From NCBI GenBank assembly GCA_902566635.1, contig CACFJP010000001.1, positions 1 through 64,000 on the forward strand: a stretch of DNA of 64,000 nucleotides. The letters are read 5' to 3'. The translations under genes and the position numbers were made by a program. A model generated the notes under the pieces. The model made no database searches and was not told the origin of the DNA. It worked only from the letters and a program-made list of their open reading frames with translations. Positions 1 to 64,000 of this stretch are shown here, piece by piece; position 1 is the first letter of the stretch, and every line of letters starts with the position of its first letter. This DNA comes from an uncultured Bacteroidota bacterium (lineage in GTDB: Bacteria > Bacteroidota > Bacteroidia > Flavobacteriales > Flavobacteriaceae).

Positions 1-22
1 TTTAATAGAGCAAATAAATGTT

Positions 23-1660
<1,638 letters not shown>

Positions 1661-1665
1661 TCATT

Positions 1666-1944
1666 ATGATTTTAGAAGTTGTTAGTCCTGAGGCTACACT
1701 GTTCAGCGGAGAAGTAAACTCTGTTGCTGTTCCTGGCGCAAATGGTGTGTTTCAAGTCCTTGATAATCATGCACCGATTGTTTCAATTCTAAACCCAGGA
1801 ACTGTAAAAATAGGAGGTAAAATTTCTCTTCCAGAAGAGACAGCCCACAATTTCAAACAGCAAGGCGAGGAAACATTTTTGGAGTTACCAAACGGCGGAA
1901 CTGTCGAAATGCAACAAAACAAAATTGTGCTATTGGCAGATTAG
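1666..1944 (+). CDS. atpC: F1F0 ATP synthase subunit epsilon (short form)
   Basis: Central-stalk epsilon subunit coupling F1 to the rotating c-ring. The 92-residue product matches the N-terminal beta-sandwich (EVVSPEATLFSGEVNSVAVPG, then FQVLDNHAPIVSIL). Most bacterial epsilon subunits are about 130-140 residues; the C-terminal helical hairpin that can inhibit ATP hydrolysis is absent here, as is common in Bacteroidota. Translated directly after atpD, probably from the same transcript. Confidence 0.95.
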   Translation: MILEVVSPEATLFSGEVNSVAVPGANGVFQVLDNHAPIVSILNPGTVKIGGKISLPEETAHNFKQQGEETFLELPNGGTVEMQQNKIVLLAD

Positions 1945-1980
1945 TCCCTTTTCTTCATAATCGGACCCTATCTTTTAAAG

Positions 1981-3828
1981 ATGAAATTAAATGACATGAA
2001 AGAGGTTAACATTCATTGCATACGGCAAATTCATATTCATATCTTGGTTTATGTTTTTTTCCTTTTTTTGGTATTACAATCCCATCTGACTGCACAAGAG
2101 ACAGTTCTTGATGAAGTTATTGTCTCATCGCCTCGAATTGAACTCTCATTAAATCAACAATCCCGGTCGGTCGTAACCATCACTGCCGAAGAGATCGCTG
2201 AGAGTGGAGCAACAACTTTGATCGATGTATTAAACAATATTCCTGGGGTCGAGCTTCGAAGTCGAGGAGCGCAAGATGTGCAATCGGACATTTATATTCG
2301 TGGAGGTGGATTTGATCAGGTTCTTCTGTTGATCGATGGAATAAAGGTAGATAACCCACAAACAGGACATCACACACTCAATTCGATTGTCCCAATTGAA
2401 ATCATCGAACGAATCGAAATTCTAAAAGGAGCAGCAGGTCGTATATATGGTCAAAATGCTTTCTCAGGCGCCATAAATATCGTGACAAAAAAATCGCTAG
2501 CCGAAGGCCTAAAAGTCATGCTTGGGGGTGGCTCTTTTGACTATCAAAAGGCAGCTGTATTTGCAGCAAACCAACGTGAGTTTTCAAGTCACAGTCTATT
2601 GATCGAATCAATATCATCGGATGGCTATCGCTACAACACCGATTATAACAATCAAAACTTTTTTTGGAAATCGAGCTGGGAGACTAGTCAACAAACATTA
2701 GACCTTATTGCTAGCTTTAATAATCGACATTTTGGAGCAAATGGGTTTTATGCAAGTCCTGAAAATACAGACCAATATGAAGCGACACAAAGCAGCTTGT
2801 TGGGGGTTTCAACTTCATTTCAGCCCAATGATAAGTTGAGGGTTCAGCCGAAATTATATTGGAAACGTGGGCAAGACGAATATATATTCATAAGAAATAA
2901 CCCCAGCATTTATAGAAACCTACACATCACCAATAAGGTAGGAGGTGAAGTAAACACGACTTGGACGCACAAAGCAGGCACCACTGGAGTTGGCTTTGAG
3001 CTTGCAAGGGTCAGTATACAAAGCAATAACCTAGGCAATCACTTTCGTACGCTTATTCATGGGTATCTAGAACATCGGTATGCAAAGAAAAGTTGGGATA
3101 TTACCCCAGGACTTTCTGTAAGCCACTACACAGATCAGGACACATTCTACTATCCTGGAATCGATATTGGCTATCAAATCGCAGATCATGCAAGATTGTA
3201 TTTCAATTCTGGATACACCTATCGCATTCCAACATATACCGATTTGTATTACAACGACCCAAGCACAGAGGGTAACGAATCATTACTCCCTGAAAAATCA
3301 CTTTCGACAGAGCTCGGTTATCGCTTGCGAAAAAACAATTGGAAATTGTCCTTGTCTATTTTTCAACGGGATGCGAAGAACTATATCGATTATGTTGTAC
3401 AGCAAGAGAATGAGAAATGGAAGGCAACTAATATCGATGCGATAAAGACAAAAGGTGGGGAGTTTGACTTTATGACAATGATTGGCAGCCACAAGCTGTC
3501 ATTCGGTTATGCCTTTTTGGATGATGATGTGAATAGGGTGAGTGCGATCCTTTCTCGTTACACCATCAATTCAAGAAAACACCATATTTCTTCTCGTTGG
3601 GGTGTGCAATGGAGTCAATCAATCAACACATCTGTTTCCTATGGTTATGCCGAGCAAGCTTCAGGGTATAACTATGATGTTGTGGATGCTCATATTTGCT
3701 ATAAAAAGAATCGAATGATGTTTTCTTTGCAGGCAAATAACATCTTGAACACTGCTTATACAGAGCAAAACAATGTACCCATGCCCAAAGGACATATTTT
3801 ACTTTCACTACATTATCAGCTGTATTAG
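1981..3828 (+). CDS. TonB-dependent outer-membrane receptor, BtuB-like
   Basis: A 615-residue outer-membrane active transporter. An N-terminal hydrophobic signal segment (about residues 18-38, ending near TAQ) is followed by a plug domain (DEVIVSSPRIEL, IPGVELRSRG, IYIRGGGFDQVLLLIDGIKV, GAAGRIYGQNAFSGAINIVTKK) and a beta-barrel ending in an aromatic strand (LHYQLY). Size and plug sequence resemble vitamin or siderophore receptors of the BtuB group rather than the roughly 1000-residue SusC type. No riboswitch or substrate gene lies next to it, so the ligand is unknown. Starts at 1981 or 1996 are both possible. Its last 4 bases overlap convergent recX. Confidence 0.88.
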   Translation: MKLNDMKEVNIHCIRQIHIHILVYVFFLFLVLQSHLTAQETVLDEVIVSSPRIELSLNQQSRSVVTITAEEIAESGATTLIDVLNNIPGVELRSRGAQDVQSDIYIRGGGFDQVLLLIDGIKVDNPQTGHHTLNSIVPIEIIERIEILKGAAGRIYGQNAFSGAINIVTKKSLAEGLKVMLGGGSFDYQKAAVFAANQREFSSHSLLIESISSDGYRYNTDYNNQNFFWKSSWETSQQTLDLIASFNNRHFGANGFYASPENTDQYEATQSSLLGVSTSFQPNDKLRVQPKLYWKRGQDEYIFIRNNPSIYRNLHITNKVGGEVNTTWTHKAGTTGVGFELARVSIQSNNLGNHFRTLIHGYLEHRYAKKSWDITPGLSVSHYTDQDTFYYPGIDIGYQIADHARLYFNSGYTYRIPTYTDLYYNDPSTEGNESLLPEKSLSTELGYRLRKNNWKLSLSIFQRDAKNYIDYVVQQENEKWKATNIDAIKTKGGEFDFMTMIGSHKLSFGYAFLDDDVNRVSAILSRYTINSRKHHISSRWGVQWSQSINTSVSYGYAEQASGYNYDVVDAHICYKKNRMMFSLQANNILNTAYTEQNNVPMPKGHILLSLHYQLY

Positions 3829-4301
3829 TTGGACGTAAGTTTTCGTAAAGCACCAAAAATCAAATCATTTTCCCAACCACGATATTGAAGATACTGAACC
3901 CATTTCTTTTTTCTTTTTTCAGTTGATTCTTTCTTTTTTTTAAGTTCCTCCCAGCGTTTTTGGGCGAGCATATCAAAGGTATGTTGATAGTCCTTTTCAG
4001 AAATTTGCTTGAGTCCCTTATCAATATTATAATTTGTAATCTTTCGGAGTTTTAGTTCGTTTACAATTCTTTTTTTCCCCCATTTTTTGATTGAAAATTT
4101 GCCTCGCACATAAAGCACAGCAAAACGCGTTTCGTTGAGATAATCGTGTTGAATCAAGTGAGAGATCACAGCATCTGAGGTGTCTCCATAAGCACCGAGT
4201 TGTTGTAACTTATTTTTGACTTCCTTATGACATCTTTCTTGGTAGGCACAATATCTTTTTAGTCGAGTTTTTAGCTCCTCTATGGAATAATTCTTTCGCA
4301 T
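3825..4301 (-). CDS. recX: RecX family regulatory protein
   Basis: Small helical protein of 158 residues that in other bacteria binds RecA filaments and limits recombinase activity. The RecX pattern is visible as tandem three-helix repeats: LKRYCAYQERCHKEVKNKL, then LIQHDYLNETRFAVLYVRGKF and KKWGKKRIVNELKLRKI. The C-terminal third is very lysine-rich. It starts just after the rng terminator on the minus strand, so it depends on readthrough or its own weak promoter. recA is not in the window. Confidence 0.9.
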   Translation of the reverse strand: MRKNYSIEELKTRLKRYCAYQERCHKEVKNKLQQLGAYGDTSDAVISHLIQHDYLNETRFAVLYVRGKFSIKKWGKKRIVNELKLRKITNYNIDKGLKQISEKDYQHTFDMLAQKRWEELKKKKESTEKRKKKWVQYLQYRGWENDLIFGALRKLTSN

Positions 4302-4312
4302 GGCCTAAAATA

Positions 4313-4346
4313 AAAAAAGCGACCCAAAACATTGAGTCGCTTTTAA
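4313..4346 (-). terminator. Intrinsic terminator after rng
   Basis: Minus strand: stem AAAAGCGAC ... GTCGCTTTT followed by further Ts, placed directly after the rng stop codon and about 12 bases before the recX start. Some rng transcripts probably end here, with recX reached by readthrough. Confidence 0.8.
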
Positions 4347-5897
4347 TTAAATATGAATTACTTTACCATTATTATCAAAAAAACGGTAGTGTAGATAGGT
4401 GTAAGCATCGCGTGGGATTACTTTTATCCACTTTTTATACTTGAGATACCAATGAAAACGAACAGATTTCACTCCATGCATCAAATAAGCAGCAACAAAA
4501 GGATGCGCGTGTAAGCGTATTTTCTTGCTACTGTGCTTTGGATGATTTACAATTTTCTCCAAGTCTGCCTCAATTCGATCGAGCAGAACAATAGGAGCTT
4601 CCACTTCACCATCCTTATTAGGGTTGGGTTCCATGGTTTTGATCTCCATTTCTGGTCTCACACGCTGACGAGTCATTTGAATAAGACCAATTTTACTCGG
4701 TGGAAGAATTTTGTGTTTAGCTCTGTCAGAGTTCATTTCCTCTCGGAAGTGATCAAAGAGTTTTCTCCGATTTTCAGAACGAATCATATCGATAAAATCA
4801 ATAACAATAATACCACCCATATCGCGTAAACGTAATTGCCTTGCAATTTCGGTTGCGGCAATTAGGTTCACTTCGAGTGCAGTATCTTCTTGATTTTTAG
4901 CCTTATTTGAGCGATTCCCGCTATTGACATCAATGACGTGGAGTGCTTCAGTATGCTCGATAATTAGATAAGCACCACGACTCATTGAAACTGTGCGACC
5001 AAATGAAGATTTGATTTGTCGCTCAACTCCAAAACGCTCAAAAATGGGAGTTTCGGATTTGAATAGCTTTACAATTGACTTTTTTTCAGGAGCGATTTGA
5101 TCCAAATAATCTTTCACTTCTCCAACCATCTTTTTGTCATCGACTTGGATTCCTGTGAAGCTGTCATCAAAAATATCTCGCAATATGCTCGAAGCACGAT
5201 TGAGTTCACTCAACACTCTTGAAGGGTAGTCAACCTTTCTTATTGATTTGCAAAGGTCTAGCCAACGTTTGTGAAGTTGTTGCATATCTCGATCGAGTTC
5301 TGCCACTTTTTTTTCTTGAGCGACTGTACGAACGATCACACCAAACCCTTTAGGTTTGATACTGAGCACCAATTTTTTTAGGCGTGTTTTTTCATCTCTT
5401 GTTGGTATTTTTTGAGAGATAGAAACACGATCTGAAAATGGAATCAACACCAAATATCGACCAGCCAAGGACAACTCAGAACTAATTCTTGGCCCTTTGG
5501 TTGAAATAGGTTCTTTGATGATTTGAACCAACACAGATTGGTTAGATTGAATAGCGTCTGCAATTGCCCCGTCTTTGTGAATTTCGGGTTCTAAAGCAAA
5601 CTTTTTTAGAGAAAAATCTTTCACTTTACCTGTGCTTACACCTTTGATGAATTTAAGAAAACTGCGCACTCTGGGTCCTAGATCATGATAATGCAAAAAC
5701 GCATCTTTTTCATAACCTACATTGACAAATGCAGCATTCAATCCTGGAAGTATTTTTTTAATCTTAGCAAGAAAAACATCACCAACGTGAAATTTATTCG
5801 TACCAACTTCCTTTTGATATTCGATCAATTTCCCGTCCTTAAGCAAGGCAAAATCTACAGATGAGGATTTTGAACGAATGATTAGTTCTTTACTCAT
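4347..5897 (-). CDS. rng: Ribonuclease E/G family endoribonuclease
   Basis: Endonuclease for rRNA maturation and mRNA decay. The 516-residue product has an N-terminal S1-like RNA-binding region (KIKKILPGLNAAFVNVG, KDAFLHYHDLG) and the RNase E/G catalytic core with the two metal-binding aspartate motifs HVIDVNSGNRS and GGIIVIDFIDM, then GLIQMTRQRVRPEM. The CPxC zinc-link motif of enterobacterial RNase E/G, expected just after that last motif, is not present; the sequence runs into EIKTMEPNPN. There is no long scaffold domain as in RNase E, so RNase G is the better name. It follows HU and the small basic protein on the same strand. Confidence 0.95.
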   Translation of the reverse strand: MSKELIIRSKSSSVDFALLKDGKLIEYQKEVGTNKFHVGDVFLAKIKKILPGLNAAFVNVGYEKDAFLHYHDLGPRVRSFLKFIKGVSTGKVKDFSLKKFALEPEIHKDGAIADAIQSNQSVLVQIIKEPISTKGPRISSELSLAGRYLVLIPFSDRVSISQKIPTRDEKTRLKKLVLSIKPKGFGVIVRTVAQEKKVAELDRDMQQLHKRWLDLCKSIRKVDYPSRVLSELNRASSILRDIFDDSFTGIQVDDKKMVGEVKDYLDQIAPEKKSIVKLFKSETPIFERFGVERQIKSSFGRTVSMSRGAYLIIEHTEALHVIDVNSGNRSNKAKNQEDTALEVNLIAATEIARQLRLRDMGGIIVIDFIDMIRSENRRKLFDHFREEMNSDRAKHKILPPSKIGLIQMTRQRVRPEMEIKTMEPNPNKDGEVEAPIVLLDRIEADLEKIVNHPKHSSKKIRLHAHPFVAAYLMHGVKSVRFHWYLKYKKWIKVIPRDAYTYLHYRFFDNNGKVIHI

Positions 5898-5980
5898 AAT
5901 GATGATTTAGTTCCTTCGAATTATAAAATCCGAGGGAGGGATTAAACAAAGTTTTGCACAGGATTTGTGTGCGTCGGGGA

Positions 5981-6013
5981 AATGATTTTTGGCAGTCAAA
6001 GGCAAAAAATCAT
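5981..6013 (-). promoter_or_regulatory. Hairpin in the rng leader
   Basis: An inverted repeat (arm ATGATTTTT at 5982-5990, partner AAAAATCAT at 6005-6013, plus two G-C pairs near an 8-base loop after one mismatch) sits in the 156-base leader between the small basic protein gene and rng. No T-tract follows it on the minus strand, so it does not look like a terminator; a structured RNase G leader is one reading. Confidence 0.4.
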
Positions 6014-6053
6014 CTCATGTCAAAGATCGTGTTGGGCAATGCGGCACTGTAAC

Positions 6054-6146
6054 TTACGCTTTCTTTTTATGTCTGTTTGCGCGACTTCTTTTTTTGCGCT
6101 TGTGCGTGGCTACCTTGTGCCTTTTTCTTTTTTTACCACTTGGCAT
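6054..6146 (-). CDS. 30-residue very basic conserved-type small protein
   Basis: Reading the minus strand from 6146 gives a 30-residue product starting MPSGKKRKRHKVATHKRKKR and ending HKKKA. About 60% of its residues are Lys, Arg or His and there is one acid-free stretch throughout. It begins 24 bases after the HU stop, before rng, so it is probably co-transcribed with both. I recall near-identical short proteins in the same position in other Bacteroidota, which argues for a real gene. Composition fits an RNA- or ribosome-bound peptide; whether it is the Bacteroidota-specific ribosomal protein reported from Flavobacterium ribosomes cannot be decided here. Confidence 0.8.
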   Translation of the reverse strand: MPSGKKRKRHKVATHKRKKRSRANRHKKKA

Positions 6147-6170
6147 AGTGTGTGTTTAAAAATTAATTAA

Positions 6171-6461
6171 CTATGGTACTTCTACCTTTTCCTTAATTCG
6201 ATCAACAAAAATTTTGGCAGGCTTAAAAGCTGGGATATTTTGTGCTGGGATCGAAATGGTAACATTTTTTGATATATTTCTACCTTTTTTTTCAGCACGT
6301 GTCTTTATTATAAAACTCCCAAAACCTCGCAGATAAACATTTTCTCCTGTTTCTAGAGAATTTTTAACTTCTTTCATAAATTGCTCTATAATTGCCTGCG
6401 TTTCAATTTTTTCGACGCCAAGACGATCCGAAATTTTGGTGACAATATCTGCTTTTGTCAT
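6171..6461 (-). CDS. HU family DNA-binding protein
   Basis: Nucleoid-associated dimeric DNA-bending protein, 96 residues. It has the HU/IHF layout: N-terminal helices (MTKADIVTKISDRLGVEKIE), the dimer core GENVYLRGFGSFIIKTRAEKKGRN, and the DNA-clamping arm with the proline tip in IPAQNIPAFKPAKIF. HU and IHF subunits cannot be told apart reliably at this level in Bacteroidota. First gene of a probable HU-small protein-rng transcript. Confidence 0.96.
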   Translation of the reverse strand: MTKADIVTKISDRLGVEKIETQAIIEQFMKEVKNSLETGENVYLRGFGSFIIKTRAEKKGRNISKNVTISIPAQNIPAFKPAKIFVDRIKEKVEVP

Positions 6462-6498
6462 ATTTTTTTGTTTTGTTTTACTATAAGTTTTTGGTGAG

Positions 6499-6506
6499 CA
6501 AATATA
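6499..6506 (-). promoter_or_regulatory. Promoter -7 element for HU
   Basis: On the minus strand TATATTTG matches TAnnTTTG about 38 bases before the HU ATG. It would drive HU, the small basic protein and possibly rng. Confidence 0.6.
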
Positions 6507-6566
6507 TAAATTATAATTAAGTAAATCTCTTGCTTATCAGGTTAAAAATTAAATATCTTGCGTACA

Positions 6567-7613
6567 ATGTCAGCAAATGATCATTTTTCTATCAAAATTC
6601 AGCAATGGTATTCTGAAAATAAAAGGGATTTGCCTTGGAGACATGACAATGACCCTTACAGAGTTTGGCTTTCCGAAATTATCCTTCAACAAACACGTGT
6701 TGCCTATGGCGAGTCATATTATAATTTATTCACCACAAACTTTCCCAACGTTCATCAATTGGCTGCCGCTAGCGAAGATAAAGTATTAAAACTCTGGCAA
6801 GGATTGGGGTATTACAACAGGGCTCGTAACCTTCATAAGACTGCTATTTTAGTTGCCAATAACATGGGCGGAATTTTTCCAACAACTTATAAGGACTTGC
6901 TCGCTCTGCCTGGTGTTGGACCCTACACTGCTGCTGCAATTTCGTCAATTTGTTATCATGAACCACATGCTGTTGTTGACGGTAATGTATTTCGAGTGTT
7001 GTCTCGTTTTTTTGGAATAAAAACCCCTATTGATCAACATCAATCAAAAAAACAGTTTGAAACCCTTGCCAACGACTTGCTCGACCCTAATCAACCTGGT
7101 AACTACAATCAGGCAATTATGGAATTTGGGGCAATACAGTGTAAACCCAAATCCCCAAATTGTCATCAATGTATGTTGAATCAATCTTGTGTTGCACGAC
7201 AAACAGACAAGGTGAGTGAATACCCTTACAAGGAAAAAAATATAAAGATTAAAAAGCGATATTTCAATTATATAGTTCCTTTGCTTCCCAACAACAAAAC
7301 AGCAATCATTCAAAGAAAAGAAAAAGATATTTGGCAACATCTTTACCAATTTCCTTTGATAGAATCCAAGAGCCCATTAACTACAAAAAACATGAGTCTA
7401 CAGCAACAATTGCCAGCATGGGCTTTGTCTGACGAACTCTATCTTTTCAACCCCAAACCTTGGGTTCATCAATTAACACATCAATATATTTATGCCAGTT
7501 TTTGGATTGCACCAACAAATGCAGTTCCGCATAAAAGCATCTCAATAGCAAAGCTGACCGATTATCCAGTTTCGAGACTGATTGAACGATTCTTGCACAA
7601 GTTTTTCGTTTAG
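6567..7613 (+). CDS. mutY: A/G-specific adenine DNA glycosylase
   Basis: Removes adenine mispaired with 8-oxoguanine in base excision repair. In the 348-residue product from ATG 6567, the catalytic Glu37 sits in LSEIILQQTRV, the helix-hairpin-helix is LPGVGPYTAAA (114-124), catalytic Asp138 lies in VVDGNVFRV, and the [4Fe-4S] cysteines are at 192, 199, 202 and 208 (spacing 6-2-5). A shortened C-terminal NUDIX-like domain follows (PLLPNNKTAIIQRKEKDIW). An upstream TTG at 6558 is in frame but unnecessary. Followed by ssb-gldE-gldD, a conserved flavobacterial order. Confidence 0.97.
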   Translation: MSANDHFSIKIQQWYSENKRDLPWRHDNDPYRVWLSEIILQQTRVAYGESYYNLFTTNFPNVHQLAAASEDKVLKLWQGLGYYNRARNLHKTAILVANNMGGIFPTTYKDLLALPGVGPYTAAAISSICYHEPHAVVDGNVFRVLSRFFGIKTPIDQHQSKKQFETLANDLLDPNQPGNYNQAIMEFGAIQCKPKSPNCHQCMLNQSCVARQTDKVSEYPYKEKNIKIKKRYFNYIVPLLPNNKTAIIQRKEKDIWQHLYQFPLIESKSPLTTKNMSLQQQLPAWALSDELYLFNPKPWVHQLTHQYIYASFWIAPTNAVPHKSISIAKLTDYPVSRLIERFLHKFFV

Positions 7614-7637
7614 CTTATTTTTGATAGAAACATAGTT

Positions 7638-8039
7638 ATGAGCGGTACTTTAAATAAGGTAATGCTAATTGGTCATCTAGGTGATGAAGTCAAATTGCGA
7701 TACTTTGACAATGGGGGTTGTATTGGTCGTTTTCCATTGGCGACAAATGAAAGTTATATAAATAAGCAAACAGGAGAGCAAGTGACCAATACCGAGTGGC
7801 ACAACATTGTTTTGAGAAATAAAGCAGCTGAAACCTGCGAAAAGTATCTCAATAAAGGGGACAAGCTTTTTGTTGAAGGACGTATAAAAACACGTAAGTG
7901 GCAAGGAGATGACGGCAACCCACGATACAGTACCGAAATACATGTAGATGAATTTACGTTTTTAGGCAACCGCCCGAAAGACTCAATCCCACAAGAACAA
8001 AATCCTGCTGTAGAAGGCGACGACAATCTCCCATTCTAA
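7638..8039 (+). CDS. ssb: Single-stranded DNA-binding protein
   Basis: Tetrameric OB-fold protein coating single-stranded DNA in replication and repair. The 133-residue product has the SSB core (NKVMLIGHLGDEVKLRYF, EWHNIVLRNKAAETCEKYL, GDKLFVEGRIKTRKW) and ends in the acidic partner-binding tip GDDNLPF. The linker is short. Located between mutY and gldE. Confidence 0.97.
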   Translation: MSGTLNKVMLIGHLGDEVKLRYFDNGGCIGRFPLATNESYINKQTGEQVTNTEWHNIVLRNKAAETCEKYLNKGDKLFVEGRIKTRKWQGDDGNPRYSTEIHVDEFTFLGNRPKDSIPQEQNPAVEGDDNLPF

Positions 8040-8051
8040 TCTGAACCCGAC

Positions 8052-9353
8052 TTGTTGACAACACTTGTCTTTATTGCTGATGGAATCGACATAGATTTAT
8101 TGCTTCGATTCACACTTCTTTTCCTTCTTCTAATCAGCTCTGGATTAACTTCGGGATCAGAAGTTGCTTTTTTTGCACTTTCACCAGCCACACTCAAAGC
8201 TGCCGTTAATCACTCACAAAGGACAAATAGATTAATGGCTAAACTTCGCAAGAATCCGCAGCGATTACTGGCAACTATTTTGATTCTTAATAATCTCATA
8301 AACATCTCTATCGTCATGCTTTTTGCTAGCATGAACCATGCACTATTTATGGGGATTCCATACCCATGGCTCACCTTGCTTGTTGAGGTTGGTTTTGTCG
8401 CTGCATTTATCTTGATTTTTGGTGACATTATACCCAAGGTATATGCCAATCGAAATGCCGAATCCTTTGCGCTATTGATGGCACTTCCTTTGTTTGTCAT
8501 CGATAGATATTTGTTGTTTTTTCTCGCTGTTCCCCTGAGTAAATTCACATATTTTTTTCAAAAAAGATTGCAGAAACGTACTTCAGATTTCTCTGTAGAT
8601 CAGCTGTCAAAAGCACTTGAAATGACAGAAGATTCTGCCACTTCGAATGAAGAACAAAAACTTTTGGAAGGAATCGTCAACTTTGGAAATTTTGAAGTCA
8701 AACAAGTTATGAGACCCCGAATTGATGTATTTGCACTCAATCAAGAGGAATCTTTTAAAGATGTTTTGGAGAAAGTTGTTGATAAAGGGTATTCAAGAGT
8801 CCCTGTATACAATGAACAGATCGATATGATTTCTGGGGTATTGTATATCAAAGACTTACTGCCTCATATTCACCTAGAAAATTTTGATTGGGTATCACTT
8901 CTTCGAGAGCCGTATTTTGTCCCTGAAAATAAAAAACTAGATGATTTGCTTGTAGAGTTTCAATCAAAACGAATTCATTTGGCGGTGGTTGTCGATGAAT
9001 ATGGCGGAACTTCAGGAGTTGTTTCTCTTGAGGACGTTATTGAAGAAATTGTTGGCGAGATCAGCGATGAGTTTGACGATGATGACCTTATGTTTTCAAA
9101 GATAGATGAGAATACTTTTGTCTTGGAGGGTAAAACTTACCTGAAGGATTTTTACAGAATACTTTCCATAAAAGATTTAAAGCCTTTCGAAGACATGAAA
9201 GGGGAGTCTGAAACCTTAGCCGGATTTGTTCTTGAATATCTTGGGTATTTCCCAAAAGCAAAAACTTCTTTTTCTTTTGCTAATTGTACTTTTGTAGTCG
9301 AAGCAACTGATCGAAAACGAATCAAACAACTCAAGGTTATAAACCATAATTAA
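8052..9353 (+). CDS. gldE: GldE-like CNNM/CorC membrane protein, gliding-motility associated
   Basis: A 433-residue integral membrane protein with an N-terminal CNNM (DUF21) domain of several hydrophobic helices (LLLRFTLLFLLLISSGLTSG; SEVAFFALSPATLKA), a CBS pair (MRPRIDVFALNQ; RIHLAVVVDEYGGTSGVVSLED) and a C-terminal CorC/HlyC-type domain. In flavobacteria this family next to gldD is GldE, needed for gliding and type IX secretion. No ATG exists upstream of the first membrane helix; the reading frame is closed by the ssb stop 12 bases earlier, so initiation must be at TTG 8052 or 8055. Confidence 0.9.
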   Translation: MLTTLVFIADGIDIDLLLRFTLLFLLLISSGLTSGSEVAFFALSPATLKAAVNHSQRTNRLMAKLRKNPQRLLATILILNNLINISIVMLFASMNHALFMGIPYPWLTLLVEVGFVAAFILIFGDIIPKVYANRNAESFALLMALPLFVIDRYLLFFLAVPLSKFTYFFQKRLQKRTSDFSVDQLSKALEMTEDSATSNEEQKLLEGIVNFGNFEVKQVMRPRIDVFALNQEESFKDVLEKVVDKGYSRVPVYNEQIDMISGVLYIKDLLPHIHLENFDWVSLLREPYFVPENKKLDDLLVEFQSKRIHLAVVVDEYGGTSGVVSLEDVIEEIVGEISDEFDDDDLMFSKIDENTFVLEGKTYLKDFYRILSIKDLKPFEDMKGESETLAGFVLEYLGYFPKAKTSFSFANCTFVVEATDRKRIKQLKVINHN

Positions 9354-9363
9354 GAGCATTTCT

Positions 9364-9903
9364 GTGAAAAAACTCATTGTTTTACTTTTTATTGTTGCTT
9401 GTAATACGCCTATGCCCAAACCAAGTGGGATGTTAGCATTGAATTATCCCAAACCAAACTACCAAGCCATTGTTACAGATTGCCCATTTGATTTTGATAT
9501 CAACTCTTTATCATCAATTGACCTGAAGTCCAATTGCTTTTTTTCCTTGTCTTATCCATTAATGAAAGCAAAAGTTTATATGAGCTATTTTGACCTTCAT
9601 CAGCACAACATTGATGACTTGAATAGTGATTTTAATAATCGCCTAATCGATCATACGAGACAGCAAGCACGGATTCAAGAAAGCAGCTATCAAAGTATAG
9701 ATCAGCAGAAATATGGGCGATTTTTTCAAATCACTGCAAATGCACCATCTAACCTACATTATATGGTGACTGATCAAAAAAATCATTTTATTTCTGGCTT
9801 ATTGTTTTTTTCTGCACCCCCCAATTATGACTCCTTATATCCTGCAGTACAGTATATCAAAAATGATTTGCGACATTTGACAGAGAGCTTGACTTGGCGC
9901 TAA
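9364..9903 (+). CDS. gldD: Gliding motility lipoprotein GldD
   Basis: A 179-residue lipoprotein (KKLIVLLFIVAC with lipobox Cys near residue 13) belonging to the GldD family, required for gliding motility and protein secretion in flavobacteria. Family-like features are the MPKPSG-LNYPKPNY segment after the lipid site and the aromatic-rich globular part. It starts with GTG at 9364, 10 bases after gldE; no ATG is available nearby. Its stop overlaps the convergent metal-binding lipoprotein gene by 4 bases. Confidence 0.9.
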   Translation: MKKLIVLLFIVACNTPMPKPSGMLALNYPKPNYQAIVTDCPFDFDINSLSSIDLKSNCFFSLSYPLMKAKVYMSYFDLHQHNIDDLNSDFNNRLIDHTRQQARIQESSYQSIDQQKYGRFFQITANAPSNLHYMVTDQKNHFISGLLFFSAPPNYDSLYPAVQYIKNDLRHLTESLTWR

Positions 9904-10325
9904 GTCTTATTTTTTGCGCAAGTTTCTTTTTTGCAGGTTCCCTTAGCGCAGCAGCCTGATTTTTTATTAGATGCAGATGACATGTTTGATACTGTGTATG
10001 CATCGCCAGTATTGAGCACTGTAAGTGCCAAGTCTTCGGTTTTCAAAAGGGAGGAATTATAGAGCACAGTAGCAATTGAGGTTTCGAAATCAACAGATGC
10101 CTTTTGTACTCCTTCCATCTTGCTCAAATTGTTTTCAATTGCTTTGGCACAACCCATTTTACACATCATTCCAGAAATTGAAAATGAGGCCTCAAATAAA
10201 TTATTATTTATTACATTCTCTGCAATGTTAGTCGATGCAGCTACAACTTTGACTTGTGGTTTTGGTTGTTGGTTACACCCAATAATAAAAAGAAAACTAA
10301 TCAGAAAGAATAGTAATGATTTCAT
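9900..10325 (-). CDS. Heavy-metal-associated (HMA) domain lipoprotein
   Basis: A 141-residue protein with an N-terminal signal and lipobox (LFIIGC), an HMA ferredoxin-like domain (FSISGMMCKMGCAKAIENNL, about residues 48-67, with the metal-binding M-x-C-x-x-x-C loop; then GVQKASVDFE) and a cysteine-rich tail (SGCCAKGTCKKETCAKNK). Likely binds copper or a similar soft metal outside the cytoplasmic membrane. The loop MCKMGC differs from the classic MxCxxC by one residue in spacing. No copper ATPase is next to it. Confidence 0.85.
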   Translation of the reverse strand: MKSLLFFLISFLFIIGCNQQPKPQVKVVAASTNIAENVINNNLFEASFSISGMMCKMGCAKAIENNLSKMEGVQKASVDFETSIATVLYNSSLLKTEDLALTVLNTGDAYTVSNMSSASNKKSGCCAKGTCKKETCAKNKT

Positions 10326-10393
10326 GCTAATGATTTATTGGATAAATGTACTAATAAATCTTAAAACATTTCCCACCTTTGCTCAGTGAAGCT

Positions 10394-11275
10394 ATGAAGA
10401 TTCAGTCTCTAAAATGGATGTACCTCGCCACCCTTTCGTTGGTTTGGGGCAGCTCGTATATTCTCATCAAGTGGGGGTTGGTTGCACTAAGTCCACTTCA
10501 ATTAGGAAGCCTTCGCCTATTGATTACCACAGTTGCTTTACTTTTAGTAGGTTATTCGTCGTTGCAATCACTTTCGAAATATCATTGGAAATGGCTTGCC
10601 ATAACTGGCTATGTAGGCACTTTTTTTCCAGCCTTTCTATTTGCCTTTGCTCAACAATATGTCGATTCCGCCATTGCTGCGATTCTAAATTCCTTAACCC
10701 CATTACTTACGCTTCTTTTTGGGTTGTTGTTTTTTCAAGTTAAAATCCAAAGAAACCAATTTTTTGGCGTTTGGATTGGACTTTTAGGTTCCGTTGGTCT
10801 CGTTTGGGGAGGGATTCATACGGCTTCAAATATCAATCCATTGCATACCATTTTGATTTTTGCTGCCTCATGCTGTTATGCAATCAATATTCATTTTATC
10901 AAAACTCACTTGGCTCAAGTTGGAGTTATGGCAATCACATTGGGAAACTTTGTATTTATGGCACCTGCGGCATTGGTTGTACTAATACTTTCTAACTTTT
11001 TTACTGCACAAACCTTTTCGCATCCTGAGGTTTATCCTGCCATTGGCTACATTACAATCCTCGCATTGGTGGGCAGTGCCTTTGCCAAATACCTATTTAA
11101 TAAATTTGTAAAAATCGCATCAGCAGTGTTTGCATCTTCAGTCACCTATACCCTGCCAATTGTTGCCTTATTTTGGGGGGTTTATGATGGTGAGGTTATC
11201 ACACAATTTCAATTGATGTCAGCTGCTGTAATTCTTGTAGGGGTTTATTTATCTCACAAAAAAAAAGCGGCCTAA
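10394..11275 (+). CDS. EamA/DMT-superfamily transporter
   Basis: Inner-membrane drug/metabolite-type exporter of about 293 residues with ten hydrophobic segments in two EamA repeats. It opens with LATLSLVWGSSYILIKWGL and the repeat junction contains GVWIGLLGSVGLVWGG. Substrate cannot be inferred. The ATG at 10394 is preferred over a TTG 15 bases upstream. Divergent from the HMA lipoprotein gene. Confidence 0.88.
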   Translation: MKIQSLKWMYLATLSLVWGSSYILIKWGLVALSPLQLGSLRLLITTVALLLVGYSSLQSLSKYHWKWLAITGYVGTFFPAFLFAFAQQYVDSAIAAILNSLTPLLTLLFGLLFFQVKIQRNQFFGVWIGLLGSVGLVWGGIHTASNINPLHTILIFAASCCYAINIHFIKTHLAQVGVMAITLGNFVFMAPAALVVLILSNFFTAQTFSHPEVYPAIGYITILALVGSAFAKYLFNKFVKIASAVFASSVTYTLPIVALFWGVYDGEVITQFQLMSAAVILVGVYLSHKKKAA

Positions 11276-11291
11276 GCCGCTTATCTTTTTT
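11265..11291. terminator. Intrinsic terminator shared by EamA and M16 genes
   Basis: Stem AAGCGGC, loop CTAA, arm GCCGCTT, flanked by an A-tract on the left and TCTTTTTT on the right; it overlaps the EamA stop codon and lies just after the convergent M16 gene. Confidence 0.85.
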
Positions 11292-11302
11292 GGGATATAA
11301 TT

Positions 11303-14300
11303 TTATTCAGCACTAACTGTTTCTCCATTGACCTTAACATTTGTGAGAGTGGCATCGACTGCCTGTGGACCTAGAGGAACTGTTGTAGTCGTAGGAATCA
11401 GCAAGCTTCCAAAACTCTTGTAATTCCCATAGGTTGTATCTTGTGTTTGGGTTTGACCCATCATTTCAGTAACAGTTGTTTGTTTGAGTTTCAGGGCTGA
11501 TTCAACTGCATAGTAGGTTGTTGTCTTCGTGCTTTGTCCTTTCAATTCGACTGCATAAGCTTTCTGACCATCAACTTCTTCAATTCCTGTTAGAGTCACA
11601 TTCTCATTTTCCATCATCTTGAGTTCAGGAATAATTCCAATAACAGCTTGCATATCTGCTGCCATTTCTGGAGGAAGATCCATGCTATTTCCCATTTGTT
11701 CAACTTTTGCTCCGCCAGCGTTTACAGTTACAGTTGCTAATACATTTCCACCCATTTTGATGATTTGCTTTTGCTCATCAGCAGAATTTGTTGAGATGGC
11801 TTCTAGGGCATTGCCCATAAAGTTTGCACTGTAACTTAGCTCTAGTGAGTTGATGGAATTGATTGTGTCAAATCCACCTATTGCATTGATATAATTGGTA
11901 ATGACTCCAGTTGCGGTAATATCATTTTCGACTTTTTCAACTACTTTTTCCTCAACTTCTTCTGGATATAAAATAGCAAGAAAATAGTTTTCGTCAAGGT
12001 ATTGTAGTGCAACGTTTTGTAGATCCTCGGTTGTTAAGGCATCTACAACATCAAGATAGTTATACAGACGATAAGGATCTCTATTGTATCGATCTGTATT
12101 GCTTAAATAACTTAGCCAGTAGCTGTTTTCTTCAATATTTTCTTTATAATCTACCCTTCTAGATTCTTTGACTTTTTCCAAATCATCATCAGAAATACCA
12201 TTCTTTTTGATATCCTCAATGAGTTCAAGTGAAAAGTTGATCAAATCTTTTGCTTTTTCAGGACCACATGGAAATACAATGGAAAACGAAAGCTGAGGGT
12301 AGGGGATTTCACTAAAGCTTGATCTCGCACCAACGCCATAAACACCGCCCTCGTCTTCTCTAAGTTTTTCTATCAACTTGTTCGTAACAACATCAGATAA
12401 TGCACTTGACGCTAAGCTTATTTCCCTGTCATAAGCGACTTCTTCAATCCAATCGATATTGACAAAACTTTTTGGATCTGTTCCTTTTTCAACTATAAAT
12501 TCATTGAAAACATCTTTCTGCCTAAATTCAGGCACGACAATTTCATCTTCATCATCAGTTGCAGGGAGCGACCCAAGATAGGTTTCAACTAATTTTTCAA
12601 GAATATCAGTATCAAAATTACCCACAAAATAATATAAAAAATCGTTGGCATCGGCAAAGCGATCGACATGAAAATCATAGGTTTTGTCATAATTGATTGC
12701 GTCAAAATCTTCATCTCCGGGGAAACCTAAATAGCGATCATTCTCAATATTTTTTTCTTCATCAACAGCAATCTGAAAATAATATTCAGGATTGGAGAGT
12801 ATTCCTTTATAAAAACCTTTAACATTGTTTATAAATGCATTGAAGAAATCGGCATTTTTGTTCAAAGCAGTGTGATGAAGGTAAATCATTTGTAAAAGTG
12901 AGCCGATGTCTTTTGGCGTACTGTTTCCACTCAAAGTTTCTGAATACTGACCCACTGATGAGCTAACTGATGCTGTATTTCCACTCATTAACTTTTCAAG
13001 GTCTGATACCGAAAGACCGCCAAAACCCGCTTGCGCATTGGCGTTGAGTTGTAAAGCAATCTCTATAGGCTTGAGATCTTCATTACTTAATAGGCTTGAT
13101 CCACCTTTGCTGTAGGCACTAAACAATATTTGATCATTTTTAAAATCGGTTTGTTTGTAGGTCACTTTTACACCATTATTCAATACTAATCTAGTGACAT
13201 CAAGTTTTTCGTCATAGTCTTTTGAAACAATTGACCCAGCTTCAGGGATAACTTCAATAAGATCATTTCGAAGTTCACTTTCTTGGTAGGCAGTAACTTG
13301 GGCATTTTCAACCTCTTTCATGATTTCTAAAACAGATTCATCATCGAAGATATCTTCCCCTTCTTCTTCTTTTTGCTGAACAACCACCACCATATTTTCT
13401 GGATGTACGTAATCATTAATTCTAGAGCTCACTTCTTCTAATTTGATTTCATCTAAAAGATTCTTGGCAGTTTGATATTCCCATTCAATTCCGGGAATGG
13501 GTTCGCTTTGGAGAAAATGACGGATGTATTGACTGACCAATCGACCACTATTTTGCTTTCCTTTTTCCTTCACTTGATTTTCTAAAGAAGTCAAAATATT
13601 TTGCTTTGCCCTATCGAGTTCAGACTGCAAAAAACCATGCTCCGATACTCGTTTATTCTCAGTTAAAATCGCTTTGATAGTGGTCGGAAGGCTTTCTTTA
13701 TTTGTTGAGGTGGCGTTGGAGCTATACATCTTTTTTGTTCTTGCAAATCCATCTCCATAAGAAGAATAAGCATTCAAAAAAGGAGGCTTGCTGCTCGTAG
13801 CAAGCTCGTCGAGTCGAGCATTGATCATACTGGAAAACAAGCGATCAATCAAATAGGATTTATAATCCCCAACAGTTGTCATTGGAGTGGTATCTTCCAA
13901 GTCCTTGTACATGATTTGAACAGTATTCACAAAAGCTTCTTCGTCACTTACAGATGATATTTTTGTATCGGAATGGTTGGGTAGTGAATAAACCACTCGT
14001 TCTCTTGGATTCGAAGGCTTAGGCACATCCTCAAAATATTTGGTAACCAAATCTTTCATTTTACCTACCTCTATATCACCAACAACAATTAGCGCCATTA
14101 AATCTGGTCGATACCAATCTTTGTAAAAACGTCGAAGGCTTTCATATGAAAATGTTTCAATACTCTCTTTTGTACCAATGGGTAGTCTTTCAGCATACTT
14201 AGATCCATACATCATCTCTGGGAGATATTTTTTAATCATTCTCCATTGTGCTCCCAAAGTAGTTCGATACTCTTCAGCGACTACGCCTCGTTCAGCGTCA

Positions 14301-14764
14301 ATATCTTCTGGATATAGTGTCATATCGAAAATCATTTCTTTAAGGATTTGGAATCCTTTATCTATGTCCTCAAAATTTTCGGATGGAATGGGTAAAATAT
14401 AGACTGTTTCGTCAAAGCTAGTGTAAGCATTCAAGTCAGCTCCGAACTCAACTCCGATAGACTGTAGGTAAGAAATAATATCATTTTTTTCAAAACTTTT
14501 GGTGCCATTGAATGCCATATGTTCTAGAAAATGCGCCAGCCCAAGTTGATCATCATCTTCCATAACCGAGCCTGTGTTTACGACCATTCTAAGCTCTACA
14601 ATATCATCTGGTTTTTGATTGTTTTGGAGATAGTACGTTAGTCCATTTTCTAACTGACCAATTTCAACCTCAGAAGATACAGGAATTGATTGATTGAGAT
14701 TTTGTGCTTGAATCACTACCCAAAAGAGTGAAACAATCAGAGATAAAAATGTGTTTTTGTTCAT
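11303..14764 (-). CDS. M16 family zinc metallopeptidase with C-terminal LolA-like domain
   Basis: A secreted or periplasmic protease of 1153 residues with an N-terminal signal (FLSLIVSLFWVVIQAQ). The inverted zinc motif H78-F-L-E81-H82 is intact, with the third ligand Glu158 in DAERGVVAEE. Four M16 half-domains follow in order, the second repeat starting around KVTYKQTDFKNDQ, as in the roughly 930-residue M16B proteins of Bacteroidota. The last 180 or so residues (from about NAIGGFDTINSINSLEL) form an extra domain resembling LolA/outer-membrane lipoprotein-sorting folds. Flanked by a terminator; monocistronic. Confidence 0.9.
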   Translation of the reverse strand: MNKNTFLSLIVSLFWVVIQAQNLNQSIPVSSEVEIGQLENGLTYYLQNNQKPDDIVELRMVVNTGSVMEDDDQLGLAHFLEHMAFNGTKSFEKNDIISYLQSIGVEFGADLNAYTSFDETVYILPIPSENFEDIDKGFQILKEMIFDMTLYPEDIDAERGVVAEEYRTTLGAQWRMIKKYLPEMMYGSKYAERLPIGTKESIETFSYESLRRFYKDWYRPDLMALIVVGDIEVGKMKDLVTKYFEDVPKPSNPRERVVYSLPNHSDTKISSVSDEEAFVNTVQIMYKDLEDTTPMTTVGDYKSYLIDRLFSSMINARLDELATSSKPPFLNAYSSYGDGFARTKKMYSSNATSTNKESLPTTIKAILTENKRVSEHGFLQSELDRAKQNILTSLENQVKEKGKQNSGRLVSQYIRHFLQSEPIPGIEWEYQTAKNLLDEIKLEEVSSRINDYVHPENMVVVVQQKEEEGEDIFDDESVLEIMKEVENAQVTAYQESELRNDLIEVIPEAGSIVSKDYDEKLDVTRLVLNNGVKVTYKQTDFKNDQILFSAYSKGGSSLLSNEDLKPIEIALQLNANAQAGFGGLSVSDLEKLMSGNTASVSSSVGQYSETLSGNSTPKDIGSLLQMIYLHHTALNKNADFFNAFINNVKGFYKGILSNPEYYFQIAVDEEKNIENDRYLGFPGDEDFDAINYDKTYDFHVDRFADANDFLYYFVGNFDTDILEKLVETYLGSLPATDDEDEIVVPEFRQKDVFNEFIVEKGTDPKSFVNIDWIEEVAYDREISLASSALSDVVTNKLIEKLREDEGGVYGVGARSSFSEIPYPQLSFSIVFPCGPEKAKDLINFSLELIEDIKKNGISDDDLEKVKESRRVDYKENIEENSYWLSYLSNTDRYNRDPYRLYNYLDVVDALTTEDLQNVALQYLDENYFLAILYPEEVEEKVVEKVENDITATGVITNYINAIGGFDTINSINSLELSYSANFMGNALEAISTNSADEQKQIIKMGGNVLATVTVNAGGAKVEQMGNSMDLPPEMAADMQAVIGIIPELKMMENENVTLTGIEEVDGQKAYAVELKGQSTKTTTYYAVESALKLKQTTVTEMMGQTQTQDTTYGNYKSFGSLLIPTTTTVPLGPQAVDATLTNVKVNGETVSAE

Positions 14765-14815
14765 CGCTTTATTTTTTATGGCAATTTAACAAAACAAATC
14801 ATAATAACATATATT

Positions 14816-14846
14816 TTGAGAAGATATAGATAAAAAACTATATTTG
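14816..14846 (+). promoter_or_regulatory. Promoter for rplU-rpmA
   Basis: -33 TTG at 14816-14818 and -7 TATATTTG at 14839-14846 with a 20-base spacer, a full match to the Bacteroidota sigma-A pattern, 30 bases before the rplU ATG. Confidence 0.7.
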
Positions 14847-14876
14847 CAACCGCTAAAAAGCAAAAATAAAATAGAA

Positions 14877-15422
14877 ATGTACGCAATCGTAGATATAGCT
14901 GGGCAGCAATTTAAAGTTGTAAAAGACCAAAAAGTATACGTACATCGTTTAGACGCTAAAACTGGTACAAAAGTTTCTTTTGATCAAGTTTTGTTGTTGT
15001 ACGACGGCGGAAAAGTTACTGTAGGCGCCCCTGCTATCGCCAATGCTTCTGTAGAGGCAAAAGTGGTCAAACACCTAAAAGATGACAAGGTCATCGTGTT
15101 TAAGAAAAAGCGGCGTAAGGGATATCGTGTCAAAAATGGACATCGACAGTCACTTACCGAAATCGTTATCGAATCCATTGTTACTTCTGTCAAGAAAAAA
15201 GCAGCACCTGCTGCCAAAGCTGAAAAAGAAGCTGTAAAGGCCAAGCCTGCAGCAAAAAAAGAAACTGCTAAAGCAGTTTCTAAAAAAGCGGCTGCAAAAC
15301 CAAAAGCTGACTTGAGTACTAAGACAGTTGCTGAGCTCAAAGCAATGGCAAAAGAAGCTGGGATTTCTGGATATACGAGTTTGAAAAAAGCAGAACTAAT
15401 TGCGGCATTATCCGCTAAATAA
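14877..15422 (+). CDS. rplU: 50S ribosomal protein L21 with C-terminal Rho-N/SAP-like domain
   Basis: Large-subunit protein bL21. The first 100 or so residues ([49 protein letters not shown]) are the complete usual protein. They are followed by an Ala/Lys-rich linker and a 37-residue module ([18 protein letters not shown], then [13 protein letters not shown]) matching the Rho N-terminal/SAP helix-extended-loop-helix pattern, giving 181 residues. An upstream TTG at 14844 lies in the promoter core and is rejected. rpmA follows after 8 bases. Confidence 0.96.
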
Positions 15423-15430
15423 AATATACC

Positions 15431-15688
15431 ATGGCACACAAAAAAGGAGTCGGTAGCTCGAAAAACGGAAGAGAATCAGAATCGAAACGCTTGGGCGTAA
15501 AGATTTTTGGTGGTCAGCCCGCCATCGCAGGTAACATTATTGTACGTCAACGTGGTACAAAACACCATCCTGGCGAAAACGTATACTTAGGTAAAGACCA
15601 TACGCTGCATGCCAAAGTGGATGGAATAGTGAAGTTTACCAAAAAGAAAGATAATCGATCTTATGTATCTGTTGAACCTAATGCTTAA
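15431..15688 (+). CDS. rpmA: 50S ribosomal protein L27
   Basis: Large-subunit protein bL27 whose N-terminus reaches the peptidyl transferase centre. The 85 residues start [20 protein letters not shown], without the cleavable N-terminal extension known in Firmicutes, and contain the conserved [13 protein letters not shown] segment. Co-transcribed with rplU. Confidence 0.98.
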
Positions 15689-15705
15689 GACCTAAATTAT
15701 AACTT

Positions 15706-15736
15706 ATTTTAAAACTCCTTTGAAAAGGGTTTTTGT
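15706..15736 (+). terminator. Terminator-like hairpin after rpmA
   Basis: Stem AAAAC-CCTT against AAGG-GTTTT with one bulged T, followed by TTTTTG; 20 bases after the rpmA stop. Confidence 0.6.
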
Positions 15737-15752
15737 TTAAAGTATTGATAAT

Positions 15753-15783
15753 AAAAAAACCGAGACAAGTCCTCGGTTTTGTG
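15753..15783. terminator. Bidirectional terminator between rpmA and ahcY
   Basis: Stem AAAACCGAG, loop ACAAGTC, arm CTCGGTTTT with an A-tract left and T-tract right; serves convergent ahcY and backs up the rpmA terminator. Confidence 0.85.
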
Positions 15784-15804
15784 TTTTCCAATCATAAAAG
15801 CTGA

Positions 15805-17112
15805 TTAGTATCGATAATACTCTGGCTTGTATGGTCCTTCAACTTTAACGCCAATATACCTGGCTTGTTCTTTTTCAAGTTCTTCAAGTTCTACACCCAA
15901 TTTTTCTAGGTGCAAACGAGCGACTTGCTCATCTAAGTGCTTGGGTAACATGTAGACTTTGTTTTCGTAGCGATCGCTGTGTTTCCACAACTCAATCTGC
16001 GCTAATACTTGGTTGGTGAATGAATTACTCATCACAAAACTTGGGTGACCAGTAGCACAGCCCAAGTTGACAAGGCGACCTTCAGCCAAGACAATAATAT
16101 CATTTCCATCAACATTGTACAAATCAACTTGTGGTTTGATTTCGTCTTTGGTATGACCATAATTATCATTTAACCAAGCCATGTCGATTTCGTTGTCAAA
16201 GTGCCCAATGTTACAAACAATTGCTTTGTCTTTCATGGCACGGAAGTGGCGCTCAGTCACAATGTTTTTGTTTCCAGTAGCAGTTACAATGATGTCTGCA
16301 TTTGCGATTATTGTTTCAAGTTTTTTCACTTCATATCCATCCATGGAAGCCTGAAGTGCACAAATTGGGTCAATTTCAGTAACAGTTACAATGGCACCTG
16401 CACCTTGAAAAGAGGCAACAGTTCCTTTTCCTACATCACCATAGCCAGCGACAACAACACGCTTTCCTGCAAGCATAATGTCAGTTGAACGACGTACAGC
16501 ATCAACAGCACTCTCTTTACAGCCATATTTGTTGTCAAATTTAGACTTGGTAACAGAGTCATTAACATTGATTGCTGGAAGCGTTAGCGTTCCGTCTTTC
16601 ATGCGCTCATACAAGCGATGAACCCCTGTTGTTGTTTCTTCCGAAAGCCCTTTGATACCTGAAACGAGCTCAGGATATCTGTCCAAGACCATATTGGTTA
16701 AATCACCACCATCATCGAGAATCATATTTAATGGTTTTTGATCTTCCCCAAAAAATAGGGTTTGCTCAATACACCAATCAAACTCTTCTTCATTCATCCC
16801 TTTCCACGCATAAACAGGGATGCCAGCAGCTGCAATGGCAGCAGCGGCATGATCTTGAGTGGAGAAAATGTTACATGAACTCCATGTCACGTCTGCTCCC
16901 AAGTCCACGAGAGTTTCGATAAGTACAGCTGTTTGAATGGTCATGTGAAGGCAACCAGCAATTCGGGCACCTTTCAAGGGTTTTTCTTCTTTGTATTGCT
17001 CGCGCAGCGCCATCAGTCCTGGCATCTCTGCTTCTGCAAGTTGAATTTCTTTACGCCCCCAGTCTGTAAGGGTGATGTCTTTGACTTTAAACGGTAGTGT
17101 CTTTGTTGCCAT
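15805..17112 (-). CDS. ahcY: Adenosylhomocysteinase
   Basis: Hydrolyses S-adenosylhomocysteine to adenosine and homocysteine, closing the SAM methylation cycle that starts at metK in the same window. The 435-residue product shows the substrate-binding segment ([32 protein letters not shown]), the NAD+-binding [18 protein letters not shown] and the C-terminal KPEYYRY. A longer frame to 17199 adds a hydrophobic leader not seen in the family; ATG 17112 gives the canonical start [13 protein letters not shown]. Confidence 0.98.
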
Positions 17113-17159
17113 AGTTGTATATTTGCTTTCTACAATTTTTGCCAAAATTACAAATACCA

Positions 17160-17765
17160 ATGCCCATATACAAACAGTGTCAACTAAATTCTTTTTCAAA
17201 ATTATTTGTGTGGCATATTACAGAGTGTGAGGAGGAGTTAATCAAATATTTATCACTTGGTTTAAATTGTACCAATCGCCTTGAAGCGATAACACATACA
17301 AATCATCGCAAGGGGTTTTTGGCAGTTCGATCTTTACTCAACTTTGCAAACATTTCACCCGACAATCTCCACTACACTGACAATGGCAAGCCATATCTAT
17401 TAAACGGACCCCATATATCTTTTAGCCATACAAATGATTTTGCTGCTATTGCTGTTAGCAAATCGCCAATAGGAGTGGATGTAGAGCGTCATAGAACGAA
17501 AGTGAAGCGTGTAGCACTAAAATTTGTTAACCCCGAGGACCAAGCACCACTAGACAACATTGCTTCATTAACAGATCTGTGGTGTGTCAAAGAGTCGATG
17601 TACAAAGCCATTTCAATTCCTGGCATTCGGATGAGTAAGGATATATCTGTCGATTTGAGAATACCAGATCAAGGTGTTGCGAAATATAAAAATGATACCT
17701 ACGACATTTTTCATTACGTTTGGAATGACCATAGTTGTGCAGTAACTGTAAAAAATCAAGTATGA
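17160..17765 (+). CDS. 4'-phosphopantetheinyl transferase, Sfp type
   Basis: Transfers the phosphopantetheine arm from CoA to carrier proteins. The 201-residue product has the family motifs [16 protein letters not shown], the magnesium-binding GVDVERHR and [11 protein letters not shown]. The two-motif length fits the Sfp/EntD group rather than the 120-residue AcpS. Divergent from ahcY with 47 bases between; its TGA overlaps the next ATG. No carrier protein or polyketide gene is nearby, so it probably serves fatty-acid ACP. Confidence 0.9.
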
Positions 17766-18022
17766 ATATCTCTGTCGAAATCACATTTACACCCCTTCAT
17801 AATCAATATCGTGAGCGCATCAAAAATTTTATTATTGACTTGCGAACTGGTGGGTTTACGATCTCAGAAACTCCTCTGAGCACCCAATTGTATGGTTCAT
17901 ATGATGCCCTAATGCCATTTTTGATTCAAACAATAAAAACTGCCCTTGAGGAAGAAGAAAAGGGAATCATGCACCTAAAAGTATTCAATTCAGATCGCAG
18001 TGATTATGTCTCAGATTTTTGA
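17762..18022 (+). CDS. Thiamine-binding (MTH1187/YkoF-like) protein
   Basis: An 86-residue small alpha/beta protein resembling the Thiamine_BP family (SVEITFTPLHNQYRERIKNF, ISETPLSTQLYGSYD, MHLKVFNSDRSDYV). Members bind thiamine or related pyrimidines. It starts at ATG 17762 overlapping the preceding stop (ATGA) and overlaps the PnuC-like gene, so the three are translated from one message. The neighbourhood (PnuC/PnuT-type transporter, TPP-riboswitch receptor) supports a thiamine role. Confidence 0.75.
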   Translation: MNISVEITFTPLHNQYRERIKNFIIDLRTGGFTISETPLSTQLYGSYDALMPFLIQTIKTALEEEEKGIMHLKVFNSDRSDYVSDF

Positions 18023-18644
18023 ATTTCTTTTTGCGCAATACGCCTCTTATGAAACCTTAGATATTGTTTTAGAAGCAACAGCTGTTGTGTTTGGCTTGCT
18101 CAGTGTTTGGCTTGCCAAAAAAAATCATATTGGTGTATTTCCGACTGGGATGATTTCGACCTCAATCTATGTTTATCTATTACTCAAATGGGGTTTGGTT
18201 GGAGACATGCTCATCAACACCTACTATTTTATCATGTCGGTCTATGGTTGGTTTATTTGGACAAGAGTTAATGACCAAAAAGAGGTGACCCCTGTTGCAA
18301 GGATTTTTCGTAGTGAAAGAAACTACCTCGTTTTACTTTTCTTGGGAAGCTTAATCTTTGTATATGGCGTTTATCAATGGTTTGGACTTTGGAATTCATA
18401 CACTGCAGTGATAGATACAGTTACAACTGCTATCTTTTTTTCAGGGATGTGGTTGATGGCCCGACGTAAAATAGAAAATTGGATTTTTTGGATTGTTGGC
18501 GATATCATTTCTATACCTTTGTATCTGAACAAAGGCTTTAGTTTAACAAGTATACAATACCTGATTTTCACTTTTATTGCCATCTATGGCTATTTGGAAT
18601 GGAAAAAAATTTTAGACAAATACCCAGCAACTGTAAAAAGGTAG
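18006..18644 (+). CDS. PnuC/PnuT family vitamin transporter
   Basis: Inner-membrane facilitator of about 212 residues with seven or so hydrophobic segments and the PnuC-type pattern (VWLAKKNHIGVFPTGMIST, NTYYFIMSVYGWFIWTR, NWIFWIVGDIISIPLYL). PnuC carries nicotinamide riboside and PnuT carries thiamine; both exist in Bacteroidota. The thiamine-binding protein before it and the TPP riboswitch further on favour thiamine, while the NadR-like kinase after it favours nicotinamide riboside. ATG 18006 is chosen; GTG 18000 is an alternative. Overlaps both neighbours. Confidence 0.88.
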   Translation: MSQIFEFLFAQYASYETLDIVLEATAVVFGLLSVWLAKKNHIGVFPTGMISTSIYVYLLLKWGLVGDMLINTYYFIMSVYGWFIWTRVNDQKEVTPVARIFRSERNYLVLLFLGSLIFVYGVYQWFGLWNSYTAVIDTVTTAIFFSGMWLMARRKIENWIFWIVGDIISIPLYLNKGFSLTSIQYLIFTFIAIYGYLEWKKILDKYPATVKR

Positions 18645-19165
18645 TTTTGTTTGGTCCAGAATCGACTGGAAAGACAACACTAGCTAAACAGTTGGCGGCG
18701 CATTTCAAATCTGATTGGGTTCCTGAATATGCACGCGAATACCTTCAACAAAAGTGGGATGAGACGAAAGAAATTTGCACCAAAGAAGACTTACCGGTCA
18801 TTGCTGCTGGACAAATGGCACTTGAAAATCAAAAAGCCAGTACAACAGATACAATTTTATTTTGTGACACCGATTTGCTGGTCACCAAAATATATTCTGA
18901 AGTTTACTTCGATGGTTATTGCGACCCTGACTTGCATCATTTTGCAGTCAATAACACTTACGATTTGTATCTTTTGATGAATATTGACACGCCCTGGGTT
19001 GCCGATGACTTGCGCGATAAACAAAATGAAAGAGACATGATGTTAGCAGCATTTAAAAAAGCACTTCATTCCTTCAAGCGAACATTTGAACTGATTCAAG
19101 GGAAGGAAGAACATCGTTTGCGAGCTGCCATACAAGCCATCCAATCACACTTTGCCTATGTTTAA
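18599..19165 (+). CDS. NadR-like P-loop kinase (AAA_28 ATPase)
   Basis: A 188-residue cytoplasmic ATP-binding protein with Walker A GPESTGKTTLAKQL, a conserved VPEYAREYL segment, FCDTDLLVTKIY and the DTPWVADDLRD motif typical of the ribosylnicotinamide-kinase domain of NadR. It would trap an imported vitamin by phosphorylation. The nucleotidyltransferase domain and the DNA-binding domain of full NadR are both absent. Starts inside the transporter gene (46-base overlap), so translation is probably coupled. Confidence 0.8.
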   Translation: MEKNFRQIPSNCKKVVLFGPESTGKTTLAKQLAAHFKSDWVPEYAREYLQQKWDETKEICTKEDLPVIAAGQMALENQKASTTDTILFCDTDLLVTKIYSEVYFDGYCDPDLHHFAVNNTYDLYLLMNIDTPWVADDLRDKQNERDMMLAAFKKALHSFKRTFELIQGKEEHRLRAAIQAIQSHFAYV

Positions 19166-20660
19166 GTTTTCAAAAAGTCAAATCAACCAACTTGAAAAGC
19201 GTGGAATTTCTGTTGCCAATGCTAAGGCAATGATTGCGAATATCAATCAGCAAAACACTTACTGCAACATTTATCGACCAGCAACATTGGGTGATGGAAT
19301 TATCGAGTTTAGCACAACCGATTTACAACGCTATGTAAAACTCTTTAGCGATACCGTAAAAAATTTTCAAGTCGCCCGATTTATCCCAGCCTCAGGAATG
19401 GCCACTCGAATGTTTAGTTTTTTATCACCACTTTTTTTGGAGGACAGACAAGCATTTGCCAAAGCCCTTGAAACTCATCAAGACAACCCTAAAGTCAAAC
19501 AATTTTTGGAAGGTTATCGTTATTTTCCTTTTTATAAAACGATGATAGAGCAAATGGAGGGAGAGTACAAAACCACCAGCGACAACATCGATTTTTTACA
19601 AGCATTTATACAAACTGTTTTCAAACAATATGCCAATCAGCCGAAGGCATTTGTGCCTTTCCATAAGTATGGAGAACAACAGAGAACTGCCATAGAAGAG
19701 CAGTTGATGTATGCTGTTCAATTTGCCCTTGTCAATAACCGTATTACTCATCATTTTACGATCTCTCCTGGTTTGGAGGAAGCTTTTGACCAGCATGTCA
19801 AAGAAGCTTGTTTAGCGATCGAACGTACCCATGCTTGTACGATCGATATTGACTATTCGGTGCAAGAGGCTTCCACAGATTCCCTTGTTGTTAGTGCTGA
19901 TGGACAATTGGTTACAGACGACCTAGGACAATTGGTTTTTCGTGCTGCAGGGCATGGTGCTTTGCTTCAAAACCTCAACAACATGGATGCAGATCTTGTG
20001 TTTATAAACAACATTGACAATGTAGCTCCACAAGCACAACATAAGGATTCTGGTATGTATAAGCGTGTTTTGGGAGGTTATCTATTGCACATACAACAAG
20101 AGGTTTTTCGATTGCTTCGAACGATTGATGAAGAAGGTGTTTTGGATGAGACGATCCATTTTTTGGACCAACAGTTTCATGTGCATATACAAGAAGATGA
20201 CATAGCACTGAGAAGGCAAAAAGTTATTGAGCGACTCAATCGTCCCCTTCGTGTTTGTGGAATGGTGCCAAATAGTGGTGATCCTGGAGGAGGTCCTTTT
20301 TGGGTGGAAGATGAAATGGGTGTACACCTACAGATCGTTGAGCGAGCACAAGTGGACTTTAGTCAACCTTCACAAGCTGTACATTTTCAAAAAGGAACAC
20401 ACTTCAACCCTGTCGAGTTGGTCTGTAGCTTGGTCGATTTTGAAGGGAATCCATTTGACTTAAGCGCGTTTGTCGATCCATCTACCTATTTTATTGTTGA
20501 GAAGACCCTAAATGGAAAACCGATAAAATCAATGGAACACCCCGGACTGTGGAACGGGTCTATGGCTTTTTGGAACACCTTATTTGTTCTGATACCATCA
20601 AGCATGTTTACTCCTGTGAAAGAAGTCATTGATTTGTTGCGCAGTACGCATCAAAATTAA
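19158..20660 (+). CDS. DUF4301 family protein
   Basis: A 500-residue soluble protein of a family seen mainly in Bacteroidota with no established function. It contains RFIPASGMATRMFSFL, a nucleotidyltransferase-like glycine/arginine loop, and later GHGALLQNLNNMDADLVFINNIDNV and CGMVPNSGDPGGGPFWV. These resemble sugar-nucleotide transferase motifs, but I would not assign an activity. ATG 19158 is used; a TTG two codons earlier is possible. Last gene before the TPP riboswitch. Confidence 0.85.
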   Translation: MFKFSKSQINQLEKRGISVANAKAMIANINQQNTYCNIYRPATLGDGIIEFSTTDLQRYVKLFSDTVKNFQVARFIPASGMATRMFSFLSPLFLEDRQAFAKALETHQDNPKVKQFLEGYRYFPFYKTMIEQMEGEYKTTSDNIDFLQAFIQTVFKQYANQPKAFVPFHKYGEQQRTAIEEQLMYAVQFALVNNRITHHFTISPGLEEAFDQHVKEACLAIERTHACTIDIDYSVQEASTDSLVVSADGQLVTDDLGQLVFRAAGHGALLQNLNNMDADLVFINNIDNVAPQAQHKDSGMYKRVLGGYLLHIQQEVFRLLRTIDEEGVLDETIHFLDQQFHVHIQEDDIALRRQKVIERLNRPLRVCGMVPNSGDPGGGPFWVEDEMGVHLQIVERAQVDFSQPSQAVHFQKGTHFNPVELVCSLVDFEGNPFDLSAFVDPSTYFIVEKTLNGKPIKSMEHPGLWNGSMAFWNTLFVLIPSSMFTPVKEVIDLLRSTHQN

Positions 20661-20666
20661 TTCTAT

Positions 20667-20674
20667 TATCTTTG
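20667..20674 (+). promoter_or_regulatory. Promoter -7 for the TPP-riboswitch transcript
   Basis: TATCTTTG matches TAnnTTTG about 10 bases before the riboswitch, so the receptor gene has its own start separate from the DUF4301 transcript. Confidence 0.6.
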
Positions 20675-20683
20675 TACTATCTC

Positions 20684-20756
20684 AAAGGGGTGCCCACAAG
20701 GGCTGAGATTACACCCATAGAACCTGGGCAGGTAATGCTGCCAAGGGAAATTTTTA
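20684..20756 (+). promoter_or_regulatory. TPP (THI-box) riboswitch
   Basis: The consensus blocks are all present in order: GGGGTGCCCA, GGGCTGAGATTACACCC, GAACCTGGGCAGGTAATGC, CCAAGGGAA. It senses thiamine pyrophosphate and should repress the downstream TonB receptor when thiamine is ample. The 8-base ACCCCTTT at 20772-20779 is exactly complementary to AAAGGGGT at 20684-20691 and could be part of the switching platform; no T-rich terminator is seen before the start codon, so control may be translational. Confidence 0.96.
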
Positions 20757-20801
20757 ACCATCAGAATAATTACCCCTTTTGTTCGTATAAAACCATTACG
20801 A

Positions 20802-22991
20802 ATGAAATATGCACTATTGATACTATTCTCTTGTATGTTTTTTGGACATGCCCAACAACTACGAGATAGTTTACAATCAACAATTGATTTAAAAGAAGTC
20901 ACAGTCTCTTCTTTGCAAGCGACCAGTGAAACGCCTATGGCTTTTAGTAATCTTACTAAAGAAGAATTGAGTGAGCGAAATTTAGGTGTTGATATGCCAA
21001 TTCTTCTTCAATTCCTACCTGGCACAGTCTCCACCAGTGATGCTGGTGCAGGCATTGGCTACACAGGTATTCGGGTACGTGGTAGCGATGCCACTCGCAT
21101 CAATGTCAGCATTAATGGAATCCCATATAATGACGCCGAATCGCAAGGCACATTTTGGGTAAATCTACCTGATTTTGGTTCGTCGGTTGGGTCTCTTCAG
21201 TTGCAAAGAGGTGTTGGAACTTCGATGAATGGGGCAGGGGCTTTTGGTGCTAGTATCAACTTGACAACAGATCGTATATCAGACTCGTCTTATGTGCAGT
21301 TGGCCAATGGTTTTGGGAGTTTTAATACACGTAAGCATTCTGTCATGTTTTCCACTGGTCTTATATCAAACCAGTTTGAATTGTCAGGGCGTTTATCCAA
21401 AATTGATTCCGATGGTTATATTGACCGTGCAAGCGCAGACTTAAAATCTTATTTTTTACAAGGGATTTTTAGGCATCAAAACACCCAAATCAAAGCACTT
21501 GCTTTTGGAGGGTTTGAGCGCACCTATCAATCTTGGTTTGGTATTGATGGAGAGACTTTGCAAACCGATCGAACCTATAACCCCGCTGGAGAAAACTATA
21601 ACAGCGATGGAAAGCTGATTGGGTTTTATGATGATCAAGTCGATAATTATAATCAAGATCATTATCAGCTACATTGGGAGCAGGGGGTCAATGCCTATTG
21701 GTCTTTTGCGCTAGGTCTAAACTACACCTACGGAAGAGGGTATTATCAAGAACTCAATGATCTTTGGTACGATCAAAATATCAGTTTTTCTGGCAATAGT
21801 TCGAGTGCTTATTTGCAATTGCCCAACAGTGATGCAGTGGATACAGAAAACATCACCCAAAAATGGTTAGACAATGATTTTTATGTTGCCAATTTGATGG
21901 CAGCATTTGAAAAGGGCAAGCAGAAGCTCAACCTCGGATTTTCATACAGTAATTATATTGGCGATCACTTTGGTACTTTGATTTGGGCGCAAAACGCTGG
22001 TGGGGCATCACCAAACCATCGGTTTTATGAAAATAAAGGAGAAAAAAAGGATACAAATATGTTTGCCAAACTCACACATGCCATTGGTAATCAATGGACA
22101 GTTTATACTGATTTGCAATATCGCTGGGTTGGTTATGTTGCCAAAGGTATTCAAGCAGGTCAGGTACCGATTGATGTGGATCGAAACTATGGCTTTTTTA
22201 ATCCAAAAGCAGGGGTTACTTATCGAATGAATCCCAACCAACAGCTCTACTTTTCTGTGGCTCGTGCACATAAAGAACCCAATCGAACAGATTTCGAAAA
22301 TGGAAACCCTTTGCCAGAGGAGTTAACAGATTTTGAATTGGGATGGCGTTATAACCAGTCATCGATACAGTTTGTTGCCAATGCCTACTTTATGGACTAC
22401 ACAAATCAGCTTGTTCTGACAGGGGCAATCGACGAGGTGGGCGCACCAATCCGAACCAACAGTGGAAGCAGTTATCGCCTGGGAGTAGAGTTGGATATCA
22501 ATTGGGTAATCTCTGACCAATTGCAGTGGCAATCCAATTTATCACTGAGTGAAAATAAGAATCGTGATTTCTTTTTTGAGCGCGATGCAAAGTTGCAGCC
22601 TCTAGGAAATACCAACCTCTCTTTTTCGCCAAATGTGGTTGGTGCCAGTCAGTTGCACTACAAACTAACAGAGAGGCTATCTATGGGCTTATTCAGTAAA
22701 TATGTTGGGGAGCAGTTTCTTGGCAACATCGACTCTCCATTATCGAAGCTAGAGGCATACATTAGACAAGACATCAATATTCAATACAAGATGACTCCCA
22801 ATTGGTGTGAGACTTTGCAGTTACAACTGTTGCTTAATAATATTTTGGATAAAAAATATGTATCCAATGGTTATTTCTATACCTATGATGATGATTGGAG
22901 CAACCCTGGTTCGATTACGACCATAGAGGGGGTAGGGTATTATCCTCAGGCAGGATTTCATTTTTTGACTGGAATGACAATAAGCTTTTAA
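20802..22991 (+). CDS. TonB-dependent receptor, probable thiamine uptake
   Basis: A 729-residue outer-membrane transporter with signal peptide (LLILFSCMFFGHAQ), a TonB-box-like DLKEVTVSS, a plug domain (IPILLQFLPGTVST-like region, GIRVRGSDATRINVSINGIP, NLTTDRISD) and a barrel ending in TGMTISF. The TPP riboswitch in its leader makes thiamine or a phosphate ester or precursor the likely substrate. The PnuC/PnuT-type gene upstream could provide the inner-membrane step. Ends overlapping the convergent lipoprotein gene by 4 bases. Confidence 0.93.
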   Translation: MKYALLILFSCMFFGHAQQLRDSLQSTIDLKEVTVSSLQATSETPMAFSNLTKEELSERNLGVDMPILLQFLPGTVSTSDAGAGIGYTGIRVRGSDATRINVSINGIPYNDAESQGTFWVNLPDFGSSVGSLQLQRGVGTSMNGAGAFGASINLTTDRISDSSYVQLANGFGSFNTRKHSVMFSTGLISNQFELSGRLSKIDSDGYIDRASADLKSYFLQGIFRHQNTQIKALAFGGFERTYQSWFGIDGETLQTDRTYNPAGENYNSDGKLIGFYDDQVDNYNQDHYQLHWEQGVNAYWSFALGLNYTYGRGYYQELNDLWYDQNISFSGNSSSAYLQLPNSDAVDTENITQKWLDNDFYVANLMAAFEKGKQKLNLGFSYSNYIGDHFGTLIWAQNAGGASPNHRFYENKGEKKDTNMFAKLTHAIGNQWTVYTDLQYRWVGYVAKGIQAGQVPIDVDRNYGFFNPKAGVTYRMNPNQQLYFSVARAHKEPNRTDFENGNPLPEELTDFELGWRYNQSSIQFVANAYFMDYTNQLVLTGAIDEVGAPIRTNSGSSYRLGVELDINWVISDQLQWQSNLSLSENKNRDFFFERDAKLQPLGNTNLSFSPNVVGASQLHYKLTERLSMGLFSKYVGEQFLGNIDSPLSKLEAYIRQDINIQYKMTPNWCETLQLQLLLNNILDKKYVSNGYFYTYDDDWSNPGSITTIEGVGYYPQAGFHFLTGMTISF

Positions 22992-23407
22992 TTATAGATA
23001 AGCACAAGGTTGCCAGAACGACGAATGCCATAGTTGAACAAACCATATTCTACGCCATCAGTTAGTGGTTGGCCTGTGACAAGGCTGTAGGTTGAATCGT
23101 CGCAACTGCATTCAACAATGATATCGTTGATCGTGGTTTTCGAACAATCGCTTGGTCTTTGGTTGGGACAACTTGCTTCCCAAGCCAAGATTTGAGAACC
23201 ATCGAGGTTGTAGAGGTGCACTCCTTTCACTCCCAACTGTTCTATAGTGATAGATCCACCAGCAAATCGAAGACCGTCATAGAGTGGTAAATCGAGACTG
23301 AGCTCAAATTCAAAAGGTGGTAAATTATTGAGGTAGGGGTTTTGCTGTATCGGATCACTTTTACAACCCAATACACACAATAAAACAACAGATGTTAACC
23401 ACTTCAT
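22988..23407 (-). CDS. Rieske-like lipoprotein lacking iron-sulfur ligands
   Basis: A 139-residue putative lipoprotein (LLCVLGC, lipid Cys15). The C-terminal half follows the Rieske fold: a first ligand loop ASCPN (C80, N82), a second loop ECSCDDSTYSLVTGQPL (C100, C102, D103) and YGIRRSGNLVLIYN. In true Rieske proteins the loops are C-x-H and C-x-x-H. Here both histidines are replaced (N82, D103), so a normal [2Fe-2S] cluster cannot form. C80/C88/C100/C102 remain and might form disulfides or bind metal. Convergent with the TPP-controlled receptor; function unknown. Confidence 0.7.
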   Translation of the reverse strand: MKWLTSVVLLCVLGCKSDPIQQNPYLNNLPPFEFELSLDLPLYDGLRFAGGSITIEQLGVKGVHLYNLDGSQILAWEASCPNQRPSDCSKTTINDIIVECSCDDSTYSLVTGQPLTDGVEYGLFNYGIRRSGNLVLIYN

Positions 23408-23443
23408 TTTCGCTACAAATTACGCCAAAAAAATAGATTTTTG

Positions 23444-23480
23444 TATATTTGCCTAATATCCCAGCCTCTGGGATTTTTTC
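23444..23480 (+). promoter_or_regulatory. greA promoter -7 and leader terminator-like hairpin
   Basis: TATATTTG (23444-23451) is the -7 core. A transcript starting about 6 bases later would begin almost directly with stem ATCCCAG (23458-23464), loop CCT, arm CTGGGAT (23468-23474) and then six Ts, a textbook intrinsic terminator shape placed 18 bases before the greA ATG. Confidence 0.65.
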
Positions 23481-23497
23481 ATTCTAAAATCAAAATT

Positions 23498-23971
23498 ATG
23501 AGTGCGGTTTCTTACTATACGCCTGAGGGGCTAAAAAAACTTCGTGATGAACTCAACCATTTGAGAGATGTTGAACGACCAAAAGCATCACAGGCAATTG
23601 CAGAGGCTCGTGACAAGGGCGACTTGAGCGAGAATGCTGAGTATGATGCAGCCAAAGAAGCGCAGGGTCTTCTTGAATTAAAAATTTCAAAGCTAGAAGC
23701 AACACTAGCCAACGCAAGAGTGATTGACGAATCTCAACTCGATGACTCCAAGGTTCATGTCCTCTCAACTGTAAACATCCGGAATGTAGCCAACAATATG
23801 GAAATGACCTATACTTTGGTTGCTGAGAGTGAAGCAGATATTAAGACTGGGAAAATTTCAGTTAGCTCTCCCATTGGGAAGGGTCTATTAGGTACCAGTG
23901 TTGGTGATATTGCTGAAGTCATTGTGCCAAATGGGGTGTTGAAGTTCAAAATTCTATCAATCAACAGATAA
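23498..23971 (+). CDS. greA: Transcription elongation factor GreA
   Basis: Binds the RNA polymerase secondary channel and stimulates cleavage of backtracked RNA. The 157-residue product has the N-terminal coiled coil with the acidic tip ARDKGDLSENAEYDAAKEAQ and the C-terminal FKBP-like domain (SSPIGKGLLGTSVGD). A longer frame from 23441 is rejected because it begins in the promoter. Followed after 2 bases by the HIT gene. Confidence 0.97.
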   Translation: MSAVSYYTPEGLKKLRDELNHLRDVERPKASQAIAEARDKGDLSENAEYDAAKEAQGLLELKISKLEATLANARVIDESQLDDSKVHVLSTVNIRNVANNMEMTYTLVAESEADIKTGKISVSSPIGKGLLGTSVGDIAEVIVPNGVLKFKILSINR

Positions 23972-23973
23972 AA

Positions 23974-24363
23974 ATGCCTTCTATTTTTACTAGAATTATC
24001 AATGGTGAAATTCCTTCATATAAAATTGATGAGGATGAGCATTGTTATGCCTTTTTGGATATTAACCCCAATGCTGTAGGTCATACATTATGTGTTCCAA
24101 AGCAAGAAGTTGACAAGCTTTTTGACTTAGATCAAGAAATCTATATGCACCTGATGCAGTTTTCAAAACGAATTGCAGTTGCGCTTGAGCAAGCAGTACC
24201 CTGCAAAAGAGTAGGCATGGCTGTAGTCGGACTGGAAGTACCACACGCTCATGTTCATCTGATTCCCATTCATCAGATGACTGATATGAGTTTTCAAACC
24301 AAAGTAAAGATGCAGGAAGATGATTTTATTTCACTTGTGAACAAAATAAGATCGAAAATTTAG
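23974..24363 (+). CDS. HIT family nucleotide hydrolase
   Basis: A 129-residue histidine-triad protein of the HINT/Fhit-like superfamily that hydrolyses AMP-lysine or dinucleoside polyphosphates. It starts SIFTRIINGEIPSYKI and carries the triad HAHVHLIP near residue 91. Two bases after greA, so co-transcribed; convergent with the histidine kinase gene. Confidence 0.95.
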   Translation: MPSIFTRIINGEIPSYKIDEDEHCYAFLDINPNAVGHTLCVPKQEVDKLFDLDQEIYMHLMQFSKRIAVALEQAVPCKRVGMAVVGLEVPHAHVHLIPIHQMTDMSFQTKVKMQEDDFISLVNKIRSKI

Positions 24364-24364
24364 C

Positions 24365-25528
24365 TTACCTCTTTAGAGCGATTTCAAAATGTGTCCCTTT
24401 ATTTTCTGCTGTTGAGCGTACTTGAATACTACCCCTGTGATAGTCTTCAATAATTCTTCGACATAATGATAACCCCAACCCCCAGCCTCTCTTTTTTGTT
24501 GTCACGCCAGGCTGGAAGATACGATTGACCAAATGCTTTGGAATTCCCTTCCCATTGTCAATTACGTGGATGAGTACTTTATCTTTTTCATCGACGATTG
24601 AGAGTTCAATGGTTCCTTTTCCCACAACAGCATCAATGGCATTATTGAGGAGGTTTTCAACAACCCAGCAATAGAGTTCCTTGTTAAAAGTCAGATTGAT
24701 TTTTGTGGTACTGGCATTAAATTTAAATTCGATTCCTTGACTGGCTTTTCCTGAAAGATAATCAAACACTTCGCGAGAGCTACTGACAATATCGGCATCT
24801 GTTTTGACAGGAAGAGAACCAATTTTAGAAAATCGATTGGTGATGGTTTCCAAACGCTTCAGGTCCGCCTGCATGGGCGTCGTGATTTTTTCTTCGATTC
24901 CTTTAGATTTCAAAATCGAAACCCATCCCATGAGTGATGATAAGGGTGTTCCCAATTGATGTGCAGTTTCCTTGGCCATGCCTGTCCAAAGTTTATTTTG
25001 AACAGCAATTTGAGACGTACGTAAATAAAAATACACCAAAATACCAATGGTTAATAAAAGCAGCAGCAAAGCACTTGGGTACAATTTTAGTTTTTCGAGA
25101 GTAGCCGATTGTCCATAGTACATACGTTGATTCACAGCATTTTCAAAAACAATTTCGATAGGGTCATTTTGTTTTTTTAAATTTTCTAAAGTGTTTTTGA
25201 GAAACAAAGAGTCGTTGAGAAGCGCACGTTGAGGGTTGATGTTATTAAATGAAATGATCTTATCATTTTCATCAACGACAATCATGGGGATACTATTTTC
25301 ACTTGTGAGTACTTCAAAAATCAAAGGATCCACGTCGTCGCTTAGGTCAATTTCTTTTACAAACTGCTTTTGGGCAAGCGCCCAAACTTCCATTCTTTGA
25401 CGTTCATCAATTTCGGTTTGTTTCACCAGTCGAAAAAGGCTCCAAAGAATCAGAGCAACTATGGCAGACAGTAAGATAAGAATGACCAGGCGGGACTGTG
25501 ATTTCAAATAGAAAGCAGGAGTTTTCAT
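24365..25528 (-). CDS. Orphan sensor histidine kinase
   Basis: A 387-residue membrane kinase. Two hydrophobic segments (about residues 13-34 and 147-168) flank an extracytoplasmic sensor part. The phosphoacceptor histidine is in AKETAHQLGTPLSSLMGW, and the ATPase domain has ENLLNNAIDAV (N box), HVIDNGKGIPKHL (G1) and RGWGLGLSLCRRI (G2). No response regulator gene is adjacent. ATG 25528 is preferred to a longer frame to 25573, which would overlap the divergent DUF3127 leader. Confidence 0.9.
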   Translation of the reverse strand: MKTPAFYLKSQSRLVILILLSAIVALILWSLFRLVKQTEIDERQRMEVWALAQKQFVKEIDLSDDVDPLIFEVLTSENSIPMIVVDENDKIISFNNINPQRALLNDSLFLKNTLENLKKQNDPIEIVFENAVNQRMYYGQSATLEKLKLYPSALLLLLLTIGILVYFYLRTSQIAVQNKLWTGMAKETAHQLGTPLSSLMGWVSILKSKGIEEKITTPMQADLKRLETITNRFSKIGSLPVKTDADIVSSSREVFDYLSGKASQGIEFKFNASTTKINLTFNKELYCWVVENLLNNAIDAVVGKGTIELSIVDEKDKVLIHVIDNGKGIPKHLVNRIFQPGVTTKKRGWGLGLSLCRRIIEDYHRGSIQVRSTAENKGTHFEIALKR

Positions 25529-25608
25529 TTGCCAACTAAGATAATTGATTTTAAATAATGTTTTCAAACACAAAATATGTAGTTTTGTTTGTATCGAAAC
25601 AAATCTTT

Positions 25609-25971
25609 ATGGAAGTTTTAGGACGTATCAAACACATATACGAAATCAAAGAGTATGGAAGCAATGGCTTTCGAAAGCGTGAGCTTGTTGTAACTACTGA
25701 AGAGCAATATCCACAACACTTGTTACTGGAGTTTGTGCAAGACAAGTGTGACTTACTCAATTCATTTTCTGAAAATGATCGAGTGAAGGTTGGCATTAAT
25801 TTGCGTGGCCGAGAGTGGCAAAGTCCACAAGGAGAGACAAAGTTCTTCAATTCTATTCAAGGCTGGCGAATCGAATCTTTAGAGCAGTCGGGAACACCAG
25901 AACCCCCACCACCACCATTCGACCCTGATGAAAACTCCAATACAGAGGCACTAGATGACTTGCCTTTTTAA
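25609..25971 (+). CDS. DUF3127 protein, OB-fold SSB-like
   Basis: A 120-residue Bacteroidota protein of the DUF3127 family (GRIKHIYEIKEYGSNGFRKR, DRVKVGINLRGREW, FNSIQGWRIE). The beta-rich core resembles the SSB OB fold and, like SSB, it has a flexible proline-rich linker (PEPPPPPFDP) and an acidic tip ending DDLPF. The function is not established; a role on single-stranded DNA or binding to SSB partners is an inference from the tail. Upstream in-frame starts to 25558 are unlikely. aat follows after 12 bases. Confidence 0.85.
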   Translation: MEVLGRIKHIYEIKEYGSNGFRKRELVVTTEEQYPQHLLLEFVQDKCDLLNSFSENDRVKVGINLRGREWQSPQGETKFFNSIQGWRIESLEQSGTPEPPPPPFDPDENSNTEALDDLPF

Positions 25972-25983
25972 ACAGGCTTAATT

Positions 25984-26616
25984 ATGTATCGCTTGACCGA
26001 TGCTTTATTGTTTCCTTCGCCAGAACAAGCCTCTGATGAAGGGATTGTTGCTGTTGGGGGAGACTTGAAACCCGAGCGAGTTATGCTTGCCTATCGCAAA
26101 GGGATTTTTCCCTGGTTTGAATCTGATGACTTTCTACTCTGGTGGAGCCCAGACCCTCGGATGGTCTTGTTTCCGGATCAAGTCAAAATCTCGAAAAGCA
26201 TGCGCGCAGTCTTGCGAAAAAAACAGTTTGAAGTGACCTTCAATAAGGCTTTCGACGTTGTTGTAGAAGCCTGTGCAAAAGTCAAACGGTTTGGACAAAA
26301 TGGAACTTGGATCACCCCTGGACTTATGGAAGTATACTCAACACTTCACACCCAAGGTCATGCCCACTCTGTTGAGGTATGGGAGGAAGGTGTTCTTGTG
26401 GGGGGTCTGTATGGTATTGACTTGGGCACTGTGTTCTGTGGTGAGAGTATGTTTTCAAAGGCCAATAATGCCAGTAAGGTTGCCCTGATTTCACTTGCCA
26501 AAGAGCTCAAAAAAAACAAGTACAAACTAATTGATTGTCAAGTGCCGACACAACACCTTGTCAGCATGGGTGCAGAATCAATTCCAAGGGCGGAATTCTT
26601 GACTTATTTGTCCTAA
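25984..26616 (+). CDS. aat: Leucyl/phenylalanyl-tRNA-protein transferase
   Basis: N-end rule enzyme that adds Leu or Phe to N-terminal Arg/Lys of proteins, marking them for ClpAP. Of 210 residues, with GIVAVGGDLKPERVMLAYRKGIFPW, WWSPDPRMVLFP, GQNGTWITPGLMEVY and GGLYGIDLGTVFCGESMFS, all family signatures. Its 3' end overlaps the convergent tag gene by 39 bases. Confidence 0.96.
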   Translation: MYRLTDALLFPSPEQASDEGIVAVGGDLKPERVMLAYRKGIFPWFESDDFLLWWSPDPRMVLFPDQVKISKSMRAVLRKKQFEVTFNKAFDVVVEACAKVKRFGQNGTWITPGLMEVYSTLHTQGHAHSVEVWEEGVLVGGLYGIDLGTVFCGESMFSKANNASKVALISLAKELKKNKYKLIDCQVPTQHLVSMGAESIPRAEFLTYLS

Positions 26617-27192
26617 CTTCTTTACCTCTTTATACCGAAAACAGCTGACCAAGTGATCGTTTACCATTCCTGTTGCCTGCATATGTGCATAGACAATCGT
26701 ACTTCCGACAAACTTAAATCCATGTTTTTTGAGAGATAAACTAATCTGATCGGACAATGCTGTTGTTGTGGGTAGCTGATCGATTGACTGGTATGTGTTT
26801 TGAATGGGTTGATGATCTACAAACGACCATAAAAATTTACCAAAAGAAAGCTTTGACTGCTGGATGTTTAAAAATATTTGTGCATTATTGATTGCAGCTT
26901 TGATTTTAAGTCGATTGCGAATAATTCCACGATCGCTACACAATGTTTTTATTCTCTTCTCGTCATAGCGTGCGATCTTTTGCGCATCAAAGTTGTCGAA
27001 AGCCTTGCGAAAATTCTCCCTTTTACGAAGTACTGTAAACCAGTTGAGGCCTGCTTGAAAAGTCTCAAGAAGGAGAGTTTCAAAAAGCTTGTCATCGCCA
27101 TAAATGGGCACTCCCCATTCGGTATCGTGATAGATTTTATAATCAGGCTGGCCGTCACACCAAGGGCAACGATTTTTTTCATGATGAGGCAT
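26578..27192 (-). CDS. tag: DNA-3-methyladenine glycosylase I
   Basis: Excises 3-methyladenine from alkylated DNA. The 204-residue product contains NRCPWCDGQPDYKIYHDTEW, LLLETFQAGLNWFTVLRKR and VNDHLVSCFRY; the zinc ligands of the Tag snap (N-terminal Cys and His, C-terminal His and Cys) are all present. The ATG at 27192 overlaps the end of truB by 14 bases; the longer frame to 27207 begins with TTG. Last gene of the ftsX operon. Confidence 0.95.
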   Translation of the reverse strand: MPHHEKNRCPWCDGQPDYKIYHDTEWGVPIYGDDKLFETLLLETFQAGLNWFTVLRKRENFRKAFDNFDAQKIARYDEKRIKTLCSDRGIIRNRLKIKAAINNAQIFLNIQQSKLSFGKFLWSFVDHQPIQNTYQSIDQLPTTTALSDQISLSLKKHGFKFVGSTIVYAHMQATGMVNDHLVSCFRYKEVKKLGQISQEFRPWN

Positions 27193-27877
27193 AGAGGTTT
27201 TTTTCAAATGTTTCTATCGTAATTGAATCGGAAAGATTATGGTTGCCTATGGCTGTACGGCAAAGGCTTTTGAGATAGCCACCAACTCCAAGAGCTCGCC
27301 CAAAGTCATGAGCGATTGATCGAATATATGTGCCTTTGCCACAATGAATTTGAAAGGCTACATTAGGAAGATTAATGTTGGTGATTTCAAAGTCATAAAC
27401 AATCACCTCTCGGCTTTTAATTTCAACTTGTTCACCAGTTCTTGCGTGTTCGTAGAGTCGTTTACCCTTGCGCTTGATCGCAGAAAATAGGGGTGGTTTT
27501 TGTTGGATGTTTCCAATAAATCGTCTTGTGGCATGCTTTATATCCTCTTCAGTCAACTTTGTGGGGTCAGACTGAGGAACGACTTCTGTCTCGAGATCAT
27601 AGGAAGGAGTAGTTGCACCAAGACAAATCGTGCCAGTATAGGTCTTATCAGTCGCTATTAGATCTTGAATTTGCTTGGTTTGTTTTCCTGTACAAATAAG
27701 CAATAGCCCAGTCGCCAAAGGATCTAAAGTGCCTGCATGACCCACCTTTATTTTTTTAATATTAAATCGTTTTCGCAGAAGCCAATGGATTTTATTGACC
27801 ACCTGAAAGGATGTCCATTCCAAGGGTTTGTTGACAAGTAGGACTTGTCCATTTTGAAAATCATTTAGTCGATACAT
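27179..27877 (-). CDS. truB: tRNA pseudouridine(55) synthase
   Basis: Makes pseudouridine 55 in the T-loop of tRNAs. The 232-residue product has the catalytic motif KVGHAGTLDPLATGLLL with the conserved Asp, plus DKTYTGTICLGATTPSYD and CGKGTYIRSIAHDFG. It is shorter than the enterobacterial enzyme and lacks a C-terminal PUA domain, as is usual in this phylum. The ATG overlaps the uppP stop (TGATG). Confidence 0.96.
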   Translation of the reverse strand: MYRLNDFQNGQVLLVNKPLEWTSFQVVNKIHWLLRKRFNIKKIKVGHAGTLDPLATGLLLICTGKQTKQIQDLIATDKTYTGTICLGATTPSYDLETEVVPQSDPTKLTEEDIKHATRRFIGNIQQKPPLFSAIKRKGKRLYEHARTGEQVEIKSREVIVYDFEITNINLPNVAFQIHCGKGTYIRSIAHDFGRALGVGGYLKSLCRTAIGNHNLSDSITIETFEKNLYASS

Positions 27878-28668
27878 CACAGTTGAGAAGTCACAATTGC
27901 AATGCTTCCAACAGCTGCGCAGTAGTAGGCAAAATAGCGCAACTTAGATCGCTTGACTAGCGAAACCATCCACTGACAAGCAAGATACCCACTGACAAAG
28001 GCAGCAATAAATCCAGCGATCACTGGTCCTAGAGAGAGGCTTTCTTGCGCAAGTCCACCATCCAAAACCTTTTTCACCATACTCCCTAAAATAAGCGGAA
28101 CAACCATCAGGAATGAAAACCGAGCAGCTTTGTCTCTAGCAACACCCAAGAGCAAGCTCGTGGCAATGGTCGCACCACTTCTCGAAACACCAGGAAGAAT
28201 TGCAAAGGCCTGTGCAACGCCAATCCACCAAGCTTTGGAAAGGGATATTTTTTTCAGATTTTCTGATGGTTTATCTACGATATAAAGAAGTGCTGCAGTC
28301 ACCCATAGCATCAGTCCCACAAGGAGAATATTTCCAAAAAAATAGCTTCCAATTGCCTCTTCAAAAAAAAAACCAACCAAGGCAGCTGGGATCATTGATA
28401 GAATGATTTGAAGACTGAATTGAGTTGATTTGTTATTGGAAAATCGAAACAAATCACGAATGATTTCCCAAACGTCTTCACGAAAAACAACTAGTGTTGC
28501 AAGCGCTGTTGCGCCATGGACAACAATAGTGAAAATCAAATTTTTGTCTGTCTTGTTTTGATTTCCAAACAGGGCTTGTGCTAGCTCTAAATGACCACTT
28601 GACGAGACAGGTAAAAATTCGGTAAGCCCTTGAATAATACCTAAAATTATGGCTTCGATTACAGACAT
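27877..28668 (-). CDS. uppP: Undecaprenyl-diphosphate phosphatase
   Basis: Membrane enzyme recycling the lipid carrier for peptidoglycan and O-antigen synthesis. In 263 residues it has the two active-site blocks QGLTEFLPVSSSGHL and LPGVSRSGATIATSLLLG and eight hydrophobic segments. Second last position of the ftsX-DUF3098-uppP-truB-tag run; tightly spaced to both neighbours. Confidence 0.97.
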   Translation of the reverse strand: MSVIEAIILGIIQGLTEFLPVSSSGHLELAQALFGNQNKTDKNLIFTIVVHGATALATLVVFREDVWEIIRDLFRFSNNKSTQFSLQIILSMIPAALVGFFFEEAIGSYFFGNILLVGLMLWVTAALLYIVDKPSENLKKISLSKAWWIGVAQAFAILPGVSRSGATIATSLLLGVARDKAARFSFLMVVPLILGSMVKKVLDGGLAQESLSLGPVIAGFIAAFVSGYLACQWMVSLVKRSKLRYFAYYCAAVGSIAIVTSQL

Positions 28669-28670
28669 AA

Positions 28671-28916
28671 TTAAGAGGGCTTTTTTGTGTTTTTAAAAGA
28701 ACGTAAAATCGCAAAGATTTCGATGCCAAAACCAATGAGGACAAGGGCAGGAGCAAGTCGAATACGCCTAAAATTAAAGATGTCAGGATTGAACACATCA
28801 GGGTCTTTGCTACCACCTCCAATCATGAGAATAAATCCTAAAACAATGACCCCCAAGCCAATGATCATGAGCCTATAGTTTTTTTTCGAAAAAATAAATT
28901 CTTTTTTGTTTTTCAT
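28671..28916 (-). CDS. DUF3098 small membrane protein
   Basis: An 81-residue protein with two hydrophobic segments (YRLMIIGLGVIVLGFILMIGG; LAPALVLIGFGIEIFAIL) separated by a short charged loop containing FNPDIFNFRR. The family occurs between ftsX and uppP in many Bacteroidota; no function is known. It starts at ATG 28916 overlapping the ftsX stop. Confidence 0.88.
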   Translation of the reverse strand: MKNKKEFIFSKKNYRLMIIGLGVIVLGFILMIGGGSKDPDVFNPDIFNFRRIRLAPALVLIGFGIEIFAILRSFKNTKKPS

Positions 28917-29791
28917 CAATACAAAGATTGGGTTTTTAGATTTAAATAACGTTGTGTTGCCAAACGAGCACTAATCGAACTGATGAACATGGACAATAAA
29001 AATACACCCGAAAAACTCATCAGTAATGTTTGTTGATCCATCAACATATCGATACCAGGAAGGTAGGTTTGCAAGTTGAGTACCAATGCCCAAACGCCCA
29101 CACAAGAAATGAAGGCGCTGATGATCCCCAACACCAAATAGGTTCGAATAAAAGGCCCCCTTATAAAACGTTTCCGAGCACCAACTAGTTGCATGGTTTT
29201 AATAATCATTCGTTTGGCATAAATCGATAAGCGAATGGAGTTGTGAATGAGAATAATAGAGAGTACCAAAAAAAACAAACAACACCCCAAAAGAAGTAAA
29301 CGTGCTTTTTCTATGTTTTCGTTGAGTAAGTTGACAAGTGGTCGATCGTAAACAATATCACTCACAAATGTTTTTTCAGCTAAAAAAGCACTGATGCTAT
29401 CTACTCTGTGGGTGGTAACATAGTCACCCTTGAGTCGCAGGTCGATGGCATCTTTAAGAGGGTTGTATCCTAAAAAATCCATAAAATCTTCACCAATATC
29501 TGCGCTGTGTTCTGTGGCTGCTTGTTCCTTTGAAATATATACAACCGACCTGCTAAATGGAGCAAGCGTGAGCATTGTTTCCAACTGGTTTACTTCTACT
29601 TTTTTAGCATTATCATCGATAAATATCGTTAGTACAATTTGTTCTTTTACATGTTGAGACACCTGTCGAGCATTGAGTAAAAGTAGGCTCAAAACGCCAA
29701 CGACAAACAAAATCAAACTCACGCTAAATACAATGCCAAAATAGGAACGAACGGCACGTCTTTTTTGATATTGATGTGGTTGTTTTGACAT
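28916..29791 (-). CDS. ftsX: Cell division protein FtsX
   Basis: ABC-transporter-like membrane subunit that with FtsE activates cell wall hydrolysis at the septum. The 291 residues show one N-terminal membrane helix (YFGIVFSVSLILFVVGVL), an extracytoplasmic domain (about 55-170) with the FtsX pattern KEQAATEHSADIGEDF, and three C-terminal helices. ftsE is not adjacent, which is normal for flavobacteria. First gene of the five-gene minus-strand run. Confidence 0.94.
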   Translation of the reverse strand: MSKQPHQYQKRRAVRSYFGIVFSVSLILFVVGVLSLLLLNARQVSQHVKEQIVLTIFIDDNAKKVEVNQLETMLTLAPFSRSVVYISKEQAATEHSADIGEDFMDFLGYNPLKDAIDLRLKGDYVTTHRVDSISAFLAEKTFVSDIVYDRPLVNLLNENIEKARLLLLGCCLFFLVLSIILIHNSIRLSIYAKRMIIKTMQLVGARKRFIRGPFIRTYLVLGIISAFISCVGVWALVLNLQTYLPGIDMLMDQQTLLMSFSGVFLLSMFISSISARLATQRYLNLKTQSLY

Positions 29792-29862
29792 TAGGGCTTA
29801 AAATTACAAAAACGTATGGATAGTCGAATGATCGTTTGTGCGTTTTCGTCTTATAATTTTGG

Positions 29863-29870
29863 TATTTTTG
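29863..29870 (+). promoter_or_regulatory. Promoter -7 for leuS
   Basis: TATTTTTG matches TAnnTTTG 17 bases before the leuS ATG; a TTG at 29836-29838 lies 24 bases upstream, slightly wider than usual. Confidence 0.55.
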
Positions 29871-29887
29871 CCTAACAAATCCAGACA

Positions 29888-32704
29888 ATGGCATATCCAT
29901 TTAAATCGATTGAAAAAAAGTGGCAATCCTATTGGGCATCCAACCACACCTTTTCCGCAAAGTTTCCATCCGATAAACCAAAGTATTATGTGATGGATAT
30001 GTTTCCTTACCCCTCAGGTGCAGGGCTGCACGTGGGTCACCCTTTGGGCTATATTGTCAGTGATGTTGTTGCTCGGTACAAAAGGCATAAGGGTTATAAT
30101 GTCTTACACCCTCAGGGTTATGATTCTTTTGGGCTACCAGCCGAACAGTATGCGATCCAAACTGGACAGCACCCTGCAAAGACGACCGAAACAAACATCA
30201 ATCGCTATAGAGAACAGCTCGATCGATTGGGGTTTTCTTTTGACTGGGGTCGGGAGTTTCGCACCTCAGACCCTTCCTATTATCGCTGGACACAGTGGAT
30301 TTTTATGCAGCTTTTTAATGCTTGGTATGATACCAAAAAAGATCAAGCCAGACCAATTGATGAGCTCATCAATCACCTCGCTGCGCATGGTACCGAAAAC
30401 CTTTCAGCGCATTGCGACGAAAACACCAATTCACTCACTGCTGATCAATGGTCACCCATGTCAGAAGAAGAACAACAAGCCTATCTACTGCATTATCGCA
30501 TGACCTATTTGGCAGAATCTGAAGTCAATTGGTGTCCACAGCTGGGGACAGTACTTGCCAATGATGAGGTTGTCAATGGTGTTTCTGAACGAGGAGGCTA
30601 TCCTGTCGAACAAAAAAAAATGAAGCAATGGATGATGAGAATATCATCTTACGCCGAACGTTTACTCAATGGCTTATACACCATTGACTGGCCCGAGCCA
30701 CTTAAGGAAATGCAACGCAACTGGATCGGTCGTTCTGTTGGCGCAACGGTTCGTTTTACAGTCGACAATCACGATGCGGAAATTGAAGTCTTTACCACAC
30801 GTCCTGACACCTTATATGGGGTAACCTTTATGACTTTAGCACCCGAACACGATTTGGTAAATCGCATCACCACTTCTGATCACAAAGCTGAAGTCGATCG
30901 CTATGTCAAACAAAGCGCTAATCGATCGGAAAGAGATCGAATGTCGGATGTCAAGAACATCACAGGTGTTTTTACAGGGAGCTATGCTATTCATCCCCTG
31001 AGTGGAAAAAAAGTACCCATTTGGATTGGAGACTATGTTCTTGCTGGCTATGGTACTGGTGCTGTCATGTCAGTGCCATGTGGAGATCAGCGAGACTTTG
31101 AATTTGCCAAGCATTTCGACATTCCCATCACAAATATATTCGAGGGGGTAGAAATCACTGATGCTGCGCATACTGAAAAAGGTGAAACGCGCATTACAAA
31201 CTCTGATTTTCTAAATGGACTCAATGTTTCACAGGCTACCCAAGCAGCAGTCAAACACCTTGAGAAGATAGGCTCTGGCACTGCCAAAATCCAATACCGT
31301 TTGAGGGATGCTGTTTTTAGTCGTCAGCGTTATTGGGGTGAACCAATACCAATTTATTTCAAAAATGGGATTCCACATTTACTTCCAGAACATTGTTTGC
31401 CGCTTGCCCTCCCAGAGGTTGAAAAATATCTACCCACACCAACGGGTGCACCCCCACTTGGGAATGCAGTTGATTGGGCTTGGAGTGAAACCAAAGAGAA
31501 AGTTGTTCCTGTTTGTTTGATCGATGAAAAAAATGTCTTCCCTTTAGAGCTCAATACCATGCCTGGATGGGCGGGGAGCTCGTGGTATTTCAATCGCTAC
31601 ACAGATGCAAACAATCAAAATGCTTTTGCCGATAGAGACAAACTCGATTATTGGGGTAAGGTTGATTTGTATGTGGGTGGAAGTGAACATGCAACGGGAC
31701 ATTTACTGTATTCACGCTTTTGGCAAAAAGTTCTTTTTGATTTGGGTTATGTACCAATGGATGAATACGCTCAAAAACTGATCAATCAAGGGATGATTTT
31801 GGGAGAGAGTGCTTTTATCTACCGAAAAACGGGGGCGCAAACTTACCTGTCTGCTGGATTGATTGAAGGACAGACTGTAGAGCCCATTCACGTTGATGTA
31901 ACCTACGTTGATACCAGTAATGTGGTTGCACACGATCGACTCCATGAATGGCGTCCTGAGTTTGCTCAAGCAACATTTGAATTGGAAGAAGGGCAATTGA
32001 TTGCCAAAAGAGAAATCGAAAAAATGTCAAAATCCAAGTACAATGTTGTCAACCCAGATGATATCTGTGAACAGTATGGTGCAGATACCCTTAGGATGTA
32101 TGAACTCTTTCTAGGTCCAATCGAACAAGCCAAACCTTGGAACACAGCTGGTATTTCTGGAGTATCGGGGTTTTTGAACAAATTTTGGAGACTGTTTCAT
32201 AACGATCAGCAGTTTGTCGTTTCTGATGAGCAGCCATCACCTGCCATGTTGAAATCACTTCATGCAACAATCGAAAAAGTAACGAACGATATCGAACAGT
32301 TTTCACTCAATACAGCAGTGAGTGCCTTTATGATATGTGTAAATGAACTCACTTCTGCCAAGTGCAACCACAGGGGCATCTTGCAGCCACTGACTCTATT
32401 ACTCGCTCCATTTGCACCACATATTTGTGAAGAATTATGGGAAAAACTAGGTCACACACAATCATTGTTCGACCAGCCATACCCCCTTGCCGATGCTTCA
32501 CATTTGAAAGAGACACAAATTACCTACCCGATTAGCTTTAATGGCAAAATGCGCTTTACAATTGCCCTCGATGCAGAGGCATCAAAGGTGGACATTGAAA
32601 AAGCTGCACTTGCCGACGAGCGTACAGCGCAATACATTGATGGGAAAGCCATCAAAAAAGTGATTGTTGTACCAAAGAAAATCGTGAATATTGTTATTAG
32701 ATGA
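29888..32704 (+). CDS. leuS: Leucyl-tRNA synthetase
   Basis: Class I synthetase charging tRNA-Leu. The 938-residue product has the HIGH-equivalent HVGH in PSGAGLHVGHPLGYIV, an editing (CP1) domain with TTRPDTLYGVTF and YGTGAVMSVPCGDQRDFEFA, and the KMSKSKYN loop. A lineage-type insertion rich in acidic residues (about 155-195) lies near the zinc/connective region. Divergent from ftsX; its stop overlaps the SemiSWEET ATG. Confidence 0.98.
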   Translation: MAYPFKSIEKKWQSYWASNHTFSAKFPSDKPKYYVMDMFPYPSGAGLHVGHPLGYIVSDVVARYKRHKGYNVLHPQGYDSFGLPAEQYAIQTGQHPAKTTETNINRYREQLDRLGFSFDWGREFRTSDPSYYRWTQWIFMQLFNAWYDTKKDQARPIDELINHLAAHGTENLSAHCDENTNSLTADQWSPMSEEEQQAYLLHYRMTYLAESEVNWCPQLGTVLANDEVVNGVSERGGYPVEQKKMKQWMMRISSYAERLLNGLYTIDWPEPLKEMQRNWIGRSVGATVRFTVDNHDAEIEVFTTRPDTLYGVTFMTLAPEHDLVNRITTSDHKAEVDRYVKQSANRSERDRMSDVKNITGVFTGSYAIHPLSGKKVPIWIGDYVLAGYGTGAVMSVPCGDQRDFEFAKHFDIPITNIFEGVEITDAAHTEKGETRITNSDFLNGLNVSQATQAAVKHLEKIGSGTAKIQYRLRDAVFSRQRYWGEPIPIYFKNGIPHLLPEHCLPLALPEVEKYLPTPTGAPPLGNAVDWAWSETKEKVVPVCLIDEKNVFPLELNTMPGWAGSSWYFNRYTDANNQNAFADRDKLDYWGKVDLYVGGSEHATGHLLYSRFWQKVLFDLGYVPMDEYAQKLINQGMILGESAFIYRKTGAQTYLSAGLIEGQTVEPIHVDVTYVDTSNVVAHDRLHEWRPEFAQATFELEEGQLIAKREIEKMSKSKYNVVNPDDICEQYGADTLRMYELFLGPIEQAKPWNTAGISGVSGFLNKFWRLFHNDQQFVVSDEQPSPAMLKSLHATIEKVTNDIEQFSLNTAVSAFMICVNELTSAKCNHRGILQPLTLLLAPFAPHICEELWEKLGHTQSLFDQPYPLADASHLKETQITYPISFNGKMRFTIALDAEASKVDIEKAALADERTAQYIDGKAIKKVIVVPKKIVNIVIR

Positions 32705-32961
32705 TCGATCAAAACGAACTTATAGGATTTATTGCAGCTGTTTGTACAACCTTTGCATTTTTACCCCAAGTCATTAAGGTTTGGAAGACCAAACAGACTA
32801 AGGATTTGTCATTGCGAATGTATACTGTCATGTTTATTGGCATATGCCTTTGGTTTGTTTATGGGTTGAGAATCAACAGTTTGTCGATTATTCTTGCCAA
32901 CATCGTTACAGGTTTTTTAGTTTTTACAATTTTGGTATATATTTTTAAGAACAAAGAATAA
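32701..32961 (+). CDS. SemiSWEET/PQ-loop sugar transporter
   Basis: An 86-residue membrane protein with three hydrophobic helices and a single PQ-loop repeat (GFIAAVCTTFAFLPQVIKVW, then KDLSLRMYTVMFIG). SemiSWEETs act as dimers moving sugars across the inner membrane. The ATG overlaps the leuS stop (ATGA), so it is translationally coupled to leuS; the reason for that pairing is not obvious. Confidence 0.92.
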   Translation: MIDQNELIGFIAAVCTTFAFLPQVIKVWKTKQTKDLSLRMYTVMFIGICLWFVYGLRINSLSIILANIVTGFLVFTILVYIFKNKE

Positions 32962-33047
32962 GTATTGCTGACAATTAAAATACCTAATGTCGTTCTGACA
33001 GCCTGACTTTATTTGGCAGCATTTTTGTAGTATATTTAAAAAAAATT

Positions 33048-33752
33048 ATGGGCTATTATTATGGTATTGGAGGAGAATATTACTTACTTCTCTTCATTTT
33101 TGCTGGTCTGAGCATGTTTGTGAGCAGCCGACTAAAATCAAAATTTAAAACCTATTCAAAACTGCAATTGCGCAATGGCATGTCTGGTGCAGAGATAGCA
33201 GAAAAAATGCTTTCCGATCATGGCATCAGGGATGTGAAAGTGGTGTCTGTTAAAGGAAGTTTGACCGACCACTACAACCCCATGAAAAAAACAGTCAACC
33301 TCAGTGAGAGTGTTTACAATGAGCGCAATGCTGCTGCCGCTGCAGTCGCAGCACACGAATGTGGTCATGCTGTGCAACATGCCCAAGGTTATGAATGGCT
33401 CAAAATGCGATCGCTATTGGTACCAGTGGTGAGTATTTCCTCCAACCTATCCATGTGGGTCATCATTATTGGTCTAGGTATGTTTGGGGGCACTCAAAAT
33501 TACACGATTGCCAGCATAGGTGTTGCCATGTTTGCTTTGGGAACATTATTTAGCTTTATCACACTTCCTGTAGAATATGATGCCAGTAATCGCGCTTTGG
33601 CTTGGCTCAGACGAAAAAACATGGTTAGTCAACAAGAGCTTGTTGCCTCCAAAGACGCACTCAAGTGGGCAGCCCGAACCTATGTTGTTGCAGCGATTGG
33701 CTCATTGGCAACACTCATTTATTTAGCATTGCGTGTCAATCAGCGTCGTTAG
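33048..33752 (+). CDS. YugP-type zinc membrane metallopeptidase
   Basis: A 234-residue integral membrane protein of the neutral zinc metallopeptidase family 2. It has the HExxH motif in AVAAHECGHAVQHAQGY, a following Glu-containing LPVEYDASNRALAWL, and hydrophobic helices at the N-terminus, after the active site and at the C-terminus. Physiological substrates are unknown. Own transcript likely; convergent with the Lrp pseudogene. Confidence 0.92.
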   Translation: MGYYYGIGGEYYLLLFIFAGLSMFVSSRLKSKFKTYSKLQLRNGMSGAEIAEKMLSDHGIRDVKVVSVKGSLTDHYNPMKKTVNLSESVYNERNAAAAAVAAHECGHAVQHAQGYEWLKMRSLLVPVVSISSNLSMWVIIIGLGMFGGTQNYTIASIGVAMFALGTLFSFITLPVEYDASNRALAWLRRKNMVSQQELVASKDALKWAARTYVVAAIGSLATLIYLALRVNQRR

Positions 33753-33758
33753 TTAGAC

Positions 33759-34229
33759 TTAATCAGTTGGAATTTGCCGGTTTATTAGTTGTTTGAGACA
33801 GATGTAGGTTTCTGTTCGTAAAACCCCTGTTAAATTTTGAATTTTGCCACTCAACAGACTCGACAAATGATTATTGTCTTTGCAGTTCAGCTGAATCAAC
33901 AAACTCCAATCTCCAGTTGTATAGTAACATGAGGTGACTTCTGGTATTTCTTCCAACATCGCTACAGCACCGGGATGATGGGTGGCTTTGTCGAGAAAAA
34001 TCCCAACAAAAGCTTGGGTTTTATAACCTAACTTCTCTTGATTGTTTTGATATAGCTTCCAGAAATGATTCCTACTTCTTCCATTTTGCGTACTGGCTGG
34101 TGTACATATGCGCTAGAGGCGACAATGTTTCTTGCGATTTCTAAAATGGGTTTACGTGCATTTTCAGCGAGATGGTCTAAAATTTGTGTCGATAGCATCC
34201 AGCAATAAATCATGATTGATTATCTTCAT
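33759..34229 (-). pseudogene. Frameshifted Lrp/AsnC family transcriptional regulator
   Basis: Three reading-frame segments on the minus strand add up to one roughly 155-residue Lrp/AsnC protein. Segment one from ATG 34229 reads MKIINHDLLLDAIDT; after a shift near 34171 the next frame gives QILDHLAENARKPILEIARN through EEVGIISGSYIKT; after a second shift near 34041-34047 the third frame gives QEKLGYKTQAFVGIFLDKAT through the ligand-binding domain to INRQIPTD. In the recognition helix the usual HQRV is HQPV, a helix-breaking change that argues for decay rather than sequencing error. No intact copy is in the window. Confidence 0.85.
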
Positions 34230-34365
34230 AACTAAAATTTGAGGTTAATTAAATATACAAATTTTCAACTGTAAGAGCCCGAAACGCAAATATTTTATAA
34301 TAAATATGTTCATTTTATATAATTATTTATGGTAAAAAGAAAGGAACTCAAAAAAATTTGATGCC

Positions 34366-35589
34366 TTATGCGTTTATTGAGAGTAACTTTATTATCCTTT
34401 CTGTTGCTCCTGCTTTTGATCTGATGTAGCTGAGATTCACAGTCCCTTTTTCACCTCTTTCGGATGGGTTTTGCATGAGGTTATTTAGATGTTTTGCAGC
34501 ATCTGTTTTTGTAGAGATTGAAATCACTCCACCTTTTTTGATAAGATCAACTGCTTCAGGAAATTGATGATAGTTTTTTCCAATCACAATCGGAAGCCCA
34601 CTGGCTGCGGGCTCGAGTATGTTGTGCAACCCAGAACCACCCATTGCACCACCCACATAAGCGATGTGACCATACTGATAGCATGACGATAGTAAACCAA
34701 TGGTATCGAGGACAAGAACAGGTATTTGTGATAGATTGTGTTTCTCACGTGTTGTGTATAGCTGAGCAGTGGAGGGGAGTTGTTCCATCAACTTCAAAAG
34801 CTGTTGTTTGTTTATTTCGTGAGGTGCAATAAGCCAGCACCATCCTTTGGGTGTATGATCAATCGCCTCTTTCAATACATCGATGTCTTGCGACCAAGTA
34901 CTCCCAGCGACGATACATTTTCGATCCCCCACAAATGTTTTCATAAAGGAGAGGTCTTGTTTTTGCTGCTGCACACGATCAAAACGAGTATCCCCAGAAA
35001 CAGTGGTTTGGGTAATGCCAATCTTGTGTAGGAGTTGTTGAGATTTTACATCTTGCACAAAAATATGAGTAAATCCTCTCAAGATTTTACGAAACCATCC
35101 ACCCCAGGGTTTAAAAAATACTTGATGAGATTGAAAAAGCCCAACAATCAGGTAAGTTGGCACTTGTTGTTTGTGAAGTTCTCTGAGCAAATTTGGCCAA
35201 AACTCATATTTTATAAAAAGAACTTTCGCTGGCTGTAAGTGATTTATAAATCGCCTTATGTCCGAACGATTATCCCAAGGCAAATATGTCGTTAGATCGG
35301 CAACTTGATGTGATTTTTTAACGTGATAACCAGAAGGAGAAAAAAATGTGACGAGATAAAAGCTGTCAGGGTCTTCTGACTGTAGGGATTTTAGAACGGG
35401 TAGCCCTTGTTCATACTCCCCAAGCGATGCGCAGTGCATCCAGATAACTGATTTGTAGTTTGGAATTTTTTTAATGTCATTCCAAATGTGTTTTCTCCCC
35501 TCAACAAACTGTTTTTTTTTACCCGAAAGAGGGATAAAAGTTAATAGCCCACGAACCAACCGAACCACAAAAGAATACAACAGTTGCAT
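34366..35589 (-). CDS. waaA: 3-deoxy-D-manno-octulosonic-acid (Kdo) transferase
   Basis: Inner-membrane-associated GT30 glycosyltransferase that adds Kdo to lipid A precursor in lipopolysaccharide synthesis. The 407-residue product has an N-terminal anchor (LLYSFVVRLVRGLLTFIP), the acceptor-site Glu in WMHCASLGEYEQG, FIKYEFWPNLL, VAGSTWSQD and the donor-site GGSGLHNILEPAASGLPIVIG. ATG 35589 preferred over TTG 35595. Divergent from the DegT aminotransferase gene, a frequent flavobacterial pairing. Confidence 0.95.
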   Translation of the reverse strand: MQLLYSFVVRLVRGLLTFIPLSGKKKQFVEGRKHIWNDIKKIPNYKSVIWMHCASLGEYEQGLPVLKSLQSEDPDSFYLVTFFSPSGYHVKKSHQVADLTTYLPWDNRSDIRRFINHLQPAKVLFIKYEFWPNLLRELHKQQVPTYLIVGLFQSHQVFFKPWGGWFRKILRGFTHIFVQDVKSQQLLHKIGITQTTVSGDTRFDRVQQQKQDLSFMKTFVGDRKCIVAGSTWSQDIDVLKEAIDHTPKGWCWLIAPHEINKQQLLKLMEQLPSTAQLYTTREKHNLSQIPVLVLDTIGLLSSCYQYGHIAYVGGAMGGSGLHNILEPAASGLPIVIGKNYHQFPEAVDLIKKGGVISISTKTDAAKHLNNLMQNPSERGEKGTVNLSYIRSKAGATERIIKLLSINA

Positions 35590-35628
35590 ACACAAAGATA
35601 ATGCTTTCCCAAGAGGCGATTGTTTTTG

Positions 35629-35636
35629 TAAATTTG
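35629..35636 (+). promoter_or_regulatory. Promoter -7 for the DegT aminotransferase gene
   Basis: TAAATTTG matches TAnnTTTG 13 bases before ATG 35649; a transcript from here excludes the longer frame that begins at 35601. Confidence 0.55.
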
Positions 35637-35648
35637 CATCATCAAAAA

Positions 35649-36788
35649 ATGGCTATGCGTAAAATACAAATGGTTGACTTGCAATCGCAATATGCTTTTA
35701 TTCGCAAGAAAGTAGAAGCAGGAATGCAAGAAGTGCTCTCGAACGCACAGTTTATCAATGGACCTGCTGTCAAGTCATTCCAATCCAATTTGGAGGCATA
35801 CCTAGGCGTCAAGCATGTGATTCCTTGTGCCAATGGAACAGACGCTTTACAGGTGGCAATGATGAGTCTTGGGTTGCAGCCAGGAGACGAAGTCATTACA
35901 GCAGATTTTACCTTTGCTGCGACAGTAGAGGTGATCGCCTTGTTGGGGCTTACGCCTGTTCTTGTTGATGTTGATCCAGTTTCTTTTAACATTTCTCCCC
36001 AAGCGATAGAAAAAGCAATCACTCTCAAAACCAAAGCAATTGTACCTGTTCATCTTTTTGGTCAGGTAGCAGACATGGATGCCATCATGGCAATTGCCAA
36101 AAAGCACAACTTGTATGTCATTGAAGACAATGCGCAAGGCATAGGAGCAACCCATACTGATACAGAGGGAAATAAAATTAAAACAGGAGGAATTGGCCAC
36201 GTGGGTTCGACTTCCTTTTTCCCCTCGAAAAACCTTGGCTGCTATGGTGATGGTGGTGCAATTTTTACGAATGATGATAAGCTTTCACACAGCCTCAGAG
36301 GCATTGTCAATCATGGTATGTATGAGCGCTATCATCATGATGTAGTTGGTGTCAATTCTCGTTTGGACAGCTTACAAGCTGTTGTATTGGATGAAAAACT
36401 CAAATTGCTCGATTATTACAATGAAAGAAGGAAATGGGCAGCCATTCGCTACACACAATTGTTTGATGGGCATGACAACATCATTACCCCAAAGGTTGTT
36501 CGTGATTGTCAATCGCATGTGTTTCATCAATATACCTTGCGTTTGATTGGTGTAAATCGTGATGAACTCGTCAAGCATCTTCAACAGAAAGGTATTCCAT
36601 GTGGTGTATATTATCCGATTCCTCTTCATGCGCAAAAAGCGTATCGAAGTGATCGATATAAGGAGGATGATTTTATAGTCACCAATCAATTGGTGAAAGA
36701 AGTGATTTCATTACCGATGCACTCAGAGCTTGAAGATGAACAAATAAAATCGATTGGACAAGCAGTCCTTGCATTTTTAAACCAATAA
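35649..36788 (+). CDS. DegT/DnrJ/EryC1 family aminotransferase
   Basis: PLP-dependent enzyme that usually aminates keto-sugar nucleotides for surface polysaccharides. The 379-residue product shows NGTDALQVAMMSLGLQPGDE, VIEDNAQGIGATH and the PLP lysine in SFFPSKNLGCYGDGGA, then YYPIPLHAQKAY. Next to waaA, it may supply an amino sugar for lipopolysaccharide. Start choice is guided by the promoter; ATG 35655 is the alternative. Confidence 0.93.
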   Translation: MAMRKIQMVDLQSQYAFIRKKVEAGMQEVLSNAQFINGPAVKSFQSNLEAYLGVKHVIPCANGTDALQVAMMSLGLQPGDEVITADFTFAATVEVIALLGLTPVLVDVDPVSFNISPQAIEKAITLKTKAIVPVHLFGQVADMDAIMAIAKKHNLYVIEDNAQGIGATHTDTEGNKIKTGGIGHVGSTSFFPSKNLGCYGDGGAIFTNDDKLSHSLRGIVNHGMYERYHHDVVGVNSRLDSLQAVVLDEKLKLLDYYNERRKWAAIRYTQLFDGHDNIITPKVVRDCQSHVFHQYTLRLIGVNRDELVKHLQQKGIPCGVYYPIPLHAQKAYRSDRYKEDDFIVTNQLVKEVISLPMHSELEDEQIKSIGQAVLAFLNQ

Positions 36789-36856
36789 TCTCAGCCATCA
36801 TTAAGTATTTCTATCACACGAGTTTCGAGTGTGCCTAGGGTTTTGTACTTTGCAAT

Positions 36857-37408
36857 ATGAAATCAATCTTCTCGAGCAGACGCTCCATATTTCCGATTCA
36901 ATTTTCTGATAAAGAGATCACATATACCCAACTCAACGAACTGTTTGAAGCAGCCAATTGGGCGCCCACTCATCGGCGAACTGAGCCTTGGCGATTTAAA
37001 GTATTTAGAGGGGATAAAAAAACAGAACTGTCACACTTTTTAGTTGATGCATACACCAATACGACACCGAAGTTTTCCATACGTAAAAGCAAATCAATTG
37101 TTGAGAAAATCAACTTGTCATCAGTAGTTGTTTTGATCTGTATGAAACGAGATGAAAAAGAGAGTGTCCCTGAGTGGGAAGAAATCTCAGCTACAGCAAT
37201 GGCGGTACAAAACCTTTGGTTAAAAACGACAGAATTGGGACTGGGAGGATATTGGAGCACACCTGCTTACATCGATCAAATTCATCAATTTATTCCTTTG
37301 GAAGAAAACGAAAAATGCTTAGGGCTATTTTATTTGGGTGGATTTGAAGGTCCTATGCCCAATAGAGAACCTGGTGATTGGCGCAAAAAAGTACAATGGT
37401 TTGGCTAA
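36857..37408 (+). CDS. Nitroreductase family protein
   Basis: FMN-dependent oxidoreductase of 183 residues. It has the phosphate-binding SSRRSIFPIQF, LNELFEAANWAPTHRRTEPWRF, and GLGGYWSTPAYID, most like the YdjA/TdsD subgroup. Substrate unknown. Convergent with fabD, 9 bases between stops. Confidence 0.9.
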   Translation: MKSIFSSRRSIFPIQFSDKEITYTQLNELFEAANWAPTHRRTEPWRFKVFRGDKKTELSHFLVDAYTNTTPKFSIRKSKSIVEKINLSSVVVLICMKRDEKESVPEWEEISATAMAVQNLWLKTTELGLGGYWSTPAYIDQIHQFIPLEENEKCLGLFYLGGFEGPMPNREPGDWRKKVQWFG

Positions 37409-37417
37409 GTCAACTCC

Positions 37418-38299
37418 TCAGTCAAGAGCCGACTGAACATTGGCTTCACGATCAATTTTTTTCACCAAACCCTGTAAAACTTTGCCTGGACCACATTCGA
37501 TAAACTGCGTTGCTCCATCACTACGCATGGCTTGAATGCTTTGGGTCCACCTCACAGGCCCAGTCAGTTGAGCAATCAGGTTGTTTTTAATGACTTCAGT
37601 ATTTTGGGTTGCTTGTGCAGTTACGTTTTGATAAATCGGACAGCTAGGTTCGTTCAGTGTCGTTTGGCGTATGGTACCTGCCAATGTTTCGCGCGCTGGT
37701 TCCATCAGGGGGGAGTGAAATGCACCTCCCACAGGGAGAAGTAAAACACGTTTTGCCCCTATTTCTTTGAGTGTTTCACAAGCAGCTTCAACAGCTTCAA
37801 CTTCACCGGAAATAACCAATTGCCCAGGGCAATTGTAGTTGGCCGCTACAATGACACCTTTTGTATGTTCACAGACCTCTTCGACAACACTATCGTCGAG
37901 GGCAAGCACTGCCGCCATGGTACCTTTGCTTTGGTTGCAAGCATCTTGCATCGCCTGAGCGCGCTGTGCAACAAGTTGTAGACCATCGGCAAACGATAAA
38001 GCACCAGTAGCAGTCAAAGCTGTAAATTCTCCAAGCGAATGCCCAGCAACCATTTGTGGGGTAAACCCATTGCCCAATGACATCCGAACTGCCATGGAGT
38101 GAACAAAAATAGCTGGCTGGGTGACTCGTGTTTCGCGCAAGTCTTCAGCGCTACCTTCAAACATGATTTCGGTAAGTGAAAAACCTAAAATCTCATTGGC
38201 TTGGACAAACAATGCGGCAGCTTTTTCGTGCTGCTCAGCGAGAGCTTTGCCCATTCCTTGAAATTGAGATCCTTGTCCAGGAAAAATAAATGCATTCAT
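37418..38299 (-). CDS. fabD: Malonyl-CoA:ACP transacylase
   Basis: Loads malonyl groups on ACP for fatty acid synthesis. The 293-residue product starts MNAFIFPGQGSQFQGMG and has the active-site serine in VAGHSLGEFTAL, catalytic His in GGAFHSPLMEP and the Gln-containing PGQG loop. The longer frame up to 38464 is inside the DHFR gene and is rejected. Starts one base after the 2TM-DHFR stop. Confidence 0.97.
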   Translation of the reverse strand: MNAFIFPGQGSQFQGMGKALAEQHEKAAALFVQANEILGFSLTEIMFEGSAEDLRETRVTQPAIFVHSMAVRMSLGNGFTPQMVAGHSLGEFTALTATGALSFADGLQLVAQRAQAMQDACNQSKGTMAAVLALDDSVVEEVCEHTKGVIVAANYNCPGQLVISGEVEAVEAACETLKEIGAKRVLLLPVGGAFHSPLMEPARETLAGTIRQTTLNEPSCPIYQNVTAQATQNTEVIKNNLIAQLTGPVRWTQSIQAMRSDGATQFIECGPGKVLQGLVKKIDREANVQSALD

Positions 38300-38300
38300 A

Positions 38301-39206
38301 TTATTTTTTTTGATAACGTAAAAAGGTAAAAGCGTGTGCGTGCGTTTCATCAGCTGGGTGTTCCTCTCGCCAAACTTCCTCCCATTGATGTGGATTGATT
38401 TCGGGGAAATAGGTATCTGCTTCAAAAGTAGCATGCACACGAGTAAGTTCAATTTCATCAGCAATTTTCATCGACTCTTTATATATCTCACCACCGCCAA
38501 TAATAAAGGGTCGAGGGTCATCTTTGGCGATACTCAGCGCATTAGAAATCGACGAAGCTACTTTGATGTTTTCGGCCTTGTAGTCAGATTGTCTTGTAAT
38601 CACAATATTGGTTCGATTGGGTAATGAACGTGGCATTGATTCAAAAGTTTTTCTACCCATAATGACAGCATGGCCACTTGTCAATTTTTTAAAGTGTTGC
38701 AGGTCTTTGGACAGATGCCAGATCAATTTGTTGTCTTTTCCCAGTGCGTGATTGGTCGATGCTGCTGCGATGATGGTAATGCGTTGAATGCTTTGATTCG
38801 TCTTTTCTTTATGCCACTCTGCATTGGCGATCAAACTCGCTTCTTTGTCGAGCTTACGTTTTATTTTTTCGATACGTGCTTCTTGCAATCCGACTAGATT
38901 TTTGATTTGTTGTTTTTCCCAAGCAGGATTCATAAATCGCTTGGTCACATAAACTTGAAAAAAATGCAATAGCAAAAAAACAACCCACAGCAAGGCAGCA
39001 CTCAATACCCAAGGGTAGCCAAAAGGTTTGATGTCAACCCCATAACCTAAACCAATGTTGAGAATTGTCAGTACAAGTGACACAAACAAAAAGCTGACTA
39101 AGTGAAAGTACAAACGCTTTTTTTGACGAATGCGAGCACGAGCATAGTCCACCAAATCAATTTGGCGATCATCTATGGTGGTCTTGTTTTTACGTCGAAA
39201 AATCAT
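38301..39206 (-). CDS. Membrane-anchored dihydrofolate reductase: 2TM domain fused to DHFR
   Basis: A 301-residue fusion. Residues 1 to about 135 form a 2TM domain: a basic start, two membrane helices (YFHLVSFLFVSLVLTILNIG; PWVLSAALLWVVFLLLHFFQ) and a charged coiled-coil-like linker. From about residue 140 the sequence is a full DHFR: ITIIAAASTNHALGKDNKLI, the substrate-binding acid in WHLSKDLQHFKKLT, GHAVIMGRKTFESMP and FIIGGGEIYKESM. No ATG lies between the domains, so DHFR cannot easily start alone. In related bacteria the 2TM protein and DHFR are separate neighbours. Sits between thyA and fabD. Confidence 0.93.
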   Translation of the reverse strand: MIFRRKNKTTIDDRQIDLVDYARARIRQKKRLYFHLVSFLFVSLVLTILNIGLGYGVDIKPFGYPWVLSAALLWVVFLLLHFFQVYVTKRFMNPAWEKQQIKNLVGLQEARIEKIKRKLDKEASLIANAEWHKEKTNQSIQRITIIAAASTNHALGKDNKLIWHLSKDLQHFKKLTSGHAVIMGRKTFESMPRSLPNRTNIVITRQSDYKAENIKVASSISNALSIAKDDPRPFIIGGGEIYKESMKIADEIELTRVHATFEADTYFPEINPHQWEEVWREEHPADETHAHAFTFLRYQKK

Positions 39207-39248
39207 ATTGCTACATTAGGTGCAAACATAGAGCTTTAGATCCTAATA

Positions 39249-40073
39249 TTAAACAGCTACAGCTCCTTTAATATGCGGATGTGGGTTATAATTTTCAATG
39301 GTAAAATCAGAAAATTCAAACCCAAAAATATTGGTTTTGTTAGGGTTGATCGTAAGTTTTGGGAGTGTTCTCGGCTTTCGACTGAGCTGCAATTCGAGTT
39401 GTCCTACATGATTGGAGTAGATATGTGCATCACCAAAAGTATGAATAAAATCTCCTGGTTTATATCCACAAGCTTGTGCCATTATGTGCGTAAAAAGGGC
39501 ATAAGATGCTATGTTGAACGGAACTCCTAAAAAGATATCTGCACTGCGTTGGTAGAGCTGACATGAAAGCTTGCCATCAGCCACATAAAATTGAAAAAAA
39601 GCATGGCATGGAGGTAAGGCAGCTTTTCCATTTGCCACATTCTCTGCAAAAGTTTTGGAGGTGTCAGGCATTACACTTGGGTTCCATGCCGAAACAAGCA
39701 TCCTTCGACTATCTGGATTATGCTTGAGTGTGTGAATAATCTCTTTGATTTGGTCAATGTTTTCACTGTTCCAGTTGCGCCATTGATGTCCATATACAGG
39801 ACCTAAATCACCATTTTCGTCTGCCCATTCATTCCAGATTCTGACTCCATTTTCCTTGAGGTACTCAATATTTGTATCTCCATTTAAAAACCAAAGAAGC
39901 TCATAAATGATTGATTTTAGGTGCAGTTTTTTAGTAGTGACCATAGGAAAACCTTTGCTGAGGTCAAATCGCATTTGATACCCAAAAACACTTTTTGTAC
40001 CTGTGCCAGTACGATCCGATTTTTCTACTCCATTGTCAAGCACATGGCGAACCAAATCAAGGTATTGTTTCAT
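39249..40073 (-). CDS. thyA: Thymidylate synthase
   Basis: Converts dUMP and methylene-tetrahydrofolate to dTMP and dihydrofolate. The 274 residues include [20 protein letters not shown], the catalytic cysteine in [32 protein letters not shown] and [14 protein letters not shown]. The next gene makes the DHFR that recycles its dihydrofolate product, so the pair forms the thymidylate cycle. Confidence 0.98.
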
Positions 40074-40157
40074 CCTAAATATTTTGATAAAAATAGTGTG
40101 ATTCGACCATAGATTTTCATTTGAAATCTACTTTTTTTCACATCGTTATCCACCATC

Positions 40158-41498
40158 CTAGCCAATGATTGCTCCTGCAATGACTGCAGAAATCAGGGAG
40201 GCTAATGTTCCACCGACGAGCGCACGAATGCCAAATTGGGAAAGTACTTTTCGTTGGCTTGGCGCAAGAGATCCAATACCACCAATTTGAATTCCGATAG
40301 AAGCAAAGTTGGCAAAACCACATAGCATATAGGTTGCCATGATGATGGATTTCTGGTATTGTAGATGCACGATATTTATCGGGTCTTTGAGTTCAGCTAA
40401 TTGGATGTATCCAACAAATTCACTGGCAGCTAGCTTCAAACCAAGCAACTGTCCCATTGGCATAATGTCGGGTGTTGGCACACCCATAATCCACATCAGT
40501 GGGGCGAAAATAATACCGAGAATGGATTCCAGAGAAAAACTGTCATAGATTGTGTTTGCTGCAAACCAATCATTAAGGGTTGTCCAATCACCAATCCAAC
40601 CCAAAACGCCATTAAACATAGCAATAAAAGCAACAAAAACAAGTAGCATACCACCAATAGTGGTGGCAAGTTTGATGCCTTCAACAGTTCCATTTGAAAT
40701 TGCATCCAGAGCGTTGGAGCCTATGTTTTGTATAGAAACACTGACTTCATTTTTGATCTTTTCGGTTTGTGGATAGAGGATTTTCGCAATCACAATTGCA
40801 CCAGGTGCTGCCATGACAGAGGCAGCCAATAAGTGTTTAGCAAATTCCAATCGCATCATAGGGTCATCTCCACCCAAAAAGCCGATGTATGCTGCAAGGA
40901 CCCCACCTGCTACAGTTGCCATACCTCCAATCATGACCAATAGGATTTCAGACTTTGTCATTCGTTCCAAATATGCCTTAATCATGAGTGGTGCTTCGGT
41001 TTGACCTAGGAATATGTTACCTATTACAGACAAACTTTCAGCCCCAGAAATCTTGAGTACTTTAGTCAAGGCCAAAGCGAGGAACTTAACAACAACTTGT
41101 ATAATACCTAAATAAAAGAGAAGTGATGTGAGTGAAGCAAAAAAGACAATGGTTGGCAGAATTTGAAAAACAAAAATAAAGCCATAAGAGTCCGCATTCA
41201 TCAGATCGCCAAAAAGAAAAATACTACCTGCATTGGTAAAGTCAAGGATACTGACAAAGAGTTTTCCTATGCCTTCAAAAATTTGTTGTACCCATCCAAC
41301 ACGCAAAATCCCTATCGCTAGGGTCAATTGAATCAACAGTCCGATGCCGACTGTTTTCCAGGGAATTTTTTTTCGGTCCGAACTACAGGCAAAAGCAATT
41401 GTCAAAAGCACAACAATACCTAGAAGTCCACGCATGATGCCTTGTATTTCCAACCCAGCACTGGGAATGACTTCTGTTTGAGTTATTGTTTCTATCAA
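40158..41498 (-). CDS. Concentrative nucleoside transporter, NupC/CNT family
   Basis: Inner-membrane cation-coupled nucleoside importer, 446 residues, with the CNT motifs GIIQVVVKFLALALTKVL, GNIFLGQTEAPLMIKAYL and a C-terminal CGFANFASIGIQIGG. The frame opens at TTG 41498, nine bases after the preceding stop; the only alternative ATG (41435) begins at the first membrane helix. Together with thyA and DHFR it groups nucleoside salvage with thymidylate synthesis. Confidence 0.93.
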   Translation of the reverse strand: MIETITQTEVIPSAGLEIQGIMRGLLGIVVLLTIAFACSSDRKKIPWKTVGIGLLIQLTLAIGILRVGWVQQIFEGIGKLFVSILDFTNAGSIFLFGDLMNADSYGFIFVFQILPTIVFFASLTSLLFYLGIIQVVVKFLALALTKVLKISGAESLSVIGNIFLGQTEAPLMIKAYLERMTKSEILLVMIGGMATVAGGVLAAYIGFLGGDDPMMRLEFAKHLLAASVMAAPGAIVIAKILYPQTEKIKNEVSVSIQNIGSNALDAISNGTVEGIKLATTIGGMLLVFVAFIAMFNGVLGWIGDWTTLNDWFAANTIYDSFSLESILGIIFAPLMWIMGVPTPDIMPMGQLLGLKLAASEFVGYIQLAELKDPINIVHLQYQKSIIMATYMLCGFANFASIGIQIGGIGSLAPSQRKVLSQFGIRALVGGTLASLISAVIAGAIIG

Positions 41499-41507
41499 GT
41501 GTTTGTA

Positions 41508-42089
41508 TTAGGTTTTGGACTCTCGTTTTGCAATCTCATCACGTATTTTGACAGCGAGCTCATATTCTTCCTTTTTTAGTGCTTTTTGGATGAGTTTTTC
41601 CAACTCATCTACACTGAGTTGTTGAAGATCATCTGTGTTTTTGGAGTTGTCTTCTGAGTCTTTATCTAAATCCTTATCATCGATCATGACAGCTGCTTTT
41701 TCAAGAACACTTTCGTGTGCAAAAATAGGCGCATTGAAGCGCAAGGCTAAAGAGATCGCATCAGAAGTACGAGAGTCGATAATTTCTTCAATTTGATCGC
41801 GTTCACAAATTAAACTAGAATAAAAAACCCCATCAACTAGTTTTTGTATAATCACTCTTTTGACATGAATTTCAAATCTTTCGGAAAAATTACGAAACAA
41901 GTCATGGGTAAAAGGTCTTTGGAGTTGGATATCATCGTCTAGTGCCACAGCAATAGATTGTGCCTCAAACTCACCAATAATGACAGGAAGTTTACGAGGA
42001 CCTTCAACTTCATCAAGGATGAGTGCGTATGCACCACTTTGATTTTGGCTATATGAAATCCGATTGACCTGAAGTTTGACTAAACTCAT
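41508..42089 (-). CDS. Bifunctional nuclease family protein with UVR motif
   Basis: A 193-residue protein with an N-terminal DUF151/BFN domain (NQSGAYALILDEVEGPRKLP, GEFEAQSIAVALD, RTSDAISLALRFNAPIFAHE) and a C-terminal UvrB/UvrC-type motif (LEKLIQKALKKEEYELAVKI) after an acidic linker. Plant and Thermotoga members have been described as nucleases; the role in Bacteroidota is unproven. Located between etfA and nupC. Confidence 0.88.
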   Translation of the reverse strand: MSLVKLQVNRISYSQNQSGAYALILDEVEGPRKLPVIIGEFEAQSIAVALDDDIQLQRPFTHDLFRNFSERFEIHVKRVIIQKLVDGVFYSSLICERDQIEEIIDSRTSDAISLALRFNAPIFAHESVLEKAAVMIDDKDLDKDSEDNSKNTDDLQQLSVDELEKLIQKALKKEEYELAVKIRDEIAKRESKT

Positions 42090-42138
42090 TTGTAAACAAT
42101 TACAACGAATTTATGTAAAAAAGGCGATTAAACCTTGC

Positions 42139-43083
42139 TTATGCTCGTGCTTTTAATTTTTCGGTCAATTTTGGCAAGACTTCAAAAGCATCGCCAACAA
42201 TTCCATAGTCTGCTGCCTTAAAGAAAGGAGCCTCTGGGTCTATGTTAATAACGACTTTTATTTTTGATGCGTTGACACCAGCTATATGTTGAATTGCACC
42301 TGAAATACCTACAGCAATGTAGAGATTTGTTGCGACAGGTTTTCCCGTTTGCCCCACGTGTTCGCTATGGGGTCGCCAACCCATATCCGATACAGGTTTT
42401 GAGCAAGCCGTAGCAGCTCCCAATACATCGGCAAGATCCTCAATGAGTCCCCAGTTTTCAGGGCCTTTAAGCCCTCGCCCTCCAGAAACAACAACATCAG
42501 CATCAGCAATGGTTGCTTTTCCTTCGCTTTGTTCTAGACTTGCCTGGGTGCATTTAGCTGTTGTTTGTACATCCTGATGTTCAACTGCAGTTGACGAGTT
42601 TTGCGATATCTCCTCATGCACATTGTTTGACAAACCGATAATATTGATTGCGCTAGATAGTATTGTGTTGGCAAATGCCTTGTTGCTAAAAACCGAACGC
42701 TTTACTGTCAGGGGATCGTTGGAAACAGGAAGTCCTACAATGTTGGTTACATAGCCAGCTTGTAGCTTACCTGCTAGGATGCCGCCCATGTATTTGGCAT
42801 CAGCACTACTGCTAATTAATATGATTTTTGCATCTTCTTTTGTGGCAATTTCAGCCAACGCAGTTGCATATGCATGCGCCTCAAAATGCTTAGTTGACAG
42901 CTTCAGATTGATCAGTTTTGACGCACCATAATTGGCAAGTTGTTCAGCATCTTCACAGTTAACAGTAACAATTTTGAATGTGGTATTTTGTTGTTTGGCA
43001 AGGGCAAAGCCATAGGATGAAAGTTCAGTTGACCCTTTTTTGAGTTTCCTTTCTTGTGATTCGACAAATAGTAGAATTGACAT
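42139..43083 (-). CDS. etfA: Electron transfer flavoprotein subunit alpha
   Basis: FAD-binding subunit of ETF, which takes electrons from acyl-CoA dehydrogenases. The 314 residues show the C-terminal FAD domain (VVSGGRGLKGPENWGLIEDL, VGQTGKPVATNLYIAVGISG, INIDPEAPFFKAADYGIVGD). Pairs with etfB three bases upstream. Confidence 0.97.
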   Translation of the reverse strand: MSILLFVESQERKLKKGSTELSSYGFALAKQQNTTFKIVTVNCEDAEQLANYGASKLINLKLSTKHFEAHAYATALAEIATKEDAKIILISSSADAKYMGGILAGKLQAGYVTNIVGLPVSNDPLTVKRSVFSNKAFANTILSSAINIIGLSNNVHEEISQNSSTAVEHQDVQTTAKCTQASLEQSEGKATIADADVVVSGGRGLKGPENWGLIEDLADVLGAATACSKPVSDMGWRPHSEHVGQTGKPVATNLYIAVGISGAIQHIAGVNASKIKVVINIDPEAPFFKAADYGIVGDAFEVLPKLTEKLKARA

Positions 43084-43086
43084 AGG

Positions 43087-43833
43087 TTATAATACTTTAG
43101 CTTCGTTTTGTAAAAGATCGATAAGTTGGTCGATGTCGTCGGCAGAAATTAGTTTGACAGCTGCCTTGGGTGTAGGCTTTTCAAAATTTTGAATTGCTGA
43201 TTTGGCATGTGATTCTACAGCTGGAACAACCTCAAGTGGCTTTTGTCTTGCTTGCATAATTCCTCTCATATTAGGTATGCGAAGATCGGTTTCTTCTACT
43301 AGTCCTTTTTGACTGCCGATTATTAGGGGTAGATCGACGTTTAGTATTTCCATACCACCATCCATCTCTCTTGTTGCTGTGGCAATTGACCCATTGATTT
43401 CTAGCTGAACACAAGTGTTGACAAAAGCTATATCACTATTAGCAGCTACCAAACCAGGAACCATAGAGCCATTATAATCGATTGACTCACGACCAGCGAT
43501 AATCAAATCGTAGGGATTGGCTTGCAGGTAGTTTGAAATTTGGTCTGCCACAACAAAAGCATCAACTGCATGAGTATCAATTCGAATTGCTTTATCGGCA
43601 CCAATGGCAAGTGCTTTTCTTAGTGTTGGTTCTGCACTCGCTTGCCCAACGTGTAGCACGTCTACAGAAGCACCTACCTTTTCTTTAAACCAGATGGCAC
43701 GTGTCAACCCAAACTCATCATTGGGGTTGATGACAAATTGAACACCTTGGTCATCAAAGACAGTGTCATTTTCCTTAAAATTTATTTTTGAAGTTGTGTC
43801 TGGCACACAACTTATACAGACTAAGATTTTCAT
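43087..43833 (-). CDS. etfB: Electron transfer flavoprotein subunit beta
   Basis: AMP-binding partner of EtfA, 248 residues: MKILVCISCVPDTTSKINF, DEFGLTRAIWFKEK, the family signature region VNTCVQLEINGSIATATREM and LPLIIGSQKGLVEE. ATG 43833 gives the canonical start; the longer frame to 43902 crosses the promoter and palindrome. First gene of a seven-gene minus-strand run down to fabD. Confidence 0.97.
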   Translation of the reverse strand: MKILVCISCVPDTTSKINFKENDTVFDDQGVQFVINPNDEFGLTRAIWFKEKVGASVDVLHVGQASAEPTLRKALAIGADKAIRIDTHAVDAFVVADQISNYLQANPYDLIIAGRESIDYNGSMVPGLVAANSDIAFVNTCVQLEINGSIATATREMDGGMEILNVDLPLIIGSQKGLVEETDLRIPNMRGIMQARQKPLEVVPAVESHAKSAIQNFEKPTPKAAVKLISADDIDQLIDLLQNEAKVL

Positions 43834-43850
43834 GAGAAATATATGAAATA

Positions 43851-43858
43851 CAAAGATA
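43851..43858 (-). promoter_or_regulatory. Promoter -7 for etfBA
   Basis: Minus-strand TATCTTTG matches TAnnTTTG 17 bases before the etfB ATG. Confidence 0.6.
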
Positions 43859-43870
43859 AAAAAAATCTTC

Positions 43871-43896
43871 AAATTATTATGCACGCATAATAATTT
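43871..43896. promoter_or_regulatory. 26-base palindrome, candidate operator at etfB promoter
   Basis: Perfect 12-base arms AAATTATTATGC and GCATAATAATTT around AC, lying 13 bases upstream of the etfB -7 core and so covering its -33 region. No T-tract follows in either direction. The size and symmetry suit a dimeric repressor such as a TetR-type protein, but no regulator gene is nearby. Confidence 0.6.
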
Positions 43897-43917
43897 ATAC
43901 AATTTATAATAAGTTAG

Positions 43918-43945
43918 TTGATTCTTGTAAATATTGCTATTTTTG
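43918..43945 (+). promoter_or_regulatory. Promoter for pdhB
   Basis: -33 TTG at 43918-43920 and -7 TATTTTTG at 43938-43945 with a 17-base spacer, 16 bases before the ATG. Confidence 0.65.
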
Positions 43946-43961
43946 CGCAGTCAAAAAAAGC

Positions 43962-44936
43962 ATGAGAACAATCCAGTTCAGAGAAGCCATTTGTGAAGCC
44001 ATGTCTGAGGAAATGCGTCGTGATGACAGTATTTACCTTATGGGTGAGGAAGTAGCTGAATACAATGGTGCCTACAAAGCCTCGAAAGGAATGTTAGATG
44101 AGTTTGGTGAAAAACGTGTAATTGATACACCGATTTCTGAGCTAGGTTTTGCTGGTATTGGTGTTGGGTCAACAATGACAGGAAATCGTCCGATCATTGA
44201 ATTTATGACTTTCAATTTTGCACTTGTTGGGATTGATCAAATCATCAATAATGCTGCAAAAATACGTCAGATGTCTGGTGGACAGTTTCCTTGCCCGATT
44301 GTTTTTCGAGGGCCAACTGCTTCAGCAGGGCAGCTCGCTGCCACGCACTCCCAAGCGTTTGAAAGCTGGTATGCTAATTGTCCTGGACTTAAGGTTATTG
44401 TTCCATCCAATGCATATGATGCCAAAGGTCTGTTGAAGGCTGCCATTCGAGATGACGATCCTGTCATATTTATGGAGTCTGAACAAATGTATGGTGACAA
44501 AGGCGAAGTGCCAGATGGGGAATATGTACTCCCGATTGGGGTTGCCAATACCACACGTTCAGGTACAGATGTTACCCTTGTTTCCTTTGGTAAGATTTTT
44601 AAGGAGGCTAACGCTGCCGCCGAACTTCTTGAAAAAGAAAACATTTCTGTTGAGCTCATCGACCTACGCACAATCCGTCCGCTTGACATCAACACAATCC
44701 TAGAGTCTGTTAAGAAAACAAATCGTCTTGTAATCTTAGAGGAATCTTGGCCATTTGGTAATATTTCTACTGAAATCACTTATCAAATTCAAAACCAAGC
44801 CTTTGATTACTTAGACTCACCAATCATTAAAATCAATACAGCAGACACTCCTGCACCATATTCACCCGTTTTGTTAGCCGAGTGGCTTCCCAATCGTAAG
44901 GACGTTGTTCGCGCAGTTAAAAAGGTTATGCTATAA
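43962..44936 (+). CDS. pdhB: Pyruvate dehydrogenase E1 component, beta subunit
   Basis: Part of the thiamine-diphosphate-dependent E1 heterotetramer that decarboxylates pyruvate to feed acetyl-CoA synthesis. The 324-residue product starts RTIQFREAICEAMSEEMRRD and has YLMGEEVAEYNGAYKASKGM, PISELGFAGIGVG, CPIVFRGPTASAGQLAATHS and the C-terminal LEESWPFGNISTEI. The alpha subunit is not in the window. A 2-oxo acid dehydrogenase of broader type is possible, but these motifs fit PDH. Confidence 0.95.
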   Translation: MRTIQFREAICEAMSEEMRRDDSIYLMGEEVAEYNGAYKASKGMLDEFGEKRVIDTPISELGFAGIGVGSTMTGNRPIIEFMTFNFALVGIDQIINNAAKIRQMSGGQFPCPIVFRGPTASAGQLAATHSQAFESWYANCPGLKVIVPSNAYDAKGLLKAAIRDDDPVIFMESEQMYGDKGEVPDGEYVLPIGVANTTRSGTDVTLVSFGKIFKEANAAAELLEKENISVELIDLRTIRPLDINTILESVKKTNRLVILEESWPFGNISTEITYQIQNQAFDYLDSPIIKINTADTPAPYSPVLLAEWLPNRKDVVRAVKKVML

Positions 44937-44957
44937 TTCATTCCAATTATAATCCAC

Positions 44958-47315
44958 ATGGAAAACTTAATTCAATATACACCCATTTTACTCGCAATTA
45001 CAGGTCTAATCGTCATGTACATACAATCTGTTTGGGTAAGAAAACAATCAGCAGGTACCGAGAAAATGCAGTCGATATCTAAGAGTATCAAAGAAGGTGC
45101 TCTGGCATTTTTAAATGCAGAATATCGTTTGTTGTTGGTTTTTGTAGTCATAGCATCAGGCGCTCTCTATGGGATATCAACCATGGTAGAAACCACAAGT
45201 TGGTTGATAGTTCCAGCTTTTGTTGTTGGTGCCATTTTTTCAGCTTTGGCTGGGAATATTGGGATGCGAATCGCAACAGAAGCCAATGCACGAACTGCAG
45301 AAGCAGCAAAAACCAGTTTACCAAAAGCACTCAAGGTGTCCTTTGGGGGTGGTACTGTCATGGGTCTTGGCGTCGCTGGACTTGCTGTGTTTGGATTAGC
45401 GTTATGGTTTTTGTTTTTAGTCGGACAATTTATTGATGGGTCTGATTTTTATACAAATATGACCATTGTTTTAGAATCATTGGCTGGGTTTTCGCTTGGT
45501 GCCGAGTCCATTGCTCTTTTTGCAAGAGTTGGTGGTGGAATCTACACAAAAGCAGCTGATGTTGGAGCAGACCTTGTTGGAAAAGTCGAAGCAGGTATTC
45601 CTGAAGATGACCCTCGAAATCCTGCAACCATAGCAGATAACGTAGGTGATAATGTAGGAGATGTAGCTGGTATGGGTGCCGATTTGTTTGGGAGTTATGT
45701 CGCAACTGTTCTTGCATCCATGGTTCTTGGAAACTACATTATTAAAGACATGTCGGAAGCTGGACAAACGCTTGATATATTTCAAGGGATGGGTCCAATT
45801 TTGTTACCATTGGTGTTGGCAGGCGTTGGTATTATAGCATCAATTGCAGGAACACTTTTTATTCGAATCAAAGACAATTCAGCCAAAGAAGCTGAGGTGC
45901 AGCGCGCCCTGAACACGGGGAATATCTTTTCTATTTTACTGACCCTATGTGCATCTTGGTTTTTGATTGATTACCTATTGCCCGAGACGATTAGTGGCAT
46001 GAAGTTTTTTGGCGAAGCAGCACGTGATGTGTCTTCAACCAACGTATTTTTTGCAACCATCGTTGGATTGGGTGTTGGGTACTTAATTTCCCTCTTTACA
46101 GAGTATTATACTGCCATTGGCAAACAGCCAGTGATGAGCATTGTAAAAAACTCATCTACAGGGGCAGCGACAAACATCATCGCCGGTCTTTCTGTTGGGA
46201 TGATCTCGACGGCTTCATCAGTCCTTCTATTTGCAGTTGCGATTTGGGGTTCTTATGCCTTAGCAGGGTTTTATGGAGTTGCGATAGCTGCGTCTGCAAT
46301 GATGGCAACGACAGCCATGCAGCTGGCCATTGACGCGTTTGGTCCCATCGCTGATAATGCAGGTGGTGTAGCTGAAATGAGTGAATTGCCAAGCGAGGTT
46401 CGTGAGCGTACTGATATTCTCGATTCAGTCGGAAACACAACTGCTGCGATCGGTAAAGGATTTGCGATTGCATCTGCTGCACTCACAGCACTTGCCCTAT
46501 TTGCAGCTTACGTAACTTTCACAGGTATCGATGGGATTAATATCTTTAAGGCAGATGTGTTGGCAGCCTTGTTTATTGGGGGAATGATTCCAGTTGTTTT
46601 CTCTGCTCTTGCCATGCAATCGGTTGGAAAAGCTGCCATGGAAATGGTGCAGGAGGTTCGTCGTCAGTTTAAAGAAATTCCAGGAATCCTTGAAGGAAAA
46701 GGAACACCTGATTATGCAAAATGTGTTGAAATTTCAACGAAAGCCGCTCTCAAAGAAATGTTACTTCCTGGTTTGATTACTATTGCCACTCCAGTTGTAA
46801 TTGGCTTATTTATGGGACCCGAAGCACTGGGTAGTTATATGGCAGGTGTGGCTGTTTCAGGCGTACTATGGGCGATCTTCCAAAACAACGCAGGGGGTGC
46901 TTGGGATAACGCCAAAAAATCATTTGAAGCAGGTGTTGAAATCAATGGGAAAGTGGAAAAAAAAGGATCTGAAGCGCACAAAGCTGCAGTCACTGGCGAC
47001 ACAGTTGGGGACCCTTTTAAAGACACCTCAGGTCCATCAATGAATATTCTTATCAAATTAACCTGTTTGGTTGGTCTGGTCATTGCCCCTATCCTTGGAG
47101 ATGGACACAGTGCCCAAGCTCATCAAATGAAAGAAGAACAAAAAGAAGTTAGTGTCGAAGTATCTAGCACCACTGAGGGTGAAACGATTGCTACAATCAC
47201 AACAATCACAACCAAAAACGGCGAAACCTCAGAAACAATTCAAGAGATTGTTGGAAGTCAAGAAATAATTGACTCTACACTTAATGAAATCAAAGGCTTA
47301 GAAAAAAACAAGTAA
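44958..47315 (+). CDS. hppA: K+-dependent membrane-bound pyrophosphatase
   Basis: Ion pump coupling pyrophosphate hydrolysis to export of H+ or Na+. About 16 hydrophobic segments in 785 residues. Substrate motifs include [37 protein letters not shown] and the C-terminal [27 protein letters not shown] has Ala where K+-independent enzymes have Lys, indicating the K+-dependent class; H+ or Na+ cannot be decided here. After the last membrane helix there is a 70-residue hydrophilic Thr/Glu-rich tail not found in most members. Confidence 0.95.
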
Positions 47316-47338
47316 GAGATATTTGCAAAATGTACTAG

Positions 47339-47366
47339 AATGGGCGCCTATTTGGCGTCCATTTTC
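47339..47366. terminator. Putative hairpin terminator between hppA and dNK
   Basis: Stem AATGGGCGCC, loop TATTT, arm GGCGTCCATT with one G-T pair, overlapping the end of the convergent kinase gene. The T-tract after it (TTTTCAT) is weak. Confidence 0.5.
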
Positions 47367-47974
47367 ATATTCTCAAGTTTGCTGTCAATCGTTTGAATCA
47401 CTTGTTGTAGATCCTCAGAACAATCAACAAAATTGAGATCATCAACCTCTAAAATGATAAGGTTGTCTTTGTTATAATCATGAATCCATGCTTCATAACG
47501 CTCGTTTAATCGACTGAGATACTCGATGCTGATTGAGTTTTCATAAACACGTCCACGTTTGTGAATCTGGTTAACGAGGTTTGGGATAGAGCTTCGAAGA
47601 TAAATGAGTAAATCGGGACCTTTGACCAAAGACTCCATGAGCTGAAATAAAGAACTGTAGTTTTCAAAATCACGATGGGTCATCAGTCCCATTGCATGAA
47701 GGTTGGGTGCAAAAATATGAGCGTCCTCGTAAATCGTACGATCTTGTATCACTGTATTTTTGCTGTTGTGAATGTCTAAAGTTTGACGAAAACGACTGTT
47801 TAAAAAATAAACCTGGAGATTAAAAGACCAACGTTCCATTTCGGCATAAAAATCATCGAGATATGGGTTTTGCACAACGTCTTCGTACTGTGGCTTCCAT
47901 TTATAATGCTTTGCCAATAACTCTGTTAATGTAGTCTTTCCTGCTCCAATATTTCCTGCAATTGCAATGTGCAT
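47348..47974 (-). CDS. Deoxynucleoside kinase
   Basis: Phosphorylates deoxynucleosides for salvage. The 208-residue product has the P-loop IAGNIGAGKTTLTELL, the substrate Glu in YEDVVQNPYLDDFY, the DRTIYEDAHIFA motif and a LID region HKRGRVYENSISIEYL. Whether it prefers dA/dG or dC/dT is not visible. The start MHIAIAGN is the family norm; two longer starts exist. Confidence 0.92.
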   Translation of the reverse strand: MHIAIAGNIGAGKTTLTELLAKHYKWKPQYEDVVQNPYLDDFYAEMERWSFNLQVYFLNSRFRQTLDIHNSKNTVIQDRTIYEDAHIFAPNLHAMGLMTHRDFENYSSLFQLMESLVKGPDLLIYLRSSIPNLVNQIHKRGRVYENSISIEYLSRLNERYEAWIHDYNKDNLIILEVDDLNFVDCSEDLQQVIQTIDSKLENMKMDAK

Positions 47975-48145
47975 ATCTTCAATTTTAAGTCGCATAAAAA
48001 TAAAAAATAAAGTCAATTGTAAACACTAAATCAAATATTGTTTTACAATCTCAGATGCAAAGGTCATTTTATTCATTCATCTAAAAGTGCAATTCTGTTC
48101 AAGGTTTTTGTACTTTAGCTCAAATTACTAAACCAGGAATATATC

Positions 48146-49177
48146 ATGAAAAATTTAATTCTATCAGTTGTAACGTTCACACTTACCCTAACGACAGCTT
48201 CTGCCCAACTATTGGGTGGTATTGAAAACATATTATTAACCTCAACCGAGGATGCTCGTATTTTGGCAGAGGGCTATACTGCCCCCATCGGTAAAACCCT
48301 CACCTATGCCTTAAATTCAGGTTGGGCAACGAGTGCAAAAACACATAAAAAACTAGGTTTTGGCCTTACCATAGGAGCAGCCATTCCTTATGTGCCAGAT
48401 GCAGATTTAGTGTTTACCCCAACAGGACTCACTTCTTTGAATGTACCATCTGGATCATTGCCAACTGTATTTGGTGAGGGTGGTGATCAAGAGTTAAATT
48501 TTGCATTTAGTGAAAGTGTTTTAGGCAATCAAATCGATTATGCTGGTAAGCTTTCTTTTCCTGGTGGCTTAAAAGATGAATTACCCTTCGGAACACTTCC
48601 TGCCCCGATTATTCAAGCAAGCGTAGGTGCTGTTTTTGACACAGATGTATTGGTTCGTTTTGTGCCTACAATAGATATTGAAGGTAGTAGTTTCAAACTG
48701 TTTGGCTATGGATTAAAGCACAATATCATGCAGTATTTTGGGCCACTTGATAAGCTGCCTCTCAACATATCAGTTTTGGCTGCTATGTCCAAAGCAAGCT
48801 TGGAGTACGACTTATCAGACTCTACTTTTGGAGGGAATAGTGACAACCGCAATATTACATTCGAAGCAGATACCTTTACTATTCAAGCACTGGCCTCTAT
48901 CGATTTACCTGTGTTGAGTGTATTTGGCGCTTTAGGTTATAATAGCGGCAACTCACAGTTTGATGTCAGTGGTGACTATAGTATTGATTACGAACTACAA
49001 GGTTTGCCTACGATTTCAAGAGTACTTAATGATCCAATAAGTATAGAATCAGACGCGACTGGTGTGATGGGCCTCATTGGTGCTCGACTCAATCTTTTGA
49101 TTATGAAGATTTATGCCAACTATACTATTCAAGAATACAACACTTTAAACTTAGGAATTTCATTTAATTTTCGATAA
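48146..49177 (+). CDS. DUF6588 family probable outer-membrane protein
   Basis: A 343-residue protein with a signal peptide (NLILSVVTFTLTLTTASAQ) and a beta-rich, Gly/Asn-rich body that ends in an aromatic strand (NLGISFNFR), as in outer-membrane barrels. It resembles the DUF6588 family of Bacteroidota. No function known. Own promoter likely; the gene stands alone before the metK riboswitch. Confidence 0.75.
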   Translation: MKNLILSVVTFTLTLTTASAQLLGGIENILLTSTEDARILAEGYTAPIGKTLTYALNSGWATSAKTHKKLGFGLTIGAAIPYVPDADLVFTPTGLTSLNVPSGSLPTVFGEGGDQELNFAFSESVLGNQIDYAGKLSFPGGLKDELPFGTLPAPIIQASVGAVFDTDVLVRFVPTIDIEGSSFKLFGYGLKHNIMQYFGPLDKLPLNISVLAAMSKASLEYDLSDSTFGGNSDNRNITFEADTFTIQALASIDLPVLSVFGALGYNSGNSQFDVSGDYSIDYELQGLPTISRVLNDPISIESDATGVMGLIGARLNLLIMKIYANYTIQEYNTLNLGISFNFR

Positions 49178-49193
49178 TCGTTAAAAAAATATT

Positions 49194-49222
49194 TTGGAAT
49201 TTGTAATTGCGTTGTATATTTG
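49194..49222 (+). promoter_or_regulatory. Promoter for the metK operon
   Basis: -33 TTG at 49194-49196, 18-base spacer, -7 TATATTTG at 49215-49222; the riboswitch starts about 10 bases later. Confidence 0.65.
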
Positions 49223-49231
49223 CCATGCAAA

Positions 49232-49332
49232 AGAGGAAGGATTTGACTGATTGCAACCTCTCAAAAAAAGTGCTAAAACAGCTTTACTTTTTAGAGACTT
49301 ATCGCACTTCTTCTTCGCTAAAAAGTAAAATT
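49232..49332 (+). promoter_or_regulatory. SAM-II-type riboswitch and start-site hairpin before metK
   Basis: Stem AGAGG/CCTCT (49232-49236, 49257-49261) encloses GGATTTGACTGATTGCAA, followed by GTGCTAAAACAG. This order matches SAM-II riboswitches, including the pseudoknot pairs CTG 49247-49249 with CAG 49279-49281 and GCA 49253-49255 with TGC 49271-49273. Downstream, TTTACTTTTTAG (49283-49294) pairs perfectly with CTAAAAAGTAAA (49318-49329), ending 4 bases before the metK ATG and so able to hide the start site. AAGTGC 49268-49273 can alternatively pair with GCACTT 49304-49309 in that hairpin's loop. Confidence 0.78.
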
Positions 49333-49333
49333 A

Positions 49334-50593
49334 ATGCCATATTTTTTTACATCCGAGTCTGTAAGTGAGGGACATCCCGACAAAGTTGCTGATCAAATCA
49401 GTGATGCTTTACTCGATCATTTCATTGCCTTTGACTCTCAAAGTAAAGTTGCTTGTGAAACACTCTTGACCACTGGTCAAGTGATTCTTTCTGGTGAGGT
49501 GAAAAGTAAAACCTATCTGGATGTGCAACACATTGCACGACAAACAATTAATAATATAGGCTACACAGACGATGCCTATCAATTTTCAGGGAACTCTTGT
49601 GGGGTAATTTCACTAATACACGAACAGTCGTCAGATATCAACCGAGGGGTTGATCGCGAAAAAAAGGAAGATCAAGGTGCTGGTGACCAAGGAATTATGT
49701 TTGGTTACGCAAACAATGAAACAGAGAATTATATGCCTTTGGCACTAGCTGTTTCACACAAAATTTTAGAGGTACTTGCCGATTTCCGTCGTACCAAATC
49801 AGATATCACTTATCTACGCCCTGATGCCAAGTCTCAAGTCACAGTCGAGTACAGTGAGGATCATAAGCCCATACGAATTGAAACTGTGGTTGTCTCCACT
49901 CAGCATGATGACTTTGACTCAGACGAAAACATGGCAAGCCAGATTCGAAAGGATATTATTGAAAAGGTAATGCCTAAAGTTATTGCCTCTTTCTCACCTG
50001 AGATTCAGTCTTTGTTTTCTAGCGACTTGACTTACCATATCAATCCAACAGGAAAATTTGTTATCGGAGGACCACATGGCGATACTGGACTTACAGGAAG
50101 AAAAATCATAGTCGATACTTATGGAGGTAAAGGCGCCCATGGTGGGGGTGCATTCAGTGGGAAAGACCCAAGTAAAGTCGATAGAAGTGCTGCTTATGCT
50201 GCTCGGCACATTGCCAAAAATGTAGTGGCTGCTGGCATTGCAGATGAAATCCTTATTCAGTTGAGCTACGCGATAGGCGTTGCTGCACCCACTTCGATTT
50301 TTGTAGACACCTATGGCACATCAAACGTTGACTTGACTGACAGCGAAATCGCAAAAAAATTAGAAACGCTTTTTGACTTGACACCCTATGGTATCGAACA
50401 ACGTCTCAAACTAAGAACACCGATTTATGCTGAGACTGCATCCTATGGTCATATGGGACGCATACCAAAAAAGGTTAAAAAAGTTTTTGAATCTCCTTAC
50501 AATGGAAAAATCGTACACGAAGTTGAGTTGTTCCCCTGGGAAAAGCTCGATGCCGTTTCTTTATTACATTCATCATTTAAAATTAAATCTTAA
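49334..50593 (+). CDS. metK: S-adenosylmethionine synthetase
   Basis: Makes SAM from methionine and ATP. The 419-residue product has [52 protein letters not shown] and [19 protein letters not shown]. First gene of a four-gene operon for methionine and SAM; feedback through the SAM riboswitch directly upstream is expected. Confidence 0.98.
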
Positions 50594-50596
50594 AAA

Positions 50597-51874
50597 ATGA
50601 GCGCACAACAACTCTCAACAAACGCACTGCATCAAGGACATGATGTAACTGCTACACAAGGAACAAGATCAGTCCCTATTTTTCAATCTACTGCATACGT
50701 ATTTAACGACAGCGACCACGCAGCCAAACTGTTTTCTCTGGCCGAGCCAGGCTTCATCTACACCCGTCTGAACAACCCCACGATTGATGTATTGGAGCAG
50801 CGAATTGCTGCCATGGAGGGCGGACTTGCTGCAGTGGCAACTGCATCTGGAACATCTGCGCTGAGTACTGCCATTTTGGTTTTACTCAAAGCTGGTGACC
50901 ATATCGTTGCGTCAAACAGTTTGTATGGAGGGTCATATAATATGTTAAAAGTGTTGCTGCCTAGACTTGGCATCACCACGACATTTGTGGACCCTGACAA
51001 TCCGAAGAATTTTACAGATGCTGTTCAAGAAAATACACGTCTCTTTTTCGCTGAATCGCTTGGAAATCCAAAACTAGATGTTTTGGACCTCAAGGGTATT
51101 TCTAGAGAAGCTAAAACAGTAAAAGTGCCATTTATGGTTGACAGTACCTTGGCGACACCTGCGCTTCAAAACCCAATTGCATATGGTGTGAATATCGTGA
51201 TTCACTCACTTACAAAATACGCCAATGGCAATGGCTCAACAATGGGAGGTGTAATCGTAGATGCAGGTAATTTTGATTGGTCGAGTGGAAAGTTTCCAGA
51301 ATTTACCACACCTTCTGAAGGGTATCATGGGTTGGTGCTACACGATGTTTTGGGCCCAGCTGCATATATCGCAAAGGTTCGAATTGAAGGGCTGAGAGAT
51401 CTTGGTGCTGCTATTAGTCCATTCAATGCTTTTCAAATCATACAAGGACTTGAGACACTGGAAATTCGTATGAAAAAGCACAGTGAAAACGCACTTGCTT
51501 TGGCAGAATGGTTAGAGGCTCACGAAGATGTTGCTTGGGTAAACTACCCAGGACTTAAGTCGAGTAAGTACAATGCACTTGCCAAAAAATATCTCCCAGA
51601 GGGCCAAAGTGGACTATTGGCTTTTGGTTTAAAAGGAGGATTTGATGCAGGTAAAACTGTTGCTGATGAAACCAAACTGTTTGCATTGGTTGCCAATTTT
51701 GGAGACTCCAAGTCATTGGTCATCCACCCAGCCAGTACAACCCACCAACAGTTGACGCCAGAGGAGCAAGAATCTACTGGTGTGACCCCTGATTTAATTC
51801 GCCTTTCAGTTGGTTTGGAAAACGTTGATGACTTAAAATCAGACCTCCAACAAGCGTTTGATAAGGTTCAATAA
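50597..51874 (+). CDS. O-acetylhomoserine aminocarboxypropyltransferase (sulfhydrylase)
   Basis: PLP enzyme making homocysteine directly from O-acetylhomoserine and sulfide. The 425 residues show STNALHQGHDV, GFIYTRLNNPTIDVLEQRIA, and the PLP lysine in VIHSLTKYANGNGSTMGG; the length and PLP region match the MetY-type sulfhydrylase rather than the 380-residue cystathionine enzymes. Starts three bases after metK; followed by the acyltransferase that would make its substrate. Confidence 0.95.
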   Translation: MSAQQLSTNALHQGHDVTATQGTRSVPIFQSTAYVFNDSDHAAKLFSLAEPGFIYTRLNNPTIDVLEQRIAAMEGGLAAVATASGTSALSTAILVLLKAGDHIVASNSLYGGSYNMLKVLLPRLGITTTFVDPDNPKNFTDAVQENTRLFFAESLGNPKLDVLDLKGISREAKTVKVPFMVDSTLATPALQNPIAYGVNIVIHSLTKYANGNGSTMGGVIVDAGNFDWSSGKFPEFTTPSEGYHGLVLHDVLGPAAYIAKVRIEGLRDLGAAISPFNAFQIIQGLETLEIRMKKHSENALALAEWLEAHEDVAWVNYPGLKSSKYNALAKKYLPEGQSGLLAFGLKGGFDAGKTVADETKLFALVANFGDSKSLVIHPASTTHQQLTPEEQESTGVTPDLIRLSVGLENVDDLKSDLQQAFDKVQ

Positions 51875-51875
51875 T

Positions 51876-52853
51876 ATGTCTCAACTCGCCAACATTGCGT
51901 TTGAACAGTACACGACTCTATCGGGAGAGCAAATGGACTTGCAGTTATCCTACAAGCTATTTGGTCTTCCTTTGGGGAGTGCTCCTGTTGTGTTGGTCAA
52001 CCATTCTCTGACTGGGGATGCAGATGTGGCTGGTGAAAATGGCTGGTGGTCTGAACTCATTGGAGATGGTAAAGTCATTGACACCCATCAATATACCATT
52101 TTGGCGTTCAATTTCCCTGGGAATGGCGTTGACAACAACCTGATTGATAACTATGAGCATCTCGTGCTTCGTGATATAGCATACCTTTTTAAAGCAGCAC
52201 TAGACGAACTGGGAATTGATAAGCTTTATGCAGCTATTGGTGGCTCAATTGGTGGTGCTTTGGTTTGGGAAATGGGAGCGAGTTTTCCAGAGCTTATCGA
52301 AAACCTAATCCCAGTTGCTTGCGATTGGAAAACCTCTAGTTGGGTCTTGGCCAATACTTTGTTGCAAGATCGAATATTGCACAGCTCAAAAAACCCTTTA
52401 CAAGATGCACGAATCCATGCGATGATGTGTTATCGAACACCCGAGTCTTTTAAAGAGAGATTTGGAAGATCGATTCATGAAGAAAAAGAAATATTTAACA
52501 TCGATAGTTGGCTGTTACATCATGGTGAAAAGCTCAACAATCGATTTCAGTTACAATCTTATAAACTCATGAACCACCTCTTACGAACAATTGATATCAC
52601 TGAGGAACGAGGATCGTTTGAGGAGGTTGCTTCACAAATTAAAGGAACGATTCATTTGATTTCAATTGATACCGACTTGTTTTTTACTGATGCTGAAAAT
52701 CGAGAAACCTACTCGAGATTGATTGAGAGAAAAGTCAACCTTCATTATCACACCATATCATCTGTTCATGGGCATGATGCCTTTTTGATTGAATATGACC
52801 AACTCAATAGCATGTTATCCCCCTTATTTACCAATATATATGCACATTCATGA
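51876..52853 (+). CDS. Homoserine O-acetyltransferase-like alpha/beta hydrolase
   Basis: A 325-residue MetX-family alpha/beta-hydrolase-fold protein. Catalytic residues are visible: nucleophile Ser124 in AAIGGSIGGALVWEM, the Asp in ISIDTDLFFTD and the His in SSVHGHDAFLIEYD. It is shorter than typical MetX (about 350-380), but gene order with the O-acetylhomoserine sulfhydrylase supports homoserine acetylation. Starts one base after that gene's stop; its TGA overlaps the OsmC ATG. Confidence 0.88.
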   Translation: MSQLANIAFEQYTTLSGEQMDLQLSYKLFGLPLGSAPVVLVNHSLTGDADVAGENGWWSELIGDGKVIDTHQYTILAFNFPGNGVDNNLIDNYEHLVLRDIAYLFKAALDELGIDKLYAAIGGSIGGALVWEMGASFPELIENLIPVACDWKTSSWVLANTLLQDRILHSSKNPLQDARIHAMMCYRTPESFKERFGRSIHEEKEIFNIDSWLLHHGEKLNNRFQLQSYKLMNHLLRTIDITEERGSFEEVASQIKGTIHLISIDTDLFFTDAENRETYSRLIERKVNLHYHTISSVHGHDAFLIEYDQLNSMLSPLFTNIYAHS

Positions 52854-53278
52854 AAGTAGAACTCAAGCATCAAAACGGATTTCATTCATTCATCAGCAAT
52901 GACAGAGGACACAACATCTCTATTGACAACACCTCTAGTGAAAACCCTCAAGGGCCCAGCCCAATGGAACTCTTGCTAATGGGTGTAGCAGGATGTAGCA
53001 GTATTGATATTATTTCTATATTAAACAAGCAAAAAATTAAACCTGACAGCCTTCAAATACAAGTGGAAGGCGATCGTTTGGAAGGTCAAGTTCCCTCTTT
53101 GTTTACAGCAATACACGCTAAAGTTATCGTCACAGGAGATGTGCCTGCGGATCGTTTGTTTCGCGCAGCCCAATTGTCATTTGAAAAGTATTGCTCAGTA
53201 TCAAAAACATTAGAGCATACAGCCGCTATAACTTTTTCTGTCACAGTAAATGACACTCTGCATAATAAGCTACAGTAG
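52850..53278 (+). CDS. OsmC family protein
   Basis: A 142-residue OsmC/Ohr-fold protein. Both redox cysteines are present: one in LMGVAGCSSIDIISIL and one in SFEKYCSVSKTLEHTA, so peroxide reduction is possible. Co-transcribed with the methionine genes (ATGA overlap), a placement seen in other flavobacteria. Confidence 0.92.
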   Translation: MKVELKHQNGFHSFISNDRGHNISIDNTSSENPQGPSPMELLLMGVAGCSSIDIISILNKQKIKPDSLQIQVEGDRLEGQVPSLFTAIHAKVIVTGDVPADRLFRAAQLSFEKYCSVSKTLEHTAAITFSVTVNDTLHNKLQ

Positions 53279-53403
53279 AGAACTGATTTAATTGATATTG
53301 CCGCTTCTCAACTAATACAAGATTAAAATACTGGATAATACCGATGCCATTACCCAAAAATGTATTTTGATTCAAATTGAAGCTATCTAGGATTCAATTT
53401 GAG

Positions 53404-54177
53404 CTATTCAAGAACGGTTTCTAATACTTCGTAATATCGTTGGGCGATAAATTCTGCTCCTTGTTCATTATAATGAATATTATCGTAGAGATAGTCATCG
53501 GAAAAGCCATCAAACATATTTACTGCTATAACTTGTGAGCTTTCTTTGGTTTGTTCTTGAGCAATCTTATCAACATCCAAAACAGCTTGTTCAAAAATCG
53601 CTGTTAACTCCTGAGTCATAAAACTCCTTTTTCCTGGGGCAAGCTGTTCAATGAGAATGACGATGTCAGGGTTGTGATTTTGGAAGATATCAATAATACC
53701 ATTAATATTCTCAATTACATTTTCGTAAGGAAGGCCATCCAAAATATCATTTCCACCTGGTGAGCTAAATAGAACAATGTCAGGATATCCGGTTTCACGA
53801 AGTATACTTTCTAATTCTTTAAATATTTGTTTAGATGTCCAGCTCATTTTCCCCTGATGATCAGTATCAAATGAAAGGCCTTTATAATTTGGGTAAAAAC
53901 CCGTTTCCATTTCTGTACCGATGTAGTCAAAGTCCCAGCCCCCATCAATCAGGTCTTTCCATAAATAATATCGATAACTTTCAAACCAAGGATAAAACCC
54001 TTGTACACGAGATGCACCAAGGGGCATGATTTTGTTTTGGATGTTCTTTGTGATTTGATCTTCAGAAGTCTTTCCTTGATCGTGTTCATCATTTTGGCAG
54101 CCAAACAACAGGCACATCCAAAAAACCACAACCAACAAATTTGACAAACCAGTAAATTCTTTACGATATAACATCAT
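53404..54177 (-). CDS. SGNH/GDSL-like hydrolase lipoprotein
   Basis: A 257-residue putative lipoprotein (VVFWMCLLFGC). The SGNH blocks are: block I KIMPLGASRVQGFYPW, with the nucleophile Ser kept but the usual Asp before it replaced by Ala; block III SSPGGNDILDG; block V YDNIHYNEQGAEFIA with the Asp-His pair. Substrate unknown, probably an ester of a polysaccharide or lipid. Lies alone on the minus strand between the methionine and aromatic operons. Confidence 0.82.
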   Translation of the reverse strand: MMLYRKEFTGLSNLLVVVFWMCLLFGCQNDEHDQGKTSEDQITKNIQNKIMPLGASRVQGFYPWFESYRYYLWKDLIDGGWDFDYIGTEMETGFYPNYKGLSFDTDHQGKMSWTSKQIFKELESILRETGYPDIVLFSSPGGNDILDGLPYENVIENINGIIDIFQNHNPDIVILIEQLAPGKRSFMTQELTAIFEQAVLDVDKIAQEQTKESSQVIAVNMFDGFSDDYLYDNIHYNEQGAEFIAQRYYEVLETVLE

Positions 54178-54249
54178 GTGAATTGGTAAACTTTGAACTA
54201 AACCTACAAAAAAAATCATTTAAACATTTTTTTTTTCGGGAGATGCACT

Positions 54250-54257
54250 TACATTTG
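54250..54257 (+). promoter_or_regulatory. Promoter -7 for the pheA operon leader
   Basis: TACATTTG matches TAnnTTTG and ends 8 bases before the leader-peptide ATG, leaving an almost leaderless short ORF. Confidence 0.65.
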
Positions 54258-54265
54258 CATTCATT

Positions 54266-54331
54266 ATGAATAATACGGTAAACTATTACAGCGCTTTTTA
54301 TACTTCTCAAATGGAGCAGGACGGTTTGTAA
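54266..54331 (+). CDS. Aromatic-rich leader peptide of the pheA operon
   Basis: A 21-codon ORF (start MNNTVNYYSAFYT, end MEQDGL) with three Tyr and one Phe codon packed in codons 7-12 (54284-54301). It ends 62 bases before pheA and overlaps the 5' arm of the antiterminator. This is the classic arrangement for ribosome stalling under Tyr/Phe starvation. No separate function of the peptide is expected. Confidence 0.75.
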   Translation: MNNTVNYYSAFYTSQMEQDGL

Positions 54332-54391
54332 TAATATACGATGAAACAAATACAAAAAAGTCCTGATAACAACATCAGGGCTTTTTTTTTG
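54317..54391 (+). promoter_or_regulatory. Transcription attenuator before pheA
   Basis: Terminator: AGTCCTGAT (54359-54367), loop AACAAC, ATCAGGGCT (54374-54382), then a run of Ts to 54390. Antiterminator: CAGGAC (54317-54322) pairs exactly with GTCCTG (54360-54365), and TTTGTA (54325-54330) pairs with TACAAA (54351-54356). The two folds share 54359-54365 and exclude each other. A ribosome at the leader stop codon would cover the antiterminator arm and allow termination; one stalled at the Tyr/Phe codons would leave it free. Confidence 0.82.
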
Positions 54392-54393
54392 AT

Positions 54394-55215
54394 ATGAAGA
54401 CGAGAGTTGCAATACAAGGAATTAAAGGGTCATTTCACGATGAAGTGGCACAACTATATTTTGGAAATCAAGTAGAGATATTGGCATGTGATTCTTTCGA
54501 CCAACTTGTACAGTCGATTGTGTATGACAATTGCAGACAAGCCGTCATGGCGATCGAAAACTCCATTGCTGGTTCGATTTTACCCAATTATGGCTTGCTC
54601 GATCAATACGGATTATCTATCGTTGGGGAACATTTGCTGAGCATCAGTCACAATCTGATGGCCATGCCTGGTCAAAGCATTTCAGATATTCAAGAAGTAC
54701 ACTCCCATCCGATGGCACTTCTGCAGTGTAAGCAATTTTTTCATGCATACCCTGATATCAAACTTGTTGAAAGTTCAGACACTGCAGCTGTTGCGAAAGA
54801 AATCAGCGATAACAATCAAATTGGAAAAGGGGCTATTGCCAGCCAGCTGGCAGCAGACTTATATGGTCTTCAGGTCTTAAGCGAGTCTATTCAAACTATT
54901 AAAAACAATGTTACTCGTTTTGTGATTGTTCAAAAATCGGCAGACCAAACGATCTCAAATATTTCAAAAGCGTCTTGGAAATTTGTTTTAAATCACAAGC
55001 GTGGAAGCCTGGCAACAGCCCTCAACGTTATGAGTGATTGCAAATTGAACCTCACTAAAATTCAATCTCTACCAGTTATTAAGACTCCTGGGAAGTATGC
55101 CTTTTTTGTCGATGTGACCTTTAATAACCCTGATGACTATCGCAAAGCTAAGTCCCTTTTGGAAATTATGGCAACCTCATTCAAAATCCTAGGTGAATAC
55201 CAATCAAAATCATGA
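54394..55215 (+). CDS. pheA: Prephenate dehydratase
   Basis: Converts prephenate to phenylpyruvate in phenylalanine synthesis. The 273-residue standalone enzyme has GIKGSFHDEVAQLYFG, MAIENSIAGSILPNYGLL, the catalytic TRF motif in KNNVTRFVIVQ and a C-terminal ACT domain (FVLNHKRGSLATALNVMSDC) for phenylalanine feedback. No chorismate mutase is fused here; that activity is on the DAHP synthase three genes on. First structural gene of the attenuated operon. Confidence 0.96.
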   Translation: MKTRVAIQGIKGSFHDEVAQLYFGNQVEILACDSFDQLVQSIVYDNCRQAVMAIENSIAGSILPNYGLLDQYGLSIVGEHLLSISHNLMAMPGQSISDIQEVHSHPMALLQCKQFFHAYPDIKLVESSDTAAVAKEISDNNQIGKGAIASQLAADLYGLQVLSESIQTIKNNVTRFVIVQKSADQTISNISKASWKFVLNHKRGSLATALNVMSDCKLNLTKIQSLPVIKTPGKYAFFVDVTFNNPDDYRKAKSLLEIMATSFKILGEYQSKS

Positions 55216-56360
55216 CTACAGCAAGAAGATTAGATCGTGTTCATGAGTATTATTTCTCTAAAAAATTACGAGAGGTACGTGCAATGATTGAAGAGGGAAA
55301 GCCGGTGATTAATATGGGTATTGGAAGTCCCGATTTACCACCACCTCAGGAGGTAGTCGATGCATTGCACAACAGCATGTTGCACCCCACTGCACACAAA
55401 TACCAAAGCTATCAGGGCATTCCGGCATTGCGCAAAGCGATTGCAGATTTTTATCATAACAAATATGGTGTAACTCTGAATCCAACAAATGAAATATTGC
55501 CTTTGCTTGGCTCTAAAGAAGGAGTTATGCATATTTCAATGGCTTTTCTCAACCCTGGAGATCAAGTACTTGTGCCTAACCCAGGATATCCAACCTATAC
55601 TTCTGTCACTCGCTTGGTGGAAGCCGAGCCTGTATTTTATAATCTTGATGAAAAAAATCATTGGCATCCAAAACTAGACCAGCTAAAAAGCCTTGACTGT
55701 ACCAAGATTCGTTTGATGTGGATCAATAGTCCACACATGCCCACTGGAACAACGATTGATTCTCAACTGTTGCGTGACCTCATTACATGGGCTGCCCAAA
55801 ATGAAATTTTATTGGTTAATGACAACCCCTATAGTTTTGTGCTCACAGATCACCCAAAAAGTATATTTCAAAACCAAAAGGATAAATCAAACATCATGGA
55901 GCTCAATTCACTGAGTAAATCATTTAACATGGCAGGTTGGCGAATAGGAATGTTGAGTGGATCGAAAGAAAATATCAATCATGTGCTAAAGGTCAAAAGC
56001 AATATGGATTCGGGTATGTTTTATGGGATTCAGCAAGGTGCTATTGCTGCCTTGCAACAGCCACAAGCGTGGTATGATCATATCAATGCTGTATACCAAG
56101 AACGAAGAGAACAAATGTGGAAACTGGCAGAAGCCATGGGCTGTACTTTTAGCAAGAATAACAGTGGAATGTTCGTTTGGGCAAAACTGCCAGAAGGAAA
56201 CACAAATAGCGAGGATTTCATTGACCAACTTCTACATGAGAAACATATTTTCTTAGCACCAGGAACTATTTTCGGAAGTGCTGGTCAAGGATATATACGT
56301 TTCTCGTTGTGTGTTGAGAAAAGTCAGATAACAGTAGCTTTAAATCGATTGGACAAATGA
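55212..56360 (+). CDS. Class I/II aminotransferase (aromatic or aspartate type)
   Basis: PLP-dependent transaminase, 382 residues: GIGSPDLPPPQEVVDALHN, HKYQSYQGIPALRKAIADFY, NDNPYSFVLT and the PLP lysine in LNSLSKSFNMAGWRIGM. Placed between pheA and tyrA, it probably makes Phe and Tyr from phenylpyruvate and hydroxyphenylpyruvate. The ATG overlaps the pheA stop. Confidence 0.93.
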   Translation: MTTARRLDRVHEYYFSKKLREVRAMIEEGKPVINMGIGSPDLPPPQEVVDALHNSMLHPTAHKYQSYQGIPALRKAIADFYHNKYGVTLNPTNEILPLLGSKEGVMHISMAFLNPGDQVLVPNPGYPTYTSVTRLVEAEPVFYNLDEKNHWHPKLDQLKSLDCTKIRLMWINSPHMPTGTTIDSQLLRDLITWAAQNEILLVNDNPYSFVLTDHPKSIFQNQKDKSNIMELNSLSKSFNMAGWRIGMLSGSKENINHVLKVKSNMDSGMFYGIQQGAIAALQQPQAWYDHINAVYQERREQMWKLAEAMGCTFSKNNSGMFVWAKLPEGNTNSEDFIDQLLHEKHIFLAPGTIFGSAGQGYIRFSLCVEKSQITVALNRLDK

Positions 56361-57220
56361 AAGTAGGATTAATTGGTGTTGGTTTGATGAATGGATCTTT
56401 GGCATTGGATTTAAAAAGCGCACATCCTAGTGTTGCGATCTATGGCGTAAGTCGAAGAGTATCAACATTGGTAAATGCAAAGCAATTGGGTTTGATTGAT
56501 TACCAGGTGACAATCAATGACATGAGAGACATGGACTTTGTTTCAATTGCTATACCAGTGACAGCCACTGTCGATATTTTACCCAGTCTTCTCGATTCAG
56601 TAGGCTCAAACACATTGGTCATTGATATGGGTTCGACCAAAACAGCTATATGCGAATCGGTATCTAAGCATCCAAAGCGCGAACAGTTTTTGGCTTGCCA
56701 TCCAATTGCAGGAACTGAATTTTCAGGACCAGAAGCTGCCATTCACAATTTATACCAAGGCAAGGTAAATATGCTTTGTGAAACACAAAAAACAAGACCA
56801 GATTTGTTGAAGCGTGCACATGCTATCTTCACCAATTTGGGAATGCATATACGTGAGATTGATCCCAGCGAGCATGATAGAAATATTGCTTACGTATCAC
56901 ACCTATCGCATATCACCTCATTTATGCTCGGAAAAACTGTTATGGAAAAGGAAGCTGATGAGCAAAGCATATTCGACATGGCTGGTAGTGGTTTCTCCTC
57001 AACTGTTCGTTTGGCAAAGAGTTCACCCGAAATGTGGATGCCAATCTTTCGACATAACAAACACAACGTAATTGAAACCTTAGATGAATACATCTCCAAT
57101 ATGGAGAATTTTAAATCTCTATTGGTAAATGATGATTACACGACATTAGTTGAAGAAATGAAGAATATAAATAAGATTAGACACATATTAAAACCTGAAA
57201 ATAAAACAAATGGAAAATAA
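56357..57220 (+). CDS. tyrA: Prephenate dehydrogenase
   Basis: NAD(P)-dependent conversion of prephenate to hydroxyphenylpyruvate. The 287 residues start with the dinucleotide fold VGLIGVGLMNGSLALDL and contain VIDMGSTKTAIC, ACHPIAGTEFSGPEAA and YVSHLSHITSFML with the catalytic His. No ACT domain is present. Overlaps its neighbours on both sides. Confidence 0.95.
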   Translation: MKVGLIGVGLMNGSLALDLKSAHPSVAIYGVSRRVSTLVNAKQLGLIDYQVTINDMRDMDFVSIAIPVTATVDILPSLLDSVGSNTLVIDMGSTKTAICESVSKHPKREQFLACHPIAGTEFSGPEAAIHNLYQGKVNMLCETQKTRPDLLKRAHAIFTNLGMHIREIDPSEHDRNIAYVSHLSHITSFMLGKTVMEKEADEQSIFDMAGSGFSSTVRLAKSSPEMWMPIFRHNKHNVIETLDEYISNMENFKSLLVNDDYTTLVEEMKNINKIRHILKPENKTNGK

Positions 57221-58292
57221 TAAAGCCATGGGAGAATGGCTGCATGCCTTTGACCTCCCTCACCCCCTAGTCATTGCTGGTCCTTGCAGCGCAGAAACTG
57301 AAGAACAAGTGATGGATATCGCACATCAACTGAAAGATACAGATGCTACAATTTATCGTGCAGGAATTTGGAAACCAAGAACACGCCCTGGAAACTTTGA
57401 GGGTGTTGGCGCCATTGGATTAAAGTGGCTGCAGCGCGTCAAAGAAGAAACGGGTATGATGACCGCCACAGAAGTGGCAAATAAAGATCATGTAAAGTTG
57501 GCACTAGAAGCAGACATTGATGTGCTTTGGATTGGTGCTCGTTCTACTGTTAGCCCCTTCATTGTTCAGGAGATTGCCGATGCCCTTCAAGGCACAGATA
57601 AAATTGTTCTTGTAAAAAATCCAGTCAATCCTGATTTGTCTCTTTGGCTTGGGGGGATAGAGCGTTTATACACAGCTGACATCAAAAGATTAGGTGTGAT
57701 TCACCGTGGATTTTCAAGCTATGCTAAAACAAAATATCGCAACAATCCAGAATGGCAATTGGCAATTGAACTGCAAAATCGATTTCCCGATCTTCCATTG
57801 ATTTGTGATCCTTCTCACATTTGTGGGCGTCGTGATATTTTACAAGACGTATCACAAACAGCCTTAGACTTGAACTTTGATGGTTTGATGATCGAAACCC
57901 ATCGAGACCCTGATAATGCCTGGAGTGATGCTGCACAGCAAATCACGCCTGACACTCTTGTTCTAATGATGAAAGATCTTCGGATTCGTAAAACAACAGC
58001 TGAAGCTGAGAGTTATGTGAACAGGCTCGACACACTTCGCGCACAAATCGACATCATCGACCACTCGATCCTTGAAACACTAGGGAAACGAATGAATATC
58101 TCTGTTGATATTGGTACGCTAAAAAAAGAGCATAATGTTGCTGTTTTGCAATCCAAGCGTTGGAATGAAATCCTAGGAAAGATGATTTTGGAAGGCGAAG
58201 GTCATGGATTGAGTGAAGAATTTGTATTGCGTATGTTCAAAGCAATTCACCAGGAATCGATTAACCATCAAGAAAAGGTGATCAATACCTAA
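57210..58292 (+). CDS. Bifunctional DAHP synthase/chorismate mutase
   Basis: First shikimate-pathway enzyme fused to chorismate mutase, 360 residues. The N-terminal DAHP synthase (class I-beta, KDPG-like) shows VIAGPCSAETEEQVMDIA, GIWKPRTRPGNFEGVG, LVKNPVNPDLSLWLGGIERL and CDPSHICGRRD. The AroQ mutase occupies about residues 272-358 (RLDTLRAQIDIIDHSILETL, SKRWNEILGK). The mutase feeds prephenate to PheA and TyrA encoded just upstream, and in this fusion class often serves as allosteric sensor. Confidence 0.96.
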   Translation: MENNKAMGEWLHAFDLPHPLVIAGPCSAETEEQVMDIAHQLKDTDATIYRAGIWKPRTRPGNFEGVGAIGLKWLQRVKEETGMMTATEVANKDHVKLALEADIDVLWIGARSTVSPFIVQEIADALQGTDKIVLVKNPVNPDLSLWLGGIERLYTADIKRLGVIHRGFSSYAKTKYRNNPEWQLAIELQNRFPDLPLICDPSHICGRRDILQDVSQTALDLNFDGLMIETHRDPDNAWSDAAQQITPDTLVLMMKDLRIRKTTAEAESYVNRLDTLRAQIDIIDHSILETLGKRMNISVDIGTLKKEHNVAVLQSKRWNEILGKMILEGEGHGLSEEFVLRMFKAIHQESINHQEKVINT

Positions 58293-58318
58293 GATTGAAA
58301 AGTCTTACCTTGTAAGCT

Positions 58319-59251
58319 GTGGAAGGAACGGTTTATAAATCGACAGGAAGTTGGTACTCTGTAAAAACAGATAGAGGTACAATGATTTCTTGTCGCATAA
58401 AAGGTAAATTTCGCACAGATCAAATCTCAAGCACCAACCCTGTTGCAGTAGGCGATCGAGTGACCATTTCTATCGACGAAAACCCCGAAGAAGGAGTGAT
58501 TCATCACATCCATGATCGGAAAAACTATATTGTTCGAAAATCGGTTAACTTATCCAAGCAAATACATATTCTAGCTGCCAATATTGATATTGCATTTTTA
58601 TTGATTACATTAAATAATCCTGTGACTTATCCTGCCTTTATCGATCGGTTTTTGGCAACCGCCAAGGCATTTGGAATTGAAGTTGTATTGTTGTTCAACA
58701 AAGAAGACTCCTACACAAGCAAAGAGTTGACAGAACTCCGCCAGCTCAAAGCTGTGTATGATGACATTGGCTATCATTGTGAAGAAATTTCGGCATTGAA
58801 AGGAACCAATGTCGATCAAGTTAAAACACTAATGGCATCTAAAGTATGTATGCTCTCTGGTCATAGTGGCGTGGGGAAATCAACCCTTGTCAACACACTT
58901 GCTCCGGTGTTGAATATCAAAACCAAAGTGATTTCGGAACAGCATCAGCAAGGGCAGCACACAACAACACATGCTGAATTACATGAGCTAGATTTTGGCG
59001 CAAAAATCATTGACACGCCAGGGATTAGAGGATTTGGTATGATTGCATTTTCCCCACAAGAATTGGGGGATTATTTTGTTGAGTTTTTTGAACGAAAAAG
59101 CCAATGCAAATTCAAAGACTGCTTGCACATAGACGAGCCAAAATGTGCAGTGAAATTAGCAGTAGCATCAGGAGATATTGCTGCCTCACGTTATAAAAGT
59201 TATACCCAAATTCTTGCTGGTGAGGACCAACAGTATAGAACTGATTTTTAG
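58319..59251 (+). CDS. rsgA: Ribosome small subunit-dependent GTPase RsgA
   Basis: Circularly permuted GTPase acting late in 30S maturation. The 310-residue product has an N-terminal OB fold (EGTVYKSTGSWYSVKTD), G4 LLFNKEDSY before G1 LSGHSGVGKSTLVNTL and G3 IDTPGIRGFGM, and a C-terminal zinc knuckle (CKFKDCLHIDEPKCAVK). Starts with GTG at 58319; no ATG fits. 26 bases after the DAHP synthase gene. Confidence 0.96.
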   Translation: MEGTVYKSTGSWYSVKTDRGTMISCRIKGKFRTDQISSTNPVAVGDRVTISIDENPEEGVIHHIHDRKNYIVRKSVNLSKQIHILAANIDIAFLLITLNNPVTYPAFIDRFLATAKAFGIEVVLLFNKEDSYTSKELTELRQLKAVYDDIGYHCEEISALKGTNVDQVKTLMASKVCMLSGHSGVGKSTLVNTLAPVLNIKTKVISEQHQQGQHTTTHAELHELDFGAKIIDTPGIRGFGMIAFSPQELGDYFVEFFERKSQCKFKDCLHIDEPKCAVKLAVASGDIAASRYKSYTQILAGEDQQYRTDF

Positions 59252-59256
59252 AATTT

Positions 59257-59706
59257 ATGAGGGTCGTTATTCAACGTGTTAACAAAGCAAGTGTTCGAGT
59301 CGATGGAGAGATCGTAGGATCGATTTCCAAAGGGCTTTTGGTTTTTTTGGGTATAACACACGGTGATGATATGGAAGATGTTTCATGGTTGGTAAAAAAA
59401 ACGGTCGGACTTCGTATTTTTAACGATACAAACGATGTGATGAATTTGTCGCTAATAGATATAGAGGGTGAGTTGTTGGTGGTCAGTCAGTTCACGCTCC
59501 ACGCATTGACCAAAAAAGGGAACCGACCCTCCTATATCGATGCTGCTAAGCCAGAAACAGCCTTGCCATTGTACAAAAGTTTTGTGGAGCAGTGCGAAAA
59601 AGCGCTCGGACGACCAGTCAGTACAGGTCTTTTTGGAGCGATGATGGATGTGCAGCTCAGCAATGATGGCCCAGTTACGATTTTAATGGATTCCAAGTGT
59701 AAATAA
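59257..59706 (+). CDS. dtd: D-aminoacyl-tRNA deacylase
   Basis: Hydrolyses D-aminoacyl-tRNAs and mischarged glycyl-tRNA. The 149 residues show MRVVIQRVNKASVRVDGEIV, the active-site SQFTLHALTKKGNRPSY and the cis-proline motif in SNDGPVTILMD. Five bases after rsgA; followed by the operon terminator. Confidence 0.97.
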   Translation: MRVVIQRVNKASVRVDGEIVGSISKGLLVFLGITHGDDMEDVSWLVKKTVGLRIFNDTNDVMNLSLIDIEGELLVVSQFTLHALTKKGNRPSYIDAAKPETALPLYKSFVEQCEKALGRPVSTGLFGAMMDVQLSNDGPVTILMDSKCK

Positions 59707-59740
59707 AAAAGCGATTGGGGTTACCAATCGCTTTTATTAA
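59705..59740. terminator. Bidirectional terminator after dtd
   Basis: Stem AAAAGCGATTGG, loop GGTTA, arm CCAATCGCTTTT, 12 base pairs with A- and T-tracts outside. Ends the aromatic/rsgA/dtd transcript and the convergent type IX cargo gene. Confidence 0.9.
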
Positions 59741-59755
59741 TAAAAATTATGTTAA

Positions 59756-60937
59756 TTATTTTACAAATCGAAGGATTCTAGTTTTGTTACCAGACTCAAG
59801 TTTCACAAAATAATTACCAGAACTCAGTTCTTCAATTTGAATTAAATTAACTCCGACAGATGGGTTTGATATTTCTTTCACCTGTTTTCCATTTATATCA
59901 AGAACTAAAATCCTATCAACTTTAAATGGTAATTCAACATTGACATATTCAGAAGCAGGATTGGGGTAGAGCTTAATTTTAGCAAATGGTAATAATTCAT
60001 CACTTGATAAAGGATCACCACCTGTTGTAAAACTAAAAATTGGACTTGTTGTTGTTCCGCCTAGGCCGACTGCTTCAACAATCCAATAATAAGTTGTGTT
60101 CTCTTGCCATCCACCTTCATATGTATTTCCGTAGGTAATACCAGGACTTTGGGGATTAAACCCAGTTACAGAGAGTGAGAGACTATCTACAGCTGCGTAA
60201 AGTCCTGCTTTCCAATTATAACTTGTTGCTGGCCCCCCAGTTGTTGCAGGATCAAATGTAAAATCAATTTTCTTAGATCCAGCGTCAGTTAATTCAATTT
60301 GAACATCTGTAGCACCATCAGCAGGTACTGGGTTAATAACAGCACCGGGTGCATCTGGCTGAACTTGCACAACTATATTATCAACAGCATAGAAATAGGC
60401 ATAATTAGCACTGTATGTAAATTTTACATGGGCTGTCGCTGAGTTGTTAACAGCAGTAGTAATATCAAAAACTTTTGCGCCTACAGAATTTGATGCACTA
60501 TAATCTTGAACAGATGTCCAGTTTGTTCCTCCGTCGCTTGAGACTGAAATAGATGCTGCTCCACCATACCCCCAGGCAAAGAAGTGATTTACAGTCAATA
60601 GAATTGTTTCACCTGTTAATGCTGAAGCATCAAAAGGAGGCGAAATTAAAGAGAATGTAGCATCTCCGGCGCCAGCTGCGTCACTATTAGCAATTGCATA
60701 GTTTCCACTCATGCCAGCTGCTGTATAAAAAAGTGTATTGCCAACACCAAAGTAGTAAGCATATCCGCTGGACTCAATCGCAAATACATCTGCGGGGTCA
60801 CCTGTTGTAACCTCATTTACAGTTGTCCAAGTTGCAGGTATTTCAGTACTTGACTCAAAATCTTCAGATAAAAGAGTTTGAGCATTTAAAGTAATTGTCA
60901 TAAGCATGACAATCGTGAATTGTAAAAATCTTACCAT
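59756..60937 (-). CDS. Secreted multidomain protein with type IX secretion C-terminal sorting domain
   Basis: A 393-residue exported protein with a signal peptide (FLQFTIVMLMTITLNAQ). Residues of about 22-195 form a choice-of-anchor/MAM-like beta-sandwich (LSEDFESSTEIPATWTTVNE, then ISPPFDASALTG, FFAWGYGGAASISVSSDGGT). A fibronectin-like middle part with GNTYEGGWQENTTYYWIVEA follows. The last 80 or so residues are a type A sorting domain (KIKLYPNPASEYVNVELP, QIEELSSGNYFVKLESG, KTRILRFVK), so it is exported to the surface by the Por/Gld system. Role unknown, possibly adhesion. Confidence 0.88.
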   Translation of the reverse strand: MVRFLQFTIVMLMTITLNAQTLLSEDFESSTEIPATWTTVNEVTTGDPADVFAIESSGYAYYFGVGNTLFYTAAGMSGNYAIANSDAAGAGDATFSLISPPFDASALTGETILLTVNHFFAWGYGGAASISVSSDGGTNWTSVQDYSASNSVGAKVFDITTAVNNSATAHVKFTYSANYAYFYAVDNIVVQVQPDAPGAVINPVPADGATDVQIELTDAGSKKIDFTFDPATTGGPATSYNWKAGLYAAVDSLSLSVTGFNPQSPGITYGNTYEGGWQENTTYYWIVEAVGLGGTTTSPIFSFTTGGDPLSSDELLPFAKIKLYPNPASEYVNVELPFKVDRILVLDINGKQVKEISNPSVGVNLIQIEELSSGNYFVKLESGNKTRILRFVK

Positions 60938-61065
60938 AATTTATTAGTTTTATTGTCCATAAAGTTAATTTTTTTTTACAAAGTAATTCGAATCATATAA
61001 CTTTTTTAGTAATGAATCTAAATTTTTATTTAATTTATAAAAACAAATTATAGTATTTGCTAAAA

Positions 61066-62349
61066 ATGAAATATGATGCCGTTTTTAAAATTTATTTGAA
61101 GTCAATTTATTTATTAGTTCCCTTAATTTTCTTTTCTCAATTTATAATAAGTTGTAAGGAAGATTCTTATAATTATTTTAATTTGGACCCTAAAAGAATC
61201 CAAGTATTTAATGTAAATGAGATTGATCTTCAACCAATATTTATTGTTGAAGGCAGTTCAGATTCATCTTATGTTTTGTCTAAAGAAGGGATCAACTTAA
61301 AACATTGGAAATTTGAATACAAGACTGGAAATGATGTTCAAATAAACAATGATGGTACATTAATTGGGATTTTTAAACCAGATGAAGTCCCAGAAATTAG
61401 CTTTGGGGGTTATGGAGGTATAATTCAGAAGTTGAGTGCTGAAGGTGATCTTTTATGGGAATATAGTTTGTTCAACGAAAATGAAATTTTACATCACGAT
61501 GTTGAACAGTTATCCAATGGAAATGTTTTAGCTCTTGTATGGGAAAAAATATCATCAGAAAATGCTAAAAATTTAGGTGTTGATACAGATGTTGATATTT
61601 TTTTTGAAAAAATTATAGAAATTAACCCTTCAAATAATCAAATAGTATGGGAATGGAAAAGTATACAACATATTATTCAAAATTATGATTCCTCAAAACC
61701 AAATTTTGGTCTACCAATAAACAACCCAAGTAAAATCGATATTAATTATGTTGATGCAAACTCAGTGGCTGGGGATATTATGCATGCTAATGGATTAGAT
61801 TATGATGAGAATAGAAATATTATTTTTTTGAGTGTAAATTTTTATAACGAAGTTTGGGTGATAGATCACAGCACTAATATTCAAGAATCAAAAGATTCTT
61901 TTGGGGGGAACTATGGTATGGGGGGAGACTTAATATACAGATTTGGAAACCCTTCCGCTTATGGTGGCTCAGGCCGCCAATTGTTTCACAGAAATCATTT
62001 TCCTAATTTGATTGAGGACAATGTTAGGGGAAAGGGTAACATGTTGATATTTAACAATGGAATCAACGAAGAAATTTCATCTGTTTATGAAATTGAACTT
62101 CCTTCTACATTTGGAATAAATTCAAATAATTTTATGGAACCCAAAATTGTTTGGGAATACAAAAATGATTCGATTTTTTCAAAAATTTTGTGTGGTGCAA
62201 TTAGGCTAAAAAATGGGAATACTCTAATTACAGAAGCTGATTTTGGTCTATGGGAAGTAAATAAAAATAAAGATGTTGTATGGAAATTTAATGCTCAAAA
62301 TGATTCTATTGTGGATAGAACTAATATTTGGCGTTCATACAAGTATTAG
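61066..62349 (+). CDS. Arylsulfotransferase-like lipoprotein
   Basis: A 427-residue putative lipoprotein (LVPLIFFSQFIISC). Repeated short beta-blade units with W-x-W endings (GDLLWEYSLF, NNQIVWEWKSI, KIVWEYKNDS, KDVVWKFNAQ) indicate a propeller as in the ASST family. Candidate catalytic or ligand His residues lie in LHHDVEQLSNGNVLAL, DIMHANGLDYDENRNI and FHRNHFPNLI. ASST enzymes move sulfate between phenols; whether this one is active is unknown. Base composition is clearly more AT-rich than in neighbouring genes, suggesting acquisition. Confidence 0.75.
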   Translation: MKYDAVFKIYLKSIYLLVPLIFFSQFIISCKEDSYNYFNLDPKRIQVFNVNEIDLQPIFIVEGSSDSSYVLSKEGINLKHWKFEYKTGNDVQINNDGTLIGIFKPDEVPEISFGGYGGIIQKLSAEGDLLWEYSLFNENEILHHDVEQLSNGNVLALVWEKISSENAKNLGVDTDVDIFFEKIIEINPSNNQIVWEWKSIQHIIQNYDSSKPNFGLPINNPSKIDINYVDANSVAGDIMHANGLDYDENRNIIFLSVNFYNEVWVIDHSTNIQESKDSFGGNYGMGGDLIYRFGNPSAYGGSGRQLFHRNHFPNLIEDNVRGKGNMLIFNNGINEEISSVYEIELPSTFGINSNNFMEPKIVWEYKNDSIFSKILCGAIRLKNGNTLITEADFGLWEVNKNKDVVWKFNAQNDSIVDRTNIWRSYKY

Positions 62350-62418
62350 AATTTAAATTAATGAATCACTTATTTTATAAGTGTTCTATATATTTCAAAA
62401 TCAATGAATTAAAATCCA

Positions 62419-62748
62419 ATGGATATTAAAAAAGTACAAACTGAAGTTGATGAATGGATTAAAAGCCATGGAGTTCGTTATTTCGATGAATTAACCAATA
62501 TGGCGCAACTTACTGAAGAAGTTGGAGAGGTAGCCCGAATCATTTCCCGCCGTTATGGTGAGCAGTCCGAAAAAGAAAGCGACAAGCAAAAGGATTTAGG
62601 TGAGGAATTAGCTGATGTACTTTTTGTGGTAATATGTCTGGCCAATCAAACAGGCGTTGATTTATCCGAGGCTTTTACCAAAAAATTAGAATTAAAGACC
62701 AAACGTGATCACGATCGACACCACAACAACCCTAAAATCAATAAATGA
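62419..62748 (+). CDS. MazG-like nucleotide pyrophosphohydrolase
   Basis: A 109-residue all-alpha NTP pyrophosphatase domain: AQLTEEVGEVARIISRRYG and DLGEELADVLFVVICLANQT hold the two metal-binding EExxE/ExxD motifs. It is a single-domain MazG relative, not the tandem MazG. The stop overlaps the aroA ATG. Confidence 0.92.
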   Translation: MDIKKVQTEVDEWIKSHGVRYFDELTNMAQLTEEVGEVARIISRRYGEQSEKESDKQKDLGEELADVLFVVICLANQTGVDLSEAFTKKLELKTKRDHDRHHNNPKINK

Positions 62749-63965
62749 AAGAGATCAGACTAAGTCATATATCTGGCTCTGTTGTAGGAAAAATTCAAGT
62801 TACAGGTTCAAAAAGTGAATCGAATCGGATGTTGCTTTTGCAAGCATTTTTTCCTCAAATTGAACTTATAAACCTGTCCAATTCTGACGATACAGTTGCG
62901 ATGAAGTATGGCCTTGAAACTGATGATACTTTGGTGGATATTGGTCATGCTGGCAGCACGATGCGTTTTTTGACAGCTTATTTTTCTTCAATAGAAAACC
63001 AAGAAAAAACCTTAACAGGCTCCCAGCGTATGCAAGAACGTCCATTAGGGATATTAGTCGATGCGCTACGACAGCTCGGAGCCGATATCACCTACCTCAA
63101 AAATGAGGGATACCCACCTTTATTGATCAGAGGGAAAAAACTTTATGCCGATGAGATTCGTCTTTCAGCAGATATCAGTAGTCAATACATAACAGCATTG
63201 ATGCTCATTGCACCACGCTTGGCAGGTGGATTGCGCCTTCATTTACAAGGAAAGATAACCTCAGTTCCCTACATAAAAATGACCCAGTCTTTATTGCATG
63301 ACATAGGTATTGAAGCTAGCTTTTCTGGCCAGACCATAGAGGTTTCTCCAAAAATAGACATTGCTGCTGCGACCCATGCTGTTGAGTCAGACTGGAGTTC
63401 TGCGTCCTATTATTTTGGTATCGCAGCTCTCGCAAAAGAGGCAGATATTCGTTTGTCGACCTACAAAAAAAACAGTTTGCAAGGGGATCGCGTGTTAATG
63501 AATATATACGAGCAGTTGGGGGTACAATCTTCGATTGAAAACAATACACTTCATTTGCAAAAGCAGGCCCTGCAATCCACTTTCATACAATTGGACCTTT
63601 CCAACGCCCCAGATATCGCTCAAACGATAGTCGTGAGTTGTTATGGGCTAGGCATAGCTTGTGATATCACGGGCTTACATACCTTGAAAATTAAAGAAAC
63701 GGATCGCTTGGTTGCCTTGCAAAACGAATTGACAAAATTGGGAGCAAAAATCAAGATCACAGACCATAGTTTACAACTTCAAAGGCGCAACAATCCAATT
63801 CGGCCAAATGTTTTGATCGAAACCTATCATGATCATCGCATGGCGATGGCTTTTGCACCACTGGCATTGTTGGTGCCCATTCGGATTCAAGACGCTGATG
63901 TGGTAACAAAATCGTATCCAGAATTTTGGAAAGATTTAGAGATGAATGGGTTTTTGTTAGGGTGA
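62745..63965 (+). CDS. aroA: 3-phosphoshikimate 1-carboxyvinyltransferase (EPSP synthase)
   Basis: Sixth step of the shikimate pathway, 406 residues. Motifs: VTGSKSESNRMLLLQAFF (PEP/shikimate site), IGHAGSTMRFLTAYF in place of the common NAGTAxR loop, GSQRMQERPLGILVDALR, DISSQYITALMLIA, ESDWSSASYYFGIAAL, KIKETDRLVALQNELTKLG and TYHDHRMAMAFAPLAL. It completes the aromatic genes found 3 kb upstream and is coupled to the MazG-like gene. Confidence 0.96.
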   Translation: MKEIRLSHISGSVVGKIQVTGSKSESNRMLLLQAFFPQIELINLSNSDDTVAMKYGLETDDTLVDIGHAGSTMRFLTAYFSSIENQEKTLTGSQRMQERPLGILVDALRQLGADITYLKNEGYPPLLIRGKKLYADEIRLSADISSQYITALMLIAPRLAGGLRLHLQGKITSVPYIKMTQSLLHDIGIEASFSGQTIEVSPKIDIAAATHAVESDWSSASYYFGIAALAKEADIRLSTYKKNSLQGDRVLMNIYEQLGVQSSIENNTLHLQKQALQSTFIQLDLSNAPDIAQTIVVSCYGLGIACDITGLHTLKIKETDRLVALQNELTKLGAKIKITDHSLQLQRRNNPIRPNVLIETYHDHRMAMAFAPLALLVPIRIQDADVVTKSYPEFWKDLEMNGFLLG

Positions 63966-64000
63966 TTGAGCAAAAACATGCCCAATAACTTGACAACCCC

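Follow-up and report, generated by a model that had tools for sequence, protein, structure and literature searches.

The stretch analyzed here, called the window throughout, comprises 64,000 nucleotides from an uncultured member of the Flavobacteriaceae and carries an operon for aromatic amino acid synthesis in the order pheA, aminotransferase, tyrA and DAHP synthase/chorismate mutase, the ends of the genes overlapping. Directly 5' of pheA, a segment at 54250 to 54396 holds a promoter box, a short leader ORF, a terminator and an antiterminator. The terminator serves no upstream gene, because the neighboring gene, at 53404 to 54219, lies on the minus strand and points away from pheA; the idea that the leader hairpin terminates that gene was discarded on this ground. 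We consider the segment to be a ribosome-mediated transcription attenuator of a Phe/Tyr operon, a reading that we hold with a probability of about 0.9. The features on which it draws are the following.

54250 to 54257, forward strand: TAnnTTTG-type -7 promoter box TACATTTG, from the sequence and the position rule of PMC9723704
54266 to 54331, forward strand: leader ORF MNNTVNYYSAFYTSQMEQDGL, 21 codons and a TAA stop, from translation of the sequence and from relatives
54284 to 54301, forward strand: candidate regulatory codons Tyr7 and Tyr8 (54284 to 54289) and Phe11 and Tyr12 (54296 to 54301), from translation
54303 to 54316, forward strand: hairpin H1, CTTC/GGAG (54303 to 54306 with 54313 to 54316), weak here and longer in most relatives, from folding and a half-swap test
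54317 to 54330, forward strand: antiterminator 5' strand, CAGGAC (54317 to 54322) and TTTGTA (54325 to 54330), within the last leader codons and the stop, from folding and a family test
54351 to 54365, forward strand: antiterminator 3' strand, TACAAA (54351 to 54356) and then GTCCTG (54360 to 54365), the latter common to the terminator, from folding and a family test
54360 to 54390, forward strand: intrinsic terminator, a hairpin at 54360 to 54381 (GTCCTGAT/ATCAGGGC) and a run of nine Ts at 54382 to 54390, from sequence, folding and covariation
54394 to 55215, forward strand: pheA, prephenate dehydratase (PF00800)
55212 to 56360, forward strand: class I/II aminotransferase (PF00155)
56357 to 57220, forward strand: tyrA, prephenate dehydrogenase (PF02153, PF20463; NF006307 above cut-off)
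57210 to 58292, forward strand: DAHP synthase-chorismate mutase fusion (PF00793, PF01817)

In the proposed mechanism, polymerase would start just 5' of the leader ORF, with a ribosome behind it. With charged tRNA-Phe and tRNA-Tyr plentiful, that ribosome would reach the stop codon and cover the strand CAGGAC...TTTGTA; no antiterminator could then form, the terminator would fold, and transcription would stop before pheA. With either tRNA in short supply, the ribosome would wait at codons 7 and 8 or 11 and 12 and leave CAGGAC...TTTGTA bare, and the bare strand would capture GTCCTG in the antiterminator, so that polymerase would read into pheA, the aminotransferase, tyrA and the DAHP synthase.

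The elements that this scheme needs can be read in the window as the earlier note had described them. Translation of 54266 to 54331 agrees with the 21-codon ORF claimed there, with Tyr-Tyr at codons 7 and 8 and Phe-Tyr at codons 11 and 12, and this ORF, predicted to be translated, carries codons for amino acids that the operon makes. Likewise, the terminator with its nine Ts and the two-part antiterminator using its 5' arm were confirmed, as was the TAnnTTTG promoter core. In the antiterminator, CAGGAC pairs with GTCCTG and TTTGTA with TACAAA; the two folds are mutually exclusive because GTCCTG is part of both. The MFE structure of the whole window leader is the terminator form (-28.0 kcal/mol, z -3.5, equalled by 1 of 200 shuffles), and that of the leader without the terminator 3' arm is the antiterminator (-14.4, z -3.1, equalled by 3 of 200). 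Such single-sequence z-scores are modest alone, and it is the sequence comparison across the family that excludes chance.

For that comparison, query P0001 matched 130 of 149 same-family genomes, the window's own included, and all 130 pheA upstream regions (L002 to L131) were read. A terminator scan that required a T-run was passed by 124 of them, and 123 of the 124 have a complete aromatic ATG leader; the remaining locus (L063) is cut by a contig end. The nearest relatives (L187 and L192, with pheA 88 to 89% identical to that of the window) keep the YYY...FY arrangement, their leaders holding five and six Phe or Tyr codons. Over the 123 leaders, Phe and Tyr make up 37.1% of codons in frame versus 12.9% and 17.1% off frame, and each of the two other frames is interrupted by stops in 111. 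The median leader has nine Phe and Tyr codons and the window, with four, the fewest; the picks favor Phe/Tyr-rich ORFs, which biases these counts upward and the frame contrast less so. The start of one leader (L196) was probably called wrongly.

The hairpins changed together with their partners in the same set. RNAalifold found compensatory changes in eight of the nine predicted terminator pairs (124 sequences). Across 16 arm classes, antiterminator strands on average matched the arms of their own class more closely than they matched permuted arms (14.3 versus 11.2 +/- 0.5, equalled in 0 of 2,000 permutations), examples of the class pairs being CAGGAC/GTCCTG, CGAGAC/GTCTCG, CGGGAC/GTCCCG, CCGGG/CCCGG and AAGGC/GCCTT. 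Several classes were equalled by one to three others in this comparison, and in the single-member class L107 foreign arms fit better than its own. These family tests cover the first helix, of the CAGGAC/GTCCTG type; the TTTGTA/TACAAA helix was read in the window. On a MAFFT alignment, 82% of antiterminator cells pair versus 27 to 55% in slid controls, and two of five measures were indistinct from shuffles (149 and 51 of 500); these column figures understate the antiterminator, because its strands are one to two columns out of register between clades. In weaker, per-sequence shuffle tests, 59 of the 124 sequences reached p <= 0.02 and 96 reached p <= 0.1. The terminator appears in the whole-leader MFE structure of 122 of the 123 leaders, and the antiterminator is the MFE structure in only 76 of 123 transcripts cut at the terminator 5' arm, the window among them. 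The two checks that the earlier note had proposed on relatives, for conserved Tyr/Phe codons and for covariation of the exclusive hairpins, thus came out in its favor, and both support its suggestion that a shortage of Tyr or Phe would stall the ribosome and open the operon.

The placement of codons and stop is likewise what an attenuator would need. The last Phe or Tyr codon ends 5 to 15 nt 5' of the antiterminator, most commonly 11 nt (57 of 123 leaders), and the stop codon begins 4 to 11 nt 3' of the end of the antiterminator strand in 96 and before that end in 12. In the window these distances are 15 nt, the longest of the 123, and 6 nt. A ribosome is reported to cover up to 12 nt downstream of a stop codon (PMC4833913). 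Stalled at the last aromatic codon, a ribosome would leave the strand more or less free; once at the stop codon, it would mask that strand.

Several loci of the family depart from this layout. In G013 (L050) and G080 (L093), leader and terminator stand farther from pheA, ~525 and ~335 nt 5' of it, with something intervening; in L084 the leader is present and the terminator imperfect; and in L089 and L102, 2 of the 130 loci, no such leader was found before pheA. A covariance model matched ~915 nt before pheA in G128 (L126). The alignment behind that model drew on the window copy and on most of the 30 genomes that were then searched, so matches in those genomes follow by construction; among four genomes outside the alignment (G013, G080, G128 and G023), three matched and one did not, and G087, inside it, was missed. 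Three weaker matches in the window's own genome (L268 to L270; E values of 0.06, 0.23 and 0.52) were rejected as ordinary terminator-like sequence by eye. Leader and terminator were called in 79 of 80 loci from named relatives, including Flavobacterium, Winogradskyella, Leeuwenhoekiella and Aquimarina; the eightieth (L193) contains Ns, and its leader is visible by eye.

In a sample of the phylum, 119 of 138 genomes were matched, the window's own included. The leader occurs in 13 of 13 same-family genomes, five of which were also in the family sample, and in 12 of 14 matched genomes of the same class outside the order, in eight by scan (L146, L147, L149, L153, L154, L155, L157 and L159) and in L156, L158, L160 and L163 after the leader start, the leader or the terminator had been filled in by eye. 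The other two (L143 and L145) have no leader, and their pheA lies directly 3' of a long open frame. Two genomes of the same order and another family matched weakly; the one examined (L181) has no leader. Outside the class, an ATG-leader scan of 21 of the 89 matches gave three with a leader (L148, L150 and L151), in which pheA is 43 to 45% identical to that of the window and closer to it than the pheA genes of their neighbors are, which suggests transfer of the operon together with its leader. Two further observations concern single loci. In L163, pheA is preceded by a tandem pair of aromatic leaders, each with a terminator, the second recognized by eye, and two Flavo-1 RNA matches, one per strand, lie near pheA in L134 (2701 to 2778 and 88 to 163; 78.6 and 70.6 bits).

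Other explanations of the segment share some of this evidence. The leader ORF might act on translation, the hairpin blocking initiation at pheA rather than polymerase, and indeed the hairpin ends at 54381, 12 nt before the ATG at 54394. However, a run of nine Ts follows the hairpin; among relatives this argument carries only as far as the 124 of 130 loci that passed a scan with a T-run among its requirements, and the leaders of G013 and G080 are too far from pheA for direct occlusion. We regard translational control as improbable. The alternative that we would place ahead of it, unlikely as it also is, is that the leader is real but the window copy is degenerating and now senses poorly: its Phe/Tyr count is the lowest and its spacing the longest of the 123, and its H1 is weak, but ORF, antiterminator and terminator are intact both in the window and in L187 and L192.

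Two further possibilities would change the identity of the sensor. Stalling could depend on the nascent peptide, acting in the tunnel together with a free amino acid, and motifs shared within clades, such as NWFYFFFSK and FWNGFYFYFFF, are compatible with this; yet the peptide varies between clades, and it is the aromatic codons and their spacing that persist, which makes arrest by the peptide a slim prospect, a shade below translational control. The least probable of all is that a metabolite riboswitch, a T-box or an RNA-binding protein senses the amino acids and the ORF is incidental. Nothing favors this except that the operon is a biosynthetic one with a structured leader, and a conserved frame with codons for the pathway products and a conserved stop position argue against it. 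No Rfam family reaches its gathering score at the leader, T-boxes and known riboswitches included; an RNA-binding protein not yet described would retain a very small chance as the sensor. The sole Rfam match in the window is a SAM-II riboswitch at 49227 to 49286 (75.6 bits), just 5' of an ORF at 49334 that resembles S-adenosylmethionine synthetase.

Ribosome-mediated attenuation is the reading retained here. The -7 box is placed at -12 to -5 from the start in PMC9723704, which puts the predicted transcript start at ~54262 and the predicted 5' UTR at ~4 nt. A TAnnTTWG box occurs at the matching place in 114 of the 123 family leaders, compared with 15 matches at up to three shifted places per sequence in a control, and the predicted 5' UTR is 4 to 18 nt in 109 of the 114; where several boxes fit, the one nearest 10 nt was taken. 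By comparison, 87% of predicted F. johnsoniae transcripts are reported to have more than 10 nt (PMC6847099), and the reported median 5' UTR of F. psychrophilum is 24 nt (PMC9723704). The ORF had been called nearly leaderless; the predicted UTR of the window copy stands at the short end of a family that is, by these predictions, short-leadered rather than leaderless.

Hairpin H1, absent from the earlier note, lies directly 5' of CAGGAC, with four pairs in the window. In the family it is built from the last aromatic codons and ends at or near the antiterminator. A half-swap test over 41 clusters supports it (15.6 versus 12.5 +/- 0.35, 0 of 5,000), and column counts on the MAFFT alignment do so only in part: 79.1% of cells pair versus 60 to 77% in slid controls, shuffles do as well on two of five measures (169 and 227 of 500), and double changes are more numerous in one of the slides (46 versus 38). 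E. coli-type trp, phe and his attenuators have in addition a protector (1:2) pairing with the antiterminator's 5' strand. No such pairing was detected across the family (10.4 versus 10.3 +/- 0.16, 765 of 3,000 permutations as high, 99 representatives) by a test whose positive control, the antiterminator with the terminator arm, was reached in 0 of 3,000 permutations; in the window alone, the MFE structure shows an upstream UAUUACA paired with UGUAAUA.

Trp codons are present in 84 of the 123 leaders and sit in the clade-wise motifs (NWFYFFF, FWNGFYFYFFF). It is plausible that one leader senses Phe, Tyr and Trp together, because the DAHP synthase of the operon also feeds Trp; common descent alone could also have kept the Trp codons. 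These features might amount to a distinct Bacteroidia layout, without a protector, in which H1, containing the last aromatic codons, sits right against the antiterminator and in which Phe, Tyr and often Trp are sensed together, matching the DAHP synthase of the operon. We put this forward tentatively, as a possibility that we do not favor at present. If it is true, read-through should be the default of a leader that is not translated, and H1 may either make polymerase pause or stack on the antiterminator. The layouts could be told apart, in that loss of leader translation would raise expression without a protector and lower it in the E. coli type.

Elsewhere in the window's own genome, a candidate attenuator lies before hisG (L183, 321 to 428; contig C10, ~41020 to 41127), with a leader MKKHTHIHSLFVLSQTS containing three His codons. 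By eye, the leader is followed by a terminator, AAACCCGTTTGA...TCAAGCGGGTTT, and pairing is possible between its 5' arm and a CAGACGAGTT strand; no Rfam match came near threshold there. No clear leader was seen by eye before thrA, ilvD or the PF04715 match of that genome. A T-run shortly before ilvD (L186, ~1320 to 1350) has by eye no obvious hairpin or branched-chain leader.

The nearest described RNAs resemble this leader to different degrees. Scans of the window and relatives gave no Rfam family at threshold for the pheA leaders. The best sub-threshold match of the window is Phe_leader, RF01859 (28.4 bits, E 0.0064, full model, gathering score 55); of 20 relatives scanned, four score 30 to 32 bits against it. 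Bacteroid-trp, RF01692, comes from the same phylum but precedes trp rather than pheA (26.3 bits, E 0.59, gathering score 49); Rfam names it a tryptophan peptide leader, and PMC2864571 lists it as a likely cis-regulatory RNA and not a switch. In F. psychrophilum, a 2021 study reports clues for leader-peptide attenuation before amino acid operons, and pheA and hisG have structured elements at the 5' side there, which occur in other genera too and have no Rfam hit (PMC9723704). That pheA element, from the same gene and family, is likely identical with the attenuator described here, whose peptide, structure and spacing do not figure in that study's section on 5' cis-regulatory RNAs; a limited literature search recognized no further account of this pheA leader. 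Short uORFs with notable Phe and Tyr codons before shikimate genes have been predicted to be regulatory (PMC6429828). A 2010 paper stated that, before its own Firmicutes case, leader peptides were undemonstrated outside Proteobacteria and Actinobacteria (PMC2965389). As to the view that the element is notable for its phylum, attenuation as such is not new there, given Bacteroid-trp and the F. psychrophilum report.

The locus is best described as a well-supported attenuator, on comparative evidence, of already known mechanism and with possible variant features. It adds a large alignment of aromatic attenuators, from bacteria that do without Shine-Dalgarno sites when translation starts, and a possible natural reporter for transcription-translation coupling in Bacteroidota. 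The closest known parallel is the pheL leader of E. coli pheA, the RF01859 type named above, which combines terminator/antiterminator logic with aromatic leader codons. It precedes the same gene, but the family described here adds Tyr codons, and often Trp codons, to those for Phe, its leaders are without a detected protector pairing, and the window operon also makes Tyr and DAHP. In the breadth of what would be sensed, there is a likeness to the multivalent attenuators of E. coli ilvGMEDA and thrABC, in which one leader senses several amino acids made by the operon; here the set would be aromatic, Phe and Tyr, with Trp in 84 of the 123 leaders.
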